Source of the DNA: Bauldia sp.
GTDB lineage: Bacteria > Pseudomonadota > Alphaproteobacteria > Rhizobiales > Kaistiaceae
Assembly: GCA_020853895.1 (NCBI GenBank)
Contig: JADYYB010000098.1
Location: 1 to 35,602, forward strand
Length of the DNA: 35,602 bases
Direction: 5' to 3'
The notes beneath the pieces are model-generated. The model searched no databases, was not told the origin of the DNA, and saw nothing but the letters and a program-made list of their open reading frames with translations. The position numbers were made by a program, and so were the translations under genes. Of the stretch, positions 1-35,602 are shown in pieces; the stretch's first letter is position 1; every line of letters begins with the position of its first letter.

Positions 1-1
1 C

Positions 2-259
2 GGCTACGCGCTGAGCGAGGCGTGGATCGTCGCCTCGACGATCCTCTACGTCGTCACCGGGCTCTTCTGGCTGCCGGTGGTGTGGATGCAGGCGCGGATG
101 CGGGACCTCGCCGCGGCCGCGGCGGCGGCGGGCGAGGTGCTGCCGCCCGCGTATCACCGGCTCTACCGCATCTGGTTCGCGTTCGGCTTCCCGGCCTTCT
201 TCGCGGTGCTGGCGATCGTCTGGCTGATGATCGCCCGTCCGGTCACGTGGACGATTTGA
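2..259 (+). CDS. DUF2269-like integral membrane protein, C-terminal part
   Basis: The reading frame enters from the left edge, so only the last 85 residues are seen. They hold two strongly hydrophobic helices. The first spans the stretch around [20 protein letters not shown] and the second the stretch [18 protein letters not shown] close to the C-terminus. They are joined by a basic and alanine-rich loop (RMRDLAAAA). The pattern, with a Trp-Leu-Pro-Val helix followed by a YHRLYRIWF segment, resembles the end of the DUF2269 predicted membrane proteins, whose function is unknown. The stop codon region overlaps the 3' end of the convergent msrB gene by 17 bp. The family call rests on pattern recall from a partial protein; membrane location is clear. 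Confidence 0.6.
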
Positions 260-773
260 CCGGCGCGTCCGCGAGCGGCTGCCCCTCGGGGGCGCCGCGG
301 CCGAGGAGGTCGGGGAGCGGCTCGCCGCTCGGCACGAAGCTCAGCGAGACGGAGTTGAGGCAGTACCGCGCATAGGTCGGCGGCGGGCCGTCGGGGAAGA
401 CGTGACCGAGATGGCCCTGGCAGCGGGCGCAGCGGATCTCGGTCCGTTCCATGCCGTAGCTGGTGTCGCGGACGAAGGCGATGTGATGCCGGTCGATCGG
501 GTCGAAGAAGCTCGGCCAACCAGTGCCGGAATCGAACTTCTTGTCCGACCGGAAGAGCGGCAGGCCGCAGAGGCGGCAGACATAGGTGCCGGCCTGCTTG
601 TTGTCGGTGAAAATCCCGCAGAAGGCGGCCTCGGTGCCGTGATCGAGGATGACGCGGCTCTCCTCGTCGTCGAGCGTGGCGGAGAGCGTCTTCAGCTGCT
701 CGGCGGAGGGCGGCTTCAGGTCGAAGCCGGCGCGCGAGAGCTGGAGGGCGGCGTGGGTCATCGAGGGCGCCAT
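243..773 (-). CDS. msrB: peptide-methionine (R)-S-oxide reductase MsrB
   Basis: Reduces the R epimer of methionine sulfoxide, free or in proteins, using thioredoxin; a cytosolic oxidative-damage repair enzyme. The 176-residue product shows the family's zinc site as two CxxC pairs (C66/C69 in CRLCG and C115/C118 in CARCQ), the conserved SGTGWPSF block (residues 82-89), the [11 protein letters not shown] block and the catalytic Cys138 in [10 protein letters not shown]52 (AFCGIF) is a candidate resolving cysteine. The ATG at 773 is chosen because the family homology begins soon after; an open frame continues 19 codons upstream without family features. There is no signal peptide. It lies 35 bp downstream of the hydrolase gene on the same strand and may be cotranscribed with it. 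Its 3' end overlaps the convergent membrane-protein gene by 17 bp. Confidence 0.93.
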
Positions 774-808
774 GGCGGGGCCTTTCGGTTCAGATGGGTG
801 AGGACACC

Positions 809-1519
809 TTAGATGATCTCGGCGATCCAAGCCGCAAGGGTTTCGAAGAGCTCCTCGCGGACATCTGAATCCTTCCGGCCGCTTCGCGCGGGAACGTGAA
901 AGGCGTGGTTGGCCTCCGGGATGAGGTGGAGCCGCGCCCGGGGGCCGAGGCCGGCCACGGTCGGCTCGAGAAGATCGAGATTGGCGAACTCGTCCTTGGT
1001 ACCCTGGAGGAAGAGCATCGGCACCTTCACGTCGGTCAAGTGATCGGCGCGGCTCGTGCCCGGCTTCTCCGGCGGATGGAGCGGGAAGCAGAAGAACCCG
1101 AGACCGGCGACACCGAGCGGCTCGGCGGCCTCGGCCTGCGAGGTCATCCGGCCGCCGAAGGATTTGCCGCCGGCGACGAGCGGCAGCTTCGGGAGCCGGC
1201 GCTTCGCCTCCTCGACCGCCGCACGCACCGTCGCCGTGGTGACGGCGGGCGTGTCCGGCCGCCCGCGCTTCGCCTCCATGTACGGGAACTGGTAGCGGAG
1301 TGTGGCGATGCCGCGACGGGCCAGGCCATCGGCCGCCTGGTTCATGAAGGAATGGGCCATGCCGGCGCCGGCGCTGTGCGCGAGGACATAGGCGGCCGTC
1401 GCCTTCTCCGGAACGACGAGGAGGCCGGAAACCTCATCGGAATCAGGGACTTGGAAGCGGAAGGGCTCCGCCTCGAAAGCCGGGGCCTCCGGCTCGGCGA
1501 TTCGACCGCGCTTGGCCAA
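809..1519 (-). CDS. alpha/beta hydrolase of the KANL3/Tex30 type
   Basis: A 236-residue cytosolic alpha/beta hydrolase-fold protein. The nucleophile elbow is GGKSFGG with Ser120, the acid is likely Asp176 (QGTKDEF), and the histidine is His205 or His208 in EANHAFHVP. The early [13 protein letters not shown] segment supplies the oxyanion region. These motifs match the KANL3/Tex30 group of dienelactone-hydrolase-like proteins, usually annotated only as alpha/beta hydrolase; the substrate is unknown. The start is a TTG at 1519, supported by an AAGGG ribosome site 8 nt upstream and by the absence of any other start near the fold's beginning. The gene is divergent from ku across about 60 bp and lies upstream of msrB on the same strand. 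Confidence 0.85.
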
Positions 1520-1581
1520 ATTGATAGACCCTTAAGCCGTCCGTGGTTCAGTCCACGGTCGTGGTGTGAGGAGTACAAGCG
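1520..1581. promoter_or_regulatory. short divergent control region between hydrolase and ku genes, with a dyad
   Basis: Only 62 bp separate the two divergent start codons, so both promoters must overlap here or sit inside the genes. A perfect 6-bp dyad, CCGTGG at 1541-1546 and CCACGG at 1553-1558 with a 6-nt spacer, sits in the middle. It could be an operator or a 5' UTR hairpin for ku. The ku ribosome site GAGGAG lies at about 1567-1572. No clear -35/-10 pair was recognised. Confidence 0.3.
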
Positions 1582-2421
1582 ATGGCGCCGCGCGCCTACT
1601 GGAAAGGCTATCTGAAGCTCTCCCTGGTGTCGTGCCCGATCGCGCTCTACCCGGCGGCGTCGAATGCCGAGAAGGTTTCCTTCAACCGGATCAACAAGAA
1701 GACCGGCAACCGGCTGCGCCAGCTCCTCGTCGACTCCGGCTCCGAGGAGCCGGTCGAGCGGGAGGATATCGGGCGCGGCTACGAGGTCGCCAAGGGCGAG
1801 TATCTGATCGTCGAGGACGAGGAACTCGAGAAGATCCAGATCGAGAGCACCCACACCATCACGATCGAGAGCTTCGTGCCCAAGGCCGAGGTCGACGAGC
1901 GCTACATCGACAACCCCTATTACCTCGCGCCGACCGACAAGGTCGGCCAGGACGCCTTCGCGGTGATCCGCGATTCGATGCGCGAGACGAAGATGGTCGG
2001 GCTGGGCCGGGTGGTGATCGCCCGCCGCGAGCGGGTCGTGATGCTCGAGCCGTTCGACAAGGGGCTCCTCGCCACCACGCTCCGCTACGCTTACGAGGTG
2101 CGCGAGGCCGCGTCCTATTTCGAGGACATCGCCGACATCGAGATCCCGGAGGAAATGAAGGACTTGGCCGGACACATCATCCAGACCAAGAGCGGGCATT
2201 TCGAGCCCGCCAAGTTCGAGGACCACTACGAGACCGCGCTCACCGAGCTCCTGAAACAGAAGCAGGCGGGCCGCGCCATCGAGGCGCCGACGACCGAGAT
2301 GAAGGCGCCGCGCGTCATCAACTTGATGGACGCGCTCAAGGCCAGTATCGAGGCTGACGTGAAGAAGCCGGCGGCCGCCTCCGCGCCCCGCCGCGCCGCC
2401 AAGAAACGCTCAACCGCCTAG
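1582..2421 (+). CDS. ku: non-homologous end joining protein Ku
   Basis: Bacterial Ku forms a homodimeric ring that binds DNA double-strand ends and recruits LigD. The 279-residue protein is of usual size. It opens with MAPRAYWKGYLKLSLVSCPI, the typical start of the Ku core, and contains the NRINKKTGNRLRQ, YEVAKGEYLIVEDEEL, IDNPYYLAPTD and KGLLATTLRYAYEVR blocks of the beta-barrel. The last 20 residues are a Lys/Arg/Ala tail (KKPAAASAPRRAAKKRSTA), as in other bacterial Ku proteins where the tail affects DNA binding. The ATG at 1582 has GAGGAG 9 nt upstream. The next gene, encoding a BRCT-HTH-TPR protein, begins 5 bp after the stop and is almost certainly cotranscribed. ligD lies 1.4 kb away on the opposite strand. 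Confidence 0.96.
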   Translation: MAPRAYWKGYLKLSLVSCPIALYPAASNAEKVSFNRINKKTGNRLRQLLVDSGSEEPVEREDIGRGYEVAKGEYLIVEDEELEKIQIESTHTITIESFVPKAEVDERYIDNPYYLAPTDKVGQDAFAVIRDSMRETKMVGLGRVVIARRERVVMLEPFDKGLLATTLRYAYEVREAASYFEDIADIEIPEEMKDLAGHIIQTKSGHFEPAKFEDHYETALTELLKQKQAGRAIEAPTTEMKAPRVINLMDALKASIEADVKKPAAASAPRRAAKKRSTA

Positions 2422-2426
2422 AGGGA

Positions 2427-3533
2427 ATGGCCAAGGCCCTGGACGGCTCCGCTCTTTCTGGTGTCGTCGTCTTCGCGGGCCGCCTCGCCGCGATGAAGCG
2501 GGCCGAGGCCTACGCGCTGGTCGCGCGCCATGGCGGGACGCCACGGCAGGAAGTCTCCCGGCGCAGCACGGTGATGGTGGTCGGCGAGCTCGGCTGGCCG
2601 CTCCTTGCCAACGGCCATCCCAGCAACAGCCTCGGCCGCGCCAAGACGCTCGGCGTGCCGCTGGTCAGCGAGCGGCAGTTCCTCGAATGGGCGGGCCTGT
2701 CGGCGCCAGCCGAGCAGGCGCTCGACTATTCGCTCGAGCAGGTGGCCGGGCTTTCCGGTCTGCCGGTCGAGATCGTCGAGCAGCTCGGTGTCTACGGTCT
2801 CATCCATGCGCGGAATGGGAAATGCGGCTTCCGGGCGCTCGCCGGCGCGCGGCAGATCGCCGAGCTCCTTCGCGCCGGCGTCGGTCTCTCGGTGATCAGC
2901 GCGAGCCTTCGCGAGATCCGCCGATGGCTGCCGGGCGCGGGGCCGGCGAACCTCCGCCTCTTCCCCGCCTCCTCCGACGCGCTGGTGATCGCGCAGCTCA
3001 ACGGCTTCACCGACCAGCGCGGCCAGTTCCTGATGCCGGTCGAGAAGCCGCGCGCGGACGCCGACCGGCTCTTCGCCGAGGCGCAGGAGGCGGAGGAGCG
3101 CGAGGCCTTCGCGGTGGCCGAGCGGCTCTATCGCCGCGCGATGCGAGCCGACGCGACCGACGCCACGGCGGCCTTCAACCTCGCCAACATGCTGCGCGGC
3201 CTCGGGCGGCGGGTCGAGGCGGAGGCGCTCTATCGCCAGGCGGTCGGTACCGAGCCGCGGCTTGCCGAGGGCTGGTACAATCTCGGCGACCTCCTCGACG
3301 AGCAGGGCCGGCTGCCCGAGGCGATCGCCGCGCTGGAGCGGGCGGTGGCGATCGAGCCGGACTACGCCGACGCGATCTTCAACCTCGCCCTCCTCCTGCA
3401 GCGCGCGCACCGGACGACCGAGGCGGGCTTCCACTGGCGGAAATATCTCAAGCTCGACGACCGCTCGGCGTGGGCCGCCCGGGCGCGCAAAGCGCTCCGG
3501 TATTGCGAGATGGTCGGCCGCGAGCGGGGCTAG
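2427..3533 (+). CDS. BRCT - MerR-like HTH - TPR fusion protein, ku-linked
   Basis: A 368-residue soluble protein with three parts. Residues 8-91 resemble a BRCT domain: LSGVVVFAGRL, the KR.EAY..V..HGG segment, STVMVVGE, and a final SERQFLEWAGL like the WxxxC/FL end helix. Residues 100-205 look like a MerR-type winged helix (YSLEQVAGLSGLPVEIVEQL, then a GFRALAGARQIAELLRAGVGL helix pair). Residues 212-345 hold three to four TPR units (AFNLANMLRGLGRRVEAEALY, GWYNLGDLLDEQGRLPEAI, IFNLALLL). BRCT domains bind partners or phosphopeptides in repair proteins; TPRs bind proteins. The ATG follows the ku stop by 5 bp, with a GAGGG ribosome site overlapping that stop, so the two are likely made together. 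A role as an accessory end-joining or regulatory factor is inferred from context alone. Confidence 0.85.
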   Translation: MAKALDGSALSGVVVFAGRLAAMKRAEAYALVARHGGTPRQEVSRRSTVMVVGELGWPLLANGHPSNSLGRAKTLGVPLVSERQFLEWAGLSAPAEQALDYSLEQVAGLSGLPVEIVEQLGVYGLIHARNGKCGFRALAGARQIAELLRAGVGLSVISASLREIRRWLPGAGPANLRLFPASSDALVIAQLNGFTDQRGQFLMPVEKPRADADRLFAEAQEAEEREAFAVAERLYRRAMRADATDATAAFNLANMLRGLGRRVEAEALYRQAVGTEPRLAEGWYNLGDLLDEQGRLPEAIAALERAVAIEPDYADAIFNLALLLQRAHRTTEAGFHWRKYLKLDDRSAWAARARKALRYCEMVGRERG

Positions 3534-3621
3534 AGCAGCCCCCCAACTTCCAGTCGCTGAGGTCTGTCGTGGGCTATCCCCTCCGCAGTTGACCTGCCGA
3601 GCGACTGCCACTGCGACAGTC

Positions 3622-3658
3622 CCCTCTCTCCGCCGGGGAGAGGGTTAGGGTGAGGGGG
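3622..3658 (+). repeat. REP-like palindromic element, copy 1
   Basis: A 37-bp element made of a GC-rich palindrome (CCCTCTC..CGCCGG..GAGAGGG) followed by a G-rich tail (AGGGTGAGGGGG). It lies in the noncoding gap between the convergent BRCT-TPR and ligD genes. Copy 2 at 3713-3749 is the same element in the opposite direction. This is the architecture of paired REP elements between convergent genes in many proteobacteria. Confidence 0.8.
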
Positions 3659-3712
3659 TACAGGTCCATCCGAAGAGGGCGCCATACAAGAACCTCATCC
3701 GGAGAGGTGGAG

Positions 3713-3749
3713 CCCCCTCACCCCAGCCCTCTCCCCGCCGGGGAGAGGG
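3713..3749 (-). repeat. REP-like palindromic element, copy 2 (inverted)
   Basis: Reverse-complement copy of the element at 3622-3658: a C-rich arm (CCCCCTCACCCCAGCC) leads into the palindrome CTCTCCCCGCCGGGGAGAG. On reverse complement it matches copy 1 at nearly every position, differing at about four of 37. The two copies face each other across 54 bp and could fold into a large stem that blocks read-through between the convergent operons. Confidence 0.8.
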
Positions 3750-3799
3750 GGCAGGTCGGAGCCACCGGAGGATCGACCACGGCCCGGCTGGATCGCACG

Positions 3800-6400
3800 C
3801 TAGCTGGCCTTCGGGAGCTTTTGCTTCACCTTGAAGAAGTCGGCCCAGGGGTCGTGCTTCTGGCGCTCGAGGCGGCGGCCGAGATTGGCGACGGTGAAAT
3901 GGTTGGGGCGGAGCGTGTCGGTCAGCTCGCTCCATTCCACCGGCGTCGAGACCGGGGCGCCGGCGCGGGCGCGGGTCGAGTAGGCGGCGACGGCGGTCGC
4001 GCCGCGGCCGTTGCGCAGATAGTCGATGAAGATCTTCCCCACCCGCGCCTTCTTGCTGATCGTGGCGAGATAGCGGTCGGGGCTGTCGGCGGTCATGTCG
4101 TCGGCGATCTTCTTGCAGAAGGCCTTCGCCGCCTCCCAGTCGGCCGACGGGGTGAGCGGCACCACGACGTGCAGCCCCTTCCCGCCCGAGGTCTTCACGA
4201 AGCTCTCGAGCTTCACCTTCTTCAGCCGCTCGCGCACCTCCTTCGCCGCGACGATGATGTCGTTCCAGGTCGTCCCCTCGCCCGGGTCGAGATCGAAGAA
4301 CAGGCGGTCCGGCCGGTCGAGGTCGCCGACCTTCGAGCCCCAGGGATGGATCTCGAGGACGCCCGACTGGACCAGCGCGACGAGGCCGCGAAGGTCCTCG
4401 ATCCACATCATCGGCTTCTCGTCGCCGGTGTCGACATGCTTCACCGACTTGTCGATCTCGCCCCACGGGTGCTTGGCGAAGAAGCACGGCTTGCCGATGC
4501 CCTGCGGGCAGCGGAACATCGAGAGCGGCCGACCGACGAGATGGGGCACGATCCAGTCGGCGATCGAGACGTAGAACTGCGCGAGGCCGAGCTTGGTCAG
4601 CCCGTCGGCCTCCCACAGCACGCGGTCGGGATGGGTGAGCTCGACGCCCTCGATCCTCGGTGTGCCCTTGGCCTCCACGACTGGCGCCTCCTCGATGGGG
4701 ACATTGGCCGCCCATTCCATCCGGATCTCGGTCGGGTCCTTGTCCTCGCGGACGCCCTTGAAGGAGGAATGGCGGAGGATGTTCTCCTGGGTGCGGCTCC
4801 GGTACTCGACCTCGACCACCATGCGTGGCTCGACCCATTTGGCGCCGCGCTCGGCGTCGGCCGGCAGCGCCTTGGCGAAGGCGTGGCGCTTCTTGACCTC
4901 GATCTTCCGGAGCTCGTCGGCGAGCGCCCTCGCGGTCTTCTGGTTGAAGCCGGTGCCGACGCGGCCTACATAGATCAAGTGCCCGTCGTCGTCATAGACG
5001 GCCAGCGCGAGCGAGCCGATGGCGCCGGGCACGGCGGTCGAGGGGACATAGCCGACCACGACGAATTCCTGCTCGTGGGTGCATTTGTTCTTGAGCCATG
5101 TGTCGGCGCGGCCGGGCTTGTAAGGGAGGTCCTTGCGCTTGGAGATCGTGCCTTCGAGGCCGAGCCGGCAGGCATGGTCGAGCATCTCCTGGCCGTTCTC
5201 CTCGAGGTGCTCGGCGTAGCGGATGCGGGCGTCCGGCCCGACCGCGTCGAAGACCTTCTTCAGGAACTCCTTCCGGTCGATGAGCTTCGCGCCCTGGAGG
5301 TCGATGCCCTCGTAATAGAGGATGTCGAAGACGTAGTAGACCACGCGCTCCTGCTGGCCGGTGGCGAGCGCGTCCTGGAGGAGGCCGAAGACCGAGATGC
5401 CGTTCTCGTTCTCGACCACGACCTCCCCGTCGAGCATCGCCGAGCCGAAGCCGAAACCCTTCAGCTTCTCGGCGATGACGGAGAATTTCGGCGTCCAGTC
5501 GAGGCCCTTCCGCGTCATCAGCTTGACCTTGCCGGCGTCGATGCGGGCGGCGATCCGGTAGCCGTCGAGCTTGATCTCGTGGATCCAGCGATTGCCGCCC
5601 GGCACCTTGTCGGTGAGGGTGGCCAGCGTCGGCTCGACGAAGACGGGGAGGATGCCTTTCCGCGCGCCGTTCATCTCCGGCAGCGCGGGCAGCTTGACCT
5701 CGCGGGCGCGGACCGTGGTCTGGCGCGCGGCGTGATCCTTGCGCACCGCGCCCTCGGCCTTGAGGTCGTCGTTGGTGCGGCCCGAGAGGATCGAGGCGGT
5801 CTCCTCCTCGATCAGCTCCGCCTCGCCGGGCGGGCGGGCGAACTCGTCGTTGCCCTTGATGAGGAGCCACTGCTCCTTCTTCTCGCCGGGACGCTTCTGC
5901 ATCCTGACAAGGTGCCAGTGGCCGTGCAGCCGCTGGCCGTGGAGGTTGAAGGATAGATGCCCCTTGGCGAGACCTTTGTGCGGGTCCTCGACCGGCTCCC
6001 AGCGGCCCTGGTCCCAGACGATCATCGTCCCGGCGCCGTACTCGCCTTCGGGGATCACGCCCTCGAATTCGAGATATTCGAGCGGATGGTCCTCGGTCTG
6101 CACGGCGAGGCGCTTCTCGGTGGTGACGAGGCTCGGTCCTCTAGTCACCGCCCAGCTCTTGAGGACGCCGTCGAGCTCTAGACGAAGGTCGTAGTGGAGA
6201 CGGCGGGCGGCATGCTTCTGGACACAGAAGCGGAACGCCTCGCCTGCTTTTGCCGTCGGGGTCGGCTCCGGGGTCCTGGCGAAGTCGCGCTTCTCGCGGT
6301 AGGCGCGAAGCTTCTCCTTCACATTGTCAGAGATGGTGCTCGCGCGGGCCAGAAGGGCGTCTCCGTCAATGTCGTCCGGCAGGTCTGCCGGACGATACAT
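3800..6400 (-). CDS. ligD: multifunctional DNA ligase D (PE-LIG-POL)
   Basis: Seals and processes double-strand breaks held by Ku. The 866-residue protein has all three modules. PE (about 45-190): His63, His69, Asp71, Arg73, His105 and Tyr109 follow the exact spacing of the Pseudomonas LigD phosphoesterase active site. LIG (about 255-560): adenylation lysine K277 in EIKLDGYR, LDGEVVVE, and the EGTISKRKD...WLKNK motifs. POL (about 585-866): metal ligands D703 and D705 in FFDLDPGEG, KTSGGKGLHVVVPL, and the third acid D793 in FIDYLRNGRG. The ATG at 6400 has AAGGAG 4-5 nt upstream, and the PE domain starts soon after; a longer open frame upstream is only the shadow of the next gene. It is the third gene of a leftward unit behind two glycosyltransferases, 38 bp after the nearer one. 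ku lies on the opposite strand. Confidence 0.97.
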   Translation of the reverse strand: MYRPADLPDDIDGDALLARASTISDNVKEKLRAYREKRDFARTPEPTPTAKAGEAFRFCVQKHAARRLHYDLRLELDGVLKSWAVTRGPSLVTTEKRLAVQTEDHPLEYLEFEGVIPEGEYGAGTMIVWDQGRWEPVEDPHKGLAKGHLSFNLHGQRLHGHWHLVRMQKRPGEKKEQWLLIKGNDEFARPPGEAELIEEETASILSGRTNDDLKAEGAVRKDHAARQTTVRAREVKLPALPEMNGARKGILPVFVEPTLATLTDKVPGGNRWIHEIKLDGYRIAARIDAGKVKLMTRKGLDWTPKFSVIAEKLKGFGFGSAMLDGEVVVENENGISVFGLLQDALATGQQERVVYYVFDILYYEGIDLQGAKLIDRKEFLKKVFDAVGPDARIRYAEHLEENGQEMLDHACRLGLEGTISKRKDLPYKPGRADTWLKNKCTHEQEFVVVGYVPSTAVPGAIGSLALAVYDDDGHLIYVGRVGTGFNQKTARALADELRKIEVKKRHAFAKALPADAERGAKWVEPRMVVEVEYRSRTQENILRHSSFKGVREDKDPTEIRMEWAANVPIEEAPVVEAKGTPRIEGVELTHPDRVLWEADGLTKLGLAQFYVSIADWIVPHLVGRPLSMFRCPQGIGKPCFFAKHPWGEIDKSVKHVDTGDEKPMMWIEDLRGLVALVQSGVLEIHPWGSKVGDLDRPDRLFFDLDPGEGTTWNDIIVAAKEVRERLKKVKLESFVKTSGGKGLHVVVPLTPSADWEAAKAFCKKIADDMTADSPDRYLATISKKARVGKIFIDYLRNGRGATAVAAYSTRARAGAPVSTPVEWSELTDTLRPNHFTVANLGRRLERQKHDPWADFFKVKQKLPKAS

Positions 6401-6438
6401 AACGCTCCTTCCCCGGTAAATTTCCCCAACCCCCTGCC

Positions 6439-8025
6439 CTACCAGGGCACGTGGTGGATCTCGACGCGCGGCAGGCCGACCGGGCGGATGCCGAGGTCGC
6501 GGGCGAGGAGGCCCAGCCCCTCGGTCTCGATGTGGCCGCGATAGGGCTTCTCGGGAAAGCGGAGGCCGCCGCGATGGAGCCCGGCGTCGACCAGCAGCAT
6601 CGTGCCGCCGACGGCGTCGAGGTAGACCCGCTCCGAGTGGCGGAGCCCGTCCATGCAGACCTTGCCGAGCGAGCCCTCGGGCTGCAGGAGGCCGTCCTTC
6701 ATGTTGCGGTAGAGGATGTACTCGTCGTCGAAGGGCACGGCGATGAAGCTGTTGGCGTCGTAGGTCGGGCCGCCGGGATAGACCGTGCAGTGCGGCGCGA
6801 CGATGCGCGCCTTCTCCTCGAGGAGGCGCTGGACGATGCGCGGCGGGAACGCCCAGAGGTCGACGTCGATCCAGAGCGCCCAGTCGTCGCTCGCGTCGAG
6901 ACCGCCGTCGATGAGGTGGTTGCGGACCCTGGCGAGATTGCCGCGACGGCGGCGCTGCAAGTGAGGCTTCCAGCGCTCCGGGCCGCCGGCGGGAGCGGCG
7001 ACCTCGTAGCGGAGGAGGACCGCGTCGCGATAGCGCGGCCGCATCTCGCCGACCGCCTCCTCGAGCAGCGCGCGCGAGCGGTCGACGCTGTCGCCCTCGC
7101 AGAAGACGATCTTCAGGAGCTCCTTCGGGTAGTCGAGCGCTTCGATCATCCCGCGGAGCCGCCCGATATGCTGCGCGGCATCGCGGACCGGGACGAGGAT
7201 CGCGACGCGGCCGCCGGCGGGCGAGGGACTGGCGACGACCTCCGGACCTACCCGCGCGCGCTCCTCGGCGGGATCCAGGATCTCGCCCTGGCTCAGATGG
7301 TGGCGCAGCGCGAAATACTTGCCGCGCCACCAGTTGATCCGGTGCTGGCTGCGGCGGCGCGGGGGCTTCTTGAACCAGGTGCCCTCCCAGTAGTGGCTGG
7401 CGAGCGTGCCGACCGGGTTGGGCGCGTAGTCGGGGGCGGCGATGCCGTTCGAGTCGACGGGGTTGAACAGCTGGGCCGGATAGACCGCGACGGACGCCTT
7501 GTCGGCGAAGCCGTTATAGGCGCCGGTGAGGAGGAACGGGCCGGTCGCGTCGAGGACGCCCTGAGCGAAACGGCAGTCGTACATCCGCCCGGCGAGATGG
7601 ACCCAGAACGGATGGCCGGCCGGGCTCGCCATCAGCCCGTTGAAGAGCAGGAAGGAGAAAGCGCGGCTGGCGATGTTGTGCTGCGCCCAGTTCGTCGGCG
7701 GCTCGTGGGCGAGCACGACCCGGTCCTCGTCCATGATCGGGTCGAACGGGGCGAGGCACTCGGTGTCGAGGTCGGCATAGATGCCGCCGAAATGGTGCAG
7801 CAGCAGATAGCGGCCGGCGTCGGCGCGCATGATCGGCTGCGGGTACGCGGCATAGACCGGGAGGAAGTCGGGATATTTCTCCGCCACGAAGTCGAGGAGC
7901 ATCCGGTCGGTCCAGAGCCGATACTCGTAGCCGGGGTTGAGCCGGCGCCAGCTCTCGACCCAGCCCGCGAATTTCGCGGGGACCTCATCGGTCTTCCAGG
8001 TCTGATGGATGATCTTCGGGATCAT
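6439..8025 (-). CDS. two-domain glycosyltransferase (GT32-like + ANP1/GT62-like)
   Basis: A 528-residue soluble protein with two apparent sugar-transfer domains. Residues 1-215 match the GT32 (DXD sugar-binding) type: MIPKIIHQTWKT start, RADAGRYLLLHHFGGIYADL with the DXD at 85-87, and a final SHYWEGTW. Residues 272-528 begin again with VAILVPVRDAAQHIGRLRGM, then KIVFCEGDSVDRS, RWKPHLQRRRRGNLARVRN, a second DXD (DVD 387-389) and a VAPHCTVYPGG block, resembling the ANP1/GT62 mannosyltransferase family. A linker rich in Arg/Trp joins them. The ATG overlaps the stop of the upstream GT4 gene by 4 bp (ATGA), so they are translationally coupled. Donor and acceptor are unknown; an extracellular glycan role is inferred from the neighbours (GT4 and a divergent flippase). 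Confidence 0.82.
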   Translation of the reverse strand: MIPKIIHQTWKTDEVPAKFAGWVESWRRLNPGYEYRLWTDRMLLDFVAEKYPDFLPVYAAYPQPIMRADAGRYLLLHHFGGIYADLDTECLAPFDPIMDEDRVVLAHEPPTNWAQHNIASRAFSFLLFNGLMASPAGHPFWVHLAGRMYDCRFAQGVLDATGPFLLTGAYNGFADKASVAVYPAQLFNPVDSNGIAAPDYAPNPVGTLASHYWEGTWFKKPPRRRSQHRINWWRGKYFALRHHLSQGEILDPAEERARVGPEVVASPSPAGGRVAILVPVRDAAQHIGRLRGMIEALDYPKELLKIVFCEGDSVDRSRALLEEAVGEMRPRYRDAVLLRYEVAAPAGGPERWKPHLQRRRRGNLARVRNHLIDGGLDASDDWALWIDVDLWAFPPRIVQRLLEEKARIVAPHCTVYPGGPTYDANSFIAVPFDDEYILYRNMKDGLLQPEGSLGKVCMDGLRHSERVYLDAVGGTMLLVDAGLHRGGLRFPEKPYRGHIETEGLGLLARDLGIRPVGLPRVEIHHVPW

Positions 8026-9257
8026 GCGCGGGCGGTCCGCTGCGCGAAAGCCGTGCCGGCGACCGGCCCCGCTTCCAGCCAGGCGGCGAAGGCGGGCGCC
8101 ATCGCATCGGCCAGCCGCGCGCGGGTGTAGCGCGAGGCGACGAGGTCGCGTCCGGCGGCGGCGCGCCGGCGATAGAGGTCGGGGTCGGCCCAGAGCCGCG
8201 TGACTTCGGCAGCGAACTCGGCCGCGGTCTCGGCGCGGCTGAAATGGACATCCTCGCGCATCTCGAGCCCTTCGACCGCACGCGCCGTCCCGACCACCGG
8301 CAGCCCCCAGGCCATCGCCTCCAGCGCCTTGATGCGGGTGCCGCTGCCGATCCGGATGGGCAGGACCGCGATGTCGGCGCGGGCGAGGATCGGAGCGAGG
8401 TCGGGCGGGTCGGCGAGGACGTCCACGCCCTCCCCCTGCAGCGACCAGACGTGGCGATGCGGGCTCCGGCCGGCGAGGACGAGACGCGCCCCGGACAGCC
8501 TGGCGCGGACCGCAGGCAGGATGCGGGCGGCGAGGAAACGGGCGGCGACGACATTCGGGCGATAGGAGAGATGGCCCTGGAAGAGGAGGGTCGGACCGTC
8601 CGTTCCGACGCCCCGCCCCTCCTTCCACGATTCGGGCACCGTTCCGGGCACGATGTTGGGCACCACGCGCGTCGGCGGTCGGAAGCCGACGATCGCGGCG
8701 AGCCGGTCGCCGTCGATGGCCGAGCAGACCCAGACCTCGTCGACCGCGGCCACGACCGACCGCTCGAGCGCGCGGGTGCGCGCGAGACGCCTCGCCTGGG
8801 GCGGCAGCCACCACCAGGGGCGCGGCCGCAGCTGGCGGTGGAGGTCGGAGTCGATGTTGTGGAGGTCGAGGACGAGGCGCCGGCTCCCCTTCCTGATGAG
8901 CGGCAGCAGCGGTTCGAGGGCTGGCGTCTCGATGACGGTGACGTCGAGCGGGCCGCCGGCGAGGTGCGCCTCCAGGCGGGCGGGGGCCTCGGGTGGAAGG
9001 CTGAGCCCGATCAGCGAGGCGCCGGGCGGGCGGCGGAAGATCTCCTCCGAGGGCCGGTCGGAGAAATGGACGAGCGCGATGCCCTCGACCGAGCCCACCT
9101 CGACCCGGGGACACGCCAGCGAGGCCAGCGTCACCGACCCGTAGGCGCGGGCAGCGCGGGCGATCTCCCAGTTGCGGATGTCGGCGCCCGAAACGGGCGG
9201 CCAGGCGGGGTCGATGGTGACGACCAGGATGCGCTGTTCCAGCCTTCTCGGGTCCAT
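8022..9257 (-). CDS. GT4-family glycosyltransferase
   Basis: A 411-residue retaining glycosyltransferase of the GT-B fold. The N-terminal half begins RILVVTIDPAWPPVSGADIRN, a pattern typical of sugar transferases in exopolysaccharide clusters. The C-terminal donor domain has LLFQGHLSYRPNVVAARFL, ARLVLAGRSP, and the GSGTRIKALEAMAWGLPVVGT block that carries the family's nucleotide-sugar acid motif. The ATG at 9257 with AAAGAGA just upstream is preferred over an in-frame GTG at 9287, which has no well-placed ribosome site. It overlaps the next gene by 4 bp. The sugar and acceptor cannot be deduced. Confidence 0.88.
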   Translation of the reverse strand: MDPRRLEQRILVVTIDPAWPPVSGADIRNWEIARAARAYGSVTLASLACPRVEVGSVEGIALVHFSDRPSEEIFRRPPGASLIGLSLPPEAPARLEAHLAGGPLDVTVIETPALEPLLPLIRKGSRRLVLDLHNIDSDLHRQLRPRPWWWLPPQARRLARTRALERSVVAAVDEVWVCSAIDGDRLAAIVGFRPPTRVVPNIVPGTVPESWKEGRGVGTDGPTLLFQGHLSYRPNVVAARFLAARILPAVRARLSGARLVLAGRSPHRHVWSLQGEGVDVLADPPDLAPILARADIAVLPIRIGSGTRIKALEAMAWGLPVVGTARAVEGLEMREDVHFSRAETAAEFAAEVTRLWADPDLYRRRAAAGRDLVASRYTRARLADAMAPAFAAWLEAGPVAGTAFAQRTARA

Positions 9258-9316
9258 TCTCTTTGGGTGCCGGAACTTCCTTAGCACGAGCGAGGCAGTC
9301 CCTTCCCTCCGCCGAA

Positions 9317-9336
9317 CGCGAAATTAACGGTTCGCG
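9317..9336. promoter_or_regulatory. dyad in the divergent gap between glycosyltransferase and flippase genes
   Basis: A 6-bp inverted repeat, CGCGAA and TTCGCG, is separated by the AT-rich 8-nt spacer ATTAACGG. It sits 60 bp upstream of the GT4 start and 120 bp upstream of the flippase start, a sensible place for an operator serving both. A second small hairpin (CGGCG-TTTG-CGCCG) is at 9356-9369. No defined regulator could be assigned. Confidence 0.3.
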
Positions 9337-9458
9337 CCCTTTCCTCGGCCGGCACGGCGTTTGCGCCGAGAACCGATCGGCCCCGGCAAGCGTCCCAAAA
9401 TGATCCTCCGCATAAGTTTCACCGCTCTCGCCCGCGTCCTGCCGGCGCGCGCGAGCGA

Positions 9459-10808
9459 ATGCCGGGCGACCGGGTGAGCGCGGTGGTCATCCTCCGCCGC
9501 CTCGGGCAGCTCGCGCTGATCTCGCTCAGCCGCTTCGGCGGGGCGGCGATCGGCTTCGTCACGCAGATCTTCCTCGCGCGCGTGCTGCTGCCGGGCGATC
9601 TCGGCCTCTATTTCCTCGCCACCAGTCTTTCCGCCTTCCTCGCGGTCGTGGCCGGGCTCGGCCTCCCCAGCGTCACGGTGCGCTTCCTCATCCGCTACAA
9701 GGACCGCGAGCGGGGCAATCTCTCGCGCCTCTTCCTGCGCACCAGCCGCTCGCTGGTACTCCTCAGCGCGTGCCTCCTCGCGGCCGCGGCGCTTCTCGTC
9801 GTGAATCTCTGGCCGGGCATCCCGGAGGCGACGCGGCTCGCCGCCTCATATGGCGCGCTCGCGGTGCCGGCCTTCGCGATGTGCCGGATCGGCGGGGTGT
9901 CGGCCACCGCCTTCCGGCGCTTCAACCTTTCCTTCCTGCCCGACCTCTTCATCCGGCCGGCGGCGTTCCTCGCCGTCGTGGTCGGGCTCTTCGTGATCAG
10001 CGGGCGGCTCAGCCTGCCGGTCGTCCTCTACGTCTTCGCCATCCTCGCCGCCGCGCAGGCGGTGTTCCAGAATGTGGCCGTCTCCCGGCTGGTGCCGGAC
10101 GATCCGCACCAGCGGCACGGCGGAGGGCGGATCGCGACGGCCTGGGTGCGCGCGGCGCTGCCGATGGTCAGCATCGGGCTCCTCACCGCCATCTTCGCCG
10201 ACGTGGCGATCCTCTTCGCGGGCTTCTTCCTGCACGAGAGCGACCTCGCGCTCTTCGGCGTCTGCATCAAGATCACGGTGCTCGCCGGCTTCGTCGTCAA
10301 CACGGTCTATCAGCTCGCCCTCCCCGACCTCGCCCAGGCCTTCAAGGCGCGCGATGCCGCGCAGCGCGACAAGGCGGTCGGGCTCGCGCTCCTTCTCGGC
10401 CTCGCGGTGTCGGTGGGAGCGCTGGGCGTCGGCGTCCTCGCGGGCGGGCCGATCCTCGGCCTCTTCGGCCCGGACTATGTCGAGGGGCAGGGCCTCCTCG
10501 TCATCCTCCTCGTCGGGCAGGCGCTGGCGGCGGCCGGCGGCCCCGGGGTGCAGCTCCTCACGCTCACCAACGGCCAGGGACGCGGCGTGTGGGGGAGCCT
10601 CGTCACCGTCGGCTATCTCCTCGCGCTCGACGCGGCGCTCATCCCGGTCCTCGGCCTGACCGGCGCGGGCATCGCGGTGGTCGTCGCCAATGCCGTCTGG
10701 GCGGTGTGGCTCGCGGTCCAGGTCAAGGTAAGTCTCGGCATCCGTTGCGACATCGGGCGGCTCCTTTCGGGGGCGCCGCGGAAACTCGGCGATCCGGCGC
10801 CGGGTTGA
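9459..10808 (+). CDS. polysaccharide flippase-like membrane protein (MOP superfamily)
   Basis: A 449-residue, very hydrophobic protein with about 12-14 predicted membrane helices. The N-terminus (ALISLSRFGGAAIGFVTQIFLARVLLPGDLGLY) has the look of Wzx/RfbX-type polysaccharide biosynthesis proteins of the MOP superfamily, which flip lipid-linked sugar units across the inner membrane. The second half repeats the pattern with LPMVSIGLLTAIFADVAIL and YQLALPDLAQAFKARDAAQ. It is divergent from the two glycosyltransferase genes, which supports a role in the same glycan pathway. The start is uncertain: ATG at 9459 is used, but in-frame GTG codons at 9474 and 9483 are possible and none has a strong ribosome site. 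Confidence 0.85.
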   Translation: MPGDRVSAVVILRRLGQLALISLSRFGGAAIGFVTQIFLARVLLPGDLGLYFLATSLSAFLAVVAGLGLPSVTVRFLIRYKDRERGNLSRLFLRTSRSLVLLSACLLAAAALLVVNLWPGIPEATRLAASYGALAVPAFAMCRIGGVSATAFRRFNLSFLPDLFIRPAAFLAVVVGLFVISGRLSLPVVLYVFAILAAAQAVFQNVAVSRLVPDDPHQRHGGGRIATAWVRAALPMVSIGLLTAIFADVAILFAGFFLHESDLALFGVCIKITVLAGFVVNTVYQLALPDLAQAFKARDAAQRDKAVGLALLLGLAVSVGALGVGVLAGGPILGLFGPDYVEGQGLLVILLVGQALAAAGGPGVQLLTLTNGQGRGVWGSLVTVGYLLALDAALIPVLGLTGAGIAVVVANAVWAVWLAVQVKVSLGIRCDIGRLLSGAPRKLGDPAPG

Positions 10809-10845
10809 TTCACCACGTTTCAGCTCTCGCGTTTCGGGTGCGCAC

Positions 10846-10860
10846 AATTTTAGCTAGTTT
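10846..10860 (+). promoter_or_regulatory. AT-rich motif AATTTTAG-NN-AGTT, third copy, upstream of prpF-like gene
   Basis: AATTTTAG at 10846-10853 followed two bases later by AGTTT. The same core with AGTT occurs upstream of the FecR gene (21527) and, less exactly, upstream of the CHASE2 gene (22625). Such an AT-rich 8-mer repeated only in gaps of a GC-rich genome suggests a promoter element. It lies about 140 bp before the start of the PrpF-family gene, and similarity beyond the first 14 bases is weak. Confidence 0.3.
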
Positions 10861-10991
10861 TGCTCGCGAGGAGCGGCAATTCCCTAGTGATTTCCAAACG
10901 CTAGCCGCCCCGTCATTAACCATTTGAAGGATGCGGCCGGCGGCGCCATTGCGCGGCGACACCGGTCAGACGGCAGACGGAGCCGATATTC

Positions 10992-12113
10992 ATGGCCGAC
11001 GGCCGCGGACTGGTTTCGCTCCCCTGCACCATGATGCGCGGCGGCACCTCGCGCGGCGTCTTCTTCCGCAGTGCCGATCTGCCCGACGACCCGGCGCGCC
11101 GCGACCAGGTGCTCATCGCCGCGCTCGGCGCGCCGCACCCGCTGCAGGTCGACGGGATCGGCGGCGGCCACCCGCTGACCTCCAAGGTGGCGATCGTCGG
11201 TCCGCCGAGCGTGCCGAACGCGGACGTCGACTATCTCTTCGCGCAGGTGAATGTCGACCGCGCGAGCGTCGACACCAGCCCGACCTGCGGCAACCTCCTC
11301 GCCGCCGTCGGCCCGTTCGCGCTCGAGACGGGCCTGATCCGGGCCGACGCGCCGGTCACGGCGGTGCACGTGCATCACGTCAACACCGGCGCGATCAGCA
11401 CCGCGCTCCTGCCGACGCCGGGCCGCGTCTTCGACTATGCGGGCGACTGCCTCCTGCCCGGCCTTTCCCATCCCGCCGCGCCGATCCGCCTCTCCTTCGA
11501 GGACGCGCCCACGACCGGGGAAGCACGGCTCCTGCCGACCGGGCTGAGCCGCGAGATCATCCACGGGGTCGAGGTCACGCTGGCGGCCTATGCGGTGCCG
11601 GTGATGATCGTCGGCGCCGACGGGCTCGGCATCGCCGGCGACGAGACGCCGGCGGATCTCAATTCGCGGCCCGATCTCTTCAAGCGCATCGAGGCCCTCC
11701 GTCTCGAGGCCGGGCGCCGGATGGGCCTCGGCGACGTGTCGGGCTCGGTCACGCCGAAGGTCGCGATCGTCTCGCCGGCGCGGAACGGCGGCAGCCTCAC
11801 CTCGCGCTACCTCATGCCGTGGAAGGCGCACAGCTCCCACGCGGTGACCGGGGCGCTCTGCCTCGCCGCCGCGGCGACCGTCGAGGGCAGCCTGCCCGCC
11901 GCGCTCGCCGGCCTCGCCGATCCGCACGGCGCGATGGTCCATATCGAGCATCCCGAGGGGACGCTCTCGGTCGAGCTCTCGACCGACGACGGCGTGCTGC
12001 GCGGCTCGATCGTCCGCACGGCGCGGAAGCTCTTCGTCGGCGAGGTCTTCGTGCCGGCCCAGGTCTTCGCGGCGCCGGTCGCGGAGCGCGAACTGGTCGA
12101 GGCGGCGGAATGA
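10992..12113 (+). CDS. PrpF-family isomerase (4-oxalomesaconate tautomerase-like)
   Basis: A 373-residue cytosolic protein of the PrpF family, which has a duplicated diaminopimelate-epimerase-type fold. It shows the family start CTMMRGGTSRGVFFRSADLP, the GGGHPLTSKVAIVGPPS block, SPTCGNLLAAVGPFALETGL, and in the second half GSVTPKVAIVSPARNGG and KAHSSHAVTGALCLAAAA. Family members include PrpF (aconitate isomerase in the 2-methylcitrate pathway) and GalD (4-oxalomesaconate keto-enol tautomerase). Neither prpC/acnD nor gallate genes are nearby, so the substrate stays open. The following ATP-grasp gene starts in the overlap ATGA at its stop, indicating coupled translation and perhaps a shared pathway. 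Confidence 0.87.
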   Translation: MADGRGLVSLPCTMMRGGTSRGVFFRSADLPDDPARRDQVLIAALGAPHPLQVDGIGGGHPLTSKVAIVGPPSVPNADVDYLFAQVNVDRASVDTSPTCGNLLAAVGPFALETGLIRADAPVTAVHVHHVNTGAISTALLPTPGRVFDYAGDCLLPGLSHPAAPIRLSFEDAPTTGEARLLPTGLSREIIHGVEVTLAAYAVPVMIVGADGLGIAGDETPADLNSRPDLFKRIEALRLEAGRRMGLGDVSGSVTPKVAIVSPARNGGSLTSRYLMPWKAHSSHAVTGALCLAAAATVEGSLPAALAGLADPHGAMVHIEHPEGTLSVELSTDDGVLRGSIVRTARKLFVGEVFVPAQVFAAPVAERELVEAAE

Positions 12114-13393
12114 GCGCCGTAGAGGTTCCGCGCGCGACTCCCCTCCCTGGCCGCGAGGTCGCGCTGCTGATCGGCAACTACCGGCCGGCGCTCACCGCCG
12201 CGCGCGAGCTGCACCGGCTCGGCTGGAGGGTCACGCTGTGCTGCGAGCCCGAGTCCAGCGGGGCGGAGGATTCGCGCTATGTCGAGCGCGTTTGGCAGAT
12301 GCCGGCGCTCGGCGCGGGTGGCGGCGATTTCGGCAGCTGGCTGACCGCGGCGTTCGCGGCGGAGCCGGCGATCGGGCTGGTGATGCCGATCACCGAGGCG
12401 ACGCTGAACGCGGTCTCGGCGGCGCGCGAGATCGTGCCGCCCTGCGTGCTCCTCGCGATGCCGAGCGCCCGGGTGCTCGGCATCTGTCACGACAAATTCG
12501 CCTGGCTCGCGTTCGCGCGCGAGGCCGGCGTCAGCGGTCCGGCCTTCGCGGTGGCCGAGAGCATCGGCGACCTCAAGCGGGTGATGGACGAGCTCGGCTA
12601 TCCCTCGGTGGTGCGGCCGGTCGAGGCCGGCAAGCGCATCGGCAAGCGGAAGGCGATCAGCCTCTACTCGGCCGCCGATCTCGACCGCGAGCTCTCCGAA
12701 TGGCCGAAGGGGCTCCGCCGGCTCCTCGTCCAGCGGCGCTTCGTCGGCGAGCGCTACAACATCTATTTCGGCGCCGCGGCCGGCCGGGTGGTGCGCGAAA
12801 TCACCTCGTTCAGTCTGCGCACCGACCGGCACGACGGCAGCGGGCAGACGATCGAGGGGGTCACGGTCGGGGACATCCCGCTCCTCAGCGCCGAGCTCGC
12901 CAAGGTCGTGGCGGCGATGGACTATACCGGCGTCGGCTGCGCACAGTTCCTCTACGATCGCGATGCGGGGACCTGCTGCTTCCTCGAGATCAATGCGCGC
13001 TTCGGGGCGAGCTACGCCTTCATCGAATGGGCGGGCTTCGCGCTGACGCGGCTCGCGGTCGAGCTCGCCAGCGAGGGCGGTCCGGCCGAGCCGCGGCCGC
13101 TGGCGACACGCCGCTCGCGCTTCGTGTGGACCCAGGGCGACGTCGCCGGGCTGGTCTTCTCGCTCCGGCAGGGCGACATCGGCTTCGGGCAGGCCTGGCG
13201 CTGGGCGATGCAGGCGCTCGTCGCCGCCTGCCGCGCCAACGTGCAGATCGGCTTCTCCTGGGACGACCCCAAGCCCGCCCTCCGCGCCTATCTCCGCCGT
13301 CTCCGCGGCGGTCCGAGGCCCGCGCCGCGCCGCGTTCCGGCGAGTGGACCCGCCCTCCCGCCGCGCGGACCCGCGGTGACGGAGATCGACTGA
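12110..13393 (+). CDS. ATP-grasp ligase-like protein coupled to the PrpF-family gene
   Basis: A 427-residue protein of the ATP-grasp type (carbamoyl-phosphate-synthase-like). An N-terminal pre-ATP-grasp fold (VALLIGNYRPALTAARELHRLGW) is followed by CHDKFAWLAFAREAGVSGPAF (K129 region), YPSVVRPVEAG, the RRLLVQRRFVGERYNIYF loop and the metal site FLEINARFG (residues 292-299). These enzymes join a carboxylate to an amine or thiol via an acyl phosphate. The normally conserved ATP-binding lysine in the VVxKP strand appears as Arg169, which is notable. The C-terminal 90 residues (RWAMQALVAACRANVQIG, then a Pro/Arg-rich tail) are not recognised. The ATG overlaps the upstream stop by 4 bp. Substrate unknown; cytosolic. 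Confidence 0.82.
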   Translation: MSAVEVPRATPLPGREVALLIGNYRPALTAARELHRLGWRVTLCCEPESSGAEDSRYVERVWQMPALGAGGGDFGSWLTAAFAAEPAIGLVMPITEATLNAVSAAREIVPPCVLLAMPSARVLGICHDKFAWLAFAREAGVSGPAFAVAESIGDLKRVMDELGYPSVVRPVEAGKRIGKRKAISLYSAADLDRELSEWPKGLRRLLVQRRFVGERYNIYFGAAAGRVVREITSFSLRTDRHDGSGQTIEGVTVGDIPLLSAELAKVVAAMDYTGVGCAQFLYDRDAGTCCFLEINARFGASYAFIEWAGFALTRLAVELASEGGPAEPRPLATRRSRFVWTQGDVAGLVFSLRQGDIGFGQAWRWAMQALVAACRANVQIGFSWDDPKPALRAYLRRLRGGPRPAPRRVPASGPALPPRGPAVTEID

Positions 13394-13468
13394 GGTTCCT
13401 CGGCCGGTCAGTTGTGCTCGGGCGCCCGGCGGAGTAGCCATTGGCGGCGCATGGGGGGATTTCCGGCG

Positions 13469-14743
13469 ATGATCTTCGCGACACGTTTCTTCGGCCTCCT
13501 CGGCGGCCTTGCCGGGGCGGCGAGCGTCGCGGTGGCCTTCGCGGCCTGGCCGGTGGCCGGCACGCCCGGCGCGAGCGAGGCGGCGGTCAAGCGGCCGATG
13601 TTCGCCCAGGGCCGCTTCGGCAACCTCCTCGAGCGGATCTCCCCGCCCGGCAAGAACCCCTCCTCCGCCGCCTATACCGGCGAGGACACCTGCCGCTGGG
13701 CCAATGACGGGGAGTGCGACGACCCGGGGATCGGCACCGGCGCCTGCCAGCAGGGGACGGACTATTCGGACTGCTGGCGGATCGCCACCGGCCGCGAGGA
13801 CAATAGCTGCGAATGGGCCAATGACGGGGAGTGCGACGAGCCGCAATTCGGCTACTCGGTCTGCACCCAGGGCACCGACCGCAACGATTGCGGCGCGGTC
13901 GCCCATCTCCGCTTCCAGACCGACCTTTGCGAGCTCGCCTTCGACGGGGTGTGCAACGAGCCCGGCACCGGCGACGGCCAGTGCGAGGTGCGGACCGACC
14001 GCGCCGACTGCATCGGGCGCGACCGGCCGATGGAGATCCGCGACCATTTCTTTGGCCACGACGACCGCCAGCTCCTCGACACCGCGGAGACGCCCTGGTC
14101 GCTGATCGGGCAGCTCGTCGACCCGGACGGGGGCAGCTGCACGGCGACGCTGATCGGGGAGGACATCCTCGTCTCGGCCGCGCATTGCGTGGAGTACGAG
14201 ACGCGGGTCGACGCGCGGGCGACCTTCATCACCGGGATCGGCCTCCGCAACGGACCGGAAGAGGCGGAGGTGGTCAGCTATTTCCTCTCGCCCAACCGCG
14301 AGGACGACCGCAAGAAGGAGGAGGCGGCGAGCTCGGACTGGGTGCTCCTCCGCATCGACCGGCCGCTCGGCCGCGAGCTCGGCTTCGTCGCCCCGCGCAC
14401 GCTCGACGCGCGCGCCGCGCTCGACTGGGAGATTCGCCAGGCGGGCTTCAGCTGGGACACCGGCGATCACCTCTCCGGCCATCTCGGCTGCCACATCATC
14501 GAGGTCGAGGACGAGAACACGATCGTCCACAATTGCGACACGACGGAAGGCGACTCCGGCTCGCCGATCATGGCCTTCATCGACGGCGAGTATTTCGTGA
14601 TCGGGACCGACTCGACCTTCCGCACCGAGAACGGGGCGGAGGTCAATGTCGCGGTGCGCTCGGACGAGTGGATCGGCTACCTGCCCGACTTCCGCGCCGG
14701 GCTGATCGGCCAGCCGGCGAGGCCGGCGAAGGTCATAAAGTAG
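13469..14743 (+). CDS. secreted trypsin-like serine protease with three four-Cys repeats
   Basis: The 424-residue product starts with an apparent signal peptide or membrane anchor (RFFGLLGGLAGAASVAVAFAA). Residues 75-181 hold three repeats, C75-C102, C114-C141 and C154-C181, all with exactly C-x7-C-x9-C-x8-C spacing and acidic consensus ANDGECD-P ... GTD-DC, suggesting disulfide-rich, perhaps calcium-binding modules. Residues 205-410 form an S1 protease domain: His239 in VSAAHC, Asp290 in SSDWVLLRID, Ser363 in EGDSGSP. All three catalytic residues are present. The ATG at 13469 has GGGGGGA 9 nt upstream; ATG 13451 is also possible. Expected in the periplasm or outside the cell. Substrate and the purpose of the Cys modules are unknown. 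Confidence 0.85.
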   Translation: MIFATRFFGLLGGLAGAASVAVAFAAWPVAGTPGASEAAVKRPMFAQGRFGNLLERISPPGKNPSSAAYTGEDTCRWANDGECDDPGIGTGACQQGTDYSDCWRIATGREDNSCEWANDGECDEPQFGYSVCTQGTDRNDCGAVAHLRFQTDLCELAFDGVCNEPGTGDGQCEVRTDRADCIGRDRPMEIRDHFFGHDDRQLLDTAETPWSLIGQLVDPDGGSCTATLIGEDILVSAAHCVEYETRVDARATFITGIGLRNGPEEAEVVSYFLSPNREDDRKKEEAASSDWVLLRIDRPLGRELGFVAPRTLDARAALDWEIRQAGFSWDTGDHLSGHLGCHIIEVEDENTIVHNCDTTEGDSGSPIMAFIDGEYFVIGTDSTFRTENGAEVNVAVRSDEWIGYLPDFRAGLIGQPARPAKVIK

Positions 14744-14761
14744 CGGACGGGCGGAAACGGA

Positions 14762-14783
14762 AAGGGCGGCCGAAGCCGCCCTC
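14762..14783 (-). terminator. UUCG-loop hairpin between convergent genes
   Basis: A perfect 8-bp stem AGGGCGGC/GCCGCCCT. Read on the minus strand the loop is TTCG, the very stable UUCG tetraloop, and the stem is followed by TTTCCGTTT. It sits 25 bp past the stop of the Gly/Ala-rich gene (minus) and 20 bp past the protease stop (plus), so it most likely ends the minus transcript and may act in both directions. Confidence 0.75.
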
Positions 14784-14807
14784 CCATCGCATGATCGTGG
14801 ATCTCGG

Positions 14808-15500
14808 CTAGGGAAGCTGGATCGCACCGCCGGCGCCGACATTGGCGCCCGCGTTCACGTCCACGCCACCGCCGCCGACCGCCGCGTCGGCACCCGCGCC
14901 GACATCGGCACCGGCGCCAGCCGCCGCTCCGCCGACCCCGGCAGCTCCACCGACGCCCGCGCCAAGCGCGCCGCCGACAGCCGCACCGGCCCCGGCCGCG
15001 CCGCCGGCGCCGGCACCGGCACCGACCACGCCGCCGGCGCCTGCCCCGGCACCCGCGCCCGCACCGCCACCGATGCTCGCGGCCTGGCCGCTACGGAGGG
15101 CGGCGAAGGCGTCGCAGAGAGCGGTCGCCTCGGCGCTGAAGCCGGTGCGGTTCTCGGCGCTGCCGATGACGTTGCAGCGGGCGAGAAGCTCGACACGCTG
15201 CTCGTTGCTGAGGCCGTTGATCCAGCCCTGGACGTCGGCGTTCGCGCCGAGAGCGGCGGTGACGTCGAGGTCGCCGAACGGATCGGAGGTCAGGACCTGG
15301 TTGGCGTTGAGGTTGAGGCCGGCGGCCGCGTTCGCGTCCGCATCGGCGTTCAGGAGCGCGGCGTTCTCGCCGACGGCTGCATTGGCAGCGCCGGCGGCCC
15401 CGGCGGCGGCATCGCCACCGATCGAGACCTGGGCGTTAGCGGCGCCGAAGGCAAGAAGGATCGAGGCAGCGGAGACCGCCGCCAGAAGAGACTTGCGCAT
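14808..15500 (-). CDS. secreted Gly/Ala-rich repeat protein
   Basis: A 230-residue exported protein. Residues 1-23 are a clear signal peptide (MRKSLLAAVSAASILLAFGAANA). A middle section (about 75-140) looks globular, with WINGLSNEQRVELLARCNVIG and ALCDAFAALRSG carrying the only two cysteines, which could form a disulfide. The last 85 residues are almost wholly Gly, Ala and Val in short units such as GAGAGAG, GGAAGAG and GAGADVGAGAD. The ATG has a strong GGAGG site 6-7 nt upstream, supporting real expression. The Gly/Ala tail suggests a structural or surface-layer role, but no family is recognised. A UUCG hairpin follows the gene. Confidence 0.8.
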   Translation of the reverse strand: MRKSLLAAVSAASILLAFGAANAQVSIGGDAAAGAAGAANAAVGENAALLNADADANAAAGLNLNANQVLTSDPFGDLDVTAALGANADVQGWINGLSNEQRVELLARCNVIGSAENRTGFSAEATALCDAFAALRSGQAASIGGGAGAGAGAGAGGVVGAGAGAGGAAGAGAAVGGALGAGVGGAAGVGGAAAGAGADVGAGADAAVGGGGVDVNAGANVGAGGAIQLP

Positions 15501-15658
15501 GTCGTATCCTCCAAATGGAAAGAGTCGGCCTGAGCGTAACGCTCCAACAGCCTAGCCCACCCTTCGGGGCTAAAACTTGCGTGATCGAGAAGCGTTCCGC
15601 GCCGCCCGGTCAAAAGTTTTGCGGAAATACTTGGAACAACTGCCGTCGTGGGCGCGAG

Positions 15659-15970
15659 CTAAGGCTTGGCCACTTCGACGGAGTCGCCGACCACGCGCAG
15701 CTCGTAGACGGTGAGGGAGTCGTCGGTGACGCCGTCGACGATCTCGCCGGTGGTGACGTCGAAGCGCGAGAAGTGCCACGGGCAGGTGACGATGGTCCCC
15801 TCCAGCGTGCCCTCGGAAAGCGGGCCTTCCTCGTGCGGGCAGAGATTGCGGAAGGCGCAGAGCCGGCCGCCGGCATTGGCGACCACGATCTCGGTGTCGC
15901 CCACGGTCACCACCTTCATCTCGCCGGGCGAGACCTCGCCGGTCTTGAGGACGCTCACGAACTCGGCCAT
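15659..15970 (-). CDS. small Rieske [2Fe-2S] ferredoxin-like protein
   Basis: A 103-residue soluble protein that is a lone Rieske domain. The cluster ligands are C44 and H46 in NLCPHEEGPLSEG and C63 and H66 in VTCPWHFSRFD, the full CxH ... CxxH set. Such proteins pass electrons to ring-hydroxylating or other oxygenases, or resemble the NirD small subunit of nitrite reductase; no oxygenase gene is next to it here, so its partner is unknown. The ATG at 15970 is the first in frame and directly precedes the fold. The gene follows the GGDEF-EAL gene on the same strand after about 80 bp. Confidence 0.92.
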   Translation of the reverse strand: MAEFVSVLKTGEVSPGEMKVVTVGDTEIVVANAGGRLCAFRNLCPHEEGPLSEGTLEGTIVTCPWHFSRFDVTTGEIVDGVTDDSLTVYELRVVGDSVEVAKP

Positions 15971-16051
15971 CGGGCCCCTCCCCTCGTCAACAGCCGCCTA
16001 CGCTTTCCAAATGGCGGCGGGGATGTCGAGCCCGAACCGCTTTCGCGTGGG

Positions 16052-18742
16052 CTACAGGGACCGGAGGGCCTGGCGCCGGGCAGTCCTGGCGCCGGTCTCG
16101 GCGTCGTTCGCCGCGAGGAGTCCGGGAACGCGGTCGGCGGGAACCGGCATGGAGAAGAAATGGCCCTGCGCCTCCTCGCAGCCGGTCTCGCGCACGAGGT
16201 CGAGCTGCTCGCGCGTCTCGATGCCCTCGGCGGTCACGGTCATGCCGAGGGACCGGCCAAGGCCGACGACCGCCTCGACTATGCGCTTCGGCTCCTCGCG
16301 CCTGATCGACTGGCTGATGAAGGTGCGGTCGATCTTGATCCTGTCGAAGGGGAACGAGTTCAGATAGCTGAGCGAGGAATAGCCGACGCCGAAATCGTCG
16401 AGCGAGATGCCGACGCCGAGCTGCCGCAGCTCGTGGAGGACGGCGAGATTGTCCTCCGAATCCTTCAGGAGAACCGATTCGGTGATCTCGAGCTCGAGCC
16501 GGCTCGAGGCGAGGCCGCTCGCGGAGAGCGCGGCGAGGACACGAAGGGCGAGGCTGCGGCGCCGGAACTGAGCCGGCGAAAGATTGACCGAGACACGGAT
16601 GTCGGCGGGCCATCTCGCAGCCTCGGCGCAGGCCATGCGCAGCACCCATTCGCCAATCTGCACGATGAGGCCGGACTCCTCGGCCTCGGAGATGAAGGCG
16701 GCCGGTGCGATCTCGCCGCGCGTCGGGTGGCGCCAGCGGAGCAGCGCCTCGAAGGCGCAGATGCGCTCGCTGCGGAGGTCGACGATCGGCTGGAAGACGA
16801 CCTGGAACTCGCTGCGCGCGATCGCCGCCGTCAGGTCGTCGCGGAGGAGCTGGCGGGCGGTGATCCGCTCGGCCATCGCCGGCTCGAAGAAGCGGAAGGT
16901 GCCGCGGCCGTCGTTCTTGGCCGCGTAGAGCGCGATGTCGGCCTTCTTGAGGAGCTGGTCGCGCTCCTTGCCATCGCGCGGCGCGAGCACGATGCCGACG
17001 CTCGCGCCGACATTGACGAGGCGGCCGTCGACCTCGCAGGGCAAGGCCAGCTCGCCCAGGATACGGCCTGCCAGCTCGCCGATCGCGGCGTCGGTGAGCG
17101 GCCCCTTGAGGAGCACGGCGAACTCGTCGCCGCCGACCCGCGCGACCACCCCGCCGGAAGCGGCTCTCACGAGACGCGTGCTCACCTCGGCGAGCACGGC
17201 GTCGCCGAACGAGTGGCCGAGCGTGTCGTTGATCTCCTTGAACTCGTCGAGGTCGACATAGAGGAGGACGACCGGCGTCTCCGGCCGCGCCGCCGGCAGC
17301 TCCTCGTCGATGAGTTCGCCGAAGCGGAGGCGATTGACGAGCCCGGTGAGCGAATCCTGATGGGCCAGCTGGCGCAGCCGGCTCTCGGCGCGGTGGCGGT
17401 CGGTGACGTTGCGGTAGAAGAGCGAGAGGGTCTCCTCCGTCGGGTAGGCGCGCACCTGGAACCAGGTGTCGGAGGGCGCGTAGTACTCCTCGAACTCGAC
17501 CGGACGCTGGGTGGCCATCGCGCGGCGATTGGCCTCCTCGAAGGGCGTGCCGACGATGTCGGGATAGATGTCCCAGAGGGTCGCGCCAAGGACGATCGGA
17601 CGCCCAGTGGTCGAGGAGCGTTCGGCGGCCGCGTTGAGGTAGACGACGCGCCAGTCGCGATCGAGCACCATGACGCTGTCGGTGGTGCTTTCGAGGACGC
17701 GGGCGAGATGGGCGCGGCTCTCCTCGAGCTGGCGGGCGCTCCTCTCGGCGGTTCGCGCGAGGGCGCGGCGGTCCTGCAGCGACCAGAATTCACGAAGGCC
17801 GATGACCACCGCGAGCACCGCGGAGCCGGGAGCGAGAGCCAGCGCCATCGCCTGGCCGTTGCCGATCGCGGCGGCGATGCTGGCGACGACGACGAGGCCG
17901 AGCGCGAGCGCGGGGACGACGACCTCGGCCGTCTCGTTCCAGCGGGCCGGACGGGCGTCCTCCTCGGCTCTGCCGCGCGCCTGCCACCGGATCACCTGCT
18001 CGAAGCCGGCGAGCGTTGCGACGGCGAAGCTCGCGACCCAGAAGCCGTCGTAGAAGGCGCCGATACCGTAGCCCTCGCTGAGCAGGGAGACCGCGTAGAA
18101 GAGGTTGGCGGTGCCGAGAAGCGCGAGGCTGAGAAGGAGGAGGCCGAACGGCACGCGCCTGGAGCGCGGTACGTAGAGGACCAGCCCGATCAGGCCGAAG
18201 GCCAGCGTCCCGACGCCGAGCACCGGGTAGGACAGCGCCAGGACGGCGGGGAAGGTCGCGGTCGGGCTGATATGGGGCGCGACGAGGAGGAGAAGCGCGA
18301 TCGTCGTCGCCGCCAGGAAAAGGGCGAGATTGGCGAGCTGCACGCGGTCGAGGCCGCCGATCGCCACGAAGCGCAGCACGCCGGTGAGGAGGAAGAAGGT
18401 GGAGATGCCGTAGCAGATGTCGCCCGCCGAAGGGAAAGCCGCCACCCCGCTGGTGATCTCCACATAGGCCCAATAGGCCGTGCCGATCGCCCAGCTTGCG
18501 CTCGCCAGCGCGAAGTCGCGCCAGGCGCGGCGGTCGGCGCCGGTGCCGCGGGCCGCGGCCAGCCCGCAGGCCAGCGCGGCGAGCGAGGAGGACAGCACCC
18601 AGCCGGAGTTCACCCACCACGAACGGCCGCTCTCACCCAGGCCGAAGAGGCTTGGGCCGAGCAGGAAGAGGAGCAGCGCGCCGCCCACCGATGCCACGAT
18701 GAGGGCACGCCACGAATTGGTCCTGGCGGCGATCGGGTGCAC
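16052..18742 (-). CDS. membrane PAS-GGDEF-EAL cyclic-di-GMP protein
   Basis: An 896-residue inner-membrane protein. Residues 12-320 contain about eight to nine membrane helices with the FPSAGDICYGISTFFLLTG segment common in this type of sensor. A short coiled stretch and a PAS domain (about 345-450) follow, then GGDEF (about 455-620, intact GGDEF at 537-541) and EAL (about 630-880, intact EALLRW from 665, plus NLSPAQF, LEITES, DDFGVGYSS, EGIET). Both catalytic signatures are intact, so it may make and break c-di-GMP. The RxxD product-inhibition site is absent before GGDEF. The start is a GTG at 18742 without a clear ribosome site; no other start fits the first helix. It faces the ATP-grasp-like gene divergently. 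Confidence 0.93.
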   Translation of the reverse strand: MHPIAARTNSWRALIVASVGGALLLFLLGPSLFGLGESGRSWWVNSGWVLSSSLAALACGLAAARGTGADRRAWRDFALASASWAIGTAYWAYVEITSGVAAFPSAGDICYGISTFFLLTGVLRFVAIGGLDRVQLANLALFLAATTIALLLLVAPHISPTATFPAVLALSYPVLGVGTLAFGLIGLVLYVPRSRRVPFGLLLLSLALLGTANLFYAVSLLSEGYGIGAFYDGFWVASFAVATLAGFEQVIRWQARGRAEEDARPARWNETAEVVVPALALGLVVVASIAAAIGNGQAMALALAPGSAVLAVVIGLREFWSLQDRRALARTAERSARQLEESRAHLARVLESTTDSVMVLDRDWRVVYLNAAAERSSTTGRPIVLGATLWDIYPDIVGTPFEEANRRAMATQRPVEFEEYYAPSDTWFQVRAYPTEETLSLFYRNVTDRHRAESRLRQLAHQDSLTGLVNRLRFGELIDEELPAARPETPVVLLYVDLDEFKEINDTLGHSFGDAVLAEVSTRLVRAASGGVVARVGGDEFAVLLKGPLTDAAIGELAGRILGELALPCEVDGRLVNVGASVGIVLAPRDGKERDQLLKKADIALYAAKNDGRGTFRFFEPAMAERITARQLLRDDLTAAIARSEFQVVFQPIVDLRSERICAFEALLRWRHPTRGEIAPAAFISEAEESGLIVQIGEWVLRMACAEAARWPADIRVSVNLSPAQFRRRSLALRVLAALSASGLASSRLELEITESVLLKDSEDNLAVLHELRQLGVGISLDDFGVGYSSLSYLNSFPFDRIKIDRTFISQSIRREEPKRIVEAVVGLGRSLGMTVTAEGIETREQLDLVRETGCEEAQGHFFSMPVPADRVPGLLAANDAETGARTARRQALRSL

Positions 18743-18912
18743 GCGCCGAGAGGATCAGAAGACCCTTAGGAACAACTTAAGATGGCGCAGAATCAAGCAC
18801 TTCAACCGTCGATCACCGCTCCGTGTGCGGGCGCGGGCGGGAGCAAATCCAGCCGTGAACGCGCACGGCGGGCGCTTGTCAGGCGGGGTCGGTTCCGTTC
18901 TTGTGCGCCGCC

Positions 18913-19884
18913 ATGATCGTGTTCCTGTCCACGCGCGGAAACGGCTACACGCTGCGTTCCATCGCCGACGGCAAGTTCGGCGTGCCGACCCCGACCTTCC
19001 GGCTCGCGCATTACGGGCAGCTCTTCCGCCGCCGGCGCCTGCCGCGCGCGACCTACGTGTTCGGCGATCTCGAGCGGCTGGCGGAATGGGAGCTGCGGCT
19101 CGTCTCGGAGCTCTATCGCGGGATGACCGCGGCAGGGCTCCGCTGCCTCAACGATCCCGCAAAGGCGATGGCGCGGATCGAGCTCCTGCAGACGCTGGAG
19201 GCGGCGGGCATCAACCCGTTCTCGGCGAGCCGGGCGGACGAGAGGCCGAAGCCGAAACGCTTCCCGGTCTTCATCCGCTCGGAGTACGACCACCTGCCGG
19301 CGCGGCCCGAGCTCCACCAGAACCAGGCCGAGCTCGACGCCGCCCTCGCCCGCCTCCGCGCGAGCGGGGTGCCGCTCCGCGGGCAGATCGTGGTCGAGCA
19401 GTGCAGCGAGATCTATCGCGACGGGCTGTGGGCCAAATGGGGCCTCTACCGGATCGGCGAGGCGATGGTGCTCGAGCACATCGCGGTGGACGACGACTGG
19501 CTGGTCAAGATCGGCGACGCCAAGAAGAAGAGCGAGGCGATCCTCGACGACGAGTGGGCGGCGATCCAGTCCAACCGCTTCGCGGCGGAGCTGAGGCCGG
19601 CCTTCGAGCTCGGCGGGATCGAGTTCGGGCGCGCGGATCTCGGCGTGGTCGGCGGGCGGCCGGTAGTCTACGAGATCAACACCAACCCCTCGCTCGGCCC
19701 GTGGCGGAAGCGGAAGGTCCTGTCGCGCGGCGCGCAGAATAATCTCTACGCCCGACAGCGCCTCGCCGATGCCCTGGCGACCATCGATTGCCGCGAGAGC
19801 GGCATGGTGGCCATTCCCCACTCCAAGCTGATCCACCGGATACGCTGGTGGAGCATCGGCTTCGTCACGCCGCGACGGCGCTAA
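18913..19884 (+). CDS. ATP-grasp-like protein of unknown substrate
   Basis: A 323-residue cytosolic protein. The C-terminal half has the ATP-grasp metal-site signature VVYEINTNPSLG (E254, N256, N258) preceded by FGRADLGVV (D242). An upstream ARIELLQTLEAAGINPF segment matches the usual start of the central ATP-grasp region, and QIVVEQ fits the strand that carries conserved acids. The glycine-rich loop is not evident, so it may be a divergent member. It is unlike the ATP-grasp protein at 12110. ATG 18913 is chosen; a TTG at 18901 is in frame; neither has a strong ribosome site. A terminator follows 8 bp after the stop, so it is probably a one-gene unit. Confidence 0.75.
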   Translation: MIVFLSTRGNGYTLRSIADGKFGVPTPTFRLAHYGQLFRRRRLPRATYVFGDLERLAEWELRLVSELYRGMTAAGLRCLNDPAKAMARIELLQTLEAAGINPFSASRADERPKPKRFPVFIRSEYDHLPARPELHQNQAELDAALARLRASGVPLRGQIVVEQCSEIYRDGLWAKWGLYRIGEAMVLEHIAVDDDWLVKIGDAKKKSEAILDDEWAAIQSNRFAAELRPAFELGGIEFGRADLGVVGGRPVVYEINTNPSLGPWRKRKVLSRGAQNNLYARQRLADALATIDCRESGMVAIPHSKLIHRIRWWSIGFVTPRRR

Positions 19885-19891
19885 AAGAAAT

Positions 19892-19916
19892 CCGCCGGGA
19901 TGTCCGGCGGCTTTTT
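19892..19916 (+). terminator. rho-independent terminator of the ATP-grasp-like gene
   Basis: Seven-base stem CCGCCGG / CCGGCGG with loop GATGT, directly followed by CTTTTT. It lies 8 bp after the stop codon. It also sits between two convergent genes, 24 bp before the end of the proline-rich gene. Confidence 0.88.
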
Positions 19917-19939
19917 GAAACCTGATCGCTCGCCCGAGT

Positions 19940-20308
19940 TTAACGGGCAGGCCAGACGGTGGGCGGCGGACCCATCGGCGCCGAGGGAGGCGGCACAGCC
20001 GACCGCGGCTCGGGAGTTCCCGCCGGCGGAGGACCGAAGAGAGGCCGCAACACGTCCTCCGGCGGCGGAGGACCCATCGGAGCGCGGAAAGCTCCCCCTG
20101 TCGGGGGGCCGAACGGCGCGGCGTGGGCCACGGGCGGCGGGCCGAACGGGCCACCCGGCGGCGGCCCCATCGGCGCGCGGCCACGGGCCGGGGGCGGCGG
20201 TGGGCCGACATGGGCGGAAAACTGATCGGGCGGCGGCGGGCCGAAGGGTGCCGAATCGGTCGAGTCTGCCCGCAAAGGCTTGGAAAAGTGCCGCTTCTCG
20301 TCGTGCAT
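19940..20308 (-). CDS. proline-rich GPPP-repeat protein
   Basis: A 122-residue protein of very low complexity. After a charged N-terminus (MHDEKRHFSKPLRADSTDSA) come eight G-P-P-(P/T) units spread over residues 23-116, often as APMGPPP or PFGPPP. About 40 of 122 residues are proline. The ATG at 20308 has GGGAGA 8 nt upstream, a well-placed ribosome site; a TTG 15 bp further upstream is less likely. There is no signal peptide or membrane helix, so it is probably cytosolic and disordered; polyproline runs would require EF-P for smooth translation. It follows the DUF6065-like gene by 80 bp on the same strand. Function unknown, and expression is the main doubt. Confidence 0.62.
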   Translation of the reverse strand: MHDEKRHFSKPLRADSTDSAPFGPPPPDQFSAHVGPPPPPARGRAPMGPPPGGPFGPPPVAHAAPFGPPTGGAFRAPMGPPPPEDVLRPLFGPPPAGTPEPRSAVPPPSAPMGPPPTVWPAR

Positions 20309-20388
20309 CGTGGCTTCTCCCAAGAAAACCCCGCCGATGATGACGGAGAGAGCCGGCCGGTCAACCAGAAATCGAGCAGAGGCCCAGC

Positions 20389-21198
20389 CTACCCGCCGGC
20401 ATTCCGCGGGGGCGTCGCATCCGGGTCACGGTCGGCCAAGGCCGGTTCCGCGCCGTTCGCGACCATGTTGCGGGGCTCGGCAAGGCGCAGTTTCGAGATG
20501 TGGTGCGGGTTGCGCTCGGTCCCGTCGGGGCTCACGCCGCGCATGTACCATTTCTGCCAGCCCTGCCGAACGGTCTCGGGGTCGCTCACGGCGAGCCGGT
20601 CGTTGAAGCTCTGGCGGCGCTCGGCGTAGCTCTGGTAGGCGGCCGCCATTTCCGGGTGCTCGCCGATCGGCGTGACCTCGGGAACGACCGCGTCGAGCGC
20701 GTGGTAGCCGATCGGAGTGATGAAGCAGAACGGCTCGCCGGCCTCGAAACGGACCCGGCCGGGGCGGGTGAACATCCAGTTCATGGTGAAGCCGAAGGAC
20801 ATCCAGTCGGTCTCCACGATCCCGTCGAGCGGGGCGATGCCGTCCTTCGGCAGGTTCGGCGCGCCGCGCACCCAGAGGGCGATCCCGGGGTCGGTGCGAA
20901 AGAGATAGCCGGTCTGGAAGGTGAGGATGCCGTGCCCGAAATGGGACAGGGCGAAGCTCGTATGGTCGCCCGCCGCGACCCCGTCGATGGCGATGTCGGC
21001 GAGCTCGGGGCCGCCATTCCATTCGGCGCTGACCGCCCATGGCATCAGCAGCTCCCAGCCCATCGAATTGGCGATGGTGAGCGGCAGGCAGCGATAGGCG
21101 TAGCGCATGCGCGTCGCGTCCATCCAGGCGCGTTCGGAACGGGCGGGAACGAGACGGGGCGCGTCGGGCGTCAGCTGGTAGCAGGTGAGCTTGGTCAT
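20389..21198 (-). CDS. DUF6065-like protein
   Basis: A 269-residue soluble protein without signal peptide. It carries ANSMGWELLMPWAVSAEWNG, HFGHGILTFQTGYLFRTDPG, LWVRGAPNLPKDGIAPLDG, ETDWMSFGFTMNWMFTRPGR and FEAGEPFCFITPI, a Trp/Phe-rich pattern I associate with the DUF6065 family. Its function is not known. The last 50 residues (WQKWYMRGVSPDG, then a charged tail) are less conserved-looking. The ATG at 21198 is selected because family-like sequence starts there; an open frame runs 31 codons further upstream but with no recognisable features. It may be cotranscribed with the proline-rich gene downstream. The family name is from memory of motifs. Confidence 0.72.
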   Translation of the reverse strand: MTKLTCYQLTPDAPRLVPARSERAWMDATRMRYAYRCLPLTIANSMGWELLMPWAVSAEWNGGPELADIAIDGVAAGDHTSFALSHFGHGILTFQTGYLFRTDPGIALWVRGAPNLPKDGIAPLDGIVETDWMSFGFTMNWMFTRPGRVRFEAGEPFCFITPIGYHALDAVVPEVTPIGEHPEMAAAYQSYAERRQSFNDRLAVSDPETVRQGWQKWYMRGVSPDGTERNPHHISKLRLAEPRNMVANGAEPALADRDPDATPPRNAGG

Positions 21199-21602
21199 GG
21201 CAGTGCCCCGGCAGGCTTTGCGGTCGGGGCGAAGAGAGACATTCCGCGTCCGCCGGATCAATCGCAAAAGCGCGCTTCGTGCCTGTTGCATGTGGGCGGG
21301 GCCGGCGTGGGGCAGAAGCCAGGGTTTGCCGCCGATTGCGCGGCTTCCGTGAGGCGGCCGCGAATGACTGTCAACATATTGCGAGGAATAGACTCGCTTT
21401 GTCGGTTTTCACGTCTCCGGTTAATCGTCAAACGTCCCGTGCTCGAGCCTAGCCTCAAGTGTTCCGTAGGACTCCGACCGTCACCCGTTGCCTCGGGAAA
21501 GCCACCAGGACTAACCCCGACGCGATAATTTTAGTCAGTTCCTTGGCGGTTATTTAGAGGCTGTCGTCCAGAGCTTTCGGCAACAAGACGGGGCCGAAAA
21601 GC
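21199..21602. other. 404-bp intergenic region between the divergent DUF6065-like and FecR genes
   Basis: No convincing gene is present. The right half is clearly richer in A+T than the surrounding genes and includes the conserved element at 21527-21563. It should hold promoters for both divergent genes. No RNA gene or terminator structure was recognised. Confidence 0.6.
21527..21563 (+). promoter_or_regulatory. conserved 37-nt upstream element, FecR-gene copy
   Basis: Starts with AATTTTAG and contains TCCTTG and TTAG at fixed spacing. Aligned without gaps to 22625-22661, upstream of the CHASE2 gene, it is identical at 26 of 37 positions. It ends 39 bp before the FecR-gene start codon. The AT-rich core and the position suggest a promoter or activator site controlling both genes together. 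Confidence 0.5.
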
Positions 21603-22523
21603 ATGAAGAAGTTCTGGATCTGTGTGGTTGCGCTGGTCGCCGGCGTGGCGGGTTTCTCCGCCTCCGCGCTCGCCGACGAGTGGCGCATCGCCCGCTCTTC
21701 CGGCGAGGTCTGGGTGAGCACCGGCGGCACGGCCGCGATCCTCGTCTCCACCGGCAGCACGGTCGCCGAGCGGTCGACGGTCTCCACCGGCCCGAACGGG
21801 CGGGCGATGCTGGTCCGCGGGCGGGAGAGCGTGGTGGTCGGGCCGAGCACCATGCTCACGGTCGCCGAGAGCGGCGCCTTCACCACCATGATCCAGCACG
21901 CGGGCAGCGCCGAGTTCGAGGTCGAGCGGCAGAACGTCCAGCATTTCGCGGTCGAGACCCCGCTCCTCGCCGCGCTCGTCAAGGGCACGCATTTCGTGGT
22001 GACGACGTCGAGCCGGCAGGCGGAGGTCGAGGTCAGCCGCGGCATCGTGGAAGTCACCGCGCTCGCTTCCGGCCAGATGGGCGATTTCCTCGCCGGCATG
22101 CACGCCATCGTGACGCGCGATCACGGCTTCCTGGGCTTCCTCGGCGATGCCGCGCCGAGGATGTGGCAGGGCGCGCCGCGCGCGCCTTTGGGCCTTCCCG
22201 ACCTTCCCGCCGGCGGAGGCGGGCTGACGCAGACCGCGATGGGCACGACCGATCTCGTCACCGACCTCGCCGGGAGCATTCTCGGCACGACCGGTGACCT
22301 CGTCGGCGAGGTGGGCGGTACGGTCGGCGATCTCGTCGGCGATGTCGGCGATACTGTTGGTGACGTGGTCGGCGGCGTCGGCGACGTCGTGGGCGATCTC
22401 GGCGAGACGGTCGGAGACCTCGGCGATACCGTGGGCGACCTCGGCGACACCGCGGGCGGGCTGGTCGAGGATATCGGCGATACGGTAGGCGGTCTCGGCG
22501 GCGCGCTGGGCGGCCTCCTCTAG
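21603..22523 (+). CDS. exported FecR-domain protein with Gly-Asp-Val repeat tail
   Basis: A 306-residue exported protein. Signal peptide at 1-24 (MKKFWICVVALVAGVAGFSASALA). Residues 26-175 form a FecR-type beta domain (GEVWVSTGGTAAILVSTGSTV, GRAMLVRGRESVVVGPSTML, FAVETPLLAALVKGTHFVV). Residues 216-306 are a tail of short repeats such as GDLVGDVGDTVGDV and GDLGDTVGDL, with hydrophobic residues spaced every three to four positions. FecR domains are best known from sigma-factor signalling, but FecR-only exported proteins are also common beside CHASE2 proteins. That is the case here: the next gene encodes CHASE2-PAS-GGDEF-EAL. A strong terminator follows the gene, yet both share an upstream element, so they appear separately transcribed but coregulated. 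Confidence 0.87.
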   Translation: MKKFWICVVALVAGVAGFSASALADEWRIARSSGEVWVSTGGTAAILVSTGSTVAERSTVSTGPNGRAMLVRGRESVVVGPSTMLTVAESGAFTTMIQHAGSAEFEVERQNVQHFAVETPLLAALVKGTHFVVTTSSRQAEVEVSRGIVEVTALASGQMGDFLAGMHAIVTRDHGFLGFLGDAAPRMWQGAPRAPLGLPDLPAGGGGLTQTAMGTTDLVTDLAGSILGTTGDLVGEVGGTVGDLVGDVGDTVGDVVGGVGDVVGDLGETVGDLGDTVGDLGDTAGGLVEDIGDTVGGLGGALGGLL

Positions 22524-22553
22524 GCCTCCAGTCCCGGAAACGAGCCCTTTTCG

Positions 22554-22586
22554 GAGCCGGCCGCGGAGACGCGGGCCGGCTCTTTT
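22554..22586 (+). terminator. rho-independent terminator of the FecR gene
   Basis: Nine-base stem GAGCCGGCC / GGCCGGCTC with an 11-nt GC-rich loop that can pair further, followed by TTTT. It begins 30 bp after the FecR stop codon and separates that gene from the CHASE2 gene's own upstream element. Confidence 0.85.
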
Positions 22587-22619
22587 CGTCCCGCAAAGGC
22601 CTCGAACTCGGAGCCGATG

Positions 22620-22661
22620 CCTAAAATTTTAGGCAAGTCCTTGTCTGAAGCTTAGCGGCAG
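22620..22661 (+). promoter_or_regulatory. conserved upstream element with 14-bp perfect palindrome, CHASE2-gene copy
   Basis: CCTAAAATTTTAGG at 22620-22633 is a perfect palindrome, striking in so GC-rich a genome. It overlaps the element 22625-22661, which matches the FecR upstream element at 26 of 37 positions. It ends 80 bp before the CHASE2 start. The FecR copy keeps only the right half of the palindrome, so the conserved part may be the promoter and the palindrome an added feature. Confidence 0.5.
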
Positions 22662-22741
22662 CCGGGGCACTGTCACGCCCTGCGCCGGGGCTGGCGCAAC
22701 GGGCAACGAAGAATGCGACCTCTCTCGCGCGGAACGCCAAG

Positions 22742-25543
22742 ATGGCCCGCTCCCTAGCGTCGGCACTCCTCGTCGCCGTTCTCGCGCTCGGCGCCTGGTT
22801 CGGAGGGATCCTCCTGCCGGTCGACGCCTTCCTCGGCGATCTCCGCTTCAAGCTCGGCCAGCGCCAGCCGACCGGCGAGCTGCTGCTGGTCGACATCGAC
22901 GCCAAGAGCCTCGCGGAGATCGGCGCCTGGCCGTGGCCGCGCGGCATCCACGCGCAGGTGATCGACCGGCTGGTCGAATACGGCGCCTGGGAGACCGCGC
23001 TCGACATCGACTTCAGCACCAGCTCCACGCCCGAGCAGGACCAGGCGCTCGAGAGCGCCCTCCGCCGCGCCAGCGGCGCGGTCATCCTGCCGATCTTCCA
23101 GCAGCAGGCGAGCGCCGACGGCGACGCGGTCACCTATAGCCGGCCGATCGAGCGCTTCGCGGCGGTGAGCTGGGGGGCGACGGTCAATGTCCGCCCCGAT
23201 CCCGACGGGCAGGTGCGCGCCTTCGCCTTCGGGCAGTGGATCGACGGCGAGCCGGTGCTCTCCCTGCCCGCCGTGATGAGCGGGAGCGTGGGCAATGTCG
23301 GCGAGGAGTTCCTGATCGACTACGGCATCCGCGCCGACCAGATCGACCGCGTCTCGGTCATCGACCTCCTCGAGGGCCGCGTCGCCCCGGAGCGGGTCAA
23401 AGGGCGGACGGTCATCGTCGGCGCCTCCGCGATCGAGCTCCGCGACCTCTTCCAGGTTCCGAATTACGGCCTCATCTCCGGCCACACGCTGAACGCGGTG
23501 GCGCTCGAGACCCTGCTGCAGGACCGCGCGCTGGTCCGGGTCAGCACCGAGGTGCTGATCGCGGGCCTCGTCCTCATCGGGCTGATCTTCGTCGCCCTGC
23601 TCGGCCGCTTCCCGTGGACGCAGATCCTCGGCGTCGCCGTGCTGATGGCGGCGGGCACCGAGATCGCGGCCATGCTTCTGCAAATCAGCAAGGCGGTGGC
23701 GCTGCCGACCTCGCTGTGGCACGCCGCCTTCTTTGGCTTCGCGCTCCTCTCGATCGTCAAGGAGATCGACTTCGGCCGCGTGACCCTCGCGGTCAGCAAG
23801 GCGGAGACGCGCAACACCGAGGCGCTCCTCAAGCGCGTCATCGAGGACAATTTCGCCGGCGTGATCATCGTCGGCGAGGACGGCAATATCGGCCTCGCCA
23901 GCACCACGGCGAGCGCCCTCCTCAAGGTCGAGAACAACAGCCGCCTGGTCGGACGGCGTTACGCCGACGTGCTGCCGGCCGCGCTCGCCGAGGAGATGCG
24001 CGTGTCGATCGACCGCTTCCGGCGCGGCGTGTGGCGGCGGCAGCCGCCGGCCGAGCTGGTCATCGAGAACCGCGACGGGACCAAGACGATCTTCGAATAC
24101 ACCGTCACGCCCTCGCGCCTTGGCGAAGCGCAGAGCGACGGGCGGCGCGCGCTCCCCAACCGGGTCAGCGCCTGCCTCACCTTCATGGACGTGACGGTCG
24201 AGCGCGAGGCCGAGGCGCGGGTCGAGTACATGGCCCGCTTCGACATGCTGACCGGGCTCGCCAACCGCAACCAGTTCATCGAGGTGCTGACCGACCGGCT
24301 CCAAGACCGGCGGCACCAGAAGCACGATCTGCCGGCGGTGATCTGCTTCGACCTCGACCGCTTCAAGAACGTCAACGACACGCTCGGCCATCACTATGGC
24401 GACGTGCTGCTCCGCGCCGTCGCCGCGCGGGTGCGCGAGGTGGTGGGCACGGACGAGCTGGTCGCCCGCTTCGGCGGCGACGAGTTCGCGATCCTTCTCT
24501 CGGGCCGCTCGCGGGGCGAGCTCGGCGCGGTCGCCGACCGCATCATCATCGCCCTCCGCGAGCCCTTCGACCTCGAAGGCCATCGCCTGATCATCGGCGC
24601 GAGCGTCGGCATCGCCATCGCCAGCGAGACGACCGACCCCGCGGTCCTGACCAAGAACGCCGACATCGCCCTCTACCGCGCCAAGAGCGCGGGCGGGGCG
24701 ATCTACCGCTTCTTCGATCCGGGCATGAACGATGGCCTCGCCCACCGCCAGCAGCTCGAGCTCGAGCTCTGGGAAGCGTTCCGCAAGGGCCAGTTCGAGG
24801 TCTATTACCAGCCGCAGATGAACATCGAGACCGGCCGCATGGTCGGGGTCGAGGCGCTGGTGCGCTGGAACCACCCCAAGCGCGGCGTGGTCATGCCGGG
24901 CGATTTCATCACCGTGGCCGAAGCCATCGGCCTCATCGACCCGCTCGGCGTGTGGATCATGCAGCGCGCCTGCGAGGAGGTCGCGCGCTGGCCGCTGCCG
25001 GTGCGGCTCGCGGTCAACATCTCGCCCGCCCAGTTCACCCGCGGAGACCTCGTCGCCTCGGTGCGCGAGACGCTCGACGCCTCGGGCCTGCCGCCCTCGC
25101 AGCTGCAACTCGAGATCACCGAGTCGCTGTTCCTGCAGGAAAACGCAGTGATCAACTCGGTCACCAGCCAGCTCAAGGACATGGGCGTGCAGTTCGCGCT
25201 CGACGATTTCGGCACCGGCTATTCCTCGCTTGCCTATGTCGCGCGCTTCCCGATCTCCAAGATCAAGATCGACAAGACCTTCGTGACCGGCGTGCCGAAC
25301 GTGCGCGGCTCGGTGGCCATCGTGCGGGCGGTCACCGCCATGGCGCAGGGGCTCGACATCGAGGTCAATGCCGAGGGCGTGGAGACGGCCGACCAGCTGC
25401 GCACGCTCAGGCTGCTCGGGGTCAATGAGGCACAGGGCCATCTCTTCGGCATGGCCCAGCCGGCGGCGATGATTCGCGCCGAGCTCGCCGCCCAGGCCGG
25501 CACGCTGCGCGTGGTCGGCGGCAAAGGCGGCTTCGCCGCCTAG
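22742..25543 (+). CDS. CHASE2-PAS-GGDEF-EAL cyclic-di-GMP protein
   Basis: A 933-residue membrane sensor. A first helix (residues 5-25) leads to a periplasmic CHASE2 domain (about 30-265; LLLVDIDAKSLAEIGAWPWPR, GRTVIVGASAIELRDLF). Three closely spaced helices (about 268-340), a PAS-like region (360-490), GGDEF (about 492-660, intact GGDEF at 578-582) and EAL (about 665-915, EALVRW from 704, NISPAQF, LEITES, DDFGTGYSS, EGVET) follow. Both enzyme signatures are intact; the RxxD inhibitory site is missing, as in the other GGDEF-EAL protein here. The start at 22742 directly precedes the first helix; its ribosome site is weak. The exported FecR-domain protein encoded upstream may act with the CHASE2 domain in the periplasm; that link is inferred from adjacency. 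Confidence 0.94.
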   Translation: MARSLASALLVAVLALGAWFGGILLPVDAFLGDLRFKLGQRQPTGELLLVDIDAKSLAEIGAWPWPRGIHAQVIDRLVEYGAWETALDIDFSTSSTPEQDQALESALRRASGAVILPIFQQQASADGDAVTYSRPIERFAAVSWGATVNVRPDPDGQVRAFAFGQWIDGEPVLSLPAVMSGSVGNVGEEFLIDYGIRADQIDRVSVIDLLEGRVAPERVKGRTVIVGASAIELRDLFQVPNYGLISGHTLNAVALETLLQDRALVRVSTEVLIAGLVLIGLIFVALLGRFPWTQILGVAVLMAAGTEIAAMLLQISKAVALPTSLWHAAFFGFALLSIVKEIDFGRVTLAVSKAETRNTEALLKRVIEDNFAGVIIVGEDGNIGLASTTASALLKVENNSRLVGRRYADVLPAALAEEMRVSIDRFRRGVWRRQPPAELVIENRDGTKTIFEYTVTPSRLGEAQSDGRRALPNRVSACLTFMDVTVEREAEARVEYMARFDMLTGLANRNQFIEVLTDRLQDRRHQKHDLPAVICFDLDRFKNVNDTLGHHYGDVLLRAVAARVREVVGTDELVARFGGDEFAILLSGRSRGELGAVADRIIIALREPFDLEGHRLIIGASVGIAIASETTDPAVLTKNADIALYRAKSAGGAIYRFFDPGMNDGLAHRQQLELELWEAFRKGQFEVYYQPQMNIETGRMVGVEALVRWNHPKRGVVMPGDFITVAEAIGLIDPLGVWIMQRACEEVARWPLPVRLAVNISPAQFTRGDLVASVRETLDASGLPPSQLQLEITESLFLQENAVINSVTSQLKDMGVQFALDDFGTGYSSLAYVARFPISKIKIDKTFVTGVPNVRGSVAIVRAVTAMAQGLDIEVNAEGVETADQLRTLRLLGVNEAQGHLFGMAQPAAMIRAELAAQAGTLRVVGGKGGFAA

Positions 25544-25580
25544 CTCAAGGCGCCTTGCTGCGCCTCGAAATGCTGCGCCA

Positions 25581-25596
25581 TTAACACTCCGTTAAC
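25581..25596 (+). promoter_or_regulatory. CtrA-type binding site TTAA-N7-TTAAC
   Basis: TTAA at 25581-25584, seven bases, then TTAAC at 25592-25596: an exact match to the full CtrA consensus of alphaproteobacteria. It lies 81 bp upstream of the small HTH gene start and 38 bp after the CHASE2 gene stop. CtrA is the cell-cycle and motility regulator in this class. Binding here is inferred. Confidence 0.6.
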
Positions 25597-25676
25597 CATC
25601 AATTCCTAGCGTTGCCGCCAGTTCAGGAGTCTCCAGGAGTTCACTCGGCAATTCGCAAAGGAGCGTCGTTTTCGCG

Positions 25677-26066
25677 ATGACACACATGCTCACGCTGGGC
25701 CAAGCGGCCAAACTGACCGGTATCAGCAAGACCTCGCTGCGTCGCGCGATCGTCGACGGACGGCTTGCCGCCACGCGGGCCGACGACTGGGTCTACCAGA
25801 TCGAGCGCTCGGCGCTGGCCCGCCTCTACAGCCTCCCCTACGAGGAGTCGGACATGCCGGCCCCCGCCCCGGTGGCGATGGCGACCGAGAACACGTTGAC
25901 CGAGATCGAGGCCGGCCCGTCGAGCGCGGCCAACATGACCGACGGGGCGACGGTCACCCGCTGGCGCGAAGCCTCGGCCACACGGCGTCCGGCCGGCGGC
26001 CAGGGCTTCCTGCAGCGGATCCTCGGCTTCTTCCACCTGCCCTCGCCGGCCAGCCGTTCGAGCTGA
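25677..26066 (+). CDS. small HTH DNA-binding protein (MerR/excisionase-like)
   Basis: A 129-residue protein. Residues 5-60 form a helix-turn-helix of the excisionase/MerR kind: LTLGQAAKLTGISKTSLRRA followed by IVDGRLAATRADDWVYQIERSALARLY, where the wing precedes a short helix. The remaining 70 residues are low in structure and rich in Ala, Pro and Thr, ending with a short amphipathic segment (GFLQRILGFFHLP) that could contact a membrane or partner. ATG 25677 is used; AAAGGAG is 13 nt upstream, a rather long spacing, and an ATG three codons later is possible. A CtrA-like box sits upstream. A hairpin follows at 26095. Its targets are unknown; the neighbours suggest a tie to motility or c-di-GMP control. 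Confidence 0.78.
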   Translation: MTHMLTLGQAAKLTGISKTSLRRAIVDGRLAATRADDWVYQIERSALARLYSLPYEESDMPAPAPVAMATENTLTEIEAGPSSAANMTDGATVTRWREASATRRPAGGQGFLQRILGFFHLPSPASRSS

Positions 26067-26094
26067 CGCGGCAGCAAGGCACTGACCCGACCTG

Positions 26095-26117
26095 AGCCGG
26101 ACGCGGGCCGTCCGGCT
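26095..26117 (+). terminator. hairpin after the HTH gene
   Basis: Perfect 9-bp stem AGCCGGACG / CGTCCGGCT with loop CGGGC, 29 bp after the HTH gene stop. No T-run follows (TTAAGG only), so termination by this alone may be weak. A second smaller hairpin (CGCCGG-TTTCAG-CCGGCG) is at 26136-26153. Confidence 0.5.
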
Positions 26118-26265
26118 TAAGGAAGCACCTGATCGCGCCGGTTTCAGCCGGCGTCGGTTGCATTTGCCCTGCTCTCTTAAGTTGCGCTTCAGGAACTTGG
26201 CGCAATGTAGGCTTCGGAACGGAGCGACCGCTGCGGGGGCTCCTGGCGTTTCCGAGGCGGGTGAA

Positions 26266-27516
26266 ATGAACCCCAGTGTCGAGGTCGGCGCGAGCGAGCG
26301 GGTCAGCGCCGGACTGCTGGCGACCGGCGCGCTGCTGGTCGCGGTCGTCGACGACGACGACCTCTACCGGGCCTATCTCAGCGAGCTCCTGAGCCGGCAG
26401 GGCATCCGCGTCGTCCAGGCGGCGAGCGGGGCCGAGCTCCTCGACGAGCTCGCCGACCAGCCCTTCGACTGCGTCATCCTCGATCACAATCTCGGCGTGG
26501 AGACCGGCCTTGCCATCGGCGAGGCGGTGCGCGGCCGCTATCTCGACCCGCCGCCGATCGTCATGCTGACCGGCGAGGGCGGCGAGCGCACCGCGGTCAA
26601 GGCCTTCCGCGGCGGCTTCAGCGACTACCTTTCCAAGAAGAACCTCAACCCCACGGAGCTCGTGAACGCGGTGCGCGGAGCGGTCGGGCGGCATATCCAG
26701 GAACAGAGCCAGCGGGCCGAGCGCGAGGAGCTGTCGCGCCTCGTCGGCCGCGATCCCCTCACCGGGCTGAACGCCCGCGAATATGCCGACGCGCTTCTCG
26801 GCGAGCTCGGCACGCGGGCCAAGCGGCGGGGCGTCCCCTTCGGCCTCTGCCTCGTCCGCATCCACGGCTTCCTGCAGCTCCAGGACCGGCTCGGCTACGT
26901 GATCGCCGACCGCGTGCTGCGCGTCTTCGCGGGCCGCCTGCAGAAGGCCGCCCGCGAGACCGATACGGTCGCCCGCTACGACGGGACGACCTTCATCTAC
27001 ATCGTCGACAAGGACGCCACGCCCGAGACCATGGAGGCGATAGAGCGGCGCCTCGGCCGGCAGATGGTGTTCGACGTCAATTTCGACGAGGTCTCTGTGA
27101 AGCTCGCGCCGGTCATGGGGTTCGGCCTCTTCCCCAAGGACGGAAGCGAGCCTTCCGCCGTGATGGAGGCCGCCGACGCCCAGCTGGCCATCGCCGAGAG
27201 CGGCGAGGCCGAGCCGGAGCGCCGCGCCAGCGGCGCGATGCCGACCACGACGATCATCTCCGACCGGCAGACCGACCGCCGGCAGCACCGGCGCCAGCGC
27301 GTCCTCAAGCGGGCGCAGATCATCCTCAAGGGCCTCGGCTCCACGCTCGACTGCGTGGTGCGCGACGTCTCGCCGACCGGCGCCCTCATCCGGGTCACCG
27401 ACTATTTCTCGGCGCCGGACGAGTTCGACCTCTTCTTCCTCGACACGAGGATCACGCGGCGGGTGGAAGTGCGCTGGCAGATCGGCAACGACATCGGCAT
27501 CCGATTCATTACCTGA
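26266..27516 (+). CDS. response regulator with degenerate GGDEF and PilZ domains
   Basis: A 416-residue cytosolic protein. REC domain at 22-140: acidic cluster VVDDDD (29-32), phosphoacceptor D73 in VILDHNLG, T102 in MLTGEGG, K124 in YLSKK. A helical linker leads to a GGDEF-like domain (about 155-315) that keeps GRDPLTGLNAREY but has DGTTF (239-243) where GGDEF is expected, so it should not make c-di-GMP. A PilZ domain (about 335-416) has the Arg-rich start (RRQHRRQRV) and DVSPTGALIRV, the parts that bind c-di-GMP. The protein thus seems able to receive phosphate and read c-di-GMP. ATG 26266 has GAGG 8 nt upstream; the longer open frame lacks features. It precedes the hybrid kinase gene on the same strand. 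Confidence 0.9.
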   Translation: MNPSVEVGASERVSAGLLATGALLVAVVDDDDLYRAYLSELLSRQGIRVVQAASGAELLDELADQPFDCVILDHNLGVETGLAIGEAVRGRYLDPPPIVMLTGEGGERTAVKAFRGGFSDYLSKKNLNPTELVNAVRGAVGRHIQEQSQRAEREELSRLVGRDPLTGLNAREYADALLGELGTRAKRRGVPFGLCLVRIHGFLQLQDRLGYVIADRVLRVFAGRLQKAARETDTVARYDGTTFIYIVDKDATPETMEAIERRLGRQMVFDVNFDEVSVKLAPVMGFGLFPKDGSEPSAVMEAADAQLAIAESGEAEPERRASGAMPTTTIISDRQTDRRQHRRQRVLKRAQIILKGLGSTLDCVVRDVSPTGALIRVTDYFSAPDEFDLFFLDTRITRRVEVRWQIGNDIGIRFIT

Positions 27517-27529
27517 ATCCAGGCAACGG

Positions 27530-27555
27530 CGCGCGATTTAACCTTCGATCGCGCG
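27530..27555. repeat. 8-bp inverted repeat between the REC-PilZ and kinase genes
   Basis: CGCGCGAT at 27530-27537 and ATCGCGCG at 27548-27555, separated by TTAACCTTCG. The perfect dyad starts 13 bp after the REC-GGDEF-PilZ stop. It is followed by AT-rich sequence leading into the kinase gene, so it may be an operator or a weak terminator; there is no T-run. Confidence 0.45.
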
Positions 27556-27592
27556 GATTATACTTGGCCGATTAACCCAATTTTCTACGCTT

Positions 27593-30500
27593 TTGCGCAT
27601 AGTGTTCAGCGTGCGCAAACCACCGCTCCGAGCCGCCTTCGTTGACCGCGGATACGCCTTCCGCCTGCGGATGCTGCCGATCTTCGTCGGCGTGCCGGCG
27701 CTGATCGTGCTGATGCTGGTGGTGGCCTGGGGCACGCTCGAGCGCGAGTTCGCCTCCGGGCGGATGGTGCGCGAGGAGATCAACGCCTCCTTCGAGCGCC
27801 GCTCGCAGCTGCAGCGGGTGATGTCGCTCCTGCAGGATGGGGAGACCAGCCAGCGCGGCTACGTCATCACCGGCCGGCAGTCGTTCCTCGACCCCTATCA
27901 CGCAGCGACCAACGCCATCGTGCCGCAGATGGACCGCCTGCAGGCGATGCTGATTCCGGCCGGCGCGGACCCGGCCGACGTGGCGCGGCTGATCTCGCTC
28001 ATCCGCAACCGGCTCAACCTCTTCACGGAGACAATGAACACGCGGCGCGCGGGAGACGTCGAGCGCGCCGAGGATCTCATCACCAATGGCGAGGGAACCC
28101 GCGTCATGACCGAGATCCGCAACGTGATCAACGATCTCCTCGCCGACGAGGCCGACCATCTGCAGAAGGCGATCGCCTCGGAGACGCAGGTCAATGACGG
28201 GTATCTCTCCTTCACCTTCTACCTCATGCTGGCCGTCGGCGCGTTCACGGTCATCGGCTCGTTGTGGGCCTTCCTCCTCCTCGACCGGCGGCAGCGGGCC
28301 GAGCGCGCGGCCGACCGGCAGGGACGGCTGGTGCGCTTCCTCAGCGAGATCGCCGACGCCTCCAACCGCGCCACCTTCGACCTCGCCCTCCGCCGCACGC
28401 TGGAAGTGGTCACCGCCGACCTTCGCTCGCCCTGGGGCCTCGCCTTCCGCATCGACCCTTCGGGCAAGCGTGCGCCGGAGGGTAGCTGGCTGCCCGAGCC
28501 GCAGGGCGAGGACCCCGCGGCGGTGATCTCCTTCGTGGCGGCCGAGGTGCGGAAGCTGGTCGGGCCGGTGACCATCGACCTCCCGGTCGATCTCGGCGTC
28601 GGCACCGCCTCGCTCAACCTCACGCTCATCCCGATCCGCAACGGGCGCGAGGTGGCGGGCGGGCTCCTCATCGCCGGCGACCCCTATCGCAACCCGCAGG
28701 CGATCGGCCGCGACCAGCGGCCCTACGTCATGGAGCAGCTGTCGCGCGCGGCGGAGCGGCAGCGCATGGCCGACGTCGTCGCCGATTCCCTGGCGCGCTC
28801 CGAGGCGCTCTTCGCGTCGGCGTCCGAAGGCATCGTCACGGTCAACGAAAGCGACACGGTCGAGCGCTTCAATCCGGCCGCCGAGGCGCTCTTCGGCTAC
28901 TCGGCGCAGGAAGTGGCGCGGCGCAATTTCGCGATGCTCCTCGACACCACGCACGCGCAGAACACGCCGCAGCGGCTCGTCGCCAACTCGCTGCACAGCG
29001 CGCGCGAGATCACCGCGCGGCGCAAAGACGGCAGCACCTTCCCGGCCGAGATCTCGGTCGGGGCGATGGAGGCCGGCGGGCGGCACATGTTCGTGGTCTT
29101 CATCCGCGACATCACCGAGCGGAAGCAGATCGAGCGGATGCAGACCGAGTTCATCTCGACCGTCAGCCACGAGCTCCGCACTCCCCTCACCTCGATCGGC
29201 GGGTCGCTCAGCCTGATCGTCGGCGGGGCGGCGGGCGAGATCAACGAGCGCGCCAAGCGGCTCCTCGAGATCGCCGGCACCAACACCCAGCGCCTGATCC
29301 GGCTCGTCAACGACATCCTCGACATCGAGAAGCTGCAGTCGGGCCGCATGGCCTTCCAGTTCGCCGAGACCCCGGTCGACGACGTCGTGGCGCAGGTGAT
29401 CGCCGCCAATCGCGGCTTCGCCGACAATTTCGGCGTGCAGCTCCGCCAGGTGGCGACGCTCCCGGGCGTGAAGATCCGCGCCGACACCGACCGCCTCAAC
29501 CAGGCGATCACCAACCTCGTTTCCAACGCGGTCAAGTTCTCCCCGCGCGGGGCGAGCGTGGATGTCGGCGCGATCAAGACGCCCTCGGGCGGGGTGCGCA
29601 TCTCGGTGCGCGACCGCGGGCCAGGCATCCCCGACGCCTTCCGGGCACGGATGTTCGAGCGCTTCTCGCAGGCCGACGCCTCCGACGCGCGGCAGAAGAG
29701 CGGCTCCGGTCTCGGCCTCAGCATCGCGCGCGAGATCGTGCACCGGCATGGCGGGGTGATCTCGTTCGAGACGCAAACCGCTCGCGGCACCGTCTTCCAC
29801 ATCGACCTCAAGACCGCGGTCGCCCAGGACGATTCGCCGATCCGCGCGCTGACGCTCGGCCGCCGCCTCATCCTGGTCTGCGTGCAATCGGAGGCCGACG
29901 CCGGGCTCGTCACCTCCACGCTGGCGGGCGCCGACTTCGCCTGCGAGGTGGTGTTCAGCCGGGAGGCCGCGATCGCCGCGGTCAGCCTCAACGCCGTGCA
30001 GGCGGCGGTGGTCGACATAGCGGTGGTCGGCGAGGATGTCAGCGGCTTCATCCGGGCGATGCAGGACCGCGCCCCGCTCCCTTCGATCCCGGTGGTGCTC
30101 CTCTCGCTCAAGGAGTCGCGGCGCGGCGACCAGGAGGTCACGGCCGAGACCCTGCCCGTCCTCTACTGGGCGCAGAGCAAGAACGAGCTCGCGCAGCTGC
30201 CGGCGATGGTCGGCGAGGTGCTCGCGAAGAGCACCGGCAGCGGCAAGCCGTCGATCCTCCATGTCGAGGACGACCGCGACGTTCTCGAGGTCGTGCGCCA
30301 CGCGCTGCAGGACGAGTTCCAGGTGATCCCCGCGCCGAGCCTCGAGATGGCGCGGCAGCGGCTCTCCCGCCAGCAGTTCCAGCTGGTGATCCTCGACCTC
30401 AGCCTGTCCGACGGCGCGGGCCGCGACCTCCTCCCCGACCTTGTCGGCACTGACGGGCGGCCCCTGCCGATCGTGGTGTTCAGCGCGCAGGAGGCGAGTC

Positions 30501-30643
30501 CCGACCTCGCGCGCCAGGTCCATGCCGTGCTGACCAAGTCCCGCAGCACGCTCGCAACGCTCGTCGAGGCGGTGCGCGCGGTGCTCAGCCTCCCTTCTCC
30601 CCCTCAAGAACAGAAGGCGCGCTATGAAAGTGCTCTACGTTGA
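27593..30643 (+). CDS. hybrid sensor histidine kinase (CHASE3-GAF-PAS-HK-REC-REC)
   Basis: A membrane kinase of up to 1016 residues. Helices at about 28-48 and 205-230 flank a periplasmic CHASE3-like domain (QRVMSLLQDGETSQRGYVITG). A GAF-like part (about 245-395), a PAS domain (about 402-510), a HisKA domain with H526 in STVSHELRTPL, and a HATPase (NLVSNAVKFS, RDRGPGIP, GSGLGLSIA) follow. Two receiver domains end it. The first (about 755-890) lacks the acidic pair and seems inactive; the second (about 900-1010) is intact (HVEDD, LVILDLSLSD, FSAQE, LTKS). The start is uncertain: TTG 27593, GTG 27602 or 27611, and ATG 27671 are in frame, none with a clear ribosome site. Its 3' end overlaps the next gene by 20 bp. 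Confidence 0.93.
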   Translation: MRIVFSVRKPPLRAAFVDRGYAFRLRMLPIFVGVPALIVLMLVVAWGTLEREFASGRMVREEINASFERRSQLQRVMSLLQDGETSQRGYVITGRQSFLDPYHAATNAIVPQMDRLQAMLIPAGADPADVARLISLIRNRLNLFTETMNTRRAGDVERAEDLITNGEGTRVMTEIRNVINDLLADEADHLQKAIASETQVNDGYLSFTFYLMLAVGAFTVIGSLWAFLLLDRRQRAERAADRQGRLVRFLSEIADASNRATFDLALRRTLEVVTADLRSPWGLAFRIDPSGKRAPEGSWLPEPQGEDPAAVISFVAAEVRKLVGPVTIDLPVDLGVGTASLNLTLIPIRNGREVAGGLLIAGDPYRNPQAIGRDQRPYVMEQLSRAAERQRMADVVADSLARSEALFASASEGIVTVNESDTVERFNPAAEALFGYSAQEVARRNFAMLLDTTHAQNTPQRLVANSLHSAREITARRKDGSTFPAEISVGAMEAGGRHMFVVFIRDITERKQIERMQTEFISTVSHELRTPLTSIGGSLSLIVGGAAGEINERAKRLLEIAGTNTQRLIRLVNDILDIEKLQSGRMAFQFAETPVDDVVAQVIAANRGFADNFGVQLRQVATLPGVKIRADTDRLNQAITNLVSNAVKFSPRGASVDVGAIKTPSGGVRISVRDRGPGIPDAFRARMFERFSQADASDARQKSGSGLGLSIAREIVHRHGGVISFETQTARGTVFHIDLKTAVAQDDSPIRALTLGRRLILVCVQSEADAGLVTSTLAGADFACEVVFSREAAIAAVSLNAVQAAVVDIAVVGEDVSGFIRAMQDRAPLPSIPVVLLSLKESRRGDQEVTAETLPVLYWAQSKNELAQLPAMVGEVLAKSTGSGKPSILHVEDDRDVLEVVRHALQDEFQVIPAPSLEMARQRLSRQQFQLVILDLSLSDGAGRDLLPDLVGTDGRPLPIVVFSAQEASPDLARQVHAVLTKSRSTLATLVEAVRAVLSLPSPPQEQKARYESALR

Positions 30644-30989
30644 CGACGAGGCGGATCTCCGCACCATTGCCAGCATCGCGCTCGAGCTCGATCCCGACTT
30701 CGAGGTGCGCACCGAGGCCTCCGGCGCGCAGGCGCTCGCCACCGCCGCCGACTGGCGGCCCGACGCCATCCTTCTCGACGTGATGATGCCATCGATGGAC
30801 GGGCCGACCACGCTCTCGCGCCTTCGCCAGAACGCCGAGACGAGCAGCATTCCGGTGATCTTCATCACCGCCCGCGCGCAGGCGCACGAGCTCAAGCATT
30901 TCATCTCGCTCGGCGCGCTCGACGTCATCACCAAGCCGTTCGACCCGATGAGTCTGGCGGCCGCGGTCAAGCAGAGGATCAAGCCGTGA
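30624..30989 (+). CDS. single-domain response regulator
   Basis: A 121-residue receiver domain without output. Key residues are intact: acidic pair D7/D8 (YVDDE), phosphoacceptor D52 (ILLDVMMPSMDG), T82 (FITARA) and K104 (ITKPFDP). It starts 20 bp inside the end of the kinase gene and its stop overlaps the start of the HPt gene, so the three are translated as one unit. As a REC-only protein it most likely shuttles phosphate between the kinase and the HPt protein, or works by binding a partner. Confidence 0.95.
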   Translation: MKVLYVDDEADLRTIASIALELDPDFEVRTEASGAQALATAADWRPDAILLDVMMPSMDGPTTLSRLRQNAETSSIPVIFITARAQAHELKHFISLGALDVITKPFDPMSLAAAVKQRIKP

Positions 30990-31291
30990 ACGAGACCTTC
31001 GACGAGCGCCTGGACGAGCTGCGGGAGAAATTCCGCGAGCGCGCGATCGCCGAGTCGACGACCATCGAGGGAATGGCCGCCGAGCTCCGCGCGGGACTGG
31101 CGCCGTCCGGCCTCGCCGCAGAGCTTCGGCAGATCGCCCATCGCCTCGCCGGCGCGGGCGGCACGTTCGGCTTCGCCGAAATCAGCGCGCGCGCCACCGA
31201 GCTCGAGGATCTGCTCGCCGAGCAGTCCGCCGACGCGGAGGTGGCGGAGAGTTGCCTGGCGCTGGTCACCGAGATCCGCAAGGCGGCCTGA
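30986..31291 (+). CDS. HPt phosphotransfer protein
   Basis: A 101-residue helical protein. Residues 45-78 carry the HPt signature, LRQIAHRLAGAGGTFGFAEI, with H52 as the phosphate-accepting histidine. The usual lysine of HxLKG is Ala here (HRLAG), a modest deviation. The start is GTG at 30986, overlapping the stop of the REC gene (GTGA), which points to translational coupling. It would relay phosphate onward, for which the nearby REC-GGDEF-PilZ protein is an attractive but unproven acceptor. Confidence 0.85.
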   Translation: MNETFDERLDELREKFRERAIAESTTIEGMAAELRAGLAPSGLAAELRQIAHRLAGAGGTFGFAEISARATELEDLLAEQSADAEVAESCLALVTEIRKAA

Positions 31292-31596
31292 CCGCCGGTC
31301 GCGGAGCCATACGGGCCGGCGCCGGATCCTTGCCGCGCTCGGATCAGGGTCTCTCCCGACAGAGTTGTGTTTGGACTTTCCCTGCTCTCGTGGCAGAGTT
31401 GCCGAACGCCCCCCGCGGAGGCGCCGAGCAAGCCAAGCTCCCTGTCGAGCACCGCTTAGCGATCGAAATTTACAATGCCGCGGTATTGTGTTTTATGTGC
31501 GTCCGCTTGACGCAGCGGCCCCTTCCCTGTCATCTCGGGGCCCGGTGCCTGCGGCCACCGCCGACAAAGAAAAATCAGAGGGAGGAGAAACGCAAC
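31292..31596. other. 305-bp leader region upstream of the PQQ dehydrogenase gene
   Basis: No gene is visible; the frame that stays open through here is continuous with the dehydrogenase but lacks features and precedes a clear signal peptide start. The middle is AT-richer and includes a possible promoter (31469-31496). The end carries the strong ribosome site GGAGGAG 11 nt before the dehydrogenase ATG. Confidence 0.6.
31469..31496 (+). promoter_or_regulatory. possible sigma-70-like promoter for the PQQ dehydrogenase
   Basis: TTTACA (31469-31474, five of six to TTGACA) and TTTTAT (31491-31496, four of six to TATAAT) with a 16-bp spacer, in the only AT-rich patch of the leader. Transcription from here would give a leader of about 90-95 nt. 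Based on sequence match only. Confidence 0.35.
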
Positions 31597-33342
31597 ATGC
31601 GTAAGGACAGACTGCTCACTTCGGTATTCGGAGCCACCGCGCTCGTGCTCCTCAGCCTACCCAGCCAGGCCCAGCAAGCGTCTCCCATCGACGCCCTTAG
31701 CACCGTCACCGACGAGATGCTGCTCAACCCGGCCGACGGCGACTGGCTGATGGCACGGCGGACCTATAACGGCTGGGGCTACAGCCCGCTCGACCAGATC
31801 AATCAGGACAACGTCGCGAACCTCGAGCTCGCCTGGGCCTGGGGCATGGTCCCGGGGCGCACGCAGGAGAACCCGCTCGCCCATGACGGCGTCCTCTTCC
31901 TGCAGAACTCTGACCACGTGATCCAGGCGATCAACGGGGCCACCGGCGACCTGATCTGGGAGTATCAATACGAGAAGCCCGAGGGCGTCAGCGTCAACAG
32001 CATCCGCACCAAGGCGCTCTACGGCGACAATCTCTACATCGCAACGCGCGACGCGCACATCATCGCGCTGGACGCCAAGAGCGGCCAGGTGGTGTGGGAC
32101 CAGCAGGTCGCGGACGTGGCGGAAGGCTGGGGCTACTCGTCCGGCCCGATCGTCGCCAACGGCGTGGTCGTGCAGGGCATGACCTCGTGCGGCAACGCCC
32201 AGCCGGGCGGCTGCTTCATCACCGGCCATGACGCCGAGAGCGGCGAGCAGCTGTGGCGCGTCAACACCATCGCCAGCGGCGACACGCCGGAGGGCAGAAG
32301 CTGGAACGGGATTCCGGTCGAGAGCCGCCACGGCGGTTCGGCGTGGATCTCCGGCGCCTACGATCCCGAGCAGAACCTCGTGTTCTTCGGCGTCGGCCAG
32401 CCCTATCCGTGGAACCTCGAGATCGCCGGCCTCCTGCCTGCGGCCGCGGACCCGAACTTCACCAACGACGCGCTCTACACCAACTCGACGCTCGCCATCG
32501 ACATCACCACCGGCGAGCTCAAGTGGTACCACCAGTATCTGCCGACCGACTCGCTCGACCTCGACTATGTCTACGAGCGCATCCTCGTCGACCTGCCGTT
32601 CAACGGTCAGGAGCGCCGGCAGATCGTGACGACCGGCAAGATCGGCATCATCGAGTCCCTCGACCGCTTCACCGGCGAGTGGCTCTGGGCGCAGCAGACG
32701 GTCGACCAGAACGTCGTCCTCTCGATCGACCCGGCGACCGGCGAGAAGACCATCAACCCGGACGTCATCCCGGTCATCGGACAGACCACGTTCAACTGCC
32801 CGGCCGACCCGGGCTCGAAGGCCTGGCAGGCTACCGCCTACAGCCCGCGCACCCAGACGCTCTATCTGCCGATGGTGGAGTTCTGCTCGAACACCACGGT
32901 CAACCCGCTCGACCCGGGCCAGGTCTATACCGGCGGCGGGCTGCAGACCTACTCGCGCGTGCCGGTGCCCAACAGCGACGGCAATGTCGGCCGTGTCCAG
33001 GCCGTCAACCTGACCGACCAGTCGACGGTGTGGACGTACCGCCAGCGTGCCCCGATCACCAGCTCGACCCTGCCGACCGGCGGCGGCCTGGTGTTCGTCG
33101 GTAGCCTCGACCGCAAGATCCTCGCCTTCGACGACGAGACGGGCGAGGTCCTGTGGACCAGCCCGATCCTCAGCAACTCGATCGAGTCGTTCCCGATCAG
33201 CTACGAGGCCGACGGCCGGCAGTACATCGCGGCGGTGGCGAACTGGGGCAACGGCCTCGGCCGTCTCCGCAACCTGACCCCGGAAGTGCGGCTCCCGAAC
33301 GGGAACCCGATCACGCTCTACGTCTTCGCGCTTCCCGAATAA
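31597..33342 (+). CDS. periplasmic PQQ-dependent dehydrogenase (quinoprotein)
   Basis: A 581-residue exported quinoprotein of the alcohol/methanol dehydrogenase superfamily. Signal peptide 1-26 (ends PSQAQA/Q). The eight-bladed propeller shows repeated Trp-docking patterns (GDLIWEYQYE, SGQVVWDQQ, ESGEQLWRV, TGELKWYHQ, TGEVLW). GQPYPWN (268-273) supplies the metal-binding Asn, and D321-L-D323 is the catalytic Asp region; the second Asp is the residue tied to lanthanide use in XoxF. The vicinal Cys pair of methanol dehydrogenases is absent, so it is another clade. There is no heme motif, so it is a type I enzyme needing a separate cytochrome c, probably the one encoded at 34351. A strong GGAGGAG site marks the ATG. 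Substrate unknown, likely an alcohol. Confidence 0.93.
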   Translation: MRKDRLLTSVFGATALVLLSLPSQAQQASPIDALSTVTDEMLLNPADGDWLMARRTYNGWGYSPLDQINQDNVANLELAWAWGMVPGRTQENPLAHDGVLFLQNSDHVIQAINGATGDLIWEYQYEKPEGVSVNSIRTKALYGDNLYIATRDAHIIALDAKSGQVVWDQQVADVAEGWGYSSGPIVANGVVVQGMTSCGNAQPGGCFITGHDAESGEQLWRVNTIASGDTPEGRSWNGIPVESRHGGSAWISGAYDPEQNLVFFGVGQPYPWNLEIAGLLPAAADPNFTNDALYTNSTLAIDITTGELKWYHQYLPTDSLDLDYVYERILVDLPFNGQERRQIVTTGKIGIIESLDRFTGEWLWAQQTVDQNVVLSIDPATGEKTINPDVIPVIGQTTFNCPADPGSKAWQATAYSPRTQTLYLPMVEFCSNTTVNPLDPGQVYTGGGLQTYSRVPVPNSDGNVGRVQAVNLTDQSTVWTYRQRAPITSSTLPTGGGLVFVGSLDRKILAFDDETGEVLWTSPILSNSIESFPISYEADGRQYIAAVANWGNGLGRLRNLTPEVRLPNGNPITLYVFALPE

Positions 33343-33370
33343 TCGGCCGAGCGCATCTTGAACCATACGC

Positions 33371-33404
33371 CGGGCGGACCGTTAACGTCCGCCCGGTGCC
33401 TTTT
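33371..33404 (+). terminator. terminator-like hairpin abutting the next start codon
   Basis: Nine-base perfect stem CGGGCGGAC / GTCCGCCCG with loop CGTTAAC, followed by GTGCC and TTTT. It lies 28 bp after the dehydrogenase stop and the T-run touches the ATG of the MxaJ-like gene. It could lower transcription into that gene or attenuate its translation. Confidence 0.6.
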
Positions 33405-34307
33405 ATGAGGTCGATCTTGGCGATTGCCCTTCCCTTCGAGCGGCTGGCTCGTCCGCTCCTCGCCTTCGCGCTGGCGCTGACGATGCCACTGGCCGCGCTC
33501 GGGCTCGGGCCTGCGCCCGCCTCCGCCCAGGAGGCCGAATTCGACGACATACCCTACGCTCCGCAGCAATGGACCCTCGGCCGGCGGCTGAACGAGTCGG
33601 AGTTCCGCTACTGCGTGGATCACCGCGATCCCGACTGGGAGGTGGCCGGCGCCATCGCCGACGCCATTGCCGGCGCGCTCCTGCTGCAGCCGGTGCGCTA
33701 CGAGGTCGAGACCAGGATCGTCATCGAGGACATCTCGCGGGTCTACGCGATCATGCTGGAGCACTGCGACGTCCACATGGGCTTCAAGCTGATCCCGGAG
33801 ATCTATCCGTCCTGGATCACCCTGACGCGCGCCTATTACGAGGCCGACTACGTCTTCGTCACCGACGACCCCGGCATCGCCTCGCTCGCCGATCTCCCGC
33901 CCGGTCGCCCGATCGGCGCAACCGGCGGCACCATGGCGCACATCCTGCTGGTGCACTACCTGACCACGCTGCCTGCCGCCTCGCGCTGGCCGACCTATCC
34001 CTACGGGACCAGCGCGCTGGCGCTGGACTCCCTGCTCAACGGCACGGTCGACGTCGCCCTGGTCTGGGCGCCCGATCTGTGGGCCAGGCAGCAGGCCGAC
34101 CCTGCCTATGCGGACCTTCGCGTGATCGATTCCCGGCCCCTGCAGCCGACCGGGTACGGGGTGGGCGCGCTGATGCTCGCCGACGAGACCTTCCTGCGCA
34201 GCGCGGTCGACGAGGCGATCGCCGCGCTGAGCGCGGACGGGACGATCGCGTCGATCCTCACGGAGTACGGTTTTCTGGCCCGGGTGCCGGGCGCCGGCGA
34301 TCAGTAG
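33405..34307 (+). CDS. MxaJ-like quinoprotein-associated solute-binding protein
   Basis: A 300-residue periplasmic protein. Signal peptide about 1-42 (hydrophobic LLAFALALTMPLAALGL then PASAQ). The mature part is a type 3 solute-binding fold: LNESEFRYCVDHRDPDWEVAG, MLEHCDVHMGFKLIP, SWITLTRAYYEADYVFV, IGATGGTMAHILLVHYL, GTVDVALVWAPDLW. This matches the MxaJ/XoxJ group that accompanies PQQ dehydrogenases and is thought to help their assembly or activation. Two cysteines (C70-C122 region) may form a disulfide. ATG 33405 lies right after a terminator-like hairpin with no ribosome site; TTG 33417, with GAGG 7 nt upstream, is a serious alternative. The dehydrogenase gene just upstream supports the role. 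Confidence 0.87.
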   Translation: MRSILAIALPFERLARPLLAFALALTMPLAALGLGPAPASAQEAEFDDIPYAPQQWTLGRRLNESEFRYCVDHRDPDWEVAGAIADAIAGALLLQPVRYEVETRIVIEDISRVYAIMLEHCDVHMGFKLIPEIYPSWITLTRAYYEADYVFVTDDPGIASLADLPPGRPIGATGGTMAHILLVHYLTTLPAASRWPTYPYGTSALALDSLLNGTVDVALVWAPDLWARQQADPAYADLRVIDSRPLQPTGYGVGALMLADETFLRSAVDEAIAALSADGTIASILTEYGFLARVPGAGDQ

Positions 34308-34350
34308 TACCGGCGGCCGGCGAGGCGGCCGTGCGTCGTCTGCGCGCCGA

Positions 34351-34851
34351 TCACTTCTCCATGATCAGGGTGTCGAGCGCGGCCGGATCCGATGGCAGCG
34401 GCGCGCCTTCCGCGAAGCCGTTCCCCTCGAGGATGAAGGCCATCATTTCGGCATAGGCGGCCGCGGTGAAACGGCCGGGGTTGTCGGGCGGCATCGCCGT
34501 GCTCATGAAGAGAAACAGGCCCGACGCCGGCGCGCCATTGCCGAATTTCTCGAGGAACGCCACGCCCCTCAACGGCGGTCCGCCGAGGAGGCCTCCGCCG
34601 AGGTCGTCGCCATGGCAGTCGACACATTCGCGTCCGTACCGCGTTTCGCCGCGGTCGGCCTGCTCCGCGGAGAAAGTCACTTTCGTCGTCGCCTGGGCGA
34701 GGACGATGTCCGGGCTGGTGCCGGCGATCGCGGTCGCGGTCGGCTCCGTCTCGAATCCCTCGGACGGCATCGTTAATGCCCATGACGCACCGACCGCGGT
34801 CGCCAGGACGAGAATGCCGACCCTTGGACGGCGGACGCGATACGAATGCAT
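34351..34851 (-). CDS. periplasmic cytochrome c, PQQ dehydrogenase-associated
   Basis: A 166-residue monoheme c-type cytochrome. The N-terminus has an export helix (VGILVLATAVGASWAL) and may stay as an anchor or be cleaved later, near VLAQA. Heme attaches to C76 and C79 in CVDCH, with H80 as one ligand and M120 in STAMPPDNPG as the likely sixth ligand. Family members accept electrons from quinoprotein dehydrogenases. It converges on the MxaJ-like gene (44 bp apart). The ATG at 34851 has the strong site GGAGGT 5 nt upstream. It is divergent from the ABC ATPase gene; the gap holds a perfect inverted repeat. Confidence 0.9.
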   Translation of the reverse strand: MHSYRVRRPRVGILVLATAVGASWALTMPSEGFETEPTATAIAGTSPDIVLAQATTKVTFSAEQADRGETRYGRECVDCHGDDLGGGLLGGPPLRGVAFLEKFGNGAPASGLFLFMSTAMPPDNPGRFTAAAYAEMMAFILEGNGFAEGAPLPSDPAALDTLIMEK

Positions 34852-35181
34852 TTGCTACCTCCAGCGTGACTGCTTCTGGGGCCGGTCCGCGAGTGAAAGG
34901 GCGAATGCCGGCCGAGCCCCATTGGGGGGCCCGGTATCGGTAGCACAGGATCGGCCCGTGGCCCACCGCGTGGGCCACCGATCGACGCCGATAAACGACC
35001 AGCCCGGCAGGCTCACTCGCGGCGGCGGCTATAGAAAAACTCCGTATTGGCAGCCTGCTCGCGGGCCGATCCAGCAGCGATTGACAACCCGGAGCCATCC
35101 GCCTCTTGTGACCGTCTTCAGCCCCGCCTCACCGAGGCCATTCTACAGTCCGGAGCGACCCCATGCGGATGAAGGTTAGCC
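34852..35181. other. 330-bp divergent intergenic region between cytochrome c and ABC genes
   Basis: No gene seen. It must carry the promoters of both divergent genes. The one strong structure is the inverted repeat at 34958-34978. A run CCCCATTGGGG lies near 34917-34927. No RNA gene is recognised. Confidence 0.6.
34958..34978. promoter_or_regulatory. 21-bp inverted repeat, probable operator
   Basis: GTGGCCCAC, spacer CGC, GTGGGCCAC: nine-base perfect arms. Outside a three-base offset the flanks ATCGG (34950-34954) and CCGAT (34978-34982) also pair. It lies 107 bp from the cytochrome start and 204 bp from the ABC start, and has no T-run, so an operator for a dimeric regulator is more likely than a terminator. 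Confidence 0.5.
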
Positions 35182-35602
35182 GTGCTGCTGCCCTCGCCTG
35201 AGGCTCCGGTCTCCATCCGTGGCGTGACGAAGCGCTACGGGCGGGTGGAGGCGCTGCGGGGGATCGACCTCGAGATCGGGCGGGGGGAACTGTTCGCGCT
35301 GGTGGGGCCGAACGGGGCGGGCAAGACCACGCTGATCCATGTCCTGTGCACGATCATCCGCCCCGATGCCGGGGTGGCGAGGCTGGCCGGCTACGACGTG
35401 GTGCGCCAGCCGCTCCGGGCGCGCACACGGCTCGGGGTGGTGTTCCAGGAGCCCAGCCTCGACGACCGGCTGACGGTGTTCGAGAACCTCAACTTCCATG
35501 GCCTCGTTTTCCAGGTGCCGATGGCCGAGCGGCGGAAGCGCATCGCCGAGCTCCTCGAGGTGGTGCAGCTCACCGAGTGGCGCGACCGGCTGGTGAGGAC
35601 CC
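35182..35602 (+). CDS. ABC transporter ATP-binding protein, 5' part
   Basis: The first 140 residues of an ABC ATPase, cut by the window edge. It has ISIRGVTKRYGRVEAL-like start, Walker A GPNGAGKTTLIH, and the Q-loop VVFQEPSLDDRLTVFENL; the signature and Walker B lie outside. This form is typical of DrrA/NatA-type exporters (ABC-2). Transporters of this type are known beside PQQ-dependent alcohol oxidation genes, and the context here fits. The start is GTG at 35182, with GAAGG 6 nt upstream and an in-frame TGA at 35170 ruling out an earlier start. The substrate is not known. Confidence 0.9.
   Translation, partial: MLLPSPEAPVSIRGVTKRYGRVEALRGIDLEIGRGELFALVGPNGAGKTTLIHVLCTIIRPDAGVARLAGYDVVRQPLRARTRLGVVFQEPSLDDRLTVFENLNFHGLVFQVPMAERRKRIAELLEVVQLTEWRDRLVRT

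Follow-up and report, generated by a model that had tools for sequence, protein, structure and literature searches.

Bacterial NHEJ is taught as the work of two proteins, Ku plus LigD. The published accounts consulted, which run up to 2025-2026, likewise describe Ku and LigD only (PMC1378119, PMC7719229, PMC12784961). The extended C-terminal tail of Ku binds and recruits LigD and modulates or limits DNA binding (PMC9638933). We found no mention of a BRCT-TPR partner of Ku in the open-licence literature, and an earlier mention elsewhere is possible. The loci described here are operons of this same kind, with ku and a standard PE-LIG-POL ligD gene, but they add a third conserved protein, a 368-aa BRCT-wHTH-TPR protein that we refer to as BT.

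Results

A third gene in the ku operon

The window, a stretch of 35,602 nucleotides from a Bauldia sp. genome, codes for the 279-aa NHEJ protein Ku at positions 1582-2421 on the plus strand (PF02735, 157 bits; TIGR02772, 283.9 bits). The ku stop codon is followed by a 5-nt spacer, AGGGA (2422-2426, plus strand), which is Shine-Dalgarno-like, and then by BT (2427-3533, plus strand), a candidate third NHEJ component on account of its predicted folds and the place of its homologues behind ku. The initial annotation had put a 368-residue protein 5 nt past the ku stop, and the ORF coordinates agree, with an ATG start and 368 aa; its range of 1582-3533 takes in ku as well as BT. Convergent with ku-BT is ligD (3800-6445, minus strand; PF13298, PF01068, PF04679, and PF21686), and upstream of ku are an alpha/beta hydrolase gene of the Abhydrolase_11 family (809-1519, minus strand; PF20408, 152 bits) and an MsrB gene, also on the minus strand. 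No EcfG-type promoter pattern was found in the window. We note that two inverted repeat copies with the core CCCTCTCCCCGCCGGGGAGAGGG lie between the convergent BT and ligD, at 3620-3760.

ligD adjoins ku-BT in most loci, and in the megaplasmid regions examined the gene order is ligD-ku-BT-hydrolase-xth. The Abhydrolase_11 family is also found beside ku-BT in L061 (7659-8348), L081, L089, L094, L095, L189, L190, L192, L193, L195, and L196, variously placed upstream and divergent, downstream and convergent, or downstream and co-directional. Downstream of the hydrolase, the Rhizobiales ligD-ku-BT operons of L081, L094, L095, L192, L193, L195, and L196 carry xth, the gene for exodeoxyribonuclease III. 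There are also irregular loci. In Sinorhizobium meliloti ml47 the ligD gene that belongs to the ku-BT operon on pSymB is split into two frames (L094, 5569-8024), whereas its counterpart in strain 1021 is intact (L096, 3279-5735). In L063 the PE-LIG part of LigD and a Ku lacking its first residues share a single 714-aa ORF (9764-11908), which is either a fusion of LigD with Ku or the result of a deletion or misassembly in a MAG; a frameshift also seems to affect the start of the BT gene that follows.

BT accompanies ku

Members were sought with the BRCT-wHTH part as the search profile, since with full-length BT as the query the results are flooded by unspecific TPR matches. BT is located directly 3' of ku and on the same strand in 39 of the 41 loci examined, in keeping with the direct linkage proposed from the window alone. 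Of the two remaining loci, L078 has one opposite-strand ORF between ku and BT, and in L077 BT is unlinked to ku but belongs to a genome that has ku, seemingly on the same contig (both contigs measure 293202 nt) and >160 kb away. Opposite-strand ORFs of similar size are present upstream of BT in both (L078, 4368-5696; L077, 4360-5730) and are possible homologues.

Among 385 genomes of the class, the BRCT-winged-helix profile finds BT in 14 of 56 that carry ku and in none of the 329 that do not (Fisher p 4e-13, kinship between genomes ignored), so that in this sample BT is present only together with ku, and about three quarters of the ku-carrying genomes are without it. Twelve of these proteins are full length (E below 1e-57) and a thirteenth is a contig-end fragment (G284), all far above the background of LigA BRCT domains; the fourteenth is in G131, where about 150 nt of contig remain beyond ku, a stretch that codes for the BT start MRLAGTAVVIVGGLASLPRRVAARLVAERGG. 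In all 14 genomes BT comes immediately 3' of ku, in the same orientation. A phylum sample added nine more from one family, probably Rhizobiaceae given their Sinorhizobium kin, each with a 4-nt overlap with the ku stop; within Rhizobiaceae the overlap of ku stop and BT start ranges from 1 to 4 nt. The initial annotation had named homologues lying mostly away from ku, in genomes lacking end joining, as the result that would tell against its proposal; the search was run, and that pattern is not seen. A prospective set from an order sample yielded 12 new BT genes, 12/12 directly 3' of ku. The architecture and its place behind ku recur in 39/41 homologues, down to 25 to 35% identity, and are therefore not due to chance; this conservation and the prospective result together rule out chance or an annotation artefact.

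BT is spread over about 16 alphaproteobacterial families. A 5-row profile run against genome contigs gave seven loci, in alphaproteobacterial and Geminicoccaceae MAGs, and 86 to 87 records are megaplasmids of Sinorhizobium, Ensifer, and Pararhizobium, where the protein, if annotated, is called a 'tetratricopeptide repeat protein' beside a 'Ku protein'. On pSymB of S. meliloti 1021, ligD, ku, and BT are all intact, with BT at about 1490711-1491796 of NC_003078.1. The searches covered a sample of the phylum to which the window belongs and a collection of plasmids, and found no member outside Alphaproteobacteria, a restriction that is provisional. Several kinds of match were set aside: short BRCT matches with E values of 1e-5 to 1e-13, nearly all from ORFs some 700 aa long, were taken as LigA and left uncounted; plasmid-borne lactobacillus matches aligned over the BRCT alone and were excluded as BT members; and a PADLOC PrimPol match of BT covers only the TPR part.

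The genome of the window has a second ku locus (L133, G000 contig C211), which has no BT. Its two ku genes, at 1129-2034 (plus strand) and 4749-5558 (minus strand), are about 2.7 kb apart, and BT was never seen at such opposite-strand ku pairs in the loci examined.

Predicted architecture of BT

The layout proposed at the outset, a BRCT domain followed by a MerR-like winged helix and TPRs, is borne out by structure prediction. With 24 homologues as input, AlphaFold2 gave a mean pLDDT of 90 and a pTM of 0.53 for full-length BT, so the orientation of the TPRs relative to the N-terminal part is not fixed. For residues 1-205 the values were 87 and 0.80, and since this pTM is high, the BRCT domain, winged helix, and beta part of the model probably form one unit.

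Profile evidence for the individual domains is uneven. The Pfam BRCT model matches residues 10-86 of the window protein at 21.5 bits, borderline against a gathering score of 21.3, and falls under the cut-off in other members. No Pfam MerR match was found in the window's BT, and the best MerR_1 score, in one other member, is just 13 bits; TPR models reach 55 bits. There is no whole-length BT model in NCBIfam, whose matches are to the TPR or BRCT parts and far below curated cut-offs.

The BRCT domain (residues 4-91; 2436-2699, plus strand) is of the LigA/RFC1 type. These domains are its nearest relatives both by family profile against the PDB (LigA, 2owo, E 7e-8; RFC1, 6e-5) and by structure (Z 9-10; LigA 9.9, RFC1 9.1-9.6), and the models have the beta-alpha-beta-beta-alpha-beta-alpha topology of a BRCT domain (E13-17, H25-34, E38-40, E47-52, H67-75, E79-81, H82-88). 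A non-BRCT fold for residues 8-91 had been the other outcome expected to overturn the proposal; the prediction was made and the segment folds as a BRCT domain. In contrast to LigA and RFC1, BT has no ligase or clamp-loader part, is fused to a winged helix and TPRs, and has the pocket Ser/Thr replaced. A canonical phosphate-binding BRCT domain, with RFC1 and LigA as the reference for the pocket positions, has a Ser/Thr before a conserved Gly, plus a basic residue in helix 2. The BRCT glycines are retained across BT members, and the helix-2 basic residue is present in many of them but not in the window's. At residue 17 the window protein has Ala, and only 1 of 24 members has Ser/Thr; as the pocket Ser/Thr is missing in nearly all members, phosphate binding by the BT BRCT domain is unproven.

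The second domain is a MerR-type winged helix (residues 92-170; 2700-2936, plus strand). Residues 92-169 are predicted to share the fold of GlnR (4r4e, Z 8.5), CvkR (7xn2, 8.3), and TnrA (7.9), but differ from this family in having an acidic recognition helix and neither a dimerisation helix nor an effector domain, the model having the beta part and TPRs after the winged helix instead. The small beta part (residues 178-195; 2958-3011, plus strand) packs with the BRCT domain and winged helix according to DSSP of the models. Four TPRs follow (residues 211-345; 3057-3461, plus strand; TPR_2, 55 bits), with eight helices at 212-343 in tandem 34-aa helix-turn-helix repeats and a Z of about 20 to TPR structures, and a capping helix at 348-367 closes the C terminus. 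We also note that residues 97-205 of the model, the winged helix and beta part, align to Mycobacterium tuberculosis Rv2018 (5af3) with a Z of 7.8, and that L063 has a weak DUF433 match.

The charges of these parts follow one pattern in all 36 members checked. The BRCT domain is net positive, at +3 to +12, whereas net charges are negative in the recognition helix (-1 to -5) and in the TPR part (-1 to -16). The acidic recognition helix argues against the HTH as a reader of DNA, and the DNA-binding function initially assigned to it is not supported. The basic BRCT domain points instead to that domain as potentially the DNA-facing part of BT.

The Ku tail and the shared history of Ku and BT

Ku ends in a disordered tail of basic character, where 33 of 40 BT-linked Ku proteins carry the motif [KR]P[PA]AxS after the conserved minimal C-terminal segment (KPAAAS in the window), with seven lacking it; the strict form, [KR]PPAxS, is present in 25 of the 40. 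Shuffled tails would be expected to give the motif in 0.2 of 40. Elsewhere the relaxed motif occurs in none of 51 Ku proteins from genomes without BT and in 2 of 23 unlinked paralogues (2/74 together), and the strict motif singled out both loci that had looked like exceptions, the one at a contig end and the unlinked one from Geminicoccaceae. The Ku tree offers only four to five independent contrasts for the association of motif and BT, which is not significant there, and with so few contrasts we do not claim coevolution. The sequence KP[P/A]AxS is a possible docking site for the TPRs, a candidate that is confounded by descent.

BT-linked Ku proteins are clustered, although not monophyletic, on the Ku tree, requiring 7 changes versus 22.5 with shuffled labels. 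Across 14 loci, Ku and BT distances are correlated (Mantel r 0.64; 0/5000 permutations as high), and the same cross-family pairs, the window with G375 and G003 with G246, appear in both trees, even though the window and G003 are of one family. The distance correlation and recurrent cross-family pairs fit transfer of ku-BT as a unit, and the two genes appear to be inherited and transferred jointly. BT branches are much longer than Ku branches.

Discussion

BT is probably a dedicated accessory factor, and a putative third component, of Ku/LigD end joining in a subset of Alphaproteobacteria. The initial annotation had suggested an adaptor for DNA and protein; its role as an accessory factor in Ku/LigD end joining is retained here, and the HTH as DNA binder is given up. 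The evidence for linkage is stronger than that annotation alone could show, with BT exclusive to ku genomes in the samples and closely coupled to ku. The restriction to ku genomes suggests that end joining in some bacteria uses three proteins, and the relationship of the BT BRCT domain to the DNA-acting BRCT domains of LigA and RFC1 would be consistent with such a role. Counting against a third component are the rebuilding of bacterial end joining from Ku and LigD alone (PMC1378119), the lack of BT in about three quarters of the ku-carrying genomes of the class, its long branches relative to those of Ku, the Ser/Thr missing from its BRCT pocket in nearly all members, and the seven BT-linked Ku proteins that do not have the tail motif.

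We suggest that BT is probably translated from the same mRNA as Ku, with stop and start codons overlapping in many species, and that the two proteins probably form a complex. In this model the KP[P/A]AxS motif of the disordered basic tail would sit in the acidic groove of the TPRs, and the basic BRCT domain would touch either LigD or the DNA close to the break. A rigid spacer or protein surface, with no DNA reading, would be the part played by the winged helix together with the beta part. The outcome would be a stabilised synapsis, or a Ku tail directed between DNA and LigD. Physical binding, the docking site, DNA contact, and the effect on joining are all features that we infer. The full version, a three-component machine in which a BRCT-wHTH-TPR scaffold is docked on the Ku-tail motif and touches DNA via its BRCT domain, is put forward tentatively, as an outcome somewhat short of probable. 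A scaffold of this kind would be an analogue, by role, of the scaffolds of eukaryotic NHEJ, where Lig4 and Pol mu/lambda have BRCT domains and XRCC4/XLF/PAXX are comparable in role; the possible analogy is to a non-catalytic factor joined to Ku and is one of role alone, as these proteins have no architecture in common with BT.

The complementary charges of the TPR part and the Ku tail would also suit a brake or chaperone of Ku, in which the acidic TPRs sequester the basic tail and keep DNA binding, synapsis, or the recruitment of LigD in check until these are required. The extended tail itself limits DNA binding and recruits LigD (PMC9638933), and stoichiometric co-translation fits a chaperone or antagonist equally with a scaffold. 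However, the BRCT domain is basic in all members, which speaks for active work at the DNA and not for masking alone, and we consider such a brake unlikely. That BT regulates transcription of the ku-ligD operon as a MerR-like protein is highly improbable, even with a MerR-type fold at residues 92-169 (Z 8.5) and a position in the operon, as the recognition helix is net negative in 36/36 members, MerR_1 scores no more than 13 bits and in one member, the gene sits downstream in the operon, and the model has the beta part and TPRs in place of a dimerisation helix or effector domain.

Least probable of these is a part in another DNA process, such as the repair of nicks or base-excision repair together with its neighbours xth and the hydrolase, the linkage to ku then reflecting a shared stress regulon. 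Both genes do follow BT in many Rhizobiales, and its BRCT domain resembles that of LigA, but many ku-BT loci are without xth or the hydrolase, whereas ku is nearly always adjacent, and BT is in 0/329 genomes lacking ku.

A closely coupled BRCT protein that is exclusive to ku genomes in the samples is a candidate third component of bacterial end joining, including in S. meliloti 1021. It may bear on the coexistence of several Ku paralogues in rhizobia and on the role of the variable Ku tail. If the accessory role of BT is true, a bacterial BRCT domain would be linked with Ku-dependent end joining, as in eukaryotes.
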